Of a stretch of 64,000 nt of DNA, positions 1 through 64,000 are shown piece after piece. The position numbers and the translations under genes were made by a program. How positions within the stretch are numbered: the first letter of the stretch is position 1; every line of letters begins with the position of its first letter. Source of the DNA: Oceanipulchritudo coccoides (GTDB lineage Bacteria > Verrucomicrobiota > Verrucomicrobiia > Opitutales > Oceanipulchritudinaceae); the NCBI RefSeq assembly GCF_010500615.1, contig NZ_JAAGNX010000002.1, positions 486,990-550,989 of the forward strand, written 5' to 3'. The notes beneath the pieces were generated by a model. That model made no database searches, was not told where the DNA came from, and saw only the letters and a program-made list of their open reading frames with translations.

Positions 1-1143
1 GTAGAGGCGGATCACATTCTTGGGGTCACTTATAAGGGGGATGTTTTTTCCAATTTACGGCGGCGATTGAGAAACTATCAGCTTAAGCGTTCTGGAAAAG
101 GATACGAGGGAATATCATCTTCGGGAGCGGTCTTTTTCAGCGACCGAAGTCCGAACGGGTTGGCAATGAGCGAAATGTTCAATTCCACAAGCCTGCTCCA
201 CTTTCACTGGGTGTGTGACTTGATTGATTATCTGGACTCGATGAAACGGGTGCCCGAGGACCTCCCCCTGGTCTGGACGCTTCATGACATGGGCGCCTTC
301 ACGGGTGGGTGTTCCTACAGTCTGGGATGCGAACGCTTTGAGGAGAGTTGCGGGGAATGTCCTCAATTGTCAGCAGCTTCCGCAAGACACGAAACGTTTT
401 TAAGCCATGGCCGAAAGGCACAGGCTGTACACGGCATCAAGGAGCAACTCACACTAGTATGTCCTAGCGAGTGGATGGCCAAAATGGCCAGTAGGAGTTC
501 CATTTTTGAAGGTGTTCGCTGTGAAGTAATTCGCAATGGTTTCGATCTGGAAACATTCAGTCCAAACAAACGAGATCAAGGTCGCCAGATGATTGCCTGT
601 GATCCGAATGAGATTGTCATTCTGTTTGTCGCTGCCTCTTTTGAGAATCCTCTCAAGGGGATGAAGACGCTTATCGAATCCTTGCGGCATATCGACAATC
701 CATCGATTAGGATTTGTTATCTGGGAGACAAGGGTGAAGGCCAATTCCCGGAGGAATGGCAATGGTTGGGAAAAATCCACGACGAGGAGAAGCTAGCCAA
801 TCTATATGCGGGATCAGACTTTCTGATCGTTCCATCCGAGGCGGACAATTATCCGAATGTGATATGCGAAGCGCTTGCCTGCGGAGTGCCCGTTATCGCA
901 TCTGAGATAGGAGGAATTCCTGAATTGGTTGTAGAGGCGAAGACGGGATACCTGTTTGAAAAAGGCAACTCCAGCGCTCTTCTGGACCGGATAACCCGGA
1001 TGGCCGAGGGCCTTCCTCGAGAACGTGAGAAGTGGAGTCTATCCTGTCGCAGTTTTGCCGAAGAAACATTTGAAATTGAAAAAATCACGCAGAGGCATAT
1101 CGACCTCTACAACGAACTTGGGTGGTACAGCCCCGATGCTTGA
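1..1143 (+). CDS. GT4 glycosyltransferase, 5'-truncated by window edge
   Basis: The reading frame is open from base 1, so the gene begins outside the window; at least 380 residues are visible. The TTG at 67 is only an internal in-frame codon. The protein resembles WcaC-like group 1 glycosyltransferases: an HFHW motif, then VWTLHDMGAFTGGC with a cysteine-rich GCERFEESCGECPQL segment in the N-terminal half, and a C-terminal donor-binding block with the GT4 signature EADNYPNVICEALACGVPV. It probably transfers a nucleotide-activated sugar to a lipid-linked glycan at the cytoplasmic membrane face. It is the first visible member of a long plus-strand polysaccharide cluster. Acceptor and sugar cannot be told from sequence. 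Confidence 0.88.
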   Translation, partial: VEADHILGVTYKGDVFSNLRRRLRNYQLKRSGKGYEGISSSGAVFFSDRSPNGLAMSEMFNSTSLLHFHWVCDLIDYLDSMKRVPEDLPLVWTLHDMGAFTGGCSYSLGCERFEESCGECPQLSAASARHETFLSHGRKAQAVHGIKEQLTLVCPSEWMAKMASRSSIFEGVRCEVIRNGFDLETFSPNKRDQGRQMIACDPNEIVILFVAASFENPLKGMKTLIESLRHIDNPSIRICYLGDKGEGQFPEEWQWLGKIHDEEKLANLYAGSDFLIVPSEADNYPNVICEALACGVPVIASEIGGIPELVVEAKTGYLFEKGNSSALLDRITRMAEGLPREREKWSLSCRSFAEETFEIEKITQRHIDLYNELGWYSPDA

Positions 1144-1161
1144 GTTTTGAGGTTTTACCGA

Positions 1162-2337
1162 ATGAATCGCCCACGCGTATTAATTGTCACGACGAATCCT
1201 CCTCTAAAGGAGATGGGAGGTAGCCTCCTGTTTTACCGACAGTTCATCGAGAGGGCTGACTATGATGTTGCTGTGATGACCGACCGGTTGGATTCACAAC
1301 TGGATTCTGTCCCTTGGTTTCAAGTCAAACATCCCCGTTGGCTGGCGCGGATTTTAAGGACGCGTTTTTCGCTTTTTGGACATGACTTCATTCACCTCTT
1401 TGCAGGAAAATTTGCCTCAAGAGAATCACTACAATTCGCCAGAAAATTTAATCCCGACGTCATTATCACAGGCGCGGAAACGTGGATGAGCGACCTCGCG
1501 ATTACACTTGGCAAAAAACTCGATGTTCCAGTCGCGGGCCACTTCATGGATTGGCCGACCTACGCTTCACTTGGTCATGACTGCGTGAAACGGAAATTTA
1601 CTACTTTGTTCAAGCGCCGGTATCATCGGTGTCACCTTGCATTTGGAATCTGCCCCGAGATGTTGGAAGCGTTGGGACCGCATCCCAATGCCCATGTATA
1701 CTATCCCTCCGGAAACTGGACCGGGCAGGATAGCAGGGCGTCGCAAGTCAGTAATGATGGTCGCTTCGTTGTCATGTTTGCCGGGAATCTAGGTCAGTGG
1801 TACGGACACGCCATCATTCAGCTGTTGGACGCTCTTGAAGGGCATGAGAAGATACAATTGAAGGTCGCTGGAAAAAACGCCCCATGGTCCGAGGAACGGG
1901 GTGAGGAGCTGAGGGCGTCTGGCCATTTTCTCGGGTTTCTTGACCATGAAGCCTGTGCGGATGCATTGGGAGAGGCGGATGCCCTTCTCGTCATAATGGG
2001 GTTTGATGAAGACAGCAGGATGATTGAAAGCACAAGTTTCAAGTCCAAGATGGTTGATTACCTGGTGCAGCAAAAGCCGTTGATCATCTGGGGACCAGAG
2101 TATTGCACTGCGGTCAAGCACGCCCGCCGTGAAGGGTTTGCCGAGGTTGTCACGAATCCTGATCCAACTGCGGTTGTCAGGGTGGCCGAGGAGTTACAGG
2201 TTAGTTCAGAAAAAAGACAGTCCCTGATTCGGAACGGTGAACGGTTTTTCAAGGAAAATCTGGATGCTGGAATTGTCTTTGGGCGGGCACTGGCGGAAAC
2301 GATCAAGACGATCGAGGCCTACAGGAAAGCCCACTAG
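1162..2337 (+). CDS. Glycosyltransferase, divergent GT4-like
   Basis: A 391-residue protein. I chose ATG 1162 because GAGG lies about nine bases upstream and the product then starts MNRPRVLIVTTNPP, a typical GT-B beginning; a TTG at 1147 would add five residues. The N-terminal half has a PPLKEMGGSLLFYR loop like the acceptor-side glycine loop of GT4 enzymes. The C-terminal half has VVMFAGNLGQWYGH and the segment LLVIMGFDEDSRMIESTSFKSKMVDYL, matching the donor-binding region where ESTSFKSK replaces the usual EALA motif. It lies 18 bases after the previous gene in the same unit. Family assignment is good; specificity is unknown. Confidence 0.75.
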   Translation: MNRPRVLIVTTNPPLKEMGGSLLFYRQFIERADYDVAVMTDRLDSQLDSVPWFQVKHPRWLARILRTRFSLFGHDFIHLFAGKFASRESLQFARKFNPDVIITGAETWMSDLAITLGKKLDVPVAGHFMDWPTYASLGHDCVKRKFTTLFKRRYHRCHLAFGICPEMLEALGPHPNAHVYYPSGNWTGQDSRASQVSNDGRFVVMFAGNLGQWYGHAIIQLLDALEGHEKIQLKVAGKNAPWSEERGEELRASGHFLGFLDHEACADALGEADALLVIMGFDEDSRMIESTSFKSKMVDYLVQQKPLIIWGPEYCTAVKHARREGFAEVVTNPDPTAVVRVAEELQVSSEKRQSLIRNGERFFKENLDAGIVFGRALAETIKTIEAYRKAH

Positions 2338-2363
2338 TTAATGGATGCCAATTTTACCAATTC

Positions 2364-3524
2364 ATGAAGTACTTGTTTTTTGATCTTCCGGTTCATCGGG
2401 CCATCTTGAACCCCGAAGAAAAGCCAATCCAGCAGATCCTTCGTGAGGCAGGTGGCAATACGGGGAATCTACTATTCCGTTACGCTATTCGTTCACAGAT
2501 CGGGGATGAGCTGGTGGACACCCACTGGAAGGAGGGGGTAGCCTTGGCGCAGACCGGGAAATTTGATGGAGTGGTGCTGGCAGGAGCCAACTGGTTGAAC
2601 ACATCCCAGCCATTTGGCAACGAGAAGCGTGCCCGGGCCCTTCGCGAACTGGGACTTCCCGTCATCTGTATAGGATTGGGATGCCAGCATTATTTCACTA
2701 CACATGAGAAGTTGGAATTTCCAAAGGAGACATTGGATTTTCTTGATGCTCTCCGCGAACTGGAGGCCTGTGTCCTTGTCCGGGATGAAATGACCCTGAT
2801 CCAATGCCGGCACTACGGTTTAAAAGATGTGCACCTGACTGGTTGTCCTTCCAATTTCATCAACTCCAGCGATGACTTTGCTGACAAGTTGATCTCCAAG
2901 ACTGAACGTTCGCATTATGATAAGGTCATTTTGAACTCAGGGCACTTTGCGGGGCCAACCCTTGAGCTTGACCGGAAGTTGCTCCCGTTGACCAAGCACC
3001 GCCCGGGATCTTACCTCGTCCAGGCAAACCACAACGGGGCCATTGCCATGGCGCTGGACAAATCAGGCGAATACTCAGGCAAAGACATTCGTCACATGAG
3101 AAAGTCTTTCAAGCTGGGTGGCGGATTCTTTGGTCGAAAGGAAGCATTTGAGGAATGGAGGTCGCTCCTAGGGGTCTATCTTGATGTGGAGGCATGGCTT
3201 AAGGATGCGAGTTCGTGGGACTTCGCAATCGGGTCAAGAATCCATGGAACAATGGCTCCCGTACAGGCCGGAACTCCCGCTGTGCTTGTTGCTACAGATT
3301 CAAGGACAGAGGGGTTGGCGTCCTTGATGGGCGTTCCTTACATTAAGATTGAAGACGCTTTGAAGCTGGAAAACCCGGTTAGTGTGAAGGACTTGATTAA
3401 TCTCTCTCAATTAGATTGGATGTCCTATGTGGAAAAGCGCAAGAAACTGGCCAGAGAGTACGCCTCCCATTTGAATCGCTTCGGGTTGACGCTGACTCCC
3501 AGTTTGGAGCGAATTATTTCCTGA
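2364..3524 (+). CDS. Polysaccharide pyruvyl transferase family protein
   Basis: A 386-residue protein of the polysaccharide pyruvyl transferase family (PF04230), which moves pyruvate from phosphoenolpyruvate onto sugars as a ketal and so adds negative charge. Visible marks are GGNTGNLLFRYAI near residue 30, VICIGLGCQHYF in the middle, ACVLVRDEMTLIQC, LTGCPSNF and the family signature DFAIGSRIHGTMAPVQAGTPA near residue 290. It sits between glycosyltransferase and acetyltransferase genes, so decoration of the same polymer is likely. Some family members transfer other groups, so the pyruvyl reaction is inferred from family and context. Confidence 0.82.
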   Translation: MKYLFFDLPVHRAILNPEEKPIQQILREAGGNTGNLLFRYAIRSQIGDELVDTHWKEGVALAQTGKFDGVVLAGANWLNTSQPFGNEKRARALRELGLPVICIGLGCQHYFTTHEKLEFPKETLDFLDALRELEACVLVRDEMTLIQCRHYGLKDVHLTGCPSNFINSSDDFADKLISKTERSHYDKVILNSGHFAGPTLELDRKLLPLTKHRPGSYLVQANHNGAIAMALDKSGEYSGKDIRHMRKSFKLGGGFFGRKEAFEEWRSLLGVYLDVEAWLKDASSWDFAIGSRIHGTMAPVQAGTPAVLVATDSRTEGLASLMGVPYIKIEDALKLENPVSVKDLINLSQLDWMSYVEKRKKLAREYASHLNRFGLTLTPSLERIIS

Positions 3525-3552
3525 AGCTTAATTTCTAACCTTACAGGCATAC

Positions 3553-4173
3553 GTGAAGAATTTGATCAATTGGCTCAGGGTAAAATACCGGGGCTTTGCC
3601 TTGCTCTCTTGTCTGGATTCACCCCGGCCGGATATTCTGCGCGGGTTCCAGCGCTGGATGTGGCTGTATCGACACAGGCGCTCGGGCCGAATCATAGATC
3701 CTTCTACTGAGGTTAGAAAAAATGTGCCTGGATTGAATGAGCTGGGCGAGGTCCTGGTAATCGAAAAAGGCGTTGCGATAGACAAAGGCTGTATTCTCTG
3801 GGTGGATGAATCCGAGGGAAGCCAGGGATCAATCCTGATTAGAAATAATTCCTATATCGGGCCTTATGCTTTTCTAGGCTCTTGTCACAAGCTGGTGATT
3901 GGCAGTAATTCAATGATTGGTGCCCATTCCTACTTGATCACGGCCAATCACAGGACTGATAAAGGCGGAGACACATATGACCAGCAGGGTTACAGCGGAG
4001 CCAGTATCGAATTGGGAAGTAATGTCTGGTTGGGCTGTCATGTAGTTGTTTTGCCCGGTGTCAAAATCGGGGACGGCGCGATCATTGGTGCAGGTGCAGT
4101 TGTGACGAAGGACGTGCCTGCCGGCGAAACTTGGGGTGGGGTACCTGCAACCAGAATCAAGGGTGCCGAATGA
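3553..4173 (+). CDS. Hexapeptide-repeat acyltransferase (WcaF/Maa type)
   Basis: A 206-residue left-handed beta-helix acyltransferase with a GTG start. The C-terminal half holds the hexapeptide repeats, including [20 protein letters not shown] and [20 protein letters not shown], and ends GGVPATRIK, the usual end of sugar O-acetyltransferases. [11 protein letters not shown] carries the expected catalytic histidine. The likely reaction is acetyl-CoA-dependent O- or N-acetylation of a sugar in the cytoplasm. The N-terminal 70 residues are less conserved. Its stop codon overlaps the next gene's start as ATGA, which argues for translational coupling. Confidence 0.85.
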
Positions 4174-5273
4174 GAATTGCCATCATTTCAACCATGCGGG
4201 GTTACTCGTGGGCCGGGACGGAAGAAGTCTGGTACCATTTCGCGAAACTGGCGATGGAAGAGGGCCATGAAATCATGCTTGGCGCAGACGAGAAAGTGGT
4301 GGCCTCGGATCAGGTGAAGGAGCTTGTCAAACTTGGATTGAAAACTGCCTCCAGAAGACTCTTCAAACCGATGCGGCTGTTTCTCCTCAAGCAGCGCATC
4401 CGTCCAGACATGGCTCCAGTCGAGGCGTTTTCCCCGGATGTTATCCTGGTTAACGCGGGGTCTCCCCTAGACCATGTTTTCTCACCCTACATATGGGATT
4501 TCTGCAGGGAGCTGAATGCGCCCAAAGTATTTTTCTGCCATTTCAATTCTGACCGATTGAGGATTCCGGACCGCGCGGCATTGAAGGAAACCTTCCTGGA
4601 AATGAGCGGGATGGTATTTGTAAGCAAAGATAACAAGCGGGTACTCGAAAGACAATTAGCGACCCTGTTTCCTTCAGCACAGGTTATTGTAAACGGTCCA
4701 CGGTTAAAGATGGATAAGCCTCTTGCCTGGCCCGACAGTCCTATCCGTTTTGCGCAGGTGGCCCGTCTGGAAACAGAATGGAAAGGGCACGATATCCTTC
4801 TGGAAACACTTGCAGGAGATATCTGGAGGGAGCGAAATTGGGAACTGACAATTTTCGGGACCGGGCCGGATGAGCAATATATCCGGGAACTTGTGACAAT
4901 GTACGAGCTTTCCAAAAAGGTTAAGTTTGGAGGATACGTCCGCGACATGAGAGAGGTCTACGGTTCGCATCACCTGCTGCTCCTTCCATCGCGTGGAGAG
5001 GGAACACCATTAGCCGCGCTGGAAGCGATGATGTGCGGGCGCCCTGTGGTTGCAACCGATGTCGGAGGCAACAGTGAAATAATTGATGAGGGAATTTCAG
5101 GCTTCATTGCTGATGCGCCAACCGCCAGTTCATTCGGGAAAGCGCTTGATCGGGCATGGGGTTTGCAGAATGACTGGCAATTACTTGGTGCTCGCGCACA
5201 TGAACGAGCCCTACAGTTGGAAGCAGCGGATCCGCCGCGAAAATTGCTCGATTATCTAGTCACAATTCGATGA
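4170..5273 (+). CDS. GT4 glycosyltransferase
   Basis: A 367-residue GT-B enzyme. ATG 4170 overlaps the upstream stop (ATGA) and gives the expected start [19 protein letters not shown], with the acceptor-loop glycine after a short strand; a start further upstream in this frame would only extend into the neighbour. The C-terminal domain has [24 protein letters not shown] and the GT4 donor motif [20 protein letters not shown]. It is expected to act at the inner membrane on the lipid-linked repeat unit. The sugar is unknown. Confidence 0.88.
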
Positions 5274-6394
5274 GGGATCGTGTCGCCTATATTGATAATT
5301 TAAGGATTATGGTCAATTTCCTGATCGTCCTCAACCACTCATTCTGGAACAAGTCGCTGGAAACCACCCTTAGCACAAGCGAATTGGAACTGGTTGAATT
5401 GTTACGGTTCTTCTCAATGAATCTGGGCCCAATCCGAGTACCCTTTTTTTTTCTCATAGCTGGTTTGTTCTCGGCAACGTATCTGGGCAAGCGTGGAATA
5501 GCCGGTTTTTCCAAGACCAGGTTCGAACGGATCCTGATTCCTCTGATAATTGCCCTCTGCTCTTATGTTTACCTTGTTCTTGTGATAAGCAGGTTTGGTG
5601 ATCTTTCCCGGGTTTTGAATGTTGAGGACTATTCGAATTATATAGTCAGCGGCTTTGGCGGCTTGGGGTATGTCTGGTTTTTATATGTGCTGATCATTTA
5701 CAGTGGTGTTCTACTTGGGTTTTACTGGATTGCCCAAAAGGTTGCATTTTTAAAATCAGGCCTCCGAAAAGCCTCTGATTTGTTTTGTTACAGCAAGTAT
5801 ACTTTTCTTGGAGCACTGCTTTTCATTGAGACCTGTAAATTTGTCTTTCTACACACTGTTCCGGATGAACTTTATGAGAACGTTCCCTTCCTTCCACTTA
5901 AGTACCTGGTTCACAACATTACATATTTTTCAGTAGGTGCATTGGCAGGTCTTTCCTTTAAACGGTTTCAAAATAATATCCGCTTCAACCTATACGAAAC
6001 AATTGTGTTTATCCTGATCTACGCCCTAACCGGGTATACGGGCTATGCATACGGGTTGCAGCCCGTAATTCAATTGTACTCTGTAATTTCGAATGCACTG
6101 CCGCTAGTTCTCATGCTGTCCATTTTTAATGTATACTTGAACAAGAGGGTGACCCGGTTGAATTTTGTCACAAACTCGACCTATACAATATATTTGATTC
6201 ATTTTCCGGTAATCAGCCTTCTCACATACCTGCTAATTCAATTGCAGATTACAGCGCTCACCGTATATTTCACTGTCATCCTGCTCAGCTATCCACTGTC
6301 CCTCGTAACAGCGCTGATAATCCGGCGATTTAAGCTAACCGCTTTTCTGTTTGGCGCCAAACCTCTCTATTCCTTCCGGAGGAGCATTGCATGA
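5270..6394 (+). CDS. Acyltransferase family 3 membrane protein (OafA-like)
   Basis: A 374-residue polytopic membrane protein with about ten hydrophobic segments. The N-terminus RVAYIDNLRIMVNFLIVLNH is the acyltransferase-3 (PF01757) hallmark, with the histidine in the position considered catalytic in OafA/OatA-type enzymes, followed by PFFFLIAGLFSATY. These proteins usually transfer acetyl or succinyl groups to polysaccharides across the inner membrane. ATG 5270 overlaps the upstream stop as ATGA, and the 3' end overlaps the next start in the same way. This is a second acyl-modifying enzyme, separate from the hexapeptide protein two genes upstream. Confidence 0.87.
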   Translation: MRDRVAYIDNLRIMVNFLIVLNHSFWNKSLETTLSTSELELVELLRFFSMNLGPIRVPFFFLIAGLFSATYLGKRGIAGFSKTRFERILIPLIIALCSYVYLVLVISRFGDLSRVLNVEDYSNYIVSGFGGLGYVWFLYVLIIYSGVLLGFYWIAQKVAFLKSGLRKASDLFCYSKYTFLGALLFIETCKFVFLHTVPDELYENVPFLPLKYLVHNITYFSVGALAGLSFKRFQNNIRFNLYETIVFILIYALTGYTGYAYGLQPVIQLYSVISNALPLVLMLSIFNVYLNKRVTRLNFVTNSTYTIYLIHFPVISLLTYLLIQLQITALTVYFTVILLSYPLSLVTALIIRRFKLTAFLFGAKPLYSFRRSIA

Positions 6395-7404
6395 GTGCCA
6401 GTGAGATCAGTGTCATTATCCCGGCCTTTAATCGTGAAGGATTAATTGGTCCGACGCTGGAAAGTTTACTGAATCAAACTATCCCGGCGGTAGAAATCCT
6501 CGTCGTTGACGATGGGTCCACAGATCAAACCGCCCAGGTTGCGGCCAGTTTTGGACCAAGCGTGCGAGTCATCCATCAGGAAAACCAAGGCCCCTCTGCG
6601 GCACGCAATAACGGGCTTCGCCAAAGTCGCGGAGAATTCATACACTTCTTTGATAGTGATGATATTGCGGTACCAAACAAACATGAAGTCCAGCTCAAGG
6701 CGTTAGAGGCCGGTGGTGCCGACATTGCTTACGGGCCGTGGATCAAGGGCGCGTTTTCTGGAAAAACATTTATTCCTTCAAACGGCGTACTCCAGCAGAG
6801 AGGCCTGCCTGCCGGAGATCTCGTCAAGTCATTGCTCTGCGACTGGTCGATCGTGCCTCATGCCTGTTTGTTCAGGAGAGATATTGTTGAGCGCTCAGGA
6901 GGATTCCCGGATGACCTCTTTGTCGGTGAAGATCAGTTCATGTTTCTTCGCTGTCTATTGGCGGGAGCCAAGGTAGTCCATTCCCCGGATACGCTCGAAT
7001 TGTATCGGGCGGATAATACAGACAAGATCACTGAATCGGGTGGAGGGTTAATAAAGCGTTTGGTTGAGTGGGCTCGGTTTCTTATAAAGGCAAATCATCT
7101 CTGCAGGAAAAACAGATACATTCCGACAGATTGGTTCCTTTTTCAAAAACGTGCTTACAACGTATTCTCTGAGTTGAAGGAACTGGATTTCCAGGGCAAA
7201 CAGGAATTGCTATCCAACTTGTCCGCTTTGTTTGTTCCACGGAAAAAGTTTTTCTATAATGTGAGCGGATTTGTGAACCAGAAACGGCAGGGATTGGAAA
7301 TGCGCCTGACGGGCAATCGCGGTTCACGCGATTTCAGGGTCGGATCCCTGACAGAAACACAAATTACAGAAATCCAGCAAGCCGGATACAACATCCCCGG
7401 TTGA
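6391..7404 (+). CDS. GT2 family glycosyltransferase
   Basis: A 337-residue GT-A enzyme. The N-terminus ISVIIPAFNREGLIGPTLES is the GT2 opening, followed by EILVVDDGSTDQT with the nucleotide-binding aspartates, QGPSAARNNGLRQSRGEFIHF and the metal-binding FDSDD near residue 90. GGFPDDLFVGEDQFMFLRCL supplies the ED motif associated with the catalytic base. No membrane segment is seen, so it should be cytoplasmic or peripheral. It is coupled upstream by ATGA and lies immediately before the sulfotransferase. The sugar cannot be assigned. Confidence 0.9.
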   Translation: MSASEISVIIPAFNREGLIGPTLESLLNQTIPAVEILVVDDGSTDQTAQVAASFGPSVRVIHQENQGPSAARNNGLRQSRGEFIHFFDSDDIAVPNKHEVQLKALEAGGADIAYGPWIKGAFSGKTFIPSNGVLQQRGLPAGDLVKSLLCDWSIVPHACLFRRDIVERSGGFPDDLFVGEDQFMFLRCLLAGAKVVHSPDTLELYRADNTDKITESGGGLIKRLVEWARFLIKANHLCRKNRYIPTDWFLFQKRAYNVFSELKELDFQGKQELLSNLSALFVPRKKFFYNVSGFVNQKRQGLEMRLTGNRGSRDFRVGSLTETQITEIQQAGYNIPG

Positions 7405-7430
7405 ACAAGAACACTCCGAACCTCTTAACA

Positions 7431-8312
7431 ATGAAACAACCAGCACCTTCCGATTTTATCCTCTTCCTTCACCTCCAGAAGACTGCCGGCATGACTTTGC
7501 AGGAGCTCTTGAGGCGTCAGTATGGCCCAGGATTGGCTAAGAGAAGCATTAGGCGGCTACTAAAAAGATCCCCGGAGGGGCTGGGAATGGCTGAAGCGCT
7601 TTCTGCGCTTTCACAAAAGGACAAGATCTTCATGGGACACTTCTGCTTTGGGGTGCACCGGCTTCTAAACTTCAATACGACATATATTACCTTTCTCAGG
7701 GATCCGGCTTCCCGTTTGATCTCCCTGTATAATTTTTCCGCGAACACCCCCGGAGCACATTACTACAAAGTTGCCAAGGATATGACCTGCGAGGAATTCC
7801 TTTTTGAGAGCAAGCTCCTTGAAATGGACAATGGAATGACCCGCTTTCTTGCCGGCGATGAGGAAGACCTCTTTATCAACCGAACTCCATACGGGAAATG
7901 CGGCCACAAGATGCTTGAAAAAGCATTATCCAACTTGGACAACTTTTTTAGCTTTGTCGGCATCCAGGAAGAGTTTGACCGCTCCCTTCTTCTGCTTGCA
8001 GAAACCTTCAATTGGAGAAACCCATGTTATGTAAGGCTTAATACCAGCCGGATCACAGAAAGTAAACCGGCCGCCCATGAAGATCTCAAGATCCGGATCA
8101 AGGAATGCAACCAACTTGATTCGGAATTATATGCCATCTGCAAAGAGCGTTTTATGGATACATACAATTCAGTTTTTCAAGATGGTGACAATGCACTCGA
8201 ACGGTTCCGGATGCAAAACCAGAAATATCAGAAGTGGGCGAAGCCGCTTTATCAGGCCAGGTCGACAATCGCTGGATTAATCAAGAAAACACTTAAGGGC
8301 CCTCGGGCGTGA
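7431..8312 (+). CDS. Sulfotransferase family protein (PAPS-dependent)
   Basis: A 293-residue protein. FILFLHLQKTAGMTLQELL near residue 10 matches the 5'-phosphosulfate loop of PAPS-dependent sulfotransferases (the HIPKTAGTT type of Sulfotransfer_2 enzymes), and TFLRDPASRLISLYNF matches the 3'-phosphate-binding motif. It would transfer sulfate from PAPS to a sugar hydroxyl in the cytoplasm. The start is uncertain: TTG 7401 overlaps the upstream stop and would add ten residues, and neither start has a clear ribosome-binding site; I prefer ATG 7431. In this cluster it points to a sulfated polysaccharide. Confidence 0.82.
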   Translation: MKQPAPSDFILFLHLQKTAGMTLQELLRRQYGPGLAKRSIRRLLKRSPEGLGMAEALSALSQKDKIFMGHFCFGVHRLLNFNTTYITFLRDPASRLISLYNFSANTPGAHYYKVAKDMTCEEFLFESKLLEMDNGMTRFLAGDEEDLFINRTPYGKCGHKMLEKALSNLDNFFSFVGIQEEFDRSLLLLAETFNWRNPCYVRLNTSRITESKPAAHEDLKIRIKECNQLDSELYAICKERFMDTYNSVFQDGDNALERFRMQNQKYQKWAKPLYQARSTIAGLIKKTLKGPRA

Positions 8313-8343
8313 AACCCTGGAATCCCCTGCTTAACAAACCTGA

Positions 8344-9522
8344 ATGAAATCCAATACCTCCACAAAAGCTCGAGTGCTGTACTGTGCCGAGGCCAGCTCT
8401 GGTGGTATTGCCGAGTATGTGAAATTCCATTCTCTGGCACTGGTTGAGTCAGGATTAGCAGTAACAATATTGTGCCGCGAGGATTACCCGCATAAGAAAA
8501 TTCCAGGAGTCTCCTTCGTGGCCGAACTGCCGGCAAAACAGAAGAAGGCTTCCTCACTGATGCGCGTCCTCGACTATATTTCAGACTCCCGCACAATTTC
8601 TCGAAAGGTTTTAGATTTAGTCACGGGAGGGGGTTATGACTACGTGCTCCTTGATTGTTTCAGAGAGTACCTCTCTCCTTTCTGGGTTGGTCCACTGAAG
8701 AAAGCACGAGCCAAGGGAATTCGTTTCGGGGTCGTCGCACATGATCCTGTGCGCGACTTTGTTGTTGGTCCGCATTGGTGGCATAGCCTCAGCATTCGCA
8801 TGGCCTACAGTTTTATTGACGATGTGTATGTGCATGACAGCAGCAGAATCGACTTTGGCAGATCGCACCCGGAGACAATCAGAATTCATGAAATTCCTCA
8901 TGGTCCTTACGAGATTTCTCCCCCAATCAAAGGTCGTGAAATAGTGCGCGAGGAGATGGGATTCCAAAAGGACGATCAGGTTTGTCTTTCATTCGGGCAA
9001 ATTCGCGACGGTAAAAATCTCGATTTGTTCCTCCGGGCAATGACTTCCCTCCCCGAGAGCGTGAAACTACTTGTGGCAGGCAAAAGTGATTCCGGATCCC
9101 AGAAGACTCCGGAATACTATCAGAATGAGGCGCGGGAGAGGGGAGTGGATGCCCGCTGCCAGTGGCTTATCAAATACATTAACGAAGACGAAATCGCAGA
9201 TCTATTCGCTGCCTCGGACCTTGTCCTGTTAACTTATTCCAAGGCCTTTGTTTCAGCGAGTGGAGTCTTGAACATTGCTGTTGAGTGCGCCAAGCCAGTG
9301 CTTGCCTCGGGGGGAGCGGGACCATTGAAAACCGCAGTAAGCAATTACCCAATTGGTGAATGGATTGAAGACTTGAACGAGGAGTCAGTTGCCTCTGCCG
9401 TTACTTCGCTCCTGAAGCCAGGTCGAGAATTTCACTTTGCAGAATATGCGGATGATCATTCCTGGAAGCGGAATGCTGCAACGGTCAAAGACGCAATTGT
9501 CCGAAAAACAGATGAAGATTAA
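8344..9522 (+). CDS. GT4 glycosyltransferase
   Basis: A 392-residue GT-B enzyme. ARVLYCAEASSGGIAEYVKF near the N-terminus gives the acceptor-side glycine loop. The C-terminal half has LSFGQIRDGKNLDLFLRAM, LLVAGKSD and a modified donor motif SKAFVSASGVLNIAVECAKPV, where the usual EGFG(x)nE pattern is relaxed. It probably extends the lipid-linked glycan. Its last 11 bases overlap the next gene. Family assignment is solid, specificity is not. Confidence 0.84.
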   Translation: MKSNTSTKARVLYCAEASSGGIAEYVKFHSLALVESGLAVTILCREDYPHKKIPGVSFVAELPAKQKKASSLMRVLDYISDSRTISRKVLDLVTGGGYDYVLLDCFREYLSPFWVGPLKKARAKGIRFGVVAHDPVRDFVVGPHWWHSLSIRMAYSFIDDVYVHDSSRIDFGRSHPETIRIHEIPHGPYEISPPIKGREIVREEMGFQKDDQVCLSFGQIRDGKNLDLFLRAMTSLPESVKLLVAGKSDSGSQKTPEYYQNEARERGVDARCQWLIKYINEDEIADLFAASDLVLLTYSKAFVSASGVLNIAVECAKPVLASGGAGPLKTAVSNYPIGEWIEDLNEESVASAVTSLLKPGREFHFAEYADDHSWKRNAATVKDAIVRKTDED

Positions 9523-10708
9523 GAAACTACTCTTTCTGGCGACTTACTTTCCGGATCCGAACAATCCCTCAAGGGGGAATTGGGCGCTGGAGCAAGCACA
9601 GGCTTTTCAAAATGCTGGTATTGATGTTCTGGTTGTCGTCCCAACACCGTGGGTTCCAAGGATTCTAGGCAAGTTACATCCCAAGCTAGCAGCCTATTCC
9701 GGGACACCTGTGACTATGAAGTTTGGAGAGTTGCAGGTCGAATACCCGAGGTGGCCCTGTTATCCCTGGCACACTTTTCACGGAATAAATCGCCGGTATC
9801 CAGATAGGATCATCTCTATCGGGTGGCATTTCGCCCAGACAAGAATTAACAGGATTGTTGATCGGTTCAAACCAGACGCCATTGTCGCCCATCACACGCT
9901 TGTGGCCGGGCAACTCGCCCTGAAATTATTTAAGAAGCACAGGACCCCTTACATTGTAACAGACCATGAAGTAGGGGATTTGATCAGCTGTCGAGACAAC
10001 GCCAAAGTGAACAGGATATTCAACGATGTTGGAAAGCATGCCAAGCGGATGGTGGTTGTATCAAGCGCGATGCAAAGAGAAGGTGAAGCGGTTCTTCCAA
10101 ACATTCCCTTTTCCACGATCTATAACGGAAGTTCCTTTGACATCTACAAGGATAGAGTTCCATCCCCGGAGACCGGTCCGGTCACCGTGTTTTGCTGCTC
10201 CAAATTTTATGGGAGGAAAGATATTCCCCTTCTTCTTCGCGCTTTCGATGCTGTGGTTGAAAAAGGCTATGATGTAAGACTGAGAGTAGCTGGAGATGGC
10301 CCGGACCGTGCAAAAGTGGTAGACTGTCTCAGCAAACTCAAGCATCAGGACCGGGTTACGCTGATGGGACTTCTTCCCTCTGAAGTTGTTGTTTCAGAAA
10401 TGCAAAATGCTGACATTTTCGCGCTGGTTGGATGGGCTGAACCTTTCGGGGTTGTTTTTCTTGAGGCGATGGCCTCGGGGTTACCGATCATAGTCAGTGA
10501 AGATGCTGGTGTGGCGGAAATCCTTGAAGATCAAAAAACAGCCGTTTTAACACGGCCCCATGATCAGAATTCCGTGGAGTCCGCGTTGGTAAAACTTGTC
10601 GAAAACCCGGAGTTACGCGACCAAATAGGCTCGGCTGGACAAAAGTTGTTCTCACAAAAATTCCAGTGGGCGAATGTCATTATGGATTACATTCATCTCT
10701 TCGAGTGA
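9512..10708 (+). CDS. GT4 glycosyltransferase
   Basis: A 398-residue protein. ATG 9512 gives MKIKKLLFLATYFPDPNNPS, a standard GT4 opening, and overlaps the upstream gene by 11 bases; longer frames only read into that neighbour. The N-terminal domain contains RGNWALEQAQAFQNAGIDV, and the C-terminal domain contains VFCCSKFYGRKDIPLLLRAF, RVAGDGPDRAKV and the donor motif WAEPFGVVFLEAMASGLPI. It belongs to the same transcription unit as its neighbours and should act on the cytoplasmic face of the inner membrane. Confidence 0.9.
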   Translation: MKIKKLLFLATYFPDPNNPSRGNWALEQAQAFQNAGIDVLVVVPTPWVPRILGKLHPKLAAYSGTPVTMKFGELQVEYPRWPCYPWHTFHGINRRYPDRIISIGWHFAQTRINRIVDRFKPDAIVAHHTLVAGQLALKLFKKHRTPYIVTDHEVGDLISCRDNAKVNRIFNDVGKHAKRMVVVSSAMQREGEAVLPNIPFSTIYNGSSFDIYKDRVPSPETGPVTVFCCSKFYGRKDIPLLLRAFDAVVEKGYDVRLRVAGDGPDRAKVVDCLSKLKHQDRVTLMGLLPSEVVVSEMQNADIFALVGWAEPFGVVFLEAMASGLPIIVSEDAGVAEILEDQKTAVLTRPHDQNSVESALVKLVENPELRDQIGSAGQKLFSQKFQWANVIMDYIHLFE

Positions 10709-10723
10709 TTGCAGGAGTAGTTG

Positions 10724-11533
10724 ATGAAAATAAGTTTGTGCATCACGACTTACAATAAGCCTGTCCAGTTGGAACAGGTCCTAAGCGGCATCAGACGAAT
10801 GTCCGTTCTGCCTGACGAAGTGATTGTCTGTGATGACGGATCAGGCCCTGAAACACGATCCATGCTGGACCGGCTCAAGCTAGACTTCCCGGTTCCCCTA
10901 CGCCATCTCTGGCAACCAGATGAGGGCTGGCAGGTGTCCAAGTCCCGGAATATGGGGATTAAGGAAGCTGCCGGGGATTACATCGTCTTTATTGACGGAG
11001 ACTGTGTGCCTCATCACAAGTTTATCGAGGACCATAAGCAGCTTGCCAGAGAAGGACATTTTACCCTGGGAGACCGGGCTCATGTGAAGCAGCCTTATAC
11101 AAATGATTTCCAGCCAACTTTCATGCAGGTGATGAAGGGAATTTTGTCTAAGAAGTTGCACAAGCGATATGTTGCAATCCGCAATCCTCTTGAGCGTCCT
11201 TATCGGATTAACTACGGAGATGTAACAGCAAGAGAACTCGCCAATCTGGCAGTGGGATGCAATATGGCCTTCTGGAAGAGTGATATCGTCAAGATAAACG
11301 GCTTTAACGAGTCGCTCGAAGGCTGGGCTCTGGAAGATATTGAAATGGCGGGCAGGCTTTTGGTGAGTGGTGTCACTGCCAACAAAGTTTGGAGGCAGGC
11401 AATCCTTTATCATCTGGACCATGGGGATCCTGTTTTTGACGATGAGACTATTCTCGATTCTACAGAGTCCGTGCTATCCAATAAAGTGAGCTGGACTCCC
11501 AGTGGCTTGAGCAGCACCGAAGAAGTTTCTTAA
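10724..11533 (+). CDS. GT2 family glycosyltransferase with galactosyltransferase-like C-terminus
   Basis: A 269-residue GT-A enzyme. GCAGGAG about seven bases upstream supports ATG 10724. The start KISLCITTYNKPVQLEQVL, the segment EVIVCDDGSGPET, SKSRNMGIKEAAGDYIVFID and the metal motif DGDCVP define GT2. NLAVGCNMAFWKSD followed by EGWALEDIEMAGRL resembles the C-terminal part of chondroitin-polymerase-like and galactosyltransferase enzymes that use a W/D-E motif. No membrane segment is seen. The donor is probably a hexose or N-acetylhexosamine, which is inference. Confidence 0.88.
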   Translation: MKISLCITTYNKPVQLEQVLSGIRRMSVLPDEVIVCDDGSGPETRSMLDRLKLDFPVPLRHLWQPDEGWQVSKSRNMGIKEAAGDYIVFIDGDCVPHHKFIEDHKQLAREGHFTLGDRAHVKQPYTNDFQPTFMQVMKGILSKKLHKRYVAIRNPLERPYRINYGDVTARELANLAVGCNMAFWKSDIVKINGFNESLEGWALEDIEMAGRLLVSGVTANKVWRQAILYHLDHGDPVFDDETILDSTESVLSNKVSWTPSGLSSTEEVS

Positions 11534-11545
11534 GGGAGACTTACC

Positions 11546-12535
11546 GTGAGAAAACATAAGTCAGTCAGTTTAGTATATTGGGCCTCTGGTTCGGGCATTG
11601 CCAAGGACATCAAGATTCTCGAGCACGAATTGACCAATTTGGGATTTCGCGTCCACCACATTGTTACTCGCAACAGGCGTTCCAAACAGGAGCGTATTTG
11701 GCGTTTTCTGCTTCAATTGCCAAGGCTCTTGTTTAAACGGGAGTTGCAGATTCATGTCGAACAAATCCACCGTGAGCAATTCAGGTTTGGCAAAACAAAC
11801 ATCTTACTGCCAAACCCCGAGATAACAGACAGCGATCTGTTCCGTAAGATCTACGAGTCTCCAGTTGTGTTTTGCAAATCACACCGCGCGGTCGAACTCT
11901 TTGATGAATTGGGATTAAAGACTGTGTATACGGGCTTCACCAGTGATGATAATCTCAATCCGGTCTATAAAAAAGATTTCCAGAGTTTTCTTCATCTTGC
12001 TGGGGCCAGTAATTTCAAGGGAACCGATACCGTATATGACATCTGGTCAAAACATCCATCGTGGCCACGGTTGACCATTATCAGAACCCTGAATGACTGT
12101 TATGGAAGCCCCAGGAGGAGCTTGAAAAGCACCGAGAATATCGAGGTTATTGAACGCTGGATCTCTGCGGAAGAATTATCCCGGTACCAGAACACGTGTG
12201 GAGTTCATTTGTGTCCATCTGAGATGGAAGGCTTCGGACACTATATTCTGGAGGGTCTTTCAGTCGGCAGTATAGTTGTGACAACAGATGCCGCCCCCAT
12301 GAATGAACTGGTTGATGATTCCTGCGGGTTTTGTGTTCATGCCAATCATATGGGGAAGAGCTACATGGAGGACCGCTGGTCCGTGGAGCCTAAAGCACTG
12401 GAAGCCTGTATTGAGAAGATCATTGGCCTGCCGGCAACCGAACTTCGGAAATTAGGGGACTCTTCGCGGGCCCGCTTTGAAAAGCTGAATAACTCCTTTC
12501 CGGTGAATTTCAAAATTGCATTTAATGAAGTTTAA
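11546..12535 (+). CDS. Glycosyltransferase, GT4-like
   Basis: A 329-residue protein with a GTG start preceded by AAGGGAGA at good spacing. The N-terminus SVSLVYWASGSGIAKDIKIL resembles a GT-B first strand and loop. The C-terminal half has LHLAGASNFKGTDTVYDIW, typical of the GT4 second domain, and the donor-binding signature CPSEMEGFGHYILEGLSVG followed by DAAPMNELV. The N-terminal domain is short for the family. It is the last glycosyltransferase of the cluster, and its end overlaps the following membrane-protein gene by 11 bases. Confidence 0.82.
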   Translation: MRKHKSVSLVYWASGSGIAKDIKILEHELTNLGFRVHHIVTRNRRSKQERIWRFLLQLPRLLFKRELQIHVEQIHREQFRFGKTNILLPNPEITDSDLFRKIYESPVVFCKSHRAVELFDELGLKTVYTGFTSDDNLNPVYKKDFQSFLHLAGASNFKGTDTVYDIWSKHPSWPRLTIIRTLNDCYGSPRRSLKSTENIEVIERWISAEELSRYQNTCGVHLCPSEMEGFGHYILEGLSVGSIVVTTDAAPMNELVDDSCGFCVHANHMGKSYMEDRWSVEPKALEACIEKIIGLPATELRKLGDSSRARFEKLNNSFPVNFKIAFNEV

Positions 12536-14042
12536 GGTCCGGCCGGCACTTTGGATTTCTCTCATTGGGTTGACAGGATTCGCCGCCCAGTGCGTTTTTT
12601 CATTCGCACTTTGGGAACGATTAACCTTTGAGGAAATTGCTGAGTCCATTCGCAATCCCTACTGGATTTCCGGTGGGGATATTTTTGACGGTATTTCCAG
12701 TAATATCGTCTACTACAAAGCGCTGGATTTGTATTACCGGGTTGGTGGCTTTCATCTCTTTGCCGCCAAGGAGTTCCGGCTAATCTTGTCCCTGCTGTCC
12801 ATTTCCGTAGTGGGGACCTTTCTTTACCGTTGTGTGCCGTTTACAATTGCAACAGCCGTGGCTTTTCTGGCCTGGGTACTATCGCCAACGCTGCTCTATT
12901 TTGGAACACATCAAGCTTCATTCGGAATAGACCTGCAGGTATTTCCTGTCGTTGGAGTTATCTGGTTGTGTAGTCTTCGGAGCACTGGATTACAATCCAC
13001 AGTGCTTTTGTTCCTTGCTGCATTCCTGGCCATCCTGTTGGCAGGCATGTTTCCCCCGGGGCTTTTTTATCTGCCCGCACTCATCCTAACGGACGTGATT
13101 GTGCGGTCTTTGAAGGCGGCGAATCCCAGTGACTTGCTCAAAGGGGCCTGTTTAAGGCTGAGTATTATTGGTGGGGGTATTCTAGCAGGCTTGGCTGTCC
13201 CGTTCCTTTTAGTAAACCGGCCCCAAGTTCTCTATTTCGATCCACACACCGGGGCTGGCCTTTTTAGGGGAGGAGGGAAATTATCCTTGAATCCTTTCGC
13301 CTTTTGGGACTCCGTCTGGCGCACATTCCTTGATTTGTTTCACACAGGGAACAGCTACCAGTTTTACCTGCCGCACCCAGAATTCGGGACAATTTTAGCT
13401 GCTGGAGGTGTCCTTTCAGCTGTTTTAATTTTATTGTTGGTGATCAGAGGATTTCAGCCTCCCCGAAAAAGTGAAGCGATCGGATTTCTCAGGCAACCCA
13501 ATGTGCAAATTGGACTCTTTGCCGGCGTATTGCTCATGACCTTTTTAGTAATGGGTCATCTCAGCCCTAATTTGCCCGGATTGCGTCGCTCTGCAGGCAT
13601 ACTTGTTGCCCTGTATTTATTTTATTTTCTCGCGATTGATATTGGGTTCAGTCGCTCCCTGACACGGAATGCGCTTTTTCAACGAGTCCTTATGGTTATC
13701 CTTCTCGCCCTTCCGGTCAGCCATGTGATCCAGCTCACCATGAATCTTCAAGAATTACCGGAGTTGTCGCACGACGCCTATCCTAATTGGTTAAAGACGA
13801 GACCTTCAGCCCGTGAGAGCCTTGCTTTGCTTTATACTGAAGTCAAAGAAGGACGTGCACTCACTTGTGAAGAAGTACCAGCCGGGTGTCGTTATTCCGC
13901 TCCTTTCGCAGCGGTCCAATTAACCCATCGCAGCCAGTCCGAGGCCGGCCAAGTCCTTGACGTTTACGCTGAGGACCCGAAGACCGGCACGGTGAAACTT
14001 GTTAAGCGCTCCCTATGGGAAGACTACTATTGGATCCATTAG
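12525..14042 (+). CDS. Polytopic membrane protein of unknown function in polysaccharide cluster
   Basis: A 505-residue protein with roughly ten hydrophobic segments through residue 410, followed by a soluble C-terminal part of about 95 residues. ATG 12525 overlaps the upstream gene by 11 bases. I recognise no family with confidence. The layout (an early extracytoplasmic loop containing NPYWISGGDIFDGISS, many helices, a soluble tail) would fit a GT-C type glycosyltransferase or a Wzy-like polymerase, and the cluster has no other polymerase candidate in view. There is no PST-type flippase signature. It is the last gene of the plus-strand unit and meets the export operon tail to tail. Confidence 0.7.
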   Translation: MKFKVRPALWISLIGLTGFAAQCVFSFALWERLTFEEIAESIRNPYWISGGDIFDGISSNIVYYKALDLYYRVGGFHLFAAKEFRLILSLLSISVVGTFLYRCVPFTIATAVAFLAWVLSPTLLYFGTHQASFGIDLQVFPVVGVIWLCSLRSTGLQSTVLLFLAAFLAILLAGMFPPGLFYLPALILTDVIVRSLKAANPSDLLKGACLRLSIIGGGILAGLAVPFLLVNRPQVLYFDPHTGAGLFRGGGKLSLNPFAFWDSVWRTFLDLFHTGNSYQFYLPHPEFGTILAAGGVLSAVLILLLVIRGFQPPRKSEAIGFLRQPNVQIGLFAGVLLMTFLVMGHLSPNLPGLRRSAGILVALYLFYFLAIDIGFSRSLTRNALFQRVLMVILLALPVSHVIQLTMNLQELPELSHDAYPNWLKTRPSARESLALLYTEVKEGRALTCEEVPAGCRYSAPFAAVQLTHRSQSEAGQVLDVYAEDPKTGTVKLVKRSLWEDYYWIH

Positions 14043-14063
14043 ATCCCGTTTGGCAAAAACGCT

Positions 14064-15185
14064 CTACCACTGACCGCTGAAATTGATACCAACTCTGAGG
14101 CGATCATATTCGAAGGTACTCTCTGAAGAAGACTGGTCGGAATACCGGATATCGAGGCCTATTGACCCCCATTCCACTAACTGGTATGAAGTGCCCGCAC
14201 CGACAAAGGTCTCTTCATCTGTCCGGTTGTCCAAGGGACCCGGTCCGGAATAGTCATCCTCGATGTAACCCGCAAAAACATTTACTGACCATGCCCTGGT
14301 TAATTGGTGGCTGCCAGTAACTGAAAATGAAAGGCTTTCTGAGGTACGATCGTCAATCGTCGTCCCGAAACTTTTAGAAGCATCCAACGCAACCTGGGTC
14401 CGCTCACTGGCCGACCACTGAAGCCCCGCCGAAAGGTAGGGGCTTTTTTCGTCTTTTCCAGAATCCAGTTTCTGTTGCTGGATTCCTACATCGATACTTC
14501 CCGAGACTTTCGGCAGGAGATTGCCACTCAGTCCAACAAAATAAGTGAAAGTATCATTGTCCGTAACGGAAGTGTCTGACTCGGTCTTTCCATACGACAC
14601 GCCAATCCTACTATTAGTGGTCTCGCTGACAGGGACCTCAAGCGTAAGGGAGGCTCCATACTGGTCCTTCTCACTAAACAGGTCAGAGTCAGGATCTTCC
14701 CGACTGTAGGAAACACCGCCAATAAGGCTGTATTTGCTATTGGGATTATAGGTGACTGAGCCTGAAGCGCCATAAGTAAGGACTGTAACAATGTTACCCA
14801 CAGATTCTTCCGTGCGTGTTTCATTGCTCAGGATCAGATCCCCGGAGATAACAAATCGGGAGGTCTCCATCCTTGCTCCTGGAGTGAAGGACAGGTCAAA
14901 GAAGAAATTTTCATCATCAAACTGATCATTATCAGCGTATTTGACGAAGGTGACTCCGGCAGAAGCATCAATCCCGAAGTTCCGGCTTTGGCGGGAGTAC
15001 TGGAGTCCCGGTGAGGCAGTGAAGATTAAATCATCCAATCCCTCATCCTGGCCCCTTATCTCAGAATCATAGTACGTGGACACATCCAGAGTCAGATCTA
15101 TGTTCCCTTCGCCCAGCCGCATAAAGGCATGCAGGCTTGAAGAGACCAGCAGGAGAGAAATCAGCAGTTTGGTCTGGTTTTTCAT
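14064..15185 (-). CDS. Outer-membrane beta-barrel protein of EPS export operon
   Basis: A 373-residue protein with a signal peptide (MKNQTKLLISLLLVSSSLHA). The rest alternates polar and hydrophobic residues in many short strands (for example GLQYSRQSRNFGIDASAGV) and ends with an aromatic residue (RVGINFSGQW), the usual C-terminus of outer-membrane barrels. It resembles the putative beta-barrel porin family found beside exosortase/EPS genes. It is third after the Wza-like and Wzc-like genes, 33 bases downstream of the kinase, so a role in polymer passage or retention at the outer membrane is likely. Exact function is unproven. Confidence 0.8.
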   Translation of the reverse strand: MKNQTKLLISLLLVSSSLHAFMRLGEGNIDLTLDVSTYYDSEIRGQDEGLDDLIFTASPGLQYSRQSRNFGIDASAGVTFVKYADNDQFDDENFFFDLSFTPGARMETSRFVISGDLILSNETRTEESVGNIVTVLTYGASGSVTYNPNSKYSLIGGVSYSREDPDSDLFSEKDQYGASLTLEVPVSETTNSRIGVSYGKTESDTSVTDNDTFTYFVGLSGNLLPKVSGSIDVGIQQQKLDSGKDEKSPYLSAGLQWSASERTQVALDASKSFGTTIDDRTSESLSFSVTGSHQLTRAWSVNVFAGYIEDDYSGPGPLDNRTDEETFVGAGTSYQLVEWGSIGLDIRYSDQSSSESTFEYDRLRVGINFSGQW

Positions 15186-15218
15186 GAGTATCGTCCTTGT
15201 CGTTTGTAGTTTGGAATC

Positions 15219-17363
15219 CTAGCGAGTTTTTTCAGATTTTTGCGGATAGTAACTCTTGTATTTTCCATAGTCCACATATTTGTATGTGCCCAAGTTACGA
15301 GATTTGCTCCGCGAGACCTTATTCACAACGACACCGAGAATTTCCGCCTTGCTTTGGCTGAGGCGGCCAAGAATTGCCTTGAGGGTCGCCTTGCGGTGCT
15401 TGTTGAGCTGCGTAAGGAAGATAAAATTCTGGGCATAATTCCCGATGAGTCCGGCATCCGGGAACAATCCAGCAGGAGCGGTATCAATGATAATAATATC
15501 ATACTGCTCTTGGAACTTCTCAATTGATTGGCGGAAGGCTGGTGATTCAATCAACTCAGTCGCCTCGACGGTGCTATTTTCGAAGGGCAGGATATGGAGT
15601 CCCTCTGAGAGCACAAGAGGCTTTTCCGGATCCTCACGCTGTTCCAGAAGTTTAACAAGATCTTCTTCCATGCGCTCACCGATGGACGGTCTGCGAAAGT
15701 CACAGTCGATCAACAATGTCTTGTAATGGTGCCGGCCAAAGGAGGCTGCCAAATTGATTGAAAAGAAGGATTTTCCTTCTTTTGGAAGGGCGCTGGTGAC
15801 AACAAAAGTATGCCCTGGTTGGAGCTTCTTGTTCTTGAGAAGAATTTGGCTGTGTATTTGGCGGAACAGTTCCGAGGCCTGTGGGTCCATCTGATCCAGC
15901 ACCAGCCGATGCAGCTTCTTGAGGCGTCGAGGGAAAGTGCGGATTTCGCCCAGGAAGGGTACACGCAATTGCTGCTCAATGTCTGTCGCCGTTTTGAGGT
16001 TCAGGTTGAGGTAATGAATGCCAAAGGGCACGCATGAAAAAGCGAACAGAAACAGGAAAACAGTGACCGAGTAGATTTTCTTGACGTCTGGCGTAAAAGG
16101 CGCGCCCGCAGGCCAAGCCTGATCAACGACCCGAAGGTTCACATCGCTGAGTTGGCTTGCCAGTATAGCCTCATTCAAGCGCTGATGAACTTGGGTGAAC
16201 AGCCGTTTATCGGTATCAAGTTTGCGCCGCAGGACATTGTATTCAATGGCCACCTGGTCCAGCTCGAGGGATTCCTGTTCGGCCTGGGTGAGGGCTTCCT
16301 CAAGATTTGAAACCCGGGCCTTCAGTTGGCTGTGTTGTTGGACAAAATCCGAGACATTTTTTTCAAGTGCCGCCTGAATTTCCGTTTCAACTCCCTCGAG
16401 GCTGGACGCATTCTCTATCATGCGGGGATGTCGACGACCATAACGCAGGGAAAGGCTGTTGCGCTCAGCAAGAAGATTGTTCCTGCTTTCAAATTTGGAA
16501 GGCAGGGTCCCCATTTGGTTTATCGCGGGTAACTTTGCCAGCAAGTCCAAGTCTCCTTTTGCCTCTTGGATTTTCTCAAGTGTGGCAGACAGGTTCAACA
16601 ACTCGACCTTGGCATCGTTCAGGCTCCCGCTGAGATTTTTCATGCGGTCAACAATCAGGTTCTGGCTTTCCTCAAGCGAAACGAGATTGCGCTCCTGGCG
16701 GTATCGCTGCACGGCGAGTTCCGAGCGTTCAACTTTAAGTTTTAATTCCTCACTCTGGCTTCTCAAGAACCTGAGGGCAGAGTCGTTGGTTTTGCGCGAG
16801 CGCTCCACAAGGAAGTCGTTGAATTCCTCGCTGAACCTGTTTGCGAGCAATGCTGCCGCTTGTGGGTTGCGATGATGAAATTCGAACTTGAAAATATTAC
16901 CGCCAACTAGGGCAATCTTGTTGGCGCTGGCAATTATGTTGTGGATGCTTGGTGCGTTATTGCCGTCATTGTCCCGGTAATCCTTGGTGATCAGGTTTAC
17001 CTCTTCCGTGGTCAGTGAATCAACAACCCGGTTCCGGAAAGAGTTGCTTCGTAAATCTGTGAGGTGATTCCTTAAGATAAAATCGGCCGAGCGTCCAAGA
17101 GAGTTATCCACCACCTGTTGGATGTTGATGACTTTGTCCTGTTGGAGCTCAAACAGAAGAATCGCAACAGACTTATAGAGGGGGACCGTCTGCAGTTTTT
17201 TGTATGCATAGAAGCCGGAAACGGACAGGGCTACCAGCAAGGCGAGCATCCAGTGCTCCCGAATGACAAACAGGTAATCAAGCCAGCTCTTCTCACTTGA
17301 AATTGAATTACCGCTATTCCTTTGGGAAGAATTCGGGTTTGATTCGTATTGTTGATTACTCAT
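15219..17363 (-). CDS. Wzc-like polysaccharide co-polymerase and tyrosine autokinase
   Basis: A 714-residue BY-kinase. A membrane helix near residues 37-53 starts a Wzz-type chain-length domain, followed by a long coiled coil (about 190-410), a second helix near 430-450 and a cytoplasmic kinase. Walker A ALPKEGKS is at 525-532, Walker A' LLIDCDFRRP at 550-559 and Walker B IIIIDTAP at 623-630. The C-terminal tail carries a cluster of six tyrosines (694, 696, 699, 702, 705, 706), the usual autophosphorylation site. It controls chain length and export with the Wza-like protein encoded just upstream. The cognate phosphatase is not in the window. Confidence 0.95.
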   Translation of the reverse strand: MSNQQYESNPNSSQRNSGNSISSEKSWLDYLFVIREHWMLALLVALSVSGFYAYKKLQTVPLYKSVAILLFELQQDKVINIQQVVDNSLGRSADFILRNHLTDLRSNSFRNRVVDSLTTEEVNLITKDYRDNDGNNAPSIHNIIASANKIALVGGNIFKFEFHHRNPQAAALLANRFSEEFNDFLVERSRKTNDSALRFLRSQSEELKLKVERSELAVQRYRQERNLVSLEESQNLIVDRMKNLSGSLNDAKVELLNLSATLEKIQEAKGDLDLLAKLPAINQMGTLPSKFESRNNLLAERNSLSLRYGRRHPRMIENASSLEGVETEIQAALEKNVSDFVQQHSQLKARVSNLEEALTQAEQESLELDQVAIEYNVLRRKLDTDKRLFTQVHQRLNEAILASQLSDVNLRVVDQAWPAGAPFTPDVKKIYSVTVFLFLFAFSCVPFGIHYLNLNLKTATDIEQQLRVPFLGEIRTFPRRLKKLHRLVLDQMDPQASELFRQIHSQILLKNKKLQPGHTFVVTSALPKEGKSFFSINLAASFGRHHYKTLLIDCDFRRPSIGERMEEDLVKLLEQREDPEKPLVLSEGLHILPFENSTVEATELIESPAFRQSIEKFQEQYDIIIIDTAPAGLFPDAGLIGNYAQNFIFLTQLNKHRKATLKAILGRLSQSKAEILGVVVNKVSRSKSRNLGTYKYVDYGKYKSYYPQKSEKTR

Positions 17364-17410
17364 TTATAGTAGAAAGATTGGGAAATTGATCAGGTGCTTA
17401 AGGGGATGAC

Positions 17411-18058
17411 TTAAAACATCCGTTCCGGGACGAAAATTATGTCTTCAGGAAAAATTGTAATGAGATCCTCATTGCCACGTTTGCTGCCGCGGATGACCTT
17501 TTCCAGGTCCACTATTATCTTCTCTTCCCTGTCCGATCCCTTAATCGGTCGGCGCACGACAATTTCCGACCGCTTGGCGTATTGTGATAAATCCCCAGCC
17601 ATTGTGATAGCCTCCAGGATATCCAGGGATTGCTTGCCACGGGGGAATTTTTTTGCCCCCGGTTGGTTCACTTCACCAAAAATGTAGAACACTTGTTCTG
17701 CAAACTCAGCAACTGAGACCGTGACCTGTGGGTCTATCAAATACTCCTCACTTATATAGGTTTCCTCAAGCCGAGTTTCGGCTTCCCGCAAAGTAAGGCC
17801 CCCAAGATCAGTTCTTCCAAGGAGAGGAACAATCAGAACACCATTTGGATCGAGCTCTTGTAGAACGCTCAGGTCCGGCTCATTGAAGACGGTGATTTGG
17901 ACCGTATCACCCGGACGCAATTTATAAAACTTGGCTCCTCGTTCATCAATTCCCGGAAGGGGTGTTGCCGCAGTTTGAGCAATCCCTCCAGTAGTAATCA
18001 GGAACAGTAAAAATGTGAGCACAACACGGCTCAAGACAGTATATTCTAATCTTTTCAT
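17411..18058 (-). CDS. Wza-like polysaccharide export protein
   Basis: A 215-residue protein with a signal peptide (MKRLEYTVLSRVVLTFLLF...). The polysaccharide-export domain begins FYKLRPGDTVQITVFNEPDL and is followed by a SLBB-type segment with VFYIFGEVNQPGAKKFPRG. It is shorter than E. coli Wza, as is usual for this clade, and has no obvious lipobox cysteine. I chose ATG 18058 because it gives a clean signal peptide; a start at 18100 would add 14 polar residues. It is the first gene of the minus-strand export operon, 47 bases ahead of the kinase gene. Confidence 0.9.
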   Translation of the reverse strand: MKRLEYTVLSRVVLTFLLFLITTGGIAQTAATPLPGIDERGAKFYKLRPGDTVQITVFNEPDLSVLQELDPNGVLIVPLLGRTDLGGLTLREAETRLEETYISEEYLIDPQVTVSVAEFAEQVFYIFGEVNQPGAKKFPRGKQSLDILEAITMAGDLSQYAKRSEIVVRRPIKGSDREEKIIVDLEKVIRGSKRGNEDLITIFPEDIIFVPERMF

Positions 18059-18430
18059 ACCCCAGCAATAATATCTCTCACAAGTACCGAATGTCAGCAC
18101 TACGACAACAATAAAGTGCCTGAAAGGCGCTTATCTGGAACTCTTTACGAATTATTTAAGGATGTCAGGTTGATTGCCTGAAGATCGTTAATTCTGTTTA
18201 CATGCCCAATAGAGAATGCCCCTCCAGAGATCGCAGACAGCTTTGCAGTCGCTCCAACGACCATCCGCCAACCTTGGCCTTTGACTTTACACCTTTTTAC
18301 GACCCCGACGTTCCCATGTTGGGCGGAAAAGACCAAGCCAAGCTCCTTTCGTCAAAGACTTGTGAAAGATTCAGTAAAAGGCTGAGACCGCTTACCACAG
18401 GGTGATCCGAGGGCCTAGTCTGCTGCTGTA
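18059..18430. other. Divergent intergenic region, wza-like / S8 protein
   Basis: These 372 bases separate two divergent genes and should carry the promoters of both. Short open frames on either strand show no family signal or ribosome-binding site, so I see no gene here. A CTGACA/TATTAT pair with 18-base spacing faces the export operon at 18068-18097 but sits implausibly close to the ATG at 18058. No riboswitch or terminator was recognised. Confidence 0.5.
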
Positions 18431-21400
18431 ATGAAAAGCAGCACATCCAACCACACTGTTTCACGCAGCATCTTTGCCGGATCGATCACGGCTCTGTTCC
18501 TGGGCCTTGCGATTCTCTCTCAGCAAGCACCTGCGCCGCTATCCACTGAACCCGCAGCTCCGATCAATCCAGTACTGGAGATTGTGGATGTTGAAAAGGT
18601 ATCGGTTAAAGCTAGCCCGGAGTCAGCAGTGGCTTCTCCTACACTCTCCTTTGCCGAAGCTCGGAGCCTCCGCTTCGATTCGCATGAATTTGATTTAGGA
18701 TCGGTAATCGAATGGCGCGCCCGGAAAGATTCCACTGTTGAGGGGATTCTAGTCTTTGAAGAACTCGGGCCGGTTTATTTTGAAGCGGAACGGACGCAGG
18801 GATCTGATTGGGAAATTCGGGAATCCGCCATTCTGGGGGAATTTGTTGTTTTGAATGAATCGTTGCCTCTGAATAAGTGGCAGTCTGCTGGTTATATTGA
18901 TAGCGGATATGTCGAGATCGTTGAGTCCAACCGGCTGGTCACAAGCGTTCGTTTCCGTGCGAGCAACTTGGACGACCAGCTCCTCGCACAAAGCATTATC
19001 GGCGCTTCCATAGATGAGGGATTGTTTGAAATGAACACCCTCGTCTTTCCGGTAGCGGCACCCAATGACCCAAACTACGCCGGTTCTTACACCTTGAACA
19101 AGCTTGAGCTTGAACCCGTATGGGATGCTTATGGGTTTTCCCCAGAGGCCCAATTGGGTCGCCGTCCAATCATCGCGGTAGTGGATAATGGGGCATCGGA
19201 TACAAGCACAGATCTGCATATTTGGATCAACGAGGATGAAATTCCAGGTAACGGAAAAGACGATGACGGAAATGGCTTTGTGGACGATGTCAGTGGCTGG
19301 AATTTTGTCTACAATTCAAACGACCTGAGTTTTGCAGGCGGGCATGGTAGCACGGTTTCCCGGATTGCTGCCAGCATCACGAATAATGGCGTTGGAACAG
19401 CAAGCCCCGCGAGTTCGGCTTCCCTGATGCGCGTGATGTACTATGAGACAAATGCCGGCTCCCACTACGATGTGATCGACTCAATGATATATGCCGTGGA
19501 CAACGGGGCAGACGTCGTGAATTGCAGTTTTATTGCCACAAGTTCCTCGATGTTTTCCTACGTCATTACTGAAGCCGCAAAAGTTGACTGTATCATCGTT
19601 GCTGCTGCAGGAAACAACAAGCGTGACCTCAGTGAATACCCGCTGTATCCAGTTTGCTTGACTGCTCCCAACTTGATTGGGGTTGGCGCAAGCGATGCAT
19701 CGGACGTGAGGGCCGCCTCCAATTTCAGTTCAATCTATTTGGACCTTTTTGCACCCGCGAGTGTGACTTCCTATTCCACACCACTTGTGAGCTCAACAGT
19801 CGCCTTGTTGCGGGCCATCAAGCCTGAAGCAACCGCTGGAGAAATTACCTCTGCGATTGTTGCGGGTGTGGATGTTGTCCCAAGTCTCGACGGCCTATGC
19901 ATTTCCAACGGCCGGCTGAATGTGAGCGGTGCCGTTGAAGCGCTTTTGGGAGAACCACTCTCAAACACAGACCCCCAAGACCCAACCCCTGGTCTTCCAT
20001 CCCTCAATATCGCTTCCGTAAGCACCAACAGTATCGGGCTTGAATGGAGTGTTTCAGGATCAGTGGACGCCTTTGAACTAGAAGTCAGCGAGTCTGGCGT
20101 TGCCTTTTCCGCCCTTGAACCCACCTCTGTTTTGCAGGGATCCGAGAGAAGTGTGCTTGTTGAGAACCTGCCTCAGGAGACCAGTTACAAGTTCCGGATC
20201 CGGTCCTTGAAAGGGGCCCTGGCTTCCTCATGGAAAGAGAGCGGGATTGTCACCACTCTGGCCCCTGCGCCAACTGCGCCTGAGGCACCTTCTATTTCAT
20301 TGGACGAGGTTGGGGTCGGCTCAGTCAGCCTTAGCTGGAATACTTCCCAGTCCGTTGATGGATTTGAACTTCAAGCGAGTGAGGCAGGATCTCCCTACGC
20401 ATCCATTTCCGGTGCTTCTTCCTTTGGGGGTTCAGAAAGAAGCGTTAGCCTCACGGGTCTTGGTGAGGGCGTAGACTATCGTTTTCGTATCCGGGCTGTT
20501 CTTGATGGCGTGACTTCCAATTGGAAAAACAGTCCTCTCGCGACAACTTTAATTTCATCTCCTGTTGCCCCATCAGCTCCCGAAATTGCAATTTCCGGAG
20601 TAGGGGTGGGCACGATTGACCTTTCCTGGAGCGCTTCCGAGAGCGTCGACAGTTTTGAGGTACAAATGAGCGAAGCCGGTGGCGCCTACGTGGCCCTGAG
20701 CGGCGGCGGAGTATTTGCTTCAAATGAAACCAGTGTACAACTGGTGGGCCTTGGCGAGGGAGTGGATTACCGCTTCCGGATCCGCGCTGAACGCGGCGGT
20801 CTCACCTCGACTTGGAAGGTGAGTTCTTTGGCAACGACTTTGGTTCCAGCGCCCGTCGCTCCATCAGCTCCCGAAATTGCAATTTCCGGAGTAGGGGTGG
20901 GCACGATTGACCTTTCCTGGAGCGCTTCTGAAAGTGTCGACAGTTTTGCGGTACAAATGAGCGAAGCCGGTGGCGCCTACGTGGCCCTGAGCGGTGGTGG
21001 AGTATTTGCTTCAAATGAAACCAGTGTACAATTGGTGGGCCTTAGCGAGGGAGTGGATTACCGCTTCCGGATCCGCGCTGAACGCGGCGGTCTCACCTCG
21101 ACCTGGAAGGTGAGTGCCTTGGCAACGACTTTGGTTCCAGCGCCCGTCGCTCCATCAGTTCCCGAAATTGCAATTTCCGGAGTAGGGGTAGGCACGATTG
21201 ACCTTTCCTGGAGCGCTTCCGAAAGTGTCGACAGTTTTGAGGTACAAATGAGCGAAGCCGGTGGCGCCTACGTGGCCCTGAGCGGTGGTGGAGTATTTGC
21301 TTCAAATGAAACCAGTGTACAATTGGTGGGCCTTGGCGAGGGAGTGGATTACCGCTTCCGGATCCGCGCTGAACGCAGCGGCCTCACCTCGACCTGGAAG

Positions 21401-23017
21401 GTGAGTTCCTTGGCAACGACTTTGGTTTCAGGACCAGTCGACGTGGAACCTCCGATGCCTTTCATCAATATCGAAAGCGTTGGCGCTGGGACTGTGACCC
21501 TCAGCTGGTCTGTTTCCGAGGGTGTTGATGCATTTGATCTTGAGGCAAGTGTCTCCGGCCAAAAGTACGCTCCATTGCCCGGCGTATCCCAATTCTCGGG
21601 TAGCGCAACCGGTGTACAGTTGACCGGACTCGGTCAGGGGCTGAGCTACCGTTTCCGAATACGCGCAGTCCGCGGCGACCTCACTTCAATGTGGAAAAAG
21701 AGCAAGCTTGCAACCACCACTGAGGCCTCTCAGGGCATTCTCGTCGTACCTTCCATTAGCGTCGATTCAGTCGGCATCGGCACTGTAGATCTTTCATGGA
21801 ACACAAGTGACACGGTTGACGGCTTCGAGCTGCAAATGAGCAAGTCCGGAGCGGAATTTGCTGATGTTGAACTCACCGATCCGCTTACTGGCACCGAGTC
21901 AGGTGTCCAGTTGCTCGGACTTGAAGAAGGTGTCAACTACGCCTTCAGAATACGTTCTGTTAAGGAAGGAGTTAGCTCAGACTGGGGATTATCCAGCACC
22001 GTGAAAACCCTGGCTCCCGCCCCTGAGGCCCCAGCTTCCCCGACAATTGCCGCTACTCTGATTGAAACAACCACCGTGAACCTGTCCTGGAGCAGCAGCG
22101 AATCAGTGGATGGCTTCGAATTGCAAATCAGCGAATCAGGAGCTGCTTATGAAGACTTGCAGGCTGGCCTGGTATTGAACCAGAACGACACGTCCCTGCT
22201 TGTTCAGGATTTGGTTGAATCCGTGGAATACCAGTTCCGTATTCGCTCTGTAAGGAACGGATTGTTCTCAGGTTGGACCGAGAGTGGTTTGGTCTTTACG
22301 GAGTCTATTCCTTGGCCAAGGGCTGAGCACAATTGGAAATTCAACAATGGGGCAGAACCGATTGCCTATGATTCCGGCTCAATGGCTTTGGATATCGAGT
22401 TGAGCGCACAATCTGGTACCAACTGGGGCGATGGTGTCGGTGCCTTGCAGACCGGTTTGGAATTCTCCGGCTCTCATAAGGGCGTCGAAGTACCTGATTC
22501 CAATGCGATAAACCTGACCAACCAGAAGAGTCTCACACTCTCTCTGTGGGTCAAAATTGCCAGTAATTCCTCCAAAAAGACATCCGTAGTCTATGAGCAA
22601 GGTGGCTTCTGGCGTGGGTTGAATTTGATTGTCGATGAAGGTTGGCTCTTTGCCAGTGGCTGGAATCGTCCCGTCAAGGAATCTGACTGGGCCGGGACGA
22701 CCCTCAAGGGCGGTGAGCTCCCGGTCGGCCAATGGTCCCATATTGTTCTGGTTCTGGATGCCGCTGAGACGGTGCAGGAGAACGGCCTGACACTTTATGT
22801 GAATGGTCAACCTGTTGCCTCGGGCCCTGCTTCGATGCTCTGGGCAAACATGGAAAAGACGGGTATTGGCCAGGTTCAGGGCGGAACAGTATACCGCAGC
22901 CGGGAAGTGCGCCGCTTGGATCCCTTCTCCGGATCAATCGACGATTTAAATATCTGGTGCTGTGCCCTGACTCCGGAAGAAATCAACAATCTTTATGAAT
23001 CCGTTTCCGCGAATTAA
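18431..23017 (+). CDS. Secreted subtilisin-like (S8) protein with eight FN3 repeats and LamG-like domain
   Basis: A 1528-residue protein with a signal peptide at about 11-33. The S8 domain spans about 245-505: Asp252 in AVVDNGAS, the calcium-type loop IPGNGKDDDGNGFVDDVSGW, His305 in GHGSTVSR, oxyanion Asn395 in AAAGNN and Ser447 in VTSYSTPLVSS. The last motif departs from GTSMATPHVAG, and the stretch between APG and GTS is shortened. Eight FN3 domains follow (about 523-1295), three nearly identical, then a LamG/concanavalin-like domain (about 1297-1528). There is no PEP-CTERM or lipobox, so release or non-covalent surface binding is likely. It may process or bind surface glycans or proteins; activity is uncertain. 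Confidence 0.88.
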   Translation: MKSSTSNHTVSRSIFAGSITALFLGLAILSQQAPAPLSTEPAAPINPVLEIVDVEKVSVKASPESAVASPTLSFAEARSLRFDSHEFDLGSVIEWRARKDSTVEGILVFEELGPVYFEAERTQGSDWEIRESAILGEFVVLNESLPLNKWQSAGYIDSGYVEIVESNRLVTSVRFRASNLDDQLLAQSIIGASIDEGLFEMNTLVFPVAAPNDPNYAGSYTLNKLELEPVWDAYGFSPEAQLGRRPIIAVVDNGASDTSTDLHIWINEDEIPGNGKDDDGNGFVDDVSGWNFVYNSNDLSFAGGHGSTVSRIAASITNNGVGTASPASSASLMRVMYYETNAGSHYDVIDSMIYAVDNGADVVNCSFIATSSSMFSYVITEAAKVDCIIVAAAGNNKRDLSEYPLYPVCLTAPNLIGVGASDASDVRAASNFSSIYLDLFAPASVTSYSTPLVSSTVALLRAIKPEATAGEITSAIVAGVDVVPSLDGLCISNGRLNVSGAVEALLGEPLSNTDPQDPTPGLPSLNIASVSTNSIGLEWSVSGSVDAFELEVSESGVAFSALEPTSVLQGSERSVLVENLPQETSYKFRIRSLKGALASSWKESGIVTTLAPAPTAPEAPSISLDEVGVGSVSLSWNTSQSVDGFELQASEAGSPYASISGASSFGGSERSVSLTGLGEGVDYRFRIRAVLDGVTSNWKNSPLATTLISSPVAPSAPEIAISGVGVGTIDLSWSASESVDSFEVQMSEAGGAYVALSGGGVFASNETSVQLVGLGEGVDYRFRIRAERGGLTSTWKVSSLATTLVPAPVAPSAPEIAISGVGVGTIDLSWSASESVDSFAVQMSEAGGAYVALSGGGVFASNETSVQLVGLSEGVDYRFRIRAERGGLTSTWKVSALATTLVPAPVAPSVPEIAISGVGVGTIDLSWSASESVDSFEVQMSEAGGAYVALSGGGVFASNETSVQLVGLGEGVDYRFRIRAERSGLTSTWKVSSLATTLVSGPVDVEPPMPFINIESVGAGTVTLSWSVSEGVDAFDLEASVSGQKYAPLPGVSQFSGSATGVQLTGLGQGLSYRFRIRAVRGDLTSMWKKSKLATTTEASQGILVVPSISVDSVGIGTVDLSWNTSDTVDGFELQMSKSGAEFADVELTDPLTGTESGVQLLGLEEGVNYAFRIRSVKEGVSSDWGLSSTVKTLAPAPEAPASPTIAATLIETTTVNLSWSSSESVDGFELQISESGAAYEDLQAGLVLNQNDTSLLVQDLVESVEYQFRIRSVRNGLFSGWTESGLVFTESIPWPRAEHNWKFNNGAEPIAYDSGSMALDIELSAQSGTNWGDGVGALQTGLEFSGSHKGVEVPDSNAINLTNQKSLTLSLWVKIASNSSKKTSVVYEQGGFWRGLNLIVDEGWLFASGWNRPVKESDWAGTTLKGGELPVGQWSHIVLVLDAAETVQENGLTLYVNGQPVASGPASMLWANMEKTGIGQVQGGTVYRSREVRRLDPFSGSIDDLNIWCCALTPEEINNLYESVSAN
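20571..21443 (+). repeat. Three tandem 291-bp FN3-coding repeats
   Basis: Three consecutive 291-base units start at 20571, 20862 and 21153, each encoding 97 residues of one FN3 domain plus linker. They differ at only scattered positions, many of them silent (for example GAGAGCGTC against GAAAGTGTC), while the flanking FN3 copies are far more diverged. This indicates recent duplication or gene conversion inside the large secreted protein, and likely copy-number variation between strains. Confidence 0.95.
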
Positions 23018-23136
23018 ACGAATTTGGACGATTCTGTCCGACTGTCGCAACTGTTGGAATAGATAATCCAAAATTACCGATACGGTAGTAGACCTGTGTT
23101 TTCTTGGTAACTGCGCTGCTGCTTCGACCAAGGAAC

Positions 23137-23183
23137 AAAAAAAAGAAGGTCATCCCCCTTGTGGGGATGGCCTTCAGCTTTTT
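23137..23183. terminator. Bidirectional intrinsic terminator after S8 gene
   Basis: A 13-bp stem with one G-T pair (GAAGGTCATCCCC at 23145-23157 with 23163-23175) and a five-base loop is preceded by an A-run (23137-23144) and followed by a T-run (23179-23183). It can stop transcription of the S8 gene on the plus strand and also works on the minus strand. Confidence 0.85.
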
Positions 23184-23198
23184 GGGGCATATTCGCTC

Positions 23199-23228
23199 AA
23201 AAAAAACGCCACCTCGAAAGGTGGCGTT
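23199..23228 (-). terminator. Intrinsic terminator of the distal PEP-CTERM gene
   Basis: A perfect 10-bp stem, AACGCCACCT with AGGTGGCGTT around a CGAA loop (23205-23228), is followed on the minus strand by a run of T residues (A-run 23199-23206 on the plus strand). It lies 34 bases past the stop codon of the PEP-CTERM gene ending at 23263. Confidence 0.9.
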
Positions 23229-23262
23229 CTGAATAAAACTTGCTTTTGACTTATATCGCAAA

Positions 23263-24087
23263 CTACTTGCCGCGTTTCATCAGGCGGCGGCGCACAAACA
23301 GAAAGGCACCCAGTCCGAGGAGGCTGAGAGCGGCAATTTGTGACGGCTCTGGAACAGGCCGGATATCTCCGCTAAAGTAGAAATATCCATCGTCCCCGTC
23401 CCCATCAAAGTCGGTGTTCTTGTCATTAATGCCAAACAGCCACTCATTCTTGATGTAGCTGACAACAGCCCCTTGTGCGTCGACATTAACGCCTTGGAAC
23501 ATGTTGAAACGGATTTCGTTTGATTGGTACAGCGGACCCAGAGGACTAACCGTTTGGTTGATGTGTTCGAACTCCAGAATGACAGGAGCACTGACGCCAT
23601 CAGCAAGCACGAGTTCAGCCGTGTCACCGGGAACATCCGTTGCCGTTGATCCCGGTTTGCTGCTGTAGTCAAACAGGCTCACGCGGGGATCTGAGTTCCC
23701 GAGGTCGCCAACAGCATAAGCGTTAATGAATAGCTCATCCAGGTCCCAATTTTCATTGGAAACAAATCCAACGTCCACGGTCGGACCCGTTTGAACAAAA
23801 TACTGCACATTCGTGTTTCTCAACTGGAAGTTGAAGTCCTCAATATCTGTGGACAGGCTTCCGACCTCCCAGGCCGATGCACTGACATCCCAGTAGAGTT
23901 GAGTGAAGGCAGTCGCATTTGCTTCGCCATTGCCGACGTGGAGGGCTGCTCCATCCGCCGCCATAAGCGAAATGAGGGCATTGAATGAACCACTCGTTGA
24001 GGGTTCATTGACAGTAATCAACTGTGCCGAGGCACAGAATGGGGAGACGATCCCCGCACAGACAGCTAGCTTTAGTAATTTTCTCAT
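23263..24087 (-). CDS. PEP-CTERM sorting domain protein (distal paralogue)
   Basis: A 274-residue protein. The signal peptide MRKLLKLAVCAGIVSPFCASA supports ATG 24087; a longer frame to 24153 would run through a terminator. The C-terminus is a textbook exosortase target: VPEPSQIAALSLLGLGAFLF from residue 245, followed by RRR and a basic tail. The mature domain between is unassigned. It contains NENWDLDELFINAYAVGDLG and FDGDGDDGYFYFSGD, an acidic calcium-binding-like stretch. It is clearly paralogous to the next gene upstream. After cleavage by the exosortase encoded at 26965-28539 it is probably attached to the outer surface or the EPS matrix. Confidence 0.9.
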   Translation of the reverse strand: MRKLLKLAVCAGIVSPFCASAQLITVNEPSTSGSFNALISLMAADGAALHVGNGEANATAFTQLYWDVSASAWEVGSLSTDIEDFNFQLRNTNVQYFVQTGPTVDVGFVSNENWDLDELFINAYAVGDLGNSDPRVSLFDYSSKPGSTATDVPGDTAELVLADGVSAPVILEFEHINQTVSPLGPLYQSNEIRFNMFQGVNVDAQGAVVSYIKNEWLFGINDKNTDFDGDGDDGYFYFSGDIRPVPEPSQIAALSLLGLGAFLFVRRRLMKRGK

Positions 24088-24106
24088 GATGATCTTATTT
24101 TCAGTT

Positions 24107-24138
24107 AAAAAAATGCCACTCCGCCAAGGAGTGGCATT
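24107..24138 (-). terminator. Intrinsic terminator between tandem PEP-CTERM genes
   Basis: A perfect 11-bp stem (24112-24122 with 24128-24138) and five-base loop is followed on the minus strand by T residues (A-run 24107-24113). The U-tract ends 19 bases before the ATG of the downstream paralogue, leaving no room for a separate promoter after it. Confidence 0.93.
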
Positions 24139-24165
24139 GTGATTGAAAGTCAATTCCCAGAAGGA

Positions 24166-24984
24166 TTATTTGACGCGTTTCAGGATTCGACGGCGGATGA
24201 TCAGGAGAGCGCCGAGGCCGAGGAGGCTCAAGGCAGCAATCTGAGACGGTTCCGGGACAGGGCGGATGTCGCCATTGATGAAGAAGTATCCATCATCACT
24301 ATCCTTGTCGAAGTTCTTGTTGCGGTCATTGATACCGAACAGCCACTCGTCATTTTTGTAATCCGTAATCGCACCATTTCCGTCAACATTGACGCCTTGG
24401 TACATTTTGAAACGGATCTCACTGGATTGATACAATGGTCCCAATGGGCTGCTCGTCTGGTTGATGTGCTCGAATTCCAGAACGATCGGAGCGTCCGTTC
24501 CCTGAGTCAGGGACAAACGTGCAGTGTCACCAGGCGTGTTGTTTGCGGCCACATTGTCACTGTAGTCGAAGAGGCTGACGCGTGGGTCGGAGTTTCCGAG
24601 ATCTCCCAGAGCGTATGCGTTAACAAACAGTTCGTCCAAATCCCAGTTTTCGTTACCGACAAAGCCGATATCGATATTGTTACCGGTCTGGATGAAGTAC
24701 TGGAAGTTGATGTCGATCAGCTCAAAGTTCAGGTCGTTATTGTCGTTAGACAGTGAACCCGTCACCCAGGCATTGGCGCTGGTGTCCCAGTGGACTTCGG
24801 AAAAGATGGAAGCGTTGGCTTCACCTGCTCCGGTTCCAAGGGCAGCTTCGTCCGCTGCCATCAAGGCAACCAAGGCATTGAAAGAGGCGCTGGTCGATGG
24901 TTCACTGACCGTGATAAGTTGTGCAGAAGCGCAGATGGGGGAGATGATCCCCGTACAGATAGCAAGCTTTAGTAATTTATTCAT
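24166..24984 (-). CDS. PEP-CTERM sorting domain protein (proximal paralogue)
   Basis: A 272-residue protein with signal peptide MNKLLKLAICTGIISPICASA and C-terminal sorting signal VPEPSQIAALSLLGLGALLI from residue 243, then RRR and a lysine/arginine tail. It matches its downstream neighbour along its whole length, including VSLFDYS, VLEFEHINQTSSPLGPLYQS and the acidic DKDSDDGYFFINGD segment, and even the bases around the start codon, so the pair arose by tandem duplication. No enzymatic motif is visible. It is probably an exosortase-processed, surface- or matrix-associated structural protein. Confidence 0.9.
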   Translation of the reverse strand: MNKLLKLAICTGIISPICASAQLITVSEPSTSASFNALVALMAADEAALGTGAGEANASIFSEVHWDTSANAWVTGSLSNDNNDLNFELIDINFQYFIQTGNNIDIGFVGNENWDLDELFVNAYALGDLGNSDPRVSLFDYSDNVAANNTPGDTARLSLTQGTDAPIVLEFEHINQTSSPLGPLYQSSEIRFKMYQGVNVDGNGAITDYKNDEWLFGINDRNKNFDKDSDDGYFFINGDIRPVPEPSQIAALSLLGLGALLIIRRRILKRVK

Positions 24985-25319
24985 GATGATTGAGTTTGCG
25001 ATTTAAGAACATCAATCTGGGGTAGATACCCGATAAGATCAAGTCTTTTTTTGAAGGAAATTCACAAAAACCGTTAAAATATTGTAAATAAAGACGAAAA
25101 CAGCCCCTTTCCGTTAGAAATAGTGGGGAGTTCACCTTATTTATTTGAGTCAAATATACCGTAATGGATTATGCCCGCCTTAATTAAGGTATTTACCCCA
25201 ACGGTGTTGAGACAATTTTGTAAGACAAAATCCTTTCGGGGTCGTGTGGAAAGGAATTGTCAAATTACAGTGTTGGCAGGCAGTATGAGGCATCGCATAA
25301 GAAGTCACAGGAATCTTAG
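24985..25319. other. Divergent intergenic region, PEP-CTERM genes / TPR gene
   Basis: This AT-rich 335-base gap separates the PEP-CTERM pair from the divergent TPR gene and must hold both promoters. It contains a perfect 12-base palindrome (25178-25189) and a GGGTA-GA-TACCC inverted repeat at 25020-25031, about 35 bases before the PEP-CTERM start. I found no convincing -35/-10 pair, sigma-54 site, small gene or RNA. Confidence 0.5.
25178..25189. promoter_or_regulatory. Palindrome CCTTAATTAAGG, candidate operator
   Basis: A perfect 12-base palindrome in the AT-rich divergent promoter region, about 130 bases before the TPR gene start. Its position would suit a dimeric regulator. No binding family can be named, and chance occurrence in AT-rich DNA is possible. 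Confidence 0.3.
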
Positions 25320-27011
25320 ATGAACTTTTCAAAACTACGCATACTTATCCTCGTCATCATTGTCGCGGTCTTCGTTTCAATCGGGGGAGTTTTTATTTTC
25401 CGTGAGCCGATTAAGCAGACCGTGAATGGGATCCGGTCGGAGCGCCTTGTTTCCAAGGCCGAGGAAGCTTTTTCACAGGAATTGTGGGAGCAGGCCGCAC
25501 GACAGGGAAAAGCGGCCTATTATCTGGATAGTGAAAACAAGGCCGTCCAGCTTCTGGTGGCTCGTGCTTTGCTGAAACAGCGTGATCGCTCGGCAGTCGA
25601 TTGGTGGAAGCTGGTCATCGACGAGCCGGACCTGCCGATCGATGAACTGCGCTTGTTGACGGAGGTGTTGTTAACTGCCGGGGAACTGGAGGATGGAACG
25701 ACTTTTCTCGGCCGCCTGATGATTTTGGACGGCGAAAATCCGGAGACCCGTCGGCTATGGCTGACGGCCCTGCAAATGGAGCGTCGATATAGCCGAATGA
25801 TGAGTCTGGCAGGCGAGCTGGCAGGTAGTGGCAGCGAGGACTGGTCGATTCACCAGCTCCACATGTCGATGCAAGAGAACTTTTATGGTGAAAAGGGCGA
25901 GGAACTGGTGATCGATCACCTGCGCAGACTCATTGAGGAGGACGGACCCCTTTCCTTACGCGCTGCACGTGAATTGGCAGCCCACCCGACTGTCGACACA
26001 AAGACACGTCTTCTGGCGACTGATTATCTGGAGGAGCATCCTCAGGATGATCTGGATATATTATATGGGCGCAGCGTCGCGGTGAAGTCTGGTGCTCTGG
26101 ATCGCGACGAGCTCTTCCCGATTCTCGACCAAATCCTGGAAGCTCCCAGTAGTGAGGAATTACAGGAACTGACCCGTTGGGCTACCTGGATGGACGCTGT
26201 TTCCTGGTTTCTGGACACGGTTTCCTGGGAAACCTTCATCGGCACGGGCGCCAACGGGGAACTCTACCTGCGTCTTCTTTATAATCAGGGGGCCTACGAT
26301 CGCCTTTTGACCCTGACGGAACGAGAATACAAAGATCGGCAAGCAGGGTCCTCTGCGCTCCTCTATTACCGTGCCGCAGCCCTTGAGCAGTTGGGATTTC
26401 TGGATGAGGCCAGTGCTGCCCTTGAATTGGCTATCGATGTCGTGAATCCTACAGAAACAACCGAGATTGAAGGATTTCTCGTGCGTGACAACCGATGGGA
26501 CCTGCTTGTTAAGCTCTATGAAATCATTCTAAAGGATGAGGGGGGCAATCCGATTTACCTCTTAAAAGCGCTCGGGGCCTACTATTATATTGGAGACCAG
26601 ACCAATCTTGAACGGATTCTCGAGCAGATTGAACTTGGGGAATACGATGCCGAGCCAGGCAAGGCCAGTTTCATTCTATACTTGCGCCTGCTTTTGGAAG
26701 GCTATCGTCCAGAATTAAACCGGCGTCTTGAGTCGCTCCTGACCCAGTATCCCGAGGTATTCGAGTTTCGTCTTGTCCTTGGGGTTTCGTATCTCTTGCA
26801 GGGCCGTCAGGATGTGGCCTCTGGATTTCTTCAGGGAATGCCTGAACTCGGTCGGACATCGCCTCGTTTCCTTCGGGTTGCCGCAATCCTGCTCGGTGTT
26901 TCCCGAGAATCTCTCATTTTCCCGGAAGAGAGTGAATTCCTTCTGCCGCGTGAGGCCTTTTTACTCAGCCAGCCGAGGGGTCAATCCACTCCTCAAGAAG
27001 GCGGAGAATAG
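25320..27011 (+). CDS. TPR-repeat membrane-anchored protein beside exosortase
   Basis: A 563-residue protein with one N-terminal membrane helix (LRILILVIIVAVFVSIGGVF, about residues 6-26). A long alpha-helical region with TPR-like pairs follows, for example AEEAFSQELWEQAARQGKAA near 50 and ALLYYRAAALEQLGFLDEAS near 345. Most of the protein should lie in the periplasm. TPR proteins commonly flank exosortase and EPS genes and serve as scaffolds. Here the gene converges on the exosortase gene, with 47 bases of 3' overlap. No catalytic motif is seen; the exact partner is unknown. Confidence 0.75.
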   Translation: MNFSKLRILILVIIVAVFVSIGGVFIFREPIKQTVNGIRSERLVSKAEEAFSQELWEQAARQGKAAYYLDSENKAVQLLVARALLKQRDRSAVDWWKLVIDEPDLPIDELRLLTEVLLTAGELEDGTTFLGRLMILDGENPETRRLWLTALQMERRYSRMMSLAGELAGSGSEDWSIHQLHMSMQENFYGEKGEELVIDHLRRLIEEDGPLSLRAARELAAHPTVDTKTRLLATDYLEEHPQDDLDILYGRSVAVKSGALDRDELFPILDQILEAPSSEELQELTRWATWMDAVSWFLDTVSWETFIGTGANGELYLRLLYNQGAYDRLLTLTEREYKDRQAGSSALLYYRAAALEQLGFLDEASAALELAIDVVNPTETTEIEGFLVRDNRWDLLVKLYEIILKDEGGNPIYLLKALGAYYYIGDQTNLERILEQIELGEYDAEPGKASFILYLRLLLEGYRPELNRRLESLLTQYPEVFEFRLVLGVSYLLQGRQDVASGFLQGMPELGRTSPRFLRVAAILLGVSRESLIFPEESEFLLPREAFLLSQPRGQSTPQEGGE

Positions 27012-28539
27012 TCTGCCTTGCCTCATCGCTATCTTGAACGCCTACAAGGCTCGCCAGCAGGACCTGTCGGCTGAAGTCGCGCCTTCCTTTCAGTAACTGA
27101 ATCCATTGGGTTTTGTAGTTCAGTTCCTTGAGGTCCTCCGGGTTAATGTCCATATTCCGGCGCTCCCAAACAATCCAGAAGACGTGCAGTTGTTTATTGT
27201 TTGAGTGCAGCTCAAACAGATAATGCGTGACGGGGATAGCGAGGCCCTCTTTCTGGAAAACAATATTGGGAAATTGTTTGAGCATGGTTGCCCCGATAGC
27301 CTCCATGCAGATGGCGGGTGAGTGCCCGTAGGAGGAAACACTGGCCAGTTTATCCTCAGGACCGTATCCATAGTAGTAGAATTCGCCGCCGCTGGTCCTG
27401 GAGAACCGCATCAGGAAACGAGATCCATATCCATATCCTAGGGCAGATTCGATTTGTGGATGAATCGTCTCGTAGCGGATGATTCCTTCCTCCTCTTCGG
27501 GAAGATTGAAGGACCAGCCGGATTCGGGCGGAGCGGTGGCTTCGTGATACAGGAACCAGCCTTCGACCAAGACAAACAGGATGACTGGGAAAACCATAAA
27601 CCAGACCACGCTTTTTCTGAAGGATGAAGCTTTCCAGACCGAGACCAGGTTTTGAAAGTCAACTCCTTGTGATTGGCGACTTTCATCACTGCCCACATTC
27701 AAGAGTTCAATGCAGGCATAGATCAACACCATGCTGATCCCGAAGGCAATGTATCCAGCCGGGTCGTGCCATGAATCATAGGCTTCCTGGCCGTTAACAA
27801 TGACTTGGATGGAAAGGAAGATGGCCCTGCCTGTGTTGACGATAATGACTACAAAGGGAAGCAGGAGAACGGCAAGCGCTCGCCGCGGCACACTTTGACC
27901 AAACAAGCTGCCAAGAAACAAGGTGACCATGAAGAGAGCCTGCAGGGAGCGAATGCCGCTACAGGCTTCGTTGACCCCAATACTCAGGTCTCCCAGGACA
28001 AGACTCCGGCCAGCCACTTCGACCGGATATCCAAGAAAGTGCAATCCGTTAACCGCCAACTCAACGACCACCTGGGTAAGATTCTGAACGATGAGCAATT
28101 CCATCCGGTAGGGCCAGGGGATCATCGTTGAGAGAAAAAAGACGGGAAAGACGGCGGCCTTTACTCCCTTCCATCCATACAGGGAGTGAACAACGCTTCC
28201 CGTAAAAAGAACCAATCCGCTGGCCTGGATCCAGAGCGGAAGACGCCAGAAAGGATTGACTTCGGATACGGCGTGAAAGGGCAGGATAAGAAGCAGGGAA
28301 AGGCCTGCTATGATCAGGTTGGGGCGAAGGGATCCGGTAACGCTACGGGGCAACGAATCCAGATTTCTCAGAACCAACCAGATCGACAGGAATGGAACAA
28401 ACATGCCGAAGTTGTAGTAGGATTCCCCGCCCCAATGATGCCTCACCTGTGTAATGAGAATAACCCATACAATTGTGAGAGCAAGAACAGCTGTCACAGC
28501 TTCATTGAGAAGGGACTGGAGGCTTTTATTTCCTGTCAT
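26965..28539 (-). CDS. Exosortase with C-terminal EpsI-like domain
   Basis: A 524-residue inner-membrane transpeptidase-like protease. About eight helices fill residues 12-285 and carry the catalytic triad: Cys193 in NEACSGIRS, Arg238 in NTGRAIFLS and His258 in SWHDPAGY. After one more helix (about 309-330) comes a periplasmic EpsI-like domain with GHSPAICMEAIGA at 405-417. The enzyme should cut PEP-CTERM substrates, two of which are encoded next door. It follows a TPR gene by 54 bases on the same strand. The subtype cannot be set by eye. The last 47 bases overlap the end of the convergent TPR gene. Confidence 0.93.
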   Translation of the reverse strand: MTGNKSLQSLLNEAVTAVLALTIVWVILITQVRHHWGGESYYNFGMFVPFLSIWLVLRNLDSLPRSVTGSLRPNLIIAGLSLLLILPFHAVSEVNPFWRLPLWIQASGLVLFTGSVVHSLYGWKGVKAAVFPVFFLSTMIPWPYRMELLIVQNLTQVVVELAVNGLHFLGYPVEVAGRSLVLGDLSIGVNEACSGIRSLQALFMVTLFLGSLFGQSVPRRALAVLLLPFVVIIVNTGRAIFLSIQVIVNGQEAYDSWHDPAGYIAFGISMVLIYACIELLNVGSDESRQSQGVDFQNLVSVWKASSFRKSVVWFMVFPVILFVLVEGWFLYHEATAPPESGWSFNLPEEEEGIIRYETIHPQIESALGYGYGSRFLMRFSRTSGGEFYYYGYGPEDKLASVSSYGHSPAICMEAIGATMLKQFPNIVFQKEGLAIPVTHYLFELHSNNKQLHVFWIVWERRNMDINPEDLKELNYKTQWIQLLKGRRDFSRQVLLASLVGVQDSDEARQTILRLLEEWIDPSAG

Positions 28540-28593
28540 TCCGCAGCAGAAATTTCTCGTCGGGGGTGAAGTGCTTTCAGACGCTTGAAGAAC

Positions 28594-30684
28594 TTAAAAT
28601 GCTTCAAGAAGGGCCTTCTCCTCGGGAATCAAATCTTCGAGGTTCATGTTCTGGATCAATCCCTCGGCCAAAGTCCGTTTGTCGGTCGCAGTCAGTACCA
28701 CTGCATAAACCATTTTCCCCCTCGTGCCCATTTTGTTCCAATCCACATCCGTGGACTGAACCAACCGGTCCGCCTCATTGATCCGACCCGCCTTGAGCAG
28801 TCCCAGTGCAAGGGTGAGGCGGTACTCCGGAACATCCGGGCTGTCCTCGACAATTACGCGCATTTTCTCGATGGAATCCTCAAGATTCCTCTCTGCTAGG
28901 AAATTGAAGTAAGCGAGGTTATTGGCATAATCGTTTTCCTCCGGATTTTCTTCAGCAAGATAGCTGGCGATCTCAATGGATTGCGACAGGTTGCCATATT
29001 CAAGGGTAAGATTAAGAAGCTCTGCCGCCTCGTCTGAACTGAACGGAACACCCGAGGAAAAGGCAGTATACAGGGCCTGCAATGCAGAGACCGGTTGATC
29101 CAGTCTGCCGGCGAGGATTCCCAGGTTTTTCAGGAGCGGGAAGGTATTCCCTCTAACCGCATATTGGTAGGCATCTTTCCAGTAACTAAACGCTTCCTCT
29201 TTCTTATCCTGTTGGTCGTAGATTCTTGCCCGGAAGTAAGCTACGATGGCTGGGTCGATTGTGTTTTCTGAAAGTGCCAACGCTGCCTGTGCATCATCAG
29301 GGTTTTCCACCTCAAGGTATGAATTGACCAGAAGAAGATATTCATTCGAGGTCTTTTCCTCCTTGCTGCCCAGGTAATCAATTATTTTCTCGGAAGCACC
29401 GATTGAGGTAAGCCATTGACCCACCCGGATCGGGTCCAGATGGAGCAGGTTCTTTGTTGCATAGCTAATCCACTGGTCTTCACCAAGCGGATCAATTGCC
29501 ATGAGTCGTGACGTGACATTGAGTGAAGTGCGGACATTCGAAACAGGTATTTCCAGGTAGGTCCGGAGCAACTCACGTTCAATTTCCAGTGGAACCTCAT
29601 AAGCCATTGCGGTCTTGAACATGTTTTGCAGCTCGGGAGAATCATCCTGGGTTTTAACAATCGTCTGAATGGCCTTCAATGCCTGCTCAAACTGTTGCTC
29701 CATGATCAACTGGATGGCCTTGACTCTTTCCAGGCGCAGAAATTCGGGGGAGCCCTCTGCAAATGTATCTTCCTTCTCCAGTCTGAGAAGGTAATCTTCC
29801 GCCTTTTGGGTGTTTCCAAGGGATTGTGCAAGCTGGATGATTCCCAGTTGGTCCTGAGCCGTCCTGCCCGGATATTCCATCAAGAGATCCGCCAGTTCGA
29901 GGGCTTCGGTTGGCAGAAAGGGGACAATCCGGTTGAGCAATATGCGGATGACCTCAGCTGATAGATTGGAATTTCCAGCCCTGAAAACAGAGTCTTCAGA
30001 CAGCTGTCCAAAAACTGATTCCACATCCTGGCGGATCATCGGAATACCGGAATTTCCGAGAAGGGAAAGTCCTGCCAATTCGCGGAACTCTGGATCATCT
30101 CCATTTACCACGCGCATCAAGAGGTTTTTACCGCGAGTACGGTCTGCAGTGGATTCCGAAAGGATTAGAATCCCTCCGAGGTAGAAATCGACCAAAGGCC
30201 TATGTTGCCTCCATGATTCCGCTTCCTCGAGGAATTGCCGGGCATCCAACTCGCGGCCGCCAAGAAAGGCGATCACACCGGTCACGCCGAGGACATCTGG
30301 ATCATTCGGGTAAAGCTCACGAGCAAGTGAAAGCGCGGCTAACCCAGCGTCAGGATTCATTTCCTTAAAGAGTTGGAGGGCGGCGTCGCTCAGGTGCCGT
30401 GGCAAGTTGGAAAACTCACGCGAATATTTTTGCAGCATGGCTTGTGCCTGCTCGCCACGATTTGCAAATGCCCAGACCAGTATTTCAACCTCCTCGCCAT
30501 TTGGAAGAAATCCGCCTGAGAAGGCCTCCTCAAGGATTTCGTCCTGCTCACTTTCGGAAAGCCCGGCAAGGGAGTCCATGGTCAATCGGTCAGAAACAGG
30601 AGAACCTTTGATCGAAAAGATGGAATAAATGGCGACTGCCGCAACTAGGACGACGATGGGGATTAGGATGACCCTGGCTTTCAT
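28594..30684 (-). CDS. TPR-repeat protein upstream of exosortase
   Basis: A 696-residue protein with an N-terminal membrane helix or uncleaved signal (MKARVILIPIVVLVAAVAIYSIF) and a long helical repeat region. TPR-like units include AALSLARELYPNDPDVLGV near 120, AEDYLLRLEKEDTFAEG near 305 and YRLTLALGLLKAGRINEADR near 640. It is predicted to be periplasmic and membrane-tethered. It is co-directional with and directly upstream of the exosortase gene, so it probably assists assembly or export of EPS or PEP-CTERM proteins. No enzyme motif is present. Resemblance to PrsT/PEP-CTERM-system TPR proteins is by architecture and context only. Confidence 0.75.
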   Translation of the reverse strand: MKARVILIPIVVLVAAVAIYSIFSIKGSPVSDRLTMDSLAGLSESEQDEILEEAFSGGFLPNGEEVEILVWAFANRGEQAQAMLQKYSREFSNLPRHLSDAALQLFKEMNPDAGLAALSLARELYPNDPDVLGVTGVIAFLGGRELDARQFLEEAESWRQHRPLVDFYLGGILILSESTADRTRGKNLLMRVVNGDDPEFRELAGLSLLGNSGIPMIRQDVESVFGQLSEDSVFRAGNSNLSAEVIRILLNRIVPFLPTEALELADLLMEYPGRTAQDQLGIIQLAQSLGNTQKAEDYLLRLEKEDTFAEGSPEFLRLERVKAIQLIMEQQFEQALKAIQTIVKTQDDSPELQNMFKTAMAYEVPLEIERELLRTYLEIPVSNVRTSLNVTSRLMAIDPLGEDQWISYATKNLLHLDPIRVGQWLTSIGASEKIIDYLGSKEEKTSNEYLLLVNSYLEVENPDDAQAALALSENTIDPAIVAYFRARIYDQQDKKEEAFSYWKDAYQYAVRGNTFPLLKNLGILAGRLDQPVSALQALYTAFSSGVPFSSDEAAELLNLTLEYGNLSQSIEIASYLAEENPEENDYANNLAYFNFLAERNLEDSIEKMRVIVEDSPDVPEYRLTLALGLLKAGRINEADRLVQSTDVDWNKMGTRGKMVYAVVLTATDKRTLAEGLIQNMNLEDLIPEEKALLEAF

Positions 30685-30829
30685 TGGATATTTATCGGTT
30701 GTTATGGAATTGTAGCGACAGCAACAGCGTCTATTACTCTTAAAATAGGTGCTTTCGTCAATTCTTCCCGCAAACTTTAAATGGGTGGCTTGTCGGGCCC
30801 TGCGGGCTCTTTGCAGTTATGGATGCAGT

Positions 30830-30857
30830 AGCGCGCGACCGTTTCCGGCCGCGCGCT
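30830..30857. other. Strong GC-rich hairpin in intergenic region
   Basis: AGCGCGCG (30830-30837) pairs with CGCGCGCT (30850-30857), with an inner CCG/CGG pair around a TTTC loop. It lies between the histidine kinase end and the TPR gene start. Neither strand has a T-run beside it, so it is not a standard intrinsic terminator; it could be a leader structure or mRNA end stabiliser. Confidence 0.5.
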
Positions 30858-30913
30858 GTGTCTTCATGGTCCTACTTCTGCTGCTGTCTGTAGGAAAGTC
30901 TTGTTAAAAAATC

Positions 30914-32005
30914 TCAGCTGAGGGGAAGCCAGATGCGGATCCGGGTTTTTGGCGCATCATTGTAGAATTTGATCTCCCCCCCCATCACAGAGGCAATTCG
31001 CCGGCAGATGGGCAAGCCCAATCCGGAATTTCGCTGGATGCGCAGGAGGCCTTCAAGGTTGGGATCGCTCTCTTGTTCCTGAAGAACTTCGGCCGGAAAG
31101 GCCGGGCCTTCATCCTCGATTGTAATCACAAGAAGGGTCCCCGACCCATCGCTCCTCGAGGAAGCAAGGGAGCAATCGAGGGTCACCGTCTCATTCTGCA
31201 AAAGGTTGATTTTATTCAGGAGCAGATTGTTCAGCAGTTGCGAGAGGAGCGTCCGGTCAATTCGAGCCACTTGAAAGGCCTCGATATCAAGCTTCAGCTC
31301 GATATTGTTATTCTCCATTCCCAGGATCAACTCGAAGGATTCCCTGAGATCCTCCATGAACAGCTTGAGATCGAGCGGCTCGGGATTGTTGGGGATCATC
31401 CGGGAATCTTCGGTCGCCAGAAATACCCCGTTGCGAAGATGATCCTCAAGGCAGGTAATCGCGAATCGCCGGGTTTGGGCGGAACGGCTGGGGTCCTTTT
31501 CGGCTTTCTGGAGTTCCATGTACTCGATGTCGTCGGCTGCCTTTAAAATGGAAAGGGGATTCTTGATTTCATGGAGCAGGTATAACCAATTTTGGCGGAC
31601 ATTGTCCGCCACTGATTGATAACTTGATTGGTTGATACGCTGAAAGGTTGCCGCAATTCTGGGTAATCCTTTTTCCCGGAATCCCGCCACCCGTGCATAA
31701 AAGACAATTTCCTGTGCCTCAGAATTACTGTGTGCGGTCAACACGAGGTGTGATTCCCCCGCTGCCATGGAGAGCTTTCGCACAGTCTGGTCCCAGACGG
31801 TTGTCGAGCTCGCACTTAAGTTGAAAGGGTGGTGGGGAGAGTCCCGGGGTGGTTCTTCAAGTCCGTTCCTCCGGATAAGTGCCTCCCCTCCGGCAGAATG
31901 CAGAGTATCTACATCGAATATCCAGTCGACATCTTCGGGGCAGACCAGTATTTCAGGATCAGGTTTGGAAGAAGGAGACGGACGACTCTCTTGGAATGCG
32001 CCCAT
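30914..32005 (-). CDS. Soluble sensor histidine kinase, orphan
   Basis: A 363-residue kinase without membrane segments. The first 130 residues form an unassigned, possibly PAS-like sensor. His145 in YLLHEIKNPLSILKAAD is the phosphoacceptor of the HisKA domain. The ATPase domain shows an N-box (LLNNLLLNK), DEGPAFP as the G1 box and NSGLGLPICRRIASVMGG as the G2 box. Only five bases separate it from the upstream WecA-like gene, so it is co-transcribed with polysaccharide initiation. No response regulator is adjacent. It may tune EPS or exosortase-substrate expression. Confidence 0.88.
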   Translation of the reverse strand: MGAFQESRPSPSSKPDPEILVCPEDVDWIFDVDTLHSAGGEALIRRNGLEEPPRDSPHHPFNLSASSTTVWDQTVRKLSMAAGESHLVLTAHSNSEAQEIVFYARVAGFREKGLPRIAATFQRINQSSYQSVADNVRQNWLYLLHEIKNPLSILKAADDIEYMELQKAEKDPSRSAQTRRFAITCLEDHLRNGVFLATEDSRMIPNNPEPLDLKLFMEDLRESFELILGMENNNIELKLDIEAFQVARIDRTLLSQLLNNLLLNKINLLQNETVTLDCSLASSRSDGSGTLLVITIEDEGPAFPAEVLQEQESDPNLEGLLRIQRNSGLGLPICRRIASVMGGEIKFYNDAPKTRIRIWLPLS

Positions 32006-32010
32006 TTAGG

Positions 32011-33123
32011 TTAGTTTAAGATCTGTGTCTTACGAGTTGAGGATTCTTGCTTGATTTGTATGTAACCGAGCTTCAGCAGGAACAGAAGACAGAAAATGGC
32101 AGTGAGAGAGAGGACCAGGGTGACCTGGGCCATTGCCCGTGAGCTCAGAATGAGAATGGCCATGACGCCAAAAATTGCATTTACCGCGTACAGGATGAAG
32201 ACCGTTGAACGTTGGCGTTCTCCACGGTCCTTGAAGAGTCGGTGGTGAATATGATCGCGATCCGCGGTGAAGATTCCATTTCCCTTGAGCCCGCGCCGGA
32301 TGATCGAGGTCAGGGTGTCAAGGATGGGAAGCCCGAGGGCCAGAATCGGAACCAGATAGGACAGGCCGCCGACTTGGGCGCCCGCCGTAGGAAGGGAAAA
32401 CGTGGCCAGAATAAAGCCCAGGAACAAGCTCCCGGAGTCTCCCATGAAAATACTTGCAGGATAGGTGTTGTACAGCAGGAAGCCTACAAGGGCTCCGATG
32501 AAAGCCGTCACAAGGACGATGTCTGGCCCGTACCCATTAACGGCAAGCGCTATGGTCAGGCTACTGATGGCAATAACGCCCATCCCGGCAGCCAACCCGT
32601 CCATTCCATCCATCAAGTTGACTGCGTTTATGATGCCGATGATCCAGACAAAGGTGATCGCTGCAGCGATAATCTCGTTCATCATTCCCCAGTCCTGGAA
32701 ATAGAGGAACGGAATCTGGAAGCGGAAGCCGCCCGCTACCACGACAAAGGCGGCCAGTGCCTGGAAGAAGAGTTTTACCCGCGGTTTGATTTGCAGGAGG
32801 TCATCGGTCAGTCCGAGTAAGAACATGATACCGGCTCCCACAAGTATCCACTTGTCCGGAAAGTCGATGATCCATGCCCATTGGGGGACCAGGATCTGCA
32901 GTCCGTAGAAGTACGTGAGCCCCACGATGAACCCGCCAACGATGGCGACTCCACCCACTCTGGGGATTGGTTTCTTGTGAACGCTCCGGTGATTCGGTTG
33001 ATCCACAAGGTTCCAGCGAAGTGCCAGATGTTTGACCAGGATAGTAAACGCAGCCGTTGCGGCGATACTGACAGCAAGCCCTGAAACAAACAAATAAACT
33101 TGTGCGACAGAAGTTATGACCAT
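32011..33123 (-). CDS. Polyprenyl-phosphate HexNAc-1-phosphate transferase (WecA/Rfe-like)
   Basis: A 370-residue, roughly 11-helix membrane enzyme of the MraY/WecA family, which moves a sugar-1-phosphate (usually GlcNAc-1-P) from UDP-sugar to undecaprenyl phosphate and so starts glycan assembly. Signatures are DQPNHRSVHKKPIPRVGG (41-58), the DD pair at 107-108, NAVNLMDGMDG (166-176), GDSGS (228-232) and the WecA-like loop DRDHIHHRL (288-295). A TagO/WecA role is more likely than MraY given the cytoplasmic loop and gene context. It heads a unit with the orphan histidine kinase. Confidence 0.92.
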   Translation of the reverse strand: MVITSVAQVYLFVSGLAVSIAATAAFTILVKHLALRWNLVDQPNHRSVHKKPIPRVGGVAIVGGFIVGLTYFYGLQILVPQWAWIIDFPDKWILVGAGIMFLLGLTDDLLQIKPRVKLFFQALAAFVVVAGGFRFQIPFLYFQDWGMMNEIIAAAITFVWIIGIINAVNLMDGMDGLAAGMGVIAISSLTIALAVNGYGPDIVLVTAFIGALVGFLLYNTYPASIFMGDSGSLFLGFILATFSLPTAGAQVGGLSYLVPILALGLPILDTLTSIIRRGLKGNGIFTADRDHIHHRLFKDRGERQRSTVFILYAVNAIFGVMAILILSSRAMAQVTLVLSLTAIFCLLFLLKLGYIQIKQESSTRKTQILN

Positions 33124-33154
33124 TTGAAGAAATGAATTTGCGACGTAGATATAA

Positions 33155-33165
33155 GGTATAATACC
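33155..33165. promoter_or_regulatory. GGTATAATACC inverted repeat with perfect -10 hexamer
   Basis: TATAAT at 33157-33162 is embedded in an inverted repeat (GGTAT/ATACC, one-base centre) in the divergent region between the WecA-like and CapD-like genes. It could be a -10 element for the plus strand with an operator over it, but no good -35 lies at standard spacing. Confidence 0.35.
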
Positions 33166-33381
33166 TAGAAGAGTGTCAGATTTTTCTTAGATGTCTGTCA
33201 ATATTTTTTTAGTTTCCTTTGGGTGGGGCCCTATTTACCCTCATTTCTGCCGCTTAAGGCTCGTGTTTTACACTTTTTACAGATGTATTTATGGAGCTCC
33301 ACTTCCCTTTAAATTCCCGCTTCAAAATTCGCTTGTCAGCAAGAATAGAAGGGGCCTATCTGAAGGATTATCCCCAAATTG

Positions 33382-35271
33382 ATGAAATTCCGGATCTTTC
33401 ATTTTCTTCGCACCTTGACGAACCAGCTCCTGCTGGGCCGCACCTTGGTCCTTTGTTTGATCTACAGTGGCGTGTTTGCAGTCAGCTTGTGGACGGCCTA
33501 CCTGCTCCGATTTGATTTTGTTATTCCGGAGGGATACCAGACAGAGTTTATCAATGCCTTTCCGGTTATGGCTTTGATCAAGCTTCTCATGCTGTTCATG
33601 TTCGGACAGTTTGGCGTCTTGCTCTCCTATTTTCGTCTGCCCGACCTGTATCGAATCGCCACGGGGCTGACAATTGCCTCCCTGTTGTTTGTCAAAGCGT
33701 GGTATTTATTCCCTGAGCTACCGATTCCACCGCGCAGTGTATTGCTCGCGGATTATATTTTAAGCCTGTTTTTTGTAGCTGGTTTCCGCACATCCCTGCG
33801 CGTGTATCGGGAACGTGCCTTGCCGGACAAGAAAGGTCTTTCCAAGAGCAAGCGAGTGGTGATTATCGGAGCAGGCCGGACAGGTGCGGACTTGGCATAC
33901 GACCTGTTGAGCCGGGCCGGTGTTGGCCTCCGGCCGGTTGTTTTTCTGGATGACGACAAGAGCAAGTGGAACCATCAGGTGCACGGGATCCCGGTTGTCG
34001 GGGCCTCGAATGACTTGGATTCCTTGCGGGACCGTTTTGGTGTTCAGGGAGTGATTATCGCCATGTCCTCAGCATCAGCGCGGCGGATTCTTGAAATCAC
34101 GGAGAAAGCGCAAGCCCTTGGAATGTCGACCGACATCATGCCCTCGGTTACGGAACTTGCCACTGGCAAAGTCCGCGCCTCGCGCATTCGTCCGGTAGAA
34201 ATTGAGGATTTGCTTGGCCGTGATCCCGTAAACCTGGACACGGAGGATATCCGGACCCTGATTCAGAATAAGGTTGTCATGGTGACCGGTGCCGGGGGCA
34301 GTATCGGGAGCGAGTTGTGCCGGCAAATTGCCCTCAACAACCCGAAGCGCCTTATTCTGGTGGAGCGTTGCGAGGTGCAACTTTACGGGATTGAAATGGA
34401 TCTCAAGCAGAGCCGCTATGGTGGGGCCAATCTCCTTCCGCTGATCGGGGATGTATGCGACGAGCCGCGCTTGCGCGATATCTTTACCCGCTACCGTCCA
34501 CATCTGGTTTTTCATGCAGCGGCCCACAAGCATGTTCCGATCATGGAGCACCAGCCTACGGAGGCCCTCAAGAACAACACCTTTGGGACACGGCTTCTGG
34601 CTCGAATGTCAAGTGAGTTTGAGGTCGAGCGCTTTATCTTGATTTCGACTGACAAGGCCATCAACCCGACCAATGTCATGGGAGCGAGCAAGCGTCTGGC
34701 GGAGATTTTCCTGCAGAGCTACAACGGCAGCCAGGAAGGCAAAACGCGTTTTATGGCGGTCCGGTTCGGCAATGTCCTTGGTTCATCGGGGAGTGTTGTT
34801 CCCTTGTTCCGCAAACAGATTGCCTTTGGTGGGCCGGTAACGGTGACCCATCCGGAGGTGATCCGATATTTCATGACGATACCGGAAGCTTCCGGATTGG
34901 TTCTGCAGTGTGCCACGCAAGCTTCCGGGGGTGAGATTTTCGTCCTCGATATGGGCAAGCCGATCAAGATTGTCGATTTGGCGCGTCGGATGATTCAGCT
35001 CTCTGGCTACGAGCCGGAACGGGATATCGAGATAAATTTTGTCGGCTTACGTCCGGGGGAGAAGTTGTTCGAAGAGCTCCAGCATGTTGGGGAAGAGTAT
35101 TCCCCTACACATCATCCCCGAATTCTGCGCTTCACGGGGGAGCCTTATCCTCTCAGCGAAGTGGAGACCTTCCTGAGGCACATGAAGGCGCAATTCGGGC
35201 AAGCTGACCCCGATAAGATCAAACAGGAAATGCACCAGTTTATTCCTGAATATTCCCCGTACCTCGACTGA
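33382..35271 (+). CDS. Membrane NDP-sugar 4,6-dehydratase/epimerase (CapD/WbpM/FlaA1 type)
   Basis: A 629-residue protein. ATG 33382 is preferred over the adjacent TTG 33379. About four N-terminal helices (15-140) are followed by a first Rossmann domain (GAGRTG, 163-168) and the SDR domain (GAGGSIG, 303-309). The active site is the SMK form: Ser422 in STDK, Met433 replacing the usual tyrosine, and Lys437 in NVMGASKR. This matches WbpM-type UDP-GlcNAc 4,6-dehydratases, which feed 6-deoxy-amino sugars into O-antigen or capsule. The sugar transferase gene follows after 19 bases, suggesting that its product primes the polymer. Confidence 0.93.
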   Translation: MKFRIFHFLRTLTNQLLLGRTLVLCLIYSGVFAVSLWTAYLLRFDFVIPEGYQTEFINAFPVMALIKLLMLFMFGQFGVLLSYFRLPDLYRIATGLTIASLLFVKAWYLFPELPIPPRSVLLADYILSLFFVAGFRTSLRVYRERALPDKKGLSKSKRVVIIGAGRTGADLAYDLLSRAGVGLRPVVFLDDDKSKWNHQVHGIPVVGASNDLDSLRDRFGVQGVIIAMSSASARRILEITEKAQALGMSTDIMPSVTELATGKVRASRIRPVEIEDLLGRDPVNLDTEDIRTLIQNKVVMVTGAGGSIGSELCRQIALNNPKRLILVERCEVQLYGIEMDLKQSRYGGANLLPLIGDVCDEPRLRDIFTRYRPHLVFHAAAHKHVPIMEHQPTEALKNNTFGTRLLARMSSEFEVERFILISTDKAINPTNVMGASKRLAEIFLQSYNGSQEGKTRFMAVRFGNVLGSSGSVVPLFRKQIAFGGPVTVTHPEVIRYFMTIPEASGLVLQCATQASGGEIFVLDMGKPIKIVDLARRMIQLSGYEPERDIEINFVGLRPGEKLFEELQHVGEEYSPTHHPRILRFTGEPYPLSEVETFLRHMKAQFGQADPDKIKQEMHQFIPEYSPYLD

Positions 35272-35290
35272 GGCGTTCTGGCAGGATGTG

Positions 35291-35950
35291 ATGAAACGTA
35301 TCCTCGATCTTTTGCTTGTTCTCGTCGCGCTGCCATTCTGGCTTCCCCTGTTTATACTGCTTTGGCTGACTGTGCGGATAAAACTGGGGAGCCCGGCATT
35401 CTTTCGTCAGAAACGGGCAGGAAAAGACGGTAAGTCGTTTGAAATTATCAAGTTCCGCACAATGCGTGATCTCCGGGACAGTGATCACAAGCTGCTCCCG
35501 GACGAGGCCCGCCTGACGCCATTCGGCAAGCGCCTGAGGAGCCTTTCCCTGGATGAGCTCCCGGAGCTCTTCAATGTCCTTTGCGGGGACATGAGCCTCG
35601 TCGGACCACGGCCTTTGCCGGTGGTTTATCTCGACAGGTATTCCACAGAGCAGGCCCGCCGGCATGAATGCCGGCCCGGTATCACGGGTTGGGCCCAGGT
35701 CAACGGGCGTAATCAGGTGGACTGGGACGAGCGGTTCCAGATGGATGTCTGGTATGTTGACCATGCCGGGCTTCTTCTGGATTTAAAGATCCTCTGGAAA
35801 ACAGTCTCGACGGTCTTCTCGCGCGAGGGCATCTCCGCGGAGAATACTGTGACAATGCACGAATTTACGGGACCCGGGACTTCAACTGGAGGACGCTCGC
35901 TGAATTCAGTACCGCCTCAGAGCCCGGATCCATCTCATAAAACCGAATAA
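35291..35950 (+). CDS. Initiating bacterial sugar transferase (PglC/WcaJ C-terminal type)
   Basis: A 219-residue monotopic phosphoglycosyl transferase (PF02397). The N-terminus KRILDLLLVLVALPFWLPLF is the membrane re-entrant helix, followed by RQKRAGKDGKSFEIIKFRTM, the DELPELFNVLCGDMSLVGPRP block holding the catalytic Asp-Glu motif, and GITGWAQVNGRN. It moves a sugar-1-phosphate to the polyprenyl carrier, probably using the product of the dehydratase encoded upstream. ATG 35291 is preferred to GTG 35288. The last 86 bases overlap the end of the convergent DUF4838 gene, and the tail after about residue 190 is non-conserved. Confidence 0.93.
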   Translation: MKRILDLLLVLVALPFWLPLFILLWLTVRIKLGSPAFFRQKRAGKDGKSFEIIKFRTMRDLRDSDHKLLPDEARLTPFGKRLRSLSLDELPELFNVLCGDMSLVGPRPLPVVYLDRYSTEQARRHECRPGITGWAQVNGRNQVDWDERFQMDVWYVDHAGLLLDLKILWKTVSTVFSREGISAENTVTMHEFTGPGTSTGGRSLNSVPPQSPDPSHKTE

Positions 35951-38384
35951 AGAGCCGTCCATATGCCGCATCAGGCGGGGCCTGCATCAAGGCACGGACG
36001 GTTTGCCGGGTGCCTGCCATTTCAACCGGTGCGATCCTTGCCCGTGGGGATTCAGCCAGCAGCGCATGCTCCTTGTTGAAAAAGTCGATCCGGATATAGA
36101 CCTCGCCTGTCAATGACTGCCGGGTCTCCACATCGACTTTTCCCAGATAGTAATTTCCCGGAGTCGCGGCAAACAACTGGTACAGATGACCCCGGCGGAC
36201 ATTCCCGGCGATGAACCCATTCGGGTTTTTCCGAGCTTTTTGCACTATGCCTTCCGAATCCATGAATTGGCGATGCCAGATTCTTGGATTTTCAACATGT
36301 TCAAAACTCCGGTCGTTCAAGACCTGCACGGGTTTAATTTCCCTACCAGGATCCCATTGGATGCCTTGTGACGTGGTCCAATCGGACAAGAGCGCTTCCG
36401 TGATTTTCGACGCTTGCTCCTCCTGAAAGCGGGAAACCAGATTTGTCAGGAGAGCGGCCATGTTTGCCCCAAGTGAATCATAACGGAACACCCATTGAAG
36501 ATCGCTTGCACGGGCAGCCAGTGGAAATGTGCGGACCGCCTTGTCGCGGAGAGTAATCATGCGTGATCTTGCCTCGGAAGCGGCTTTGGCCGTTTGGATT
36601 CCGGTCAGAAGGGCCTCCCGGGAGGCGGAATCCCAATCATTGCCCTGCAGTTTCCAGCAGAGGGATTGATATTCATGGAAGGCTTCTGTGAAGGCGAATA
36701 GTTGCCGGGTTGGCTCAATCCGTTTGGCAAATCGATTGGCCTGCAACCCACTTTCCACACGCTGAAAGGACTTCGCCTTCTCAAGGGCTTCCTCGAGCAG
36801 GTTCCGGCAGAGGGCGAGGTCCTCCTGCTTCCAGAGCCCTGCTTGCCAGGGATCCTTCCAGTGCCTGAGCCACCACCCACTGCCCGGTTGCTCCATCCAG
36901 AGCTTTTCCGCATGGGCGAAAAATGCGCGCATGGGTTCCGCCGCAGGCCCGTAGAACTCCGTGAAATATTCATCGAGGAGGTCGGAAGGATCGCTATCGA
37001 CATCCCAAAGTAACCTCGCCAGCAGCCAGTTGGTATGGCCATCGTAGGGCCAGATTGCGGCGATCTGGCAGAAATAAGCCCTCACTCCCCGCTCGTGAAG
37101 GGCGGGAATCGATTCGCTGACAATCTCCGTCATCGACCGTGGAATAATGAATCCATACCCGAATAGATAATCCCATGTGCCGAGGAAAGGGGCGGCAGTC
37201 TTGTTCCACGCCTCGACATTTTGCAGATCGTCAGCCTTGGCTGCTTCATCATACCATTGGCTTCGGTCAAAGGTCAGGTATGGAACAATGGATGGATGAA
37301 TCGGGAAATCCGGAACATTCTCCCAGTTCAAATAGGCGAGGGTGCCGATGTACAGATCCGGTCTGGATTGGCTTTTCCAGGTTCCCTGCTGCAGTCCATG
37401 CTCAATTCCTTCCGCGACAGCATTGCTGTATGCGAAGACATGGTTGCTCCAGTCGGGCCAGCGGCGAAAATATCCTTCGGGTTTCCACGGGTAATCTTCA
37501 CCAAAATGCCCGAATACGAAGGAATCCCCGAGGCTGGCACTCACCGAGAGCACGCCACGGGATTGCCGCACCGGCGGATAGGTGCTAGTCACTTTTGTCC
37601 CGGATCGTTGGAAGGAAGTCGCGGCTTCGATCGCATCAAGCGTTGCTTCGATTGCCCATTGCCTGACCTCAGGCCTCGAAAGATCCGGATGGTCATTGTA
37701 GCCATGGACCTTCGGATAGTAAGGTGGACGCATTGGCTTCCCGTTTTCATCCTTGGCAAACCACTCGGGATGCCGGTCAAACTCCGTTGGCGGTAGCACG
37801 CGGTGCAGCGTATGGTTGTAGTAAAAGCGCTCCCTCAAGCCATGCCATGAGCCCCAGTCCGGGCCTTCCTGTGCGCGGCCAAGGGAATACGGGTTGCGGC
37901 TCAAATAGGAAGGTCTTTCGAAAAGGAGGACTTCGTCCGCTCCTTGAACGGATGGTGCTTCCGGTGGTGAATCCAACCGTTCCAACCCTGTTTCACCCGG
38001 CTGGTAATAGCGCCAGCCAAGAAACTGCTCGGCAAAGCGGAACACCGCAAAACAGGTACTGGGATTGTCCGACCCGGTGATTTCCAGACCGTGGCGGGTG
38101 CGTGCAACCCGGACTTCGTCGGTCAGTGGATTCTCGTCGAATGCCTCATGGTTCGCATCCGGCCCAATAATGATTCCATTCCTCGCACCCCACATGGGCA
38201 GTCTGGCAACTTTCGGGGCCGTCCCAAACTGCTGTTCCATGAGTTGCGCCAACTCGCCCGCGGCCTCCTTTACTTCATTCGAAGCATGCGGACTCAGGTA
38301 AAGAGTCTCGTATCCATCCGGTAACCTGGCATCGAGCGAGCCTGCGGCCACGGTGGCCAGAAAAAGGGCGATCCCCGAGCGCAT
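35865..38384 (-). CDS. Secreted DUF4838-domain protein, possible glycan-active
   Basis: An 839-residue protein with a signal peptide (about residues 1-20). An N-terminal alpha-glucuronidase-like domain (YETLYLSPHASNEVKEAAGE onward to about 125) precedes a DUF4838 (PF16126) region with SRNPYSLGRAQEGPDWGSWH, HPEWFAKDENGKP and IGTLAYLNWENVPDFPIHPS. The C-terminal 200 residues may be a carbohydrate-binding-like module. DUF4838 proteins are common in polysaccharide-degrading Verrucomicrobiota and Bacteroidota and are suspected glycoside hydrolases, but no activity is established that I know of. ATG 38384 overlaps the upstream stop (TGATG), so it is coupled to the permease gene. Confidence 0.82.
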   Translation of the reverse strand: MRSGIALFLATVAAGSLDARLPDGYETLYLSPHASNEVKEAAGELAQLMEQQFGTAPKVARLPMWGARNGIIIGPDANHEAFDENPLTDEVRVARTRHGLEITGSDNPSTCFAVFRFAEQFLGWRYYQPGETGLERLDSPPEAPSVQGADEVLLFERPSYLSRNPYSLGRAQEGPDWGSWHGLRERFYYNHTLHRVLPPTEFDRHPEWFAKDENGKPMRPPYYPKVHGYNDHPDLSRPEVRQWAIEATLDAIEAATSFQRSGTKVTSTYPPVRQSRGVLSVSASLGDSFVFGHFGEDYPWKPEGYFRRWPDWSNHVFAYSNAVAEGIEHGLQQGTWKSQSRPDLYIGTLAYLNWENVPDFPIHPSIVPYLTFDRSQWYDEAAKADDLQNVEAWNKTAAPFLGTWDYLFGYGFIIPRSMTEIVSESIPALHERGVRAYFCQIAAIWPYDGHTNWLLARLLWDVDSDPSDLLDEYFTEFYGPAAEPMRAFFAHAEKLWMEQPGSGWWLRHWKDPWQAGLWKQEDLALCRNLLEEALEKAKSFQRVESGLQANRFAKRIEPTRQLFAFTEAFHEYQSLCWKLQGNDWDSASREALLTGIQTAKAASEARSRMITLRDKAVRTFPLAARASDLQWVFRYDSLGANMAALLTNLVSRFQEEQASKITEALLSDWTTSQGIQWDPGREIKPVQVLNDRSFEHVENPRIWHRQFMDSEGIVQKARKNPNGFIAGNVRRGHLYQLFAATPGNYYLGKVDVETRQSLTGEVYIRIDFFNKEHALLAESPRARIAPVEMAGTRQTVRALMQAPPDAAYGRLFIRFYEMDPGSEAVLNSASVLQLKSRVP

Positions 38385-39424
38385 CACCCTTCTGGCCGGA
38401 TTTCGCCATCCTTCGAGAGGAGAATGGCAATCGGGCGCGTTTTCTCAAAATTGCTGCAGATAATCGCCAGGACAACCGTGATAGGCACACAGAGAATGGC
38501 ACCCGGAATCCCCCAAACAGTTCCCCACAGGGCCAGCGAGATCAGGATAACCAGCGGGCTCAGGTTAAGGGTTGTTCCCATCAGGCGCGGTTCGAGAATA
38601 TTCCCGACAACAACCTGCGTTGCCGCGACTCCGATGACAACCACAAGGAAGGGAGTGAGGGTGGGGAACTGGACAAGCGCCAGAATGGACGGAAAGAACG
38701 TGGCGACAATTGATCCAATTGTCGGGATGTAGTTGAAAAGGAAAATCAGGAGGGCCCAGAACACGGCAAAATCAAGACCGACGCTTTTCATGATGGCGTA
38801 GCTGACAAAGCCGGTCAGCAAACTGGTCAGGGTCTTGATCCCAATATACGTCTTGGTGTCATTGTAGACCCGCTCCAGCATGCGGTGAACTTTCTTCCGC
38901 TGGGAATCTTCATTCAGCATCCGGTCGATTTTCGGCATGAAGCACTTTTGCTCGAGAAAGATAAACAGTGTGTAGACCAGAATCAGGCCTGCGCTGCCAA
39001 TGAAACCTGCCAGGGTCACTCCGAGATTCTGGATGATCTTGGTTAAATCAATCTTGTGCAGGAGCTCCTTCAATTGAGGCGATTCCGAGAGGCCGACCCA
39101 CTGCGCCCCGCGGTCGAGAAGAGAATCAATGTTTTCCTGGTATGCGGGGGCGGAACGGATGACATTGTTGATGCTCGTGCTGATGACATTTGTCAGAAGG
39201 GTGAGGGATCCAAGGATAATCACCAGAGCGAGCAGGAAGGCAATGAAGCGCGGAAGGCCAATCCCGCCCAATTTGATTTTCAGGATCGAATCGGCGAGGA
39301 TGTTGATCAGATACCAGATAAAGATCCCGAGCACCATCGGGATGATGAGGTCTTTCCCAAGGGTGAGAATGGCGAAGGCAAAGGTCAGCAGAATGGCGAC
39401 AGAAGCGGCTAAGTTGATCTTCAT
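38384..39424 (-). CDS. AI-2E family transporter (PerM-like)
   Basis: A 346-residue membrane protein with about seven to eight helices, belonging to the AI-2E/PerM/TqsA family (PF01594). Marks include AFAILTLGKDLIIPMVLGIF at the N-terminus, VFWALLIFLFNYIPTIGSIV near residue 225 and LSPLVILISLALWGTVWGIPG near 295. Members export small molecules or ions; autoinducer-2 export is shown for only a few, and substrates are mostly unknown. Its ATG follows the upstream stop directly (TGAATG), and its stop overlaps the next start. Confidence 0.9.
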   Translation of the reverse strand: MKINLAASVAILLTFAFAILTLGKDLIIPMVLGIFIWYLINILADSILKIKLGGIGLPRFIAFLLALVIILGSLTLLTNVISTSINNVIRSAPAYQENIDSLLDRGAQWVGLSESPQLKELLHKIDLTKIIQNLGVTLAGFIGSAGLILVYTLFIFLEQKCFMPKIDRMLNEDSQRKKVHRMLERVYNDTKTYIGIKTLTSLLTGFVSYAIMKSVGLDFAVFWALLIFLFNYIPTIGSIVATFFPSILALVQFPTLTPFLVVVIGVAATQVVVGNILEPRLMGTTLNLSPLVILISLALWGTVWGIPGAILCVPITVVLAIICSNFEKTRPIAILLSKDGEIRPEG

Positions 39425-39901
39425 TCAGTTGGTGGGATTATCAGGTTCATGTTGGTCGAGGGAAAAGGACCCCGGAAGGAGCTCGCGGGCCGTTGTCGAC
39501 AGGCCGCTCTCCTCGGATGCCCAGAAGCTGTAAACGGGCAGATCCCGACCGAGGCGGTGGCTGAGTTCGGAAAGCCACTGCCTGCAGGCGCCACAGGGGG
39601 TCAAGGGCTCCGAGGCGGATGCATTAGCCCGCCAGCGCGCGCTTATGACAATGGCCATGGCTTTCTCGATAACACCTTTGGCCTGGGCCCGCGACAGCGC
39701 TGTCCGCTCGGCACACAAGGTCAATCCATAGGAATCGCTCTCGTAATTGATACCGGTAATGACCTGTCCGTCCTCCAGCAGCAGGCCTGCGCTGACGCAA
39801 AGCCCTGAATGAGGACAGTGGCTGTTGGCCAAGGTAGTTTCAGCCAATTCAAGCGCTTTTCTTGTATTGCTGTCCAACTCGCTCCGTAATATTGGATTCA
39901 T
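39425..39901 (-). CDS. cdd: Cytidine deaminase
   Basis: A 158-residue zinc-dependent deaminase converting cytidine and deoxycytidine to uridine forms in pyrimidine salvage. NYESDSYGLTLCAERTAL contains the Cys63 zinc ligand and the proton-shuttling Glu65; PCGACRQWL gives Cys103 and Cys106. The three-cysteine pattern is that of tetrameric Cdd enzymes, and the length is somewhat above the usual 130-140 residues because of a C-terminal tail. It is first in a minus-strand unit with the AI-2E and DUF4838 genes, with no functional link evident. Confidence 0.92.
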   Translation of the reverse strand: MNPILRSELDSNTRKALELAETTLANSHCPHSGLCVSAGLLLEDGQVITGINYESDSYGLTLCAERTALSRAQAKGVIEKAMAIVISARWRANASASEPLTPCGACRQWLSELSHRLGRDLPVYSFWASEESGLSTTARELLPGSFSLDQHEPDNPTN

Positions 39902-40046
39902 GATATTGAGGGTTTCCTCTATCCCAAGGATTTACGGAGGACCGGCCTTTGCAAGCGTGAAGACGACCAGGATCGGTGGATATTATTGGGACCTGCTGGC
40001 GGCTTGTCCTTTACAGGGGCCCGTTCAACTATAAGGTAACGATCAA

Positions 40047-40322
40047 ATGAACGCATTCCCTTTCGCTTTTATCCAGGGCATTGGCGGCCCGGAACTGCTG
40101 ATTATCCTCGTCATTATCCTCCTGCTTTTCGGAGCCAAGAAGCTCCCGGAGTTGGCGAAGGGCCTTGGCAAATCCATGAAGGAATTCAAGAAGGCGACCC
40201 AGGAGGTTCAGGATGATTTCCAGGAGGCCATGGACGCCGTCGATACCGACAAGAAGCCAGCCACACCAGCAAAAGACGCTCCCGCGGAGAAGTCTGTCCC
40301 CAAGAAGGTACCTGAATCCTGA
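40047..40322 (+). CDS. tatA: Twin-arginine translocase subunit TatA/TatE
   Basis: A 91-residue protein with the TatA layout: a short N-terminus with [19 protein letters not shown] as the single helix, [20 protein letters not shown] as the hinge and amphipathic helix, and a charged, proline/lysine-rich tail. TatA multimerises to form the pore that moves folded proteins across the inner membrane. It is monocistronic here; tatC is not in the window. It ends nine bases before the convergent methyltransferase-kinase gene. Confidence 0.93.
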
Positions 40323-40331
40323 GGTTCTCGT

Positions 40332-41654
40332 TCAGCTTTTGGGCTGCGGGAGATAAATGTGGAAAGTTGATCCCTCTCCGGGGGTTGATTCCAAATCAAT
40401 GAATCCGCCCGCCCGGGCAATGATCCCGTAGACTGAGGCAAGGCCCAGTCCGGTTCCTTCTTCCTTCGGCTTGGTCGTGAAAAATGGATCGAAAATCTGT
40501 TCCCGTATATCCTCGGGGATGCCGCATCCTGTATCGGAAATGGAAATACAGACAAAGCGCCCGGGTACCAGCTGTCGGTCCCCCACCGACACTTTCATTT
40601 TCAAATCATGCACGCTTTCCTGAAGCGTAATCCTGCCCTTTCCCTTGATCGCATCTCTCGCGTTGACGAGGATATTCAGGATGGCGCGATGAAACTGGGT
40701 CGGGTCAATCCTGATTTTCGTCGAGGTTGGCGAGTATTGAAAGTCGGCTTCAAGGCGATCAGGGAAGGTCTCCCGGACGATCTTTTCGATTTCCTTGAGA
40801 AGTGGATGGACCGCTATAATCTCGACTTCCCCGCCTTCCGTTTCCCGTGAAAATGTCAGTATTTCCTGGATGACAGAGCGGGCCCTGCCGGTGCTCGTCT
40901 CAATGATGTCAACATAGCGGTTGAGTGACTCGTCCTGCATTTTGCGTTTCAGGAGCTGTGTCGACATACCGATCGGGGCGAGGAGATTATTCAGGTCGTG
41001 GGCGATGTCCCCCGCCAGCTTTGCGATATCCTCGAAGCGTTGCGCCTTCAGCAGCATTGCCTCAAGCTTCTGCTTTCCCTCCGGAATCGGATTAATGGAT
41101 TCTTTCTTTGGTGAACCATTTTCCCACTCAAGGAGCATCTTCTTGTAATTGCTGCCCCAGCGATAGGCCCCTGTTTTCCCACTTGCCGGAAGGACCCTGT
41201 GACACGGGATGAGCCAGGCGATCGGGTTTGCCCCCACGGCTGTTCCCACGGCCCGTGCATGGTTGGCTGAGCCCAGTTCCGAGGCAATCTCCCCGTAGGT
41301 TCTTGTCGTGGAAAAAGGAATACAAATGAGGTGTTGCCAGACTTTCCTCTGGAAGGGGGTTCCGATAGGGCACAATTTAAGGGAGGCGTCTCCTTTGGCT
41401 GCCTCCGCCAGCAATTCCACCTTGACCGGACAGCGTTTGCCCTCCTTGAAGGGACCGCTCCAGTATTTTTTCAGGGCCTCGCGGTCCAAGGATCCAAAAG
41501 AGATCCAGACAATCGTTTCCTTTTGCAGACCGATCCACCCGGAAGCTGACTCATACTCGAACGGGTAGATGTTGAGCGGCTCACGAATTGAAATCCCGGC
41601 TTCCCTCGGATCAATGAGGCGGACCCTTTTGGAGTTTTCAGGAGGTGATGTCAT
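40332..41654 (-). CDS. Ada/Ogt-type alkyl-DNA methyltransferase fused to sensor histidine kinase
   Basis: A 440-residue soluble fusion. Residues about 25-180 form an O6-alkylguanine-DNA alkyltransferase: [24 protein letters not shown] and the acceptor Cys151 in [13 protein letters not shown], followed by GAYRWGS as in the Ada C-terminal domain. Residues about 192-440 form a histidine kinase: a helical linker, phosphoacceptor His219 in [15 protein letters not shown], the N-box around Asn331, ISDTGCGIP (372-380) and [14 protein letters not shown]. Both halves keep all key residues. Irreversible alkyl transfer to Cys151 could signal damage to the kinase, as Ada does for its regulator domain; this is inference. 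It overlaps yceH by 17 bases in a unit that begins with a response regulator. Confidence 0.93.
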
Positions 41655-42291
41655 CGATCAGTTTTTCGAGGTGGGCAACTTTGGACTGGAGGTTGGCAAG
41701 GGTCTCTTCGATGTTGTCCAAGCGGCTGCTGCCCGTCGGGACAGGGATGTTTGTCCTTTCAACTTTTTCTACGGGAGCCTCGAAATTCTCAAGCCCGGGA
41801 ACGAGCGTGTGGAGATAACGGATTTCCTTGCCCCCGGGAGTGCGTCCAACGGATTGCACGAGGGTGTGTGGTTCATCCTCACGGTTCTCCATTCGATGAA
41901 GCCAATCCGTTACTTGCGGCAGCTCCGCAAATGGGTAAATCCGCTCGGTCCGCTGGCGAAGCTGGCCGGGTGTTTGTGGACCGCGCAGAAGGAGCGCAGT
42001 CAAAAGGGCGTACTCCTCTTTCCGGAGTTCCCAAGTGACAGAGGCATTTTCCCGGAATTTAGCCGTGCGAGAACCAGCCATATCCACTCGCATGGCGAGA
42101 TGTTTTTCGCGGAGCGTCTCGATCGCTCCCGAGACTTCCTCCTCGTCGTAGTCCGTCACGGGATCGCGACTCGTTTTCTGGTTACAGGCACTGATGAGGG
42201 AATTCAACGTAAGCGGATAATATTCGGGCGTAGTCTTCGCCTTCTCCATGAGAGCCCCGAGAACCCTAGCTTCTATGGCGTTGAGTTCCAT
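41638..42291 (-). CDS. YceH family protein (DUF480/UPF0502)
   Basis: A 217-residue protein of the YceH family, made of two winged-helix domains: MELNAIEARVLGALMEKAKTTPEYYPLTLN-like opening with NQKTSRDP, and a second part with ELRKEEYALLTALLLRGPQTPGQLRQRTE. A short coiled coil (about 185-217, NIEETLANLQSKVAHLEKLI) ends the protein. The family is widespread but its function is not established; the fold suggests nucleic-acid binding. It lies between the response regulator (13-base gap) and the methyltransferase-kinase fusion (17-base overlap), so it is probably co-transcribed and translationally coupled. Confidence 0.92.
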   Translation of the reverse strand: MELNAIEARVLGALMEKAKTTPEYYPLTLNSLISACNQKTSRDPVTDYDEEEVSGAIETLREKHLAMRVDMAGSRTAKFRENASVTWELRKEEYALLTALLLRGPQTPGQLRQRTERIYPFAELPQVTDWLHRMENREDEPHTLVQSVGRTPGGKEIRYLHTLVPGLENFEAPVEKVERTNIPVPTGSSRLDNIEETLANLQSKVAHLEKLIDDITS

Positions 42292-42304
42292 CGCGTCCTG
42301 TTAA

Positions 42305-43042
42305 TCAGTTTTCTTCACCCTCGGTGTTGTAGATATATCCGACACCGTGAATGGTCTTGAAGGCATCCAGGTTCAGGCCGTGTTTCTGGTACAGCCCCCG
42401 CACCTTGACGATATACTGGTCAAGGCTGCGACTACGGACGTCGGCGTGGATTCCCCAGACCCCGTGAATCAGGGTGCGCCGGGTGATGACAGAATTCGCA
42501 TTGTCATTCAGGAAGGCGAGAATGCCCAACTCCTTGCGCCCGATCTTTTCAGACTTCTTGTCCGGAAACTCAATCTCCATACGTTCCGGATTGACCATGG
42601 CTCCCTGGAACTCGAAGGGTCCCTCCGAAACGCTGGCGTTTTTCGTCACGCGATTGTCGAGCGAGGTCTCCGCACGCCGCAAGACGGCGTGAATCCGGGC
42701 TACCAGCTCCGTGAAGCTGAACGGTTTTGTGATGTAGTCATCCCCGCCCATTTCAAGGCCCTTGACCCGGTCCGTCTCGTTGTTGTTCCCCGTCAGGAAA
42801 ATGATCGGCACGTCGATATTCTCAGCCTTCAGCTTTTCCACGAGATCAAAGCCCGATCCATCCGGCAGGTTGATGTCCAACAGCATCAGGTTGGCAAAAT
42901 TACTCTGCAGATAGCGGACGACATTCGCGGCCCGGTGATGCACCTGGGTGAGCATTCCCGAGGACTCAAGTTGATCGGAAATCAGGTGGGCGAGTTCCGG
43001 GTCGTCTTCGACGATGAGGATGAGTGGTTTTGGTTTAGCCAT
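42305..43042 (-). CDS. OmpR-family response regulator
   Basis: A 245-residue two-component regulator. The receiver domain (about 7-122) has the acidic pair EDD, phosphoacceptor Asp56 in LLDINLPDG, Thr84 in FLTGNN and Lys106 in DYITKPFS. A linker leads to a winged-helix DNA-binding domain (about 150-242) with SRSLDQYIVKVRGLYQKHG as recognition region and IHGVGYIY as wing. The nearest kinase is the methyltransferase-kinase fusion two genes downstream on the same strand, a likely cognate partner. A 16-base palindrome about 45 bases upstream may be its own binding site. Confidence 0.95.
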   Translation of the reverse strand: MAKPKPLILIVEDDPELAHLISDQLESSGMLTQVHHRAANVVRYLQSNFANLMLLDINLPDGSGFDLVEKLKAENIDVPIIFLTGNNNETDRVKGLEMGGDDYITKPFSFTELVARIHAVLRRAETSLDNRVTKNASVSEGPFEFQGAMVNPERMEIEFPDKKSEKIGRKELGILAFLNDNANSVITRRTLIHGVWGIHADVRSRSLDQYIVKVRGLYQKHGLNLDAFKTIHGVGYIYNTEGEEN

Positions 43043-43086
43043 GACTTTTTTACCTTTATACTAACTTCTCTAATCACTTACAGACA

Positions 43087-43102
43087 TTTTACAAATGTAA
43101 AA
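43087..43102. promoter_or_regulatory. TTTTACA-AA-TGTAAAA palindrome, candidate operator
   Basis: A perfect inverted repeat of two seven-base arms and a two-base centre lies in the 124-base gap between the divergent response regulator gene and hisE, about 45 bases before the regulator start. Its place suits autoregulation by the OmpR-type protein, although those proteins often bind direct repeats; another dimeric regulator is possible. Confidence 0.45.
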
Positions 43103-43166
43103 ATCCCTTGAATTAAATAAAATTACCATTGTGAGGAAAGGCGTCAGGGGTTTTGTTGTTCCTTCC

Positions 43167-43430
43167 ATGAAAAAATTCGAGAGCCTGTTTGAAGAATTAA
43201 AAGAGAAGGCGGAGCGCGCTGACCCCTCTTCCGGCACGGTGAAGCTGCTGGCGAAAGGCAAGCATGCCATCGGAAAGAAGCTGATTGAAGAAGCCGGCGA
43301 GGTCTGGATGGCGGCCCGATATGAGGGAAAAGAGCAGACTGCGGAGGAAATTTCCCAGCTCCTTTACCACGCCCAGGTAATGATGCTCGCCAATGATCTC
43401 GAACTGGAAGACATCTACCGCTATTTATAA
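43167..43430 (+). CDS. hisE: Phosphoribosyl-ATP pyrophosphatase
   Basis: An 87-residue HisE, catalysing the second step of histidine synthesis (PR-ATP to PR-AMP plus pyrophosphate). The MazG-like signature [17 protein letters not shown] with its metal-binding glutamates is intact, followed by [23 protein letters not shown] 43167 starts [14 protein letters not shown], matching the normal HisE length; GTG 43131 would add 12 residues and cannot be excluded. hisG follows after six bases. The separate hisI cyclohydrolase is not in the window. Confidence 0.92.
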
Positions 43431-43436
43431 ATTGAT

Positions 43437-44282
43437 ATGTTCAAAGTAGCCATACCCAACAAAGGCTCACTCTCAGAGGGAGCCGTGGAAATCCTGAGTG
43501 ACGCCGGATACCGGTGCAAGCGGCACAGTCGCGAGTTGGTGGTCCGCGACGCGGAGCACGATGTGGAGTTCATTTTCCTCCGCCCCCGGGATATTGCCGT
43601 GTATGTGGGCTCGGGACTGGTCAATGCGGGCATCACGGGCCGTGACTTGGCACAGGATTCGGAGGCGGCCGTGGAGGAATGCCTCTCTCTTAACTTGGGT
43701 CGATCGCGCTTCTGTTATGCTGTCCCAAAGGGATCCGGGATCACCCCGGATACGCTTGGCGGAAAGCGGATTGCGACCAGTTACGCGAGTATCGTCCGCC
43801 AGGATTTGAAAAAGCGGGGAATTGAGGCGCAGGTGGTCCGTCTGGACGGCGCGGTTGAGATTTCCATCAAGCTCGGGGTGGCGGACGTCATTGCCGATGT
43901 CGTTGAATCGGGTCGGACACTCGTCGAGGCTGGGCTGGAAATCACGGGTGACCCGATTATGAAATCGGAAGCTGTGGTCATTCACCGCAAAGGCAATTCA
44001 CCCGACGAGGCATTGAACCTTCTTTTGAAGCGTCTTGAGGGAATCCTCGTCGCCCGCGAATACGTTCTGCTTGAGTACGTGGTGCCGCGCAATTCGATCG
44101 ATGCGGCCTGCGCAATCACTCCGGGTGTGAAAAGCCCGACGGTTTCACCGGTTAATGAAGCGGGTTGGGTGGCGGTTGCGGCCATGGTCAAGGCCGCTGG
44201 ACTAAACCGGATTATTGACCAACTGGGTGAGCTTCAGGCAAAGGGTATTATCGCCCAGGAAATAAAGACCTGTCGCCTCTAG
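43437..44282 (+). CDS. hisG: ATP phosphoribosyltransferase, long form
   Basis: A 281-residue HisG of the long, hexameric type, which carries out the first and feedback-controlled step of histidine synthesis. The catalytic domains run to about 205 and show FKVAIPNKGSLSEGAVEIL, ITGRDLAQDS and the PRPP loop LGVADVIADVVESGRTL. The C-terminal 70 residues (VLLEYVVPRNSIDAACAITP, SPTVSPVNEAGWVAVAAMV) form the histidine-binding regulatory domain, so HisZ is not needed. It lies between hisE and an exonuclease gene. Confidence 0.95.
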   Translation: MFKVAIPNKGSLSEGAVEILSDAGYRCKRHSRELVVRDAEHDVEFIFLRPRDIAVYVGSGLVNAGITGRDLAQDSEAAVEECLSLNLGRSRFCYAVPKGSGITPDTLGGKRIATSYASIVRQDLKKRGIEAQVVRLDGAVEISIKLGVADVIADVVESGRTLVEAGLEITGDPIMKSEAVVIHRKGNSPDEALNLLLKRLEGILVAREYVLLEYVVPRNSIDAACAITPGVKSPTVSPVNEAGWVAVAAMVKAAGLNRIIDQLGELQAKGIIAQEIKTCRL

Positions 44283-44292
44283 GGAGCCCGTT

Positions 44293-45162
44293 ATGAAAGT
44301 TGTCCTTGTCGATGGATTCAACATGGCGTTCCGCGCCTACTATGGAATGCCCGAGCTCACCCGGGAGGATGGTTTCCCGACCGGTGCGGTGCATGGCTGG
44401 GTCCGTACCCTCTGGTGGATCGAGGATAATGTGAAGCCGGACAATCTCCTCGTCTTTTTTGATTTGGGCGGTGCCCAGAGGCAGTTGGCGATCCGTGAGG
44501 ATTACAAGGCCAACCGGGGTGAAGCGCCGGAGGATCTCGAAAAGCAGATCCCGGTCATCAAGGAATGGACCCGCGCTGCGGGTTATGTCGGTATTGAAGA
44601 ACACGGGGTTGAGGCCGATGACCTCATCGCTGCCTACAGCGTCAAATACGCGGAGGAAGGCCACGAGGTCCTCATCCTCAGCGCCGACAAGGACCTCGCC
44701 CAACTGGTGACGGACAAGGTACACCAACTCGTCCCGCCCCCGACAGCCAATCCCAAGCTGGGTTGGCGTGAGCTGGACCCTGAGGGAGTGGAGAAAAAAT
44801 TTGGTGTGCGCGCGAACCAGATCGCCGACTATCTCGCCCTGATTGGAGATACTTCGGACAACATTCCCGGGCTCAAGGGTGTGGGTCCCAAAACGGCTGC
44901 CAAGTGGTTGAATCAATACCGGACCCTCGAGGAAATTATTGCCCACTGTGGGGAGTTGAATCCCAAGCGCTTTCAGGGATTGGTCTACGCCGAGGCAGAC
45001 AATATCCGCCGAAATCTTGAAATGACCAAGCTGGACCGGTCACTCTCAATCGATATTGAGGCCCATGCCGAACCGGATCCGGAGCGGGCGGTTTCCTTGC
45101 TCAAGGAAATGGAGATGGGCCGTTCCGCGGAAGCCCTTGTCAAGCGTCTTGAGACGGACTGA
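44293..45162 (+). CDS. Stand-alone 5'-3' exonuclease (PolA N-domain/FEN type)
   Basis: A 289-residue metal-dependent nuclease like the N-terminal domain of DNA polymerase I. The N-terminal VVLVDGFNMAFRAYYG and the EDYKANRG segment, VEADDLIAAYSVKYAEEGHEV with its metal-ligand acidic residues, ILSADKDLAQLV, and the H3TH motif LIGDTSDNIPGLKGVGPKTA are all intact. It probably removes RNA primers or flaps. Only ten bases separate it from hisG, suggesting co-transcription. Its 3' end overlaps the convergent gluQ gene by 23 bases. Confidence 0.93.
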   Translation: MKVVLVDGFNMAFRAYYGMPELTREDGFPTGAVHGWVRTLWWIEDNVKPDNLLVFFDLGGAQRQLAIREDYKANRGEAPEDLEKQIPVIKEWTRAAGYVGIEEHGVEADDLIAAYSVKYAEEGHEVLILSADKDLAQLVTDKVHQLVPPPTANPKLGWRELDPEGVEKKFGVRANQIADYLALIGDTSDNIPGLKGVGPKTAAKWLNQYRTLEEIIAHCGELNPKRFQGLVYAEADNIRRNLEMTKLDRSLSIDIEAHAEPDPERAVSLLKEMEMGRSAEALVKRLETD

Positions 45163-46030
45163 GGCTGCTGTAAGCACCCGGCTCAAGCCCCGGGCGGAGG
45201 CCCTTTTCCCTGAGCGCCCTTAAGCCCAGGGACTGGTGTGTCTTGGAAAGACGTCTGCCGGTTGCCGGATCCATGACCAACCCACAATGGTACCATTCGG
45301 GTGGTTCCCAGCCCATGGCCTTGTAAATCAGGAGTTGCCGTGCTGTTGAAACCAGCAGGTCCTCTCCTCGGACAACCTCCGTGATTCCCATTGCGTGATC
45401 ATCCACCACAACGGCAAAGTCATAGGAGGGCAGACCATCCCGGCGCCAGACGATGAAGTCTCCAAAGTCGCGCCCGGCCAGATAGGCCTTTTCGCCCGAC
45501 CGGTTGTCGATAAAGCGGATTATCTGACCGTCAGGCACGCGGAATCGCCAGTTCACTTCCTCTTCGGCATAGCTTTGCGGGCTGTCGGATGAGGTGTTCC
45601 TGAGTTCAACCGGAAAGAGCGGGTCTCCATCAACCGGCGATTGCTGCGGCTGCCTTTCCTTGATTTCGCGCCGCGAATGCGGTGAGGGATAAATGAATCC
45701 GCTGGCCTTTAACTGCTTCAATGCCGCCGCGAAGGTCTCCATACGCTGACTTTGCGTGTAAGGACCAAAGGGGCCACCGCAATCCGGGCCCTCGTCCCAG
45801 TCGAGGCCCCACCAACGCAAGTCCTCCATTGCCCCGCGGGAGAATTCCGGGCGGCAACGGTCCGGATCCAGATCCTCCGTGCGATAGACCAGAGCACCTT
45901 GTTGATCCCGGGCCCTTCGCCATGCCATGGAGAATGTCACTGCATGTCCCAGGTGCAACCATCCCGAGGGAGTCGGGGCAATCCGGCCCCGGTACTTTGC
46001 GGGCGTGTTTGTGTGCTCTGGCGCTTTCAT
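45140..46030 (-). CDS. gluQ: Glutamyl-Q tRNA(Asp) synthetase
   Basis: A 296-residue truncated GluRS paralogue that glutamylates queuosine at position 34 of tRNA(Asp). RGRIAPTPSGWLHLGHAVTF holds the HIGH-type motif, GITEVVRGEDLLVSTARQLL the glutamate-site block and RRLSKTH the KMSKS-type loop; the anticodon-binding domain is absent, as expected. ATG 46030 is chosen; the longer frame reads into the promoter region. The zinc-site cysteines of the E. coli enzyme are not present: the corresponding stretch reads FIYPSPHSRREI. Confidence 0.9.
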   Translation of the reverse strand: MKAPEHTNTPAKYRGRIAPTPSGWLHLGHAVTFSMAWRRARDQQGALVYRTEDLDPDRCRPEFSRGAMEDLRWWGLDWDEGPDCGGPFGPYTQSQRMETFAAALKQLKASGFIYPSPHSRREIKERQPQQSPVDGDPLFPVELRNTSSDSPQSYAEEEVNWRFRVPDGQIIRFIDNRSGEKAYLAGRDFGDFIVWRRDGLPSYDFAVVVDDHAMGITEVVRGEDLLVSTARQLLIYKAMGWEPPEWYHCGLVMDPATGRRLSKTHQSLGLRALREKGLRPGLEPGAYSSLSPSQDA

Positions 46031-46076
46031 CCTTGAATCCGGCGAAGCATGGGTGATAATGCCCGCACTTTCAATG

Positions 46077-46154
46077 TTAACCACGAATGGACACGAATGC
46101 TCTTCGTATCGTTCCAAACGCTTCCGGAGGGCATCCCTGTAGGTTCGTGGTTAG
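46077..46154. repeat. Inverted-repeat element with CACGAAT direct repeats
   Basis: The 10-base arm TAACCACGAA (46078-46087) pairs with 46144-46153. Inside, ACGAATG recurs with a ten-base period and ACGAA/TTCGT forms a small inner hairpin; another CACGAAT follows at 46189-46195. The element lies between the divergent gluQ and DEAD-box genes. It looks like a dispersed REP-like intergenic repeat; other copies would have to be found elsewhere in the genome. Confidence 0.5.
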
Positions 46155-46198
46155 CACTGTTCCACTGTTGGAGCAGGTTGAAGATAATCACGAATACC

Positions 46199-47446
46199 AT
46201 GACAGACATCGACATATCAGACGCGGCAAGTGCGGAAGCGCTGCCGGCTTTTAAAGAATTAGGCCTCCACCCGGATGTTCTCCGGGCCCTCGAGGAAAAG
46301 GGATACGAGCGCCCAACGCCCATTCAGGCAGAGGCCATCCCGCTCCTCCTCTCAGGAAAGGACGTCATCGGCGGCTCCCAGACCGGAACCGGAAAGACAG
46401 CGGCTTTTTCCCTGCCACTTCTCTCCAATCTTCAGGAGAACCACAAGAATCCACGGGTCCTGATCCTTGAACCGACCCGCGAGCTGGCCCAGCAAGTGAT
46501 TGTGCAGCTTGAGACTTACGGCAAATACCGCCATCTCAAGTCTGTCCTGTTGCATGGCGGGGTAGGTTACGGGAAACAAAAGGACGCCTTGAAGAACGGG
46601 GTGGATATTATTGTGGCGACGCCCGGGCGACTCCTCGACCACATGGGGCAGAAGACCGCTAGCCTCGCAAAAGTGGAAGTCCTCATCCTTGACGAGGCCG
46701 ACCGGATGCTAGACATGGGTTTTCTCCCGGATGTTCACCGCATCCTTCGAGAATGTCCCAAAAAGCGACAAAGCCTCCTGTTTTCGGCAACGATTCCGCC
46801 CGAGATTGACCGCTTGAGCAAGATGATGCTCAAGGATCCCGTGCAGATCAAGATTGGCGGAGGCCGCCAACCGGCGGAGACGATCGAGCATGCCATTTAT
46901 CCGGTGGACGACCGGCAGAAGTTCGATCTGCTGGTCGCGATCCTCGAGGAAATCGAATATCACAGTGTGCTCATTTTTACCCGTACTAAGGTTGGTGCGG
47001 ATACTATTTCCCGCTGGCTGAACGAGACAAACCACGGCCCAATCGGGGTTTTGCATTCGGACCGCAAACAAAAGGAACGCGAAGCCTGCCTGGCGGATTT
47101 TAAATCGGGTAAGATTGAAATCCTTGTCGCCACCGACATTGTTGCCCGCGGAATCGACATCAGTGACGTCAGCCATGTCGTTAATTATGATATTCCCCTG
47201 CACGCCGAAGATTATGTTCACCGAATTGGACGGACTGGCCGTGCCAACAAGTCCGGTGACGCAGTCACTTTGCTGACGGCCGGCGAGCTGGATTTTCTGC
47301 GATCGATCGAGCGCTTCATCGGCAAGGAGATCCCGCAGAAGAAATTGGACTCTTTCAATTACAACTGGTCTCCGCTTTTTGAAAAGCTCGGCAAGCCGAA
47401 AAAGAAGAAGCGCAACCGCGGCTATATTCCTCAATCAAAATTCTAG
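46199..47446 (+). CDS. DEAD-box RNA helicase
   Basis: A 415-residue ATP-dependent RNA helicase of the RhlE/SrmB-like group. Visible motifs are the Q-motif (FKELGLHPDVLRALEEKGYE, RPTPIQ), motif I SQTGTGKT, PTRELAQQ, TPGRLLDH, DEAD in LILDEADRMLDMGF, SAT, VATDIVARGIDI and HRIGRTGR. The tail after about 395 is short and lysine-rich (KPKKKKRNRGY), as in RNA-binding extensions. ATG 46199 is chosen; longer frames read through the intergenic repeat. It likely serves ribosome assembly or RNA turnover. The next gene starts seven bases after its stop. Confidence 0.95.
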   Translation: MTDIDISDAASAEALPAFKELGLHPDVLRALEEKGYERPTPIQAEAIPLLLSGKDVIGGSQTGTGKTAAFSLPLLSNLQENHKNPRVLILEPTRELAQQVIVQLETYGKYRHLKSVLLHGGVGYGKQKDALKNGVDIIVATPGRLLDHMGQKTASLAKVEVLILDEADRMLDMGFLPDVHRILRECPKKRQSLLFSATIPPEIDRLSKMMLKDPVQIKIGGGRQPAETIEHAIYPVDDRQKFDLLVAILEEIEYHSVLIFTRTKVGADTISRWLNETNHGPIGVLHSDRKQKEREACLADFKSGKIEILVATDIVARGIDISDVSHVVNYDIPLHAEDYVHRIGRTGRANKSGDAVTLLTAGELDFLRSIERFIGKEIPQKKLDSFNYNWSPLFEKLGKPKKKKRNRGYIPQSKF

Positions 47447-47453
47447 TGTATCG

Positions 47454-48803
47454 ATGATGTCACCACGTTTTCCTGTCCTGTTTCTTTCTTTGTTTTTGTG
47501 CACAGGGCTCTTCGCCAAGGCCCCGATCCCCTTTGCCGAGGAGCTCTTTCCGGAGCTGAAGGAGTTGATGACAGGTGCCGCGATGGATTCTCCCGGGCTC
47601 CGTTTGCTGGAGCTTCGGGTTGAGGAAAGAGCGGGCGATCTGGATGTTGCCATTGCCCAAAACCGTCCGAGTGCCCGTCTTAACGCGCGCCTACTGGGAA
47701 ATTACGACGTCCGGGATGACATTGATAACGATTTTCGCGGTGACTTGAGTGCCGGTGTTACCATCAATCAACCCCTTTATCAGTGGGGCAATTTAAAGCG
47801 CCGAGTCGAAGTGGCTCGACAACGCCTTGAATTGGAGGGTGTGGAATACGAAAACCAGGGATCCCGTCAGTTCATGCAATTGCGCGAGGCTTACCTGAAT
47901 TGGATCCTGATGCGCGAACGCCGCCGCATAACCCGTCAATCCATTGAGCTCTCGGAATCCTTCGTGGCCGCCCGGCGCCAGTTGCTGGAGGCAGGCCAGA
48001 GCTCTGAGCAGGATGTTCTGGAAATGGAAGCCCGTCTCCTTGAGAACCGTGAGTCGCTGGCCTTTGCCGAGAAATCTATCCGTAATCAGGAAGACACGCT
48101 TTCCCGGCTTAGCGGAATTTCCATCGCTCAAAGTGGACTAAAGGGTGCTCCGCTTACCTTGATTGAACCCATGTCGAGCGAGGAGTTTGCAGAGTTGCAG
48201 GCATCGGTTCGTCAAAGCCTGGGCGGAGTTTCGGATCCGCTACAATCCCGCTGGGAGATCCTTGAGCAAATTGAGGACGAGCAGCTGGCCATGTTGGACA
48301 AGCGCAACTGGCCCTTTGTCGACTTGGTGGCCGGAGCTTTTACCGATCAGCTGGACTCAATCAATCAGCAGGATTCCGTCACCCGAGTCCGATTTTATGC
48401 AGGCCTTCAGGTTAACTGGAACATTTTCGACAGCTGGCAAACCGATGGCTACAAGCGCAGCACACTCGCCCGGAAGCGGGCATACGCGCTTCGCAAGGAA
48501 GAAGCCTCCGATGATTTCAGCCGACAGGTTGATTCCTTGCTGGCAGAGATCCAGTTGAACTTGAAACAGATCGAGGCAAGGGGTAAGCGCGAAAGTCTGC
48601 TCGACCGGCGAGTCACGCTCCTGCGCCAACAGGCCGAGCGAAATCTCATCACCGGGATTGATCTAATCGAGGGTGAAATCAACTACCTCAATGTGCAGCA
48701 GTGGCTCATGGAAGCCCGTGTCCAATATCTTATGAACCTGATGCGCCTCGGGGTCCTGCTCGACATGGATCCGGCAGCTGCTTACTATACTCCGCAATCA
48801 TGA
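47454..48803 (+). CDS. TolC-family outer membrane efflux protein
   Basis: A 449-residue protein with a signal peptide (SPRFPVLFLSLFLCTGLFA). Two long coiled-coil stretches (about 120-250 and 320-430) with a TolC-like pattern contain INQPLYQWGNLKRRVEVARQ and LREAYLNWILMRERRR, and the second half has AGLQVNWNIFDSWQTDGYKR. Such trimers form an outer-membrane channel and periplasmic tunnel. ATG 47454 or the adjacent ATG 47457 may be used. The stop overlaps the next start (ATGA), beginning a four-gene tripartite efflux unit. Confidence 0.93.
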   Translation: MMSPRFPVLFLSLFLCTGLFAKAPIPFAEELFPELKELMTGAAMDSPGLRLLELRVEERAGDLDVAIAQNRPSARLNARLLGNYDVRDDIDNDFRGDLSAGVTINQPLYQWGNLKRRVEVARQRLELEGVEYENQGSRQFMQLREAYLNWILMRERRRITRQSIELSESFVAARRQLLEAGQSSEQDVLEMEARLLENRESLAFAEKSIRNQEDTLSRLSGISIAQSGLKGAPLTLIEPMSSEEFAELQASVRQSLGGVSDPLQSRWEILEQIEDEQLAMLDKRNWPFVDLVAGAFTDQLDSINQQDSVTRVRFYAGLQVNWNIFDSWQTDGYKRSTLARKRAYALRKEEASDDFSRQVDSLLAEIQLNLKQIEARGKRESLLDRRVTLLRQQAERNLITGIDLIEGEINYLNVQQWLMEARVQYLMNLMRLGVLLDMDPAAAYYTPQS

Positions 48804-49912
48804 ATCGCTGGCTCAAAATTGGCATTCCCGTACTGGTCGTTCTTGTAGCGATATTTCTCCTCAATCGCCAATTTGGCATGACGGCCATCGTCGCCCCGGC
48901 TACGGGAGGAAAGGCGGTCAATGCTGTTACGGGGACTGTCGAGGTGCGGGCCAACGCGGATATTCGTGTCAAGGCGCAGCATCCTGGAGTCATTGTGGAA
49001 AACCGAGTCCAACCGGGTCAGGTTGTGGAAATTGATGCCGTGATTTCCGTGCAGGCTTCGGAGGATCTTGATCTGCAGATTGAGCAGGCACAGATACGGC
49101 TTGAAGCGGCACGGGCAAGGGAAGCGCTTGAGAGCACCAACAAAATTGATCTGGAATCCATTGAGGAGGAAATTGAGGGCGTTGCGCTCGCGGTGCAATT
49201 AAAGCAGGCCCCGGTTTCCCAATTGGAGAATCTGAAGCGCAACAAGCGAAAGACGGAGGTCTTTTGGAAAGCTGAGGAAATTCAGGAACGCGAAAGCCGG
49301 CGTCTGCTCGAAAACCAACTTGCCCAGCTCAGCCTGAAGAAAAACCAGATGATAACGCAGGCGCCCTTTGCCGGGACAATTGCTGAGATCAATGCCTTCA
49401 AGGGTGACTTGGTCAACGGTGGCCAGAATCTTGTGCGCCTGATTTCGCATGGGCGAATCGTGATCTTGAAGCTGACGGAAGAGGATTACTTTGGGGTACA
49501 AGAGGGCCAGCCGGTTACCTTGCGGCTGGCTTCCTATCCTGACCGCACTTTTGCGGGGACCGTGCAACGGCTTGAGGACGTGTCGGATTCCAACAGCAAG
49601 ACGCGCAATGTATTCGTCACGGTTGACGCACCGGATTCCATTCTGGTCCCGGGCCTGACTGGTGAAGGGTACCTCGTCAAGGATGAGCGCGACAACGCGG
49701 TCCTCATTCCACGCCGGGCACTCATCGGCAATCTGGTCTATGTTGTCGATAATGGCTCGGTGGACGTTCGGCGGGTCCAACCAGGGTACATGGGGCTGAA
49801 CCAGGCGGAGGTCCTCGAGGGAATCGAGGAAGGGGATTTGATCATTCTCGAAAACCAGAATCTTTTTAAACCGGGGGATCGTGTTGAAGCGGTCGAGTCC
49901 GGGAAGCGCTAA
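48800..49912 (+). CDS. HlyD/MacA-like periplasmic adaptor protein
   Basis: A 370-residue membrane fusion protein with one N-terminal helix (about 5-23). The lipoyl-type halves flank a coiled-coil hairpin of about residues 95-195: VKAQHPGVIVENRVQPGQVV before it and ITQAPFAGTIAEINAFKGDLV after it. Beta-barrel and membrane-proximal domains follow (GQPVTLRLASYPDRTFAGTV). ATG 48800 overlaps the TolC-like stop as ATGA. It should bridge the permease and the outer-membrane channel. Confidence 0.92.
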   Translation: MNRWLKIGIPVLVVLVAIFLLNRQFGMTAIVAPATGGKAVNAVTGTVEVRANADIRVKAQHPGVIVENRVQPGQVVEIDAVISVQASEDLDLQIEQAQIRLEAARAREALESTNKIDLESIEEEIEGVALAVQLKQAPVSQLENLKRNKRKTEVFWKAEEIQERESRRLLENQLAQLSLKKNQMITQAPFAGTIAEINAFKGDLVNGGQNLVRLISHGRIVILKLTEEDYFGVQEGQPVTLRLASYPDRTFAGTVQRLEDVSDSNSKTRNVFVTVDAPDSILVPGLTGEGYLVKDERDNAVLIPRRALIGNLVYVVDNGSVDVRRVQPGYMGLNQAEVLEGIEEGDLIILENQNLFKPGDRVEAVESGKR

Positions 49913-49917
49913 GCATA

Positions 49918-51168
49918 ATGCGCCAGAACATCCTCATCGCCTGGCGGTTCCTCATCGCCAAGAAGCGGGCCATGTTGATGAGTCTGACCGGTATTGTTTT
50001 CGGAGTGGCCTTCTTCATCTTCACGCAGGCACAAACCACCGGTTTCGAATCTTTCTTTATCCGGACCATCCTCGGCACCAATGGCACGATCCGAGTCCAG
50101 GATGAATTTCAGAATTCCATCACCAGCATGGTTGTGGCAAGCGATGGGGCTGGCGGTTCCTTCGAGGTCCCCCTTCGCGAGGGTAGAAAATACCTGCCCG
50201 GTATCCGCAATCCCGAAGCACTGATCGATGCCATCAAGCAATTTGAAAGTGTTGAGGCGGCCACGCCGGTCCTGCGCGGGGATATCCAGATCTCAAGTGG
50301 TTTCCGGACCGAAAGCGGGCGCGTCATCGGGATGGAACCGAAGGAATACATTGAGGTTTCGGATCTTGAATACCAGATAGTCTATGGGGATTTGAGGACC
50401 TTTGCTGAAACGCCTGATGGACTGATCATGGGAAGGCGACTGGCTGAACGCCTGGAAGCAAGTCCCGGCAGTTTTATCCTTCTCAGCCACCTTGGCGAGA
50501 CACGTCGGTACCGGGTGAGCGGTATCTTCGAGACCGGCATCGATTTTTTTGATAAGACACATGTCTTCACCCATCTTCAGGAAGCCCGTCGTCTCCTTAA
50601 CAAGATGGACCGGGTCAGCTACATCCAGATCATGACCAAGGATCCGGATATGGCTCCGGCAACGGCCAGCCAGATGGAACATGCGCTCGGTCATTACGTG
50701 GCTAGCTGGCAGGAACGGGAAAAATCCTGGCTCGAGGTATTTCGCGTACTGCGGATTTCCTCGGCACTGTCCATGTCGACGATCATCCTCATCGCCGGCC
50801 TTGGAATGTTTAACACGTTGGCCATAATCGTCATGGAGCGATCCCGGGAAATCGCCATTTTGCGCTCCTTTGGATTCAGCAGGAATGACATTCTCAACAT
50901 ATTTCTCTATCAGGGTTTGATCGTTTATGTCCTTGGCACCCTCATCGGGTTTGTCCTTGCCGCAATCCTTACCCGAACTGCGGAGTCGCTTCCAATTCGC
51001 ATCCGCGGCATCTTCTCAACGGACCACTTTCTCGTTTCCTGGTCGATCTGGCATTATGCCTCGGCAGCCATTGTAGCGGGGATTGTCGTTGTCATCGCTG
51101 CCCTGATTCCGGCCCGCCGCGCGGCCCGCACGGAACCGGGTGAAGTCATACGGGGGACGGGAGGCTGA
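49918..51168 (+). CDS. ABC transporter permease (FtsX/MacB/LolE type)
   Basis: A 416-residue inner-membrane protein with four helices: one near 17-38 and three in the C-terminal FtsX domain (about 275-410, including LSMSTIILIAGLGMFNTLAI and FLYQGLIVYVLGTLIGFVLA). The large periplasmic MacB-like domain lies between. MERSREIAILRSFGFS is the cytoplasmic coupling motif that contacts the ATPase. Separate permease and ATPase genes are like Lol/type VII ABC systems rather than fused MacB. It starts five bases after the adaptor gene and ends two bases before the ATPase gene. Confidence 0.93.
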   Translation: MRQNILIAWRFLIAKKRAMLMSLTGIVFGVAFFIFTQAQTTGFESFFIRTILGTNGTIRVQDEFQNSITSMVVASDGAGGSFEVPLREGRKYLPGIRNPEALIDAIKQFESVEAATPVLRGDIQISSGFRTESGRVIGMEPKEYIEVSDLEYQIVYGDLRTFAETPDGLIMGRRLAERLEASPGSFILLSHLGETRRYRVSGIFETGIDFFDKTHVFTHLQEARRLLNKMDRVSYIQIMTKDPDMAPATASQMEHALGHYVASWQEREKSWLEVFRVLRISSALSMSTIILIAGLGMFNTLAIIVMERSREIAILRSFGFSRNDILNIFLYQGLIVYVLGTLIGFVLAAILTRTAESLPIRIRGIFSTDHFLVSWSIWHYASAAIVAGIVVVIAALIPARRAARTEPGEVIRGTGG

Positions 51169-51170
51169 TC

Positions 51171-51860
51171 ATGACGGAATCCAAGGAAAATCTGGTTTTG
51201 GAAACACGCGGGGTGCACCGCACGCTTGGGGAAGGTATCGACAAGGTGCATGTCCTGCGGGGAATCGATCTCAGACTTGAGCGGGGCAAGACCTACTCCA
51301 TTGTCGGGCCCAGCGGTTGTGGAAAGAGCACACTCCTATACCTGCTTGGTTTGCTTGACCGTCCGGATGCCGGGGAAATCTGGCTTGCCGGGCAACGTGT
51401 GGATCACGCCGCGGAAGCGGAGCGTACCCGCATCAGGGGCCGCCGGATTGGCTTTGTCTTCCAGTTTCATTTTCTCCTGTCCGAATTTTCCGCTGCCGAA
51501 AACCTGACCCTGCCGATGCTCAAGCATTTGCCAATTGATCGCGAAACCGCCCTTGAGCGGGCCCGTGAGCTTCTTGGGCTCGTTGGCTTGGGGGACAAAA
51601 CCGCGCGTAAGGGAAACCAGCTTTCCGGGGGTGAGCGACAACGCGTCGCCGTGGCCCGCGCGCTCGCTAATGACCCCGACCTCATCCTTGCCGATGAGCC
51701 GACGGGTAACCTCGATTACCAGAATTCAAAGGCACTTTTCGACCAATTGCAGGCCTTGGCCCATGAACTAAACCGGACCATCCTCGTTGTGACTCACAAT
51801 CTCGACCTCGCAAGAGCCTGTGACCATTGCTTCCACATGCGGGACGGGCTTTTTGAATAG
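51171..51860 (+). CDS. ABC transporter ATP-binding protein (LolD/MacB type)
   Basis: A 229-residue ATPase. Walker A is GPSGCGKST, the Q-loop region reads [20 protein letters not shown], the signature is [15 protein letters not shown], Walker B is [12 protein letters not shown] and the H-loop is VVTHNLDLA. The glutamine-phenylalanine-histidine wording of the Q-loop and the GNLD D-loop place it with LolD/FtsE/MacB proteins. It powers the permease encoded two bases upstream, completing an envelope export or efflux system. Confidence 0.95.
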
Positions 51861-51990
51861 GCTGAAGCTGCCGTTCGGCCCTCAGGCGGTCTTTGATGTT
51901 TATCTGGGATTTTGACCGTCGACCGGGTCACATCGTGAGGAATTGCCCTCGGCGCTTTACATAATGGATACAGAATGTAAGACTATTCAT

Positions 51991-53151
51991 ATGGAATTCG
52001 ACGCAAGTAAACGCAACTTCCCTCCTTTCTCACTCAAGCGTCTCATGGAGACGTCTTTCGGTAAAGGCTCAGGTGAACGCCTGTGCATTTTGATCGATTT
52101 GCCTGATCCGACCGAGGTCAAGGATTTCGCTTTTCTCGATAACCCTCGCCTCTCCATTCAGAATTACGGGCACAAGGTATTCTATCAGGGTTTCCAAAAT
52201 GGCGGGCTCGAGGAAATGAATTACAAGGATGGTGACTTCTTCGCTTACAAGGAAACAGGAGGGAGCAATCTTGATATGGAGGATGAGTGCTACGACATTA
52301 ACGGCAACAAGCTCAGTCTCGATAAGGATATTTATCCGAACTATCAGGTCATTCTGGTTGTCTCGACCTTTTCCGCGACGGCGCCCCTCACTGCCAAGGC
52401 AAAGGAGTTTGGTTTTCGTGGAGCGACCCTCCACGGGCTTAACCAGATCATTGTCGATACCGGGCTCAGTGTGAATTACCAGCAGGTCAGTGACGAGGCC
52501 GAGCTCCTCCGCCTCGGGCTGACGCAGGCGGACTGGTTTGAAATTGATTTTGAAGTGGAGGGTGTCACAACAACCTTGAGGCTCATCACGGACGGTCAGG
52601 AAGCACAGAAAAGCCATGGGTTGTGCCCTCCTGGCAAACCTGACGTGGCCAATCTTCCAGCTGGAGAAGTCTATTTTGTACCCGAGGGCGCTGAAGGGCA
52701 GTTCCCGTTCAAATACGACGAGGAAACCTTGGGCCTTCTCACCGTGAAGGATGGCAAGATCGTGAACAGTCGCCTTATCTATGGCGACTACGCCCTCATT
52801 GAGGAACACAATGCCAAATTGGTCGATGATCCAATGGTCGGGGCGATTGGCGAACTGGGTTTTGGAACACAGGTTCTTCCATTCAGTGGACGCGATATTC
52901 AGGATGAGAAAATCCTTGGTACCATCCATGTTGCTACCGGTCGAGACGATCATCTTGGCGGGAAATTGACGCCGGACATGTTCAAGGAGCACAAGAATGC
53001 CTCCCATGACGATGTTCTCTATGCACCCCACAAGACACCCGAGGTGCGTGTGCCCGAAGTCCGGATGCGCAAGGGTGGCGAGACGACGGTTATCATGGGC
53101 AATTATCGTCCCGGCAAGTTCATGGTCGACCTGCTGACCGCCGGTTCTTGA
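51991..53151 (+). CDS. M29 aminopeptidase-like protein
   Basis: A 386-residue cytoplasmic protein resembling M29 (aminopeptidase T/AmpS-type) metallopeptidases in its C-terminal half: VGAIGELGFGTQ, EKILGTIHVATGRDDHLGG and ASHDDVLY follow the order of the M29 metal ligands (two Glu, two His, Asp). The N-terminal half, starting with a nucleotide- or fold-type strand CILIDLPDP, is less recognisable. The start is unclear: ATG 51991 is used, ATG 51964 would add nine residues and TTG 51943 sixteen. Whether it is an active peptidase is uncertain. It appears to be a single gene between the ABC set and an aldo/keto reductase. Confidence 0.65.
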   Translation: MEFDASKRNFPPFSLKRLMETSFGKGSGERLCILIDLPDPTEVKDFAFLDNPRLSIQNYGHKVFYQGFQNGGLEEMNYKDGDFFAYKETGGSNLDMEDECYDINGNKLSLDKDIYPNYQVILVVSTFSATAPLTAKAKEFGFRGATLHGLNQIIVDTGLSVNYQQVSDEAELLRLGLTQADWFEIDFEVEGVTTTLRLITDGQEAQKSHGLCPPGKPDVANLPAGEVYFVPEGAEGQFPFKYDEETLGLLTVKDGKIVNSRLIYGDYALIEEHNAKLVDDPMVGAIGELGFGTQVLPFSGRDIQDEKILGTIHVATGRDDHLGGKLTPDMFKEHKNASHDDVLYAPHKTPEVRVPEVRMRKGGETTVIMGNYRPGKFMVDLLTAGS

Positions 53152-53197
53152 AGCCCGCTCCTTGACCTTCCAGAGACGTGGAGCTAAAAGGCTTTCC

Positions 53198-54214
53198 ATG
53201 TCTAATCTTCCAGTCTTTTCAACTGACGGTGGCCAGACTTTGGCCTATCCCTTAGCCTCTGGATTTACGGCCTCCCGACTCGGCCTTGGCTGCATGCAGT
53301 TCGGCGGATCCTGGGAAGCCGGTGTGCCCATTTCGTCCGGAGACCGTGCCCGTGCCCGTGCCGCGCTGGAGACTGTCCTTGAGTTGGGCTGGGATTTCTT
53401 CGACCACGCCGATATCTATTGCCGGGGCAAAAGCGAGCAGTTGTTCGGCGAGTTAATCCGGGAAATGAAAGTCCCGCGCGAATCGATTATTGTTCAGGAC
53501 AAGTGCGGGATTCGTTTTCCGGGTGAACCAAATGGCGACGAGCCCCATCGATTTGATTTTTCCCGTGAGCACATCATCGCTTCGGTAGATCAAAGTCTGA
53601 AGAGGCTGGGAATGGAATATCTGGATTGTCTTTTGCTCCATCGGCCTGACCTGCTGGCTGATCCCCATGAGGTGATGGAGGCGATTGCTTCCCTCCACGC
53701 TTCAGGGAAAGTGGCCTATTTCGGTGTTTCCAATTTCACTCCACCCCTTCTCGACCTGTATCGTGAGGCGGGGTTTACCCCCGTCGCCAACCAGATTGAA
53801 TTGAATCTTCTCCGGACCAGCCTGCTCGATTCTTCCGTTGTTTCGCAGGATCGGCTCCCTGCTGACGGACACCCGGCGGATGGAACACTTGAATGGCACC
53901 GCATGCGGGGTGTCGTCACCCAGGCCTGGGCCCCAATGGCCTACGGATATCTCAGCGGCCGGGAACCGGACTGGGATCCTGAGCGGGTGGGAAAGACGGC
54001 CTCGCTCGTTAAGGAAATTGCCACAAAGCATGAAGTGGCACCCGAGGCGGTTGTTATCGCCTGGCTTCTCCGGCATCCCGCCATGATCCAGCCGATTATC
54101 GGCACACGCGAGCCCTCCCGGCTGAGGGCTTGCCATCAGGCCCTTTCGATTCAGCTCAGCCGTGAGGAATGGTATGCCCTCTACCTTGCCGGTCGTGGAA
54201 CACCGCTTCCCTAA
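53198..54214 (+). CDS. Aldo/keto reductase
   Basis: A 338-residue NADPH-type oxidoreductase with a TIM-barrel fold. The catalytic tetrad is present: Asp69 and Tyr74 in FFDHADIYCRGKSE, Lys102 in VQDKCGIR and His148 in LLLHRPD. GVSNFTPP and the C-terminal QPIIGTREPSRL give the cofactor site. The order and length resemble YdhF-type enzymes. ATG 53198 is preferred to the upstream start at 53162. The substrate is unknown. It is probably monocistronic. Confidence 0.92.
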   Translation: MSNLPVFSTDGGQTLAYPLASGFTASRLGLGCMQFGGSWEAGVPISSGDRARARAALETVLELGWDFFDHADIYCRGKSEQLFGELIREMKVPRESIIVQDKCGIRFPGEPNGDEPHRFDFSREHIIASVDQSLKRLGMEYLDCLLLHRPDLLADPHEVMEAIASLHASGKVAYFGVSNFTPPLLDLYREAGFTPVANQIELNLLRTSLLDSSVVSQDRLPADGHPADGTLEWHRMRGVVTQAWAPMAYGYLSGREPDWDPERVGKTASLVKEIATKHEVAPEAVVIAWLLRHPAMIQPIIGTREPSRLRACHQALSIQLSREEWYALYLAGRGTPLP

Positions 54215-54318
54215 CCAAGGCATTTTCAGCCTACTGAGCGGCTTCGCAGGCAATCGGAAAAACAAATGCGAATTTCTCCTTGCCTGAATGAGCAGGTGAC
54301 CGCTTATTTCCTATTTCA

Positions 54319-57564
<3,246 letters not shown>

Positions 57565-57565
57565 G

Positions 57566-58429
57566 ATGAACGCCGCTTCGCCAGCCAAGCCGACTCTTGT
57601 CGCATTATTGCATGGCCCGGATCAACCGGGTCTTGTGGCAAAGACAGCAAACTGGATATACGAGCGGGATGGAAACATCCTTCATGCGGACCAGCATCGT
57701 GACGATGAAGCGGGAATTTTCTTCCAGCGGATTGAATGGGAAGCAGCCGGGGCAACCGAGGGGGAGAAGGAAGACTTTTCCAGCTTTGTGAAAGCTCTTG
57801 GGATGAAAGTTTCAATCGCGCAATCAAATGTCCTGCCGCGGGTCGCCCTGTTTGTATCGAAAATCGAGCACTGTTTTGTCGACTTCCTTGCCCGGTGGAA
57901 AATGGGGGACTTCCCGGCCGAGTTGGTGTGTGTTATTTCCAACCATACCGAACTCCGGTCGATCACCGAGTATTACGGACTCCCTTTTCATCACATCCCG
58001 GTTGGCAAGGAAACCAAGAAGGAAGCAGAGAATTCGCAAGTGTCATTGCTTCGTGACTACAAGGTAGATCTTGTTGTCATGGCCCGCTACATGCAGGTCC
58101 TTTCCGCGGATTTTCTCGCTACCTGCGGATGCCCGGTGATCAACATTCATCACAGCTTCCTGCCCGCCTTTGCGGGTGCCAAGCCGTACCACCAGGCCCA
58201 TTCACGAGGGGTCAAGCTGATCGGGGCAACCGCTCACTATGCCACGGCCGTCCTCGATGACGGACCGATCATCCAGCAGGACGTTTCACCCGTCAACCAC
58301 CGCCACTCCGTTCGGGATCTGGTCCGGCGCGGGCGCGACCTCGAAAAAAGCGTCCTTGCCCAGGCAGTCCGCTGGCACTTGGAGCACCGTGTCCTCGTCT
58401 ACGGCAACAAGACCGTGGTGTTTGATTAG
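57566..58429 (+). CDS. purU: Formyltetrahydrofolate deformylase
   Basis: A 287-residue PurU, which hydrolyses 10-formyl-THF to formate and THF and so balances the one-carbon pool. An N-terminal ACT domain (LLHGPDQPGLVAKTANWIYE) is followed by the formyltransferase fold with VINIHHSFLPAFAGAKPYHQ (the Asn/His active site) and GATAHYATAVLDDGPIIQQD (catalytic Asp). It starts two bases after the carB stop, so the two are probably co-transcribed. It is convergent with aroF, with a 19-base gap. Confidence 0.96.
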   Translation: MNAASPAKPTLVALLHGPDQPGLVAKTANWIYERDGNILHADQHRDDEAGIFFQRIEWEAAGATEGEKEDFSSFVKALGMKVSIAQSNVLPRVALFVSKIEHCFVDFLARWKMGDFPAELVCVISNHTELRSITEYYGLPFHHIPVGKETKKEAENSQVSLLRDYKVDLVVMARYMQVLSADFLATCGCPVINIHHSFLPAFAGAKPYHQAHSRGVKLIGATAHYATAVLDDGPIIQQDVSPVNHRHSVRDLVRRGRDLEKSVLAQAVRWHLEHRVLVYGNKTVVFD

Positions 58430-58448
58430 GCCGGGCCGGATCGGTCCT

Positions 58449-59462
58449 TCAGAGCTTCCTTCCCGCTGCTTCAGCGAACGGCTTCATTTGTTTCATCAAC
58501 TCGGCAAATTGCTCCGGGTAAAGCGACTGCGCGCCATCCGACAGGGCTTCCTTGGGATCCACATGAACCTCGACCAGAATGCCATCCGCCCCGGCTGCGG
58601 CTGCGGCGTAAGCCATCGGGGCGACATAGTCCCGGACACCGGTTCCGTGGCTGGGATCAATCATGACAGGAAGGTGGCTCAGTTGCTTGAACTGGCAGAC
58701 CGCGGAGAGGTCGAGTGTGTTGCGGGTACCGGTCTCGAAGGTGCGGATTCCACGCTCGCACAGGATAATCTTATTGTTGCCTTCGGCCGCGATATACTCA
58801 GCCGACATAAGAACGTCCTTGATGGTGGCGGCCATGCCGCGTTTCAGGAAGACAGGTTTTTTGGCCTGCCCAAGGGCGGTCAGTAAACGGAAATTCTGCA
58901 TATTGCGGGCGCCGACCTGAAAGGCATCAGCATATTCCTCCACAGCTTCAACATCGGCAACCTCGACGACTTCGGTGATGACTGGTAACCCGGTTTCCTC
59001 GCGGACTTGCTTCAGGATTTTAAGACCTTCAAGGCCGAGTCCCTGAAAAGAGTAGGGGCTTGTCCGTGGCTTGAAGGCTCCGCCCCGCAAGCCATGTGCG
59101 CCGGCTGCCGCAACAGCTTTCGCCGTGGTTGACATCTGCTCGTAGCTCTCCACTGCGCAAGGCCCCGCAATGACGGCAAAGCCGCTCCCGCCGATTTCCA
59201 GGGAGCCCACTTTGACAATAGAATCCTCCGGGTGCATTTCGCGGCTTACCGCCTTGTAAGGCGCGAGAATCGGATCGACTCTCTCGACGGAGGGATGGCT
59301 CTCAAGGTGCAGCTCGCCCAGAAGCCGTTCATCTCCAAGTGCGCCGATCACAGTGCGCTCGCTGCCTGGCATGTAGAGCGGCTTGAGGCCCTTGGCCTCA
59401 ATCTTGGAAAGGATTTCATCAGCCTCCGTCTTGGAGGCCTTGGGCTTAAGAACAATAATCAT
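58449..59462 (-). CDS. aroF: 3-deoxy-7-phosphoheptulonate synthase (AroF, KDO8PS-like type)
   Basis: A 337-residue type Ib-beta DAHP synthase, the first enzyme of the shikimate pathway. The N-terminal ferredoxin-like regulatory domain (about 1-75, IIVLKPKASKTEADEILSKI) precedes the barrel with FAVIAGPCAVES, GGAFKPRTSPYSFQGLG, VFLKRGMAATIKDVLMSAEY and VMIDPSHGTG. Histidine and cysteine metal ligands are in place. The regulatory domain suggests feedback inhibition by aromatic amino acids. It lies five bases downstream of proS. Confidence 0.95.
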   Translation of the reverse strand: MIIVLKPKASKTEADEILSKIEAKGLKPLYMPGSERTVIGALGDERLLGELHLESHPSVERVDPILAPYKAVSREMHPEDSIVKVGSLEIGGSGFAVIAGPCAVESYEQMSTTAKAVAAAGAHGLRGGAFKPRTSPYSFQGLGLEGLKILKQVREETGLPVITEVVEVADVEAVEEYADAFQVGARNMQNFRLLTALGQAKKPVFLKRGMAATIKDVLMSAEYIAAEGNNKIILCERGIRTFETGTRNTLDLSAVCQFKQLSHLPVMIDPSHGTGVRDYVAPMAYAAAAAGADGILVEVHVDPKEALSDGAQSLYPEQFAELMKQMKPFAEAAGRKL

Positions 59463-59467
59463 GGCGT

Positions 59468-61003
59468 TTAATAAGATTTACCGAAAACAACCCGTTGCTT
59501 GCTGGGCTTGCCCGTGAATATACAGGTGCCCGGCTCGGCTTCGTCGGCGTAGGGAATGCAACGCACGGTGACCTTCAGTTCCTTTTGGAGCTGGTCTTCC
59601 AATGCGGGGTCTCCGCAAAAGTGCGAGTAGGCGAATCCGCCGTGAATTTCCGGCTGTTTCTCGTTTTGAGGCGTGAAAAATGCGCGGAAATCATCAACGG
59701 AATCGATCACCTTGGAATTTGCTTCCCGGAAGTCGAGGGCGCGCTTGAGAAGGCCATCCTGAATCTCATCTAGGATTGTCGTGACCTTGCCGACAAACTC
59801 CTCCCTTGAGCAGCCCGCTTTTTCACCGGTGTCACGGCGAGCATAAAAGACGCCGCCCTTCTCCAAGTCACGCGGTCCGATTTCAACGCGGATAGGGGCT
59901 CCCTTCTTGACCCAGTGCCACATCTTTTCGCCGCCGCGAAGGTCGCGGGCATCCAAATGTATATCCAGCCTTTGTCCGTCCACCCAGGTGATGGCCGAAA
60001 GCTCTTTTTTCAGGGATTCGCATGCCTCCATGACAGGGCCACGGTGTTCATCTTTTGGAATGACAGGGAGAATGACCACCTGCGCCGGGGCGAGCCGTGG
60101 CGGAATGATCATTCCGTCATCATCACTATGGGTCATGACCAAGCCCCCGATCAGGCGTGTCGAGACCCCCCATGAAGTCGTCCAGGCAAACTGGGTGTTG
60201 CCCGTATCATCGAGGAACTTGATATCGCTGGCCTTGGCAAAGTTCTGGCCAAGAAAGTGTGAAGTGCCGGCCTGCAAGGCCTTGCGGTCCTGCATCATGG
60301 CCTCAATGCAAAGTGTGGAGACGGCCCCCGGGAAGCGCTCCCCTTCGGTCTTTTCGCCTCGGAGGACAGGCATCGCCATGTATTCCTCGGCGAACTTGGC
60401 GTATACATCGAGCATCTGGCGGGTTTCCTCCCATGCTTCCTTCTCAGTCGCATGGGCTGTGTGCCCTTCCTGCCAGAGGAATTCTGCCGTGCGGAGAAAA
60501 AGCCGGGTCCGCATTTCCCAGCGGACGACATTGGCCCATTGATTGATCAGGATCGGCAAGTCACGATAACTCTGGACCCACTTGGCATACATTTCCCCGA
60601 TGATGGTTTCCGAGGTCGGACGGACAATGAGCGGCTCTTCGAGGGGCGATGCGGGATGCAGTTTGCCGTCTTTACCCATTTCCAGTCGCGAATGCGTCAC
60701 AACAGCGCATTCCTTGGCAAATCCCTCCACATGCTGGGCTTCCTTTTCCAGATAGCTTTTCGGAATGAAGAGCGGAAAATACGCATTGGTATGGCCGGTT
60801 TCCTTGAACATCCGGTCGAGCACCCGCTGCATGTTTTCCCACAGCGTGTAGCCCCACGGCTTGATCACCATGCACCCGCGAACGGGAGAGTTTTCGGCTA
60901 GTTCAGCCGCCTTGACGACTTGCTGGTACCATTCCGGATAATTTTCCTCCCGAGTTGGCTGGATTGCGGTTCTTTTTGATGCTTTCGCCATGCATGAATT
61001 CAT
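59468..61003 (-). CDS. proS: Prolyl-tRNA synthetase, archaeal/eukaryotic-like type
   Basis: A 511-residue class II ProRS of the short type without the bacterial editing insertion. Motif 2 contains RWEMRTRLFLRTAEFLWQEG, with VRPTSETIIGEMYAKWVQSY before it, and motif 3 is followed by a C-terminal extension ending in the aromatic KSY characteristic of this type. The start at 61003 has GAAGAAAG upstream at good spacing; ATG 60991 would shorten it by four residues. aroF follows after five bases. Confidence 0.96.
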   Translation of the reverse strand: MNSCMAKASKRTAIQPTREENYPEWYQQVVKAAELAENSPVRGCMVIKPWGYTLWENMQRVLDRMFKETGHTNAYFPLFIPKSYLEKEAQHVEGFAKECAVVTHSRLEMGKDGKLHPASPLEEPLIVRPTSETIIGEMYAKWVQSYRDLPILINQWANVVRWEMRTRLFLRTAEFLWQEGHTAHATEKEAWEETRQMLDVYAKFAEEYMAMPVLRGEKTEGERFPGAVSTLCIEAMMQDRKALQAGTSHFLGQNFAKASDIKFLDDTGNTQFAWTTSWGVSTRLIGGLVMTHSDDDGMIIPPRLAPAQVVILPVIPKDEHRGPVMEACESLKKELSAITWVDGQRLDIHLDARDLRGGEKMWHWVKKGAPIRVEIGPRDLEKGGVFYARRDTGEKAGCSREEFVGKVTTILDEIQDGLLKRALDFREANSKVIDSVDDFRAFFTPQNEKQPEIHGGFAYSHFCGDPALEDQLQKELKVTVRCIPYADEAEPGTCIFTGKPSKQRVVFGKSY

Positions 61004-61108
61004 GGTAGCTTTCTTCTTCGGCTCAAGCTTTTGTCTGAATTACATGCTTGCGGGGAGGACGAAACCTTTAAAGGAATTACATATTATCTGCATAATTTCC
61101 ATTTTATC

Positions 61109-61543
61109 ATGAGAATGCTCAAATCATTCGTTCTTCGAATCATCCTGATCCTTTCCTTAACGGGAACAGTGAGTTTGTTGCTGATGGCACTCACTCTGGG
61201 CATCCAGCAAGATCAGGAAGGTTTGGTTTTTTGTGGAACCTTGTTTGGGATTCTCCTGCTCTGGGTCGGGATTAATGCGTATGTCGTCAAGAAGGTGGAT
61301 CCCGAGCTTTCCGTCGAGGTCGCCCGCTTGCTCATCCCCTCAGGGGCAGTCCTGAGTATTTTCCTGAGTTATCTTCTGGCCATGATTCTCGACGACATGA
61401 TCCCCGGGACGGAAGGAAAGCAGCACTGGATCGTCCTTTTTGTCGGTCTTGGCGTCGCTTTTTTCCTGTTTATCCGGTGGTTTGATATCAAATGGCTGCG
61501 GGCCGAGGACGAGATTCTCAACATCGAAGAGCGCAGTCGATGA
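61109..61543 (+). CDS. Small four-helix membrane protein, hypothetical
   Basis: A 144-residue integral membrane protein with four predicted helices at about 8-30, 38-58, 72-93 and 106-123 and an acidic C-terminal tail (AEDEILNIEERSR). No family is recognised. ATG 61109 is preferred because residues before it in a longer frame (from 61031) are polar and unlike a coding start, but this is not certain. It is divergent from proS and lies 28 bases before mutL on the same strand, so the two may be co-transcribed. Confidence 0.7.
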   Translation: MRMLKSFVLRIILILSLTGTVSLLLMALTLGIQQDQEGLVFCGTLFGILLLWVGINAYVVKKVDPELSVEVARLLIPSGAVLSIFLSYLLAMILDDMIPGTEGKQHWIVLFVGLGVAFFLFIRWFDIKWLRAEDEILNIEERSR

Positions 61544-61571
61544 TCCCCATTATTTTCCAATAGCTCCCCGG

Positions 61572-63356
61572 ATGTCTGGCAGGATCGTCAAGTTACCCGA
61601 CTCAGTAGCCAACCAGATTGCCGCCGGGGAAGTGGTGGAGCGTCCAGTCGCGGTGGTCAAGGAGTTGGTTGAGAATGCCCTTGATGCGGAAGCCAAATCA
61701 ATCGAGGTCCAGTTTGAAAAGGGCGGGAAGGCCCTCATGCGGGTGCTGGATGACGGTATTGGCATGACCCGTGAAGATGCCATTTTATCGCTTGAACGCC
61801 ATGCCACGAGTAAGATTCGCGAGGTCGGTGACATCCTGAAAATCGGAAGTTTCGGGTTTCGCGGGGAGGCTTTGCCCAGCATTGCCAGCGTATCCCGTTT
61901 TACCCTGAAGACCCGCACCCGGGAGGCAGGCGAGGGGACCGAAATCCAAATAAATGCCAATGCTGCCCCGGTGATCAAGGATTGTGGAATGTCGCCAGGG
62001 ACGGAAGTTACGGTGGCCAACCTTTTCCAGACCGTCCCGGCACGCCGGAAATTCCTGAAGACTGACCGGACGGAAGCAGCCCATATTCTTCAAATGTGCC
62101 GTTTGCTGGCGATTGCCCACCCGGAGGTGGGATTCAGCCTGGTGGAAGATGGGCATGAAGTATTTCGCTCGCCCGCCTGTCCGGATTACTCCCAGCGGGT
62201 CCGCGAGATCTTTGGGAAGCGACGCATGGAGGAGCTGCTGCCAATTGATTGTGAGGTGGATGGCATCCAGCTGAAGGGTCTGGTCGGGCGGCCCGGAAGC
62301 GCCCGAAGTACGCGTTCAGAGATGATTACCTATGTCAATGACCGGCCCGTGGACAGCCGTCTTCTTAACTATGCCCTGATCGAAAGCTACCACCGGTTTA
62401 TTCCGCGTGGACGCTACCCGATGGCTTTCCTGTTTGTCGGGGTTCCTTCAGAGGAGGTGGATGTCAATGTGCATCCGACCAAGCGCGAGGTCCGTTTCAG
62501 GAATGAACCGAGGGTCCGGAGCGCGGTGATGAACGGACTGATTGAATTTCTTGGGGAACATTCGCACAAGAGCCTGCGGAGAGCGGAGCCGGTGGAATCG
62601 CAACAGACTGCTGATCAAGTCGAGCCGGGTAAGCAGACCGGCACATCCCCTTGGGAAGAGCCACGGCCCTTTCCCAGAATCATCGAGAAGCCTTTCGCTC
62701 CGGTGGCCGCTCCAGAACAAACTGCGAGAAAATCCGACCAGTCAGCCTGGCGCTTTTGCGGGACTTTCCGTCGCCATGTGGGGCTTTTTGAAAGTCCGGA
62801 CGGACTGGTTCTTCTCCATGCCGCCGCCGCCCGTGAGCGCATCCTGTTTGAGCGAATTGAGGGGTCGCTTGCCGGTGAAAATGTCGCCCGGCAACCACTT
62901 TTAATTCCTTCAATGCTTGAGCTGAGTCCGGTCGATGCAGGCATCCTTTCCGATCAAATCCAGTTTTTTGACAAGATGGGTTTTGAAATCGAACCCTTCG
63001 GGCGACAACTCTTCCGCATTCGCAGTGTCCCGGCATGGATGCAAAGCGAGAATCCAGAGCAATTCGTTGAGGAGATCGTCAGCCGAATCCGGGAGCGGGG
63101 TATTCGTCCAGAGGATGCCCTTTCAGCGCGCAGCCTCGTTGCGCGCATGGCTGCGACCCGCGAAGCACGCGGGTTTCAGGTCAGTTCCCAGGGCGACTGG
63201 GAAAGCCTCGTGCGGAGCCTTCTATCCTGTGAAAATCCTCTATTGAATGCCCGAGGCAAGCCGACCTTCGTGGAAATGCGACACGGGGAGATATCGCGCA
63301 AACTGATGCTGGACGGAATCTCCCCTGAATCAGATGGCCTTGAGGGCGGCAGTTAA
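61572..63356 (+). CDS. mutL: DNA mismatch repair protein MutL
   Basis: A 594-residue MutL. The GHKL ATPase domain is complete: [36 protein letters not shown] and [10 protein letters not shown], then HPTKREVRF near residue 305. The C-terminal dimerisation domain (about 395-590) lacks the nicking-endonuclease signatures. [11 protein letters not shown] around residue 416 replaces DQHAAxERI, and LNARGKPT (558-565) replaces CPHGRPT. ATG 61572 begins the conserved MSGRIVKLP; the longer frame only overlaps the upstream gene. Its end overlaps the convergent hemL by 27 bases. Confidence 0.95.
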
Positions 63357-64000
63357 TCCTTCGATGGCGATATCAATGTCTCCAGCTTCATGGGCGGTGG
63401 AGATAAAACAGGTTTCATAAGCGCTCGGAGGGAGATAAATGCCACGGTTGAGAGCTTCATGGAATAGCGTCTTGAAGTGGGATGTTTGGGAGGCAATGGC
63501 ATCCGTGTAGTTCCTTACCGGGGAATCGGAAAAGAACAGGGCAAACATTGAACCGGTTTGCGGGACTTGCAGGGCAAGGCCTTTCTCCTTGGCCGCCTCC
63601 AGCAAGGCATCGCGGACCGCCTGGCCCATTTTGTCGAGCCGATCATAGGGGTTGGTCTCCACAAGCAGGCGAAGGGCGGCGATCCCCGCTGCCATTGCCA
63701 GTGGATTCCCGGAAAGGGTGCCCGCCTGATAAACCGGGCCGACCGGGGCAAGCTGTTGCATCAACTCGCGTTTTCCGCCGAAGGCACCCACGGGCAGGCC
63801 TCCACCGATAATCTTGCCCATGGCTGTCAGGTCAGGGGTGATACCGACTTTCTCCTGCACTCCGCCCGCCGCGAGGCGGAACCCGGTCATGACTTCATCG
63901 AAAATAAGAACAGAACCATAACGTGTACAAAGCTCCCGGAGCTTTTCCAGGAATCCCGGATCTGGAAGGATCAGGCCGCAGTTTGCCGGATAGGGTTCAA
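63330..64000 (-). CDS. hemL: Glutamate-1-semialdehyde 2,1-aminomutase, C-terminal part, cut by window edge
   Basis: The frame is open to the right edge, so only the C-terminal 223 residues are visible; the ATG at 63890 is internal. The upstream visible part reads [20 protein letters not shown] followed by EVMTGFR, the PLP-binding aspartate region, and Lys in [17 protein letters not shown] is the Schiff-base lysine. [16 protein letters not shown] and the C-terminal [16 protein letters not shown] are typical. It makes 5-aminolevulinate in the C5 tetrapyrrole pathway. Confusion with other class III aminotransferases is unlikely given the GAFGG and GTLSGNP motifs. Confidence 0.94.

Follow-up and report, generated by a model that had tools for sequence, protein, structure and literature searches.

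The Ogt-histidine kinase gene and its domains

The window, by which is meant the whole 64,000-nucleotide stretch of Oceanipulchritudo coccoides DNA that was analysed, carries on its minus strand a gene (40332..41654, ATG start) for a 440-amino-acid protein in which an Ogt domain is joined to a histidine kinase. This assignment is backed by the open reading frame, by Pfam and by an orthologue from the same genus (L120:2495-3817(-), 55% identity), and the whole assembly of the source genome (G000) gives the same reading, with no internal stops in the frame at G000:C2:527324-528643. The Ogt half comprises residues 1-180 (41115..41654, minus strand) and is delimited by PF01035, TIGR00589 and an AlphaFold model; DNA_binding_1 (PF01035) spans residues 100-179 and scores 100 bits against a cut-off of 27, and TIGR00589 scores 93.7 bits against a cut-off of 46.4. 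A linker recognised from the AlphaFold model (residues 182-191; 41082..41111, minus strand) precedes a long helix. The kinase half holds the HisKA dimerisation and phospho-acceptor domain (residues 212-274; 40833..41021, minus strand; 42.7 bits versus 26.9) and the HATPase_c domain (residues 317-438; 40341..40706, minus strand; 83.5 bits versus 26.4), both identified by Pfam. The original prediction of an Ogt domain, with Cys151 in the motif PCHRV, and a histidine kinase, with His219, in one 440-residue chain is borne out by the open reading frame and by Pfam alike. The Cys151 codon lies at 41202-41204 within the Ogt half and the His219 codon at 40998-41000 within HisKA, and both surrounding motifs (PCHRV and AHDLNN) are unchanged in the fusion encoded by a second genome of the genus, G139.

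Beyond PF01035, HisKA and HATPase_c, Pfam at an E-value of 0.001 detected no further domain in the protein and no other sensor domain; a PAS match and a receiver domain are absent, as is, at the same E-value, a match to Methyltransf_1N, the N-terminal ribonuclease-like subdomain. There is no hydrophobic stretch that resembles a membrane helix, the top 19-residue Kyte-Doolittle mean being 1.35. As judged from sequence, the histidine kinase of the fusion is complete and soluble. The fusion is also the sole PF01035 match in the source genome, which is 99.4% complete.

Catalytic residues and predicted structure

Tyr120, Arg134, Asn143, Cys151, His152 and Glu178 are invariant across the fusions of the source genome and G139. 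We take Arg134, Asn143, His152 and Glu178 to be the counterparts of human R128, N137, H146 and E172, each lying six positions further on, by number and without letter-by-letter alignment; the catalytic roles of the Ogt tyrosine, arginine finger, asparagine, histidine and glutamate are in part likewise presumed. Tyr120 and Cys151 fall six positions past human Y114 and C145, again by number without such alignment, and these two residues of human AGT are named in the accessible part of a review (PMC10779285). In the kinase half, His219, Asn331 and the motifs DxGCGI, IFDPF and GTGLGL are common to three sequences of the genus (the two fusions and the kinase of a third genome, G178), and both halves of the fusion look active. 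Trp166 and Ala146 of the fusion align with pocket residues of E. coli Ada, namely W160 and the alanine that stands for human P140, to which the accessible text of the review ascribes the restriction of Ada to small alkyl groups (PMC10779285), and from this match the fusion Ogt is predicted to prefer methyl over bulky groups.

In the AlphaFold model of the fusion (19-row alignment, mean confidence 84.3, pTM 0.53) the Ogt half is well modelled and includes a strand-rich N-terminal subdomain at residues 27-98. The model places its strands at 27-34, 37-44 and 47-53, with a confidence of 86-95 per ten-residue block over residues 21-100. Confidence falls below 50 in the linker at residues 182-189, after which a single long helix, residues 192-238, runs into the kinase; a pTM of only 0.53 is too low to place the two halves relative to each other. 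The Foldseek matches shown for the fusion are all kinases and bear on the kinase part alone, with the DHp and CA domains of CckA (5idj) as the best solved relative of the kinase core.

The operon and its repeat within the genus

On the same strand lie the genes for YceH (DUF480/UPF0502, assigned by Pfam; 217 aa; 41638..42291, minus strand) and for an OmpR/PhoB-type response regulator (42305..43042, minus strand), which domain matches and a search of the order place in an order-wide orthologue group. The overlap of 17 bases between yceH and the fusion gene, claimed earlier, is found at 41638-41654. Regulator, yceH and fusion are predicted from gene order and overlaps to form an operon. Among 17 family genomes searched, G139 encodes an end-to-end fusion of 55% identity, with the gene order (regulator, yceH, fusion) and the 17-base overlap unchanged, and in both the window and G139 the operon is bordered by a convergent tatA and a divergent hisE-hisG. 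The concern attached to the original prediction, that relatives might hold no homologous fusion, is removed by G139, which also rules out an assembly error or frameshift as the cause of the fusion. G139 carries in addition a second Ogt gene (G139:C109:6964-7227(+), 309-aa frame), and the fusion is not the sole transferase of that genome.

A split arrangement is seen in G178 (same genus, 90% complete, 6% contamination), where the regulator, a 190-aa ogt and a 405-aa kinase gene stand in a row and yceH is found on another contig. The conservation of neighbours, a point raised with the original prediction, is partial: regulator, Ogt and kinase occur together in all three genus genomes with the locus, whereas yceH lies elsewhere in G178. 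In these three genomes the kinase and regulator genes are adjacent and run in one direction, with yceH or ogt between them. Neither fusion nor regulator was found in the assembly of G175 (same genus, 84% complete), which is uninformative on the fusion since the regulator is missing as well.

The ogt and kinase genes of G178 share one reading frame, for which the chance expectation is one frame in three, and are separated by a single TGA. The G178 ogt clusters with both fusion Ogt domains (support 98/90) in a tree of 37 rows in which its terminal branch is flagged as long, and the G178 kinase clusters with both fusion kinases (support 100) in a quick tree of 59 rows; the trees support the two genes as orthologues of the fusion halves. 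At its N-terminus the G178 kinase (L149:6698-7915(-)) has about 140 residues, with no Pfam match, that are missing from the fusions. The S-helix/DHp region is kept across fused and unfused kinases (56/79 and 49/79 identical), which suggests that fusion altered the input end, and the linker is short and variable, with 3/15 residues identical between the two fusions. Because the split orthologues of G178 lie directly behind the same regulator, the fusion probably arose from neighbouring genes inside a regulator-ogt-kinase operon. In the simplest history, the direction of which we infer, the stretch of about 140 residues and the stop would have been lost, leaving Ogt as a new N-terminal domain; the reverse, an older fusion later split into two genes, is possible. 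Since orthologous parts occur both split and fused within one genus, the stages before and after the making of a putative new sensor can be compared directly at the bench.

Distribution of the fusion

The fusion was seen in two genomes only, the source genome and G139. Outside the genus none was found among the matches listed from samples of 384 genomes of the class and 387 of the phylum, in searches that scored four candidates per genome at thresholds of 1e-58 and 1e-62 and in which G139 and G178 lay outside both samples. Among the matches listed, no further one spanned both halves, and none of three class or phylum matches that start early in the model (at positions 135, 160 and 167) contained an Ogt match. 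Within the order, Ogt matches occur in 121 of 177 genomes; outside the genus, no Ogt frame in 28 default loci, 19 long-frame regions and L084 also matched the kinase, the remaining Ogt matches of the order being judged from match tables alone. A search of the relatives' contigs, considered for the best 80 of 339 relatives, returned mostly matches to the kinase half; one locus, L114, aligned from fusion residue 32, yet an Ogt match is absent from its frames. No description of an alkyltransferase-histidine kinase protein was found in the open-access literature that was searched.

The response regulator and its possible partners

Of 223 genomes searched in the order, 116 have a match to the regulator at an E-value of up to 1e-60, and some of these are as small as 0.6 to 1.1 Mb. 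At each of 27 regulator loci taken from the 113 matches outside the genus, with flanks of up to 1.5 kb, kinase-, Ogt- and YceH-like open reading frames are absent at an E-value of 0.001, and many non-genus loci adjoin hisG or a 5'-3' exonuclease gene instead. From its order-wide presence without an adjacent kinase, the regulator is judged to be older than the fusion operon and normally an orphan. The original prediction had cast it as the target of this kinase, and against a dedicated pair stand these counts: it is found in more than half of the order genomes, the kinase stands beside it at 0 of the 27 outside loci, and the two are not co-inherited. Where the regulator occurs without this kinase, another input must act on it.

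A candidate for such an input emerged from a set of 11 small genomes, picked within the order for having the regulator: ten of them carry one or two HisKA kinases, and one (G043) carries none. A conserved orphan kinase is present in nine of the 11, and its best match in the source genome is L250:1210-2388(+), orthology being judged here by a one-way, non-reciprocal best match to 20 of the 24 HisKA loci that G000 has. This kinase has PAS, HisKA and HATPase_c domains (Pfam), adjoins coaBC (named from sequence) and has no regulator within the surrounding 4 kb of G000. It is, by co-occurrence only, a candidate rival partner of the regulator.

A palindrome upstream of the regulator

Between the regulator and hisE lies the palindrome TTTACAAATGTAAA (43088..43101), the sole exact copy of TTTACANNTGTAAA in the source genome; with one mismatch allowed, shuffling gives 0.06 expected copies in the window. 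TTTACANNTGTAAA precedes the regulator in nine of ten family loci, L154 having no exact copy, and in none of 20 regulator loci from other families. It occurs exactly once, before the regulator, in six of six family genomes, in all of which a reversed control pattern is absent; these six had been preselected because their regulator locus already showed TTTACANNTGTAAA, and what they add is the absence of a further exact copy. Since chance would seldom produce another copy in any case, the weight rests on the conserved place of the site. A wider regulon was not found, one-mismatch matches (exact site excluded) numbering 4, 3 and 2 in G000, G139 and G178 versus 4, 2 and 1 for the control. A role as a hisE or hisG element is ruled out by L155, L157 and L164, where the palindrome is present with neither gene in the flank. 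We take TACANNTGTA to resemble operators of the BlaI/CopY type. TTTACANNTGTAAA would be bound either by the regulator, as autoregulation, or by another protein, and it may control the operon of the fusion in this genus; if it is an operator, the site would set the Ogt-kinase dose there.

Proposed mechanism and alternative explanations

The best-supported reading of the locus, which we would place somewhat short of probable, is methylation-driven signalling by a genus-specific two-component sensor that has a suicidal O6-methylguanine-DNA methyltransferase as its input. The Ogt half would take O6-methyl groups from DNA onto Cys151, and the methylated or opened Ogt would shift the helix at residues 192-238 that leads into the DHp domain; kinase autophosphorylation would then change, and phosphate would pass to the OmpR-type regulator of the operon. 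The regulator might in turn act on the palindrome that precedes its operon and change Ogt-kinase levels; the result would be a loop like that of Ada in which a phosphorelay replaces direct binding to DNA. That the loop is complete in this way, from self-methylation that switches the kinase to a catalytic phosphorelay with feedback on the operon itself via the regulator and the once-per-genome palindrome, is doubtful.

The observed basis for methylation signalling consists of a single chain with both domains, the catalytic residues, the gene order and the split orthologues. It is favoured because the domains score above their cut-offs, the fusion and operon are repeated in a relative, the catalytic residues are kept and the split orthologues occupy the same place; because the fusion has no other sensor domain or membrane helix and is the only PF01035 protein of its genome; and because Ada_Zn is absent from the four genus genomes, joins of Ogt to regulatory modules are usual in the order and a palindrome precedes the operon. 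It also draws on the behaviour of AGT, the structure of which opens or loosens on alkylation, with the methylated Sulfolobus protein melting 20 degrees lower, according to the accessible part of the review (PMC10779285). Against it count the order-wide regulator without this kinase and the orphan kinase as a candidate input, the low-confidence linker and the pTM of 0.53, by which rigid coupling is not seen, the restriction of the fusion to two genomes, the background level of one-mismatch palindromes and the second Ogt gene of G139.

An unlikely alternative, still to be taken seriously, is that the fusion is passive: neighbours merged by loss of a stop and of the N-terminal region of the kinase, the Ogt part only repairs, the kinase is constitutive or nearly silent, and methylation carries no message. 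The genes of G178, which share a frame and are parted by a single TGA, fit such a merger, as does a linker that is short, variable and of low model confidence, but both active sites have been kept in two fusions now at 55% identity, and the fusions have neither the N-terminal stretch of about 140 residues seen in the G178 kinase nor another sensor domain. A different partnership is also conceivable, though improbable, in which the regulator answers to the conserved orphan PAS kinase L250:1210-2388(+) and the ogt-kinase gene only uses the regulator's promoter. Although the order-wide orphan state of the regulator, the presence of that kinase in 9/11 small regulator-bearing genomes and the absence of a regulator within its 4 kb in G000 speak for it, the kinase of the genus stays behind the regulator, fused and split alike, and two widespread genes that occur together give little evidence of partnership; orthology here comes from a non-reciprocal best match among 20/24 HisKA loci.

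About as improbable, finally, is a signal that consists in lesion occupancy and not in covalent methylation: the Ogt half would tether the kinase to damaged DNA, or dimerise it there, and the binding itself would switch the kinase. Alkyltransferase-like proteins are not known to carry the active-site cysteine, and the fusion differs from them in retaining Cys151 and the whole catalytic set. An intact DNA-binding half would nevertheless permit such a mode, and the alkyltransferase-like proteins offer a precedent, since once bound to a lesion they recruit nucleotide excision repair, and Atl1 closes on binding, as described in the accessible text of the review (PMC10779285). If the coupling by methylation is true, the fusion would be a two-component kinase that senses DNA lesions, its input domain being a suicidal repair enzyme. 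A one-shot, stoichiometric repair event would become a catalytic phosphorelay, with which the cell may report alkylation damage; a single methylated kinase could pass phosphate to many regulators, whereas the read-out of Ada is stoichiometric.

Comparison with known systems

The kinase part shares its DHp and CA domains with kinase cores of the CckA, ZraS and LvrB type and differs from them in having Ogt as its input domain, with neither a PAS match nor a receiver domain. Joins of AGT to another function are known from AGT-EndoV of Ferroplasma acidarmanus and AGT-2 of C. elegans, in which a nuclease or a histone-like domain, respectively, takes the place that the signalling kinase has in the fusion (PMC10779285); a kinase fusion is not among the AGT fusions named in the accessible part of that 2023 review. 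There is also a likeness to Ada of E. coli, in which an O6-methylguanine transferase domain and a regulatory output also share one chain, and whose pocket residues are matched by Trp166 and Ala146. The fusion, however, has neither Ada_Zn (PF02805) nor the AraC HTH, its output is a histidine kinase, and what switches Ada is, according to the accessible text of the review, a cysteine of the Zn domain (Cys38) rather than that of Ogt (PMC10779285). Ada_Zn is found in none of four genus genomes and in two of 17 family genomes.

Some longer Ogt proteins of the order resemble full Ada by sequence. An AraC-type HTH, with no Ada_Zn match, is present in all ten long Ogt proteins chosen from the 16 in the default loci that reach at least 274 aa (L012, L014, L016, L020, L021, L022, L025, L027, L028 and L038, the HTH match of L021 falling below the curated cut-off). 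These proteins are like the fusion in that Ogt is joined to a regulatory module without Ada_Zn; they differ in that their output is a DNA-binding HTH and their Ogt is C-terminal, whereas the fusion has a kinase output and an N-terminal Ogt. As HTH-Ogt proteins are common in the order, a regulatory Ogt is normal here, and the novelty is the histidine kinase as the output of a regulatory Ogt protein.
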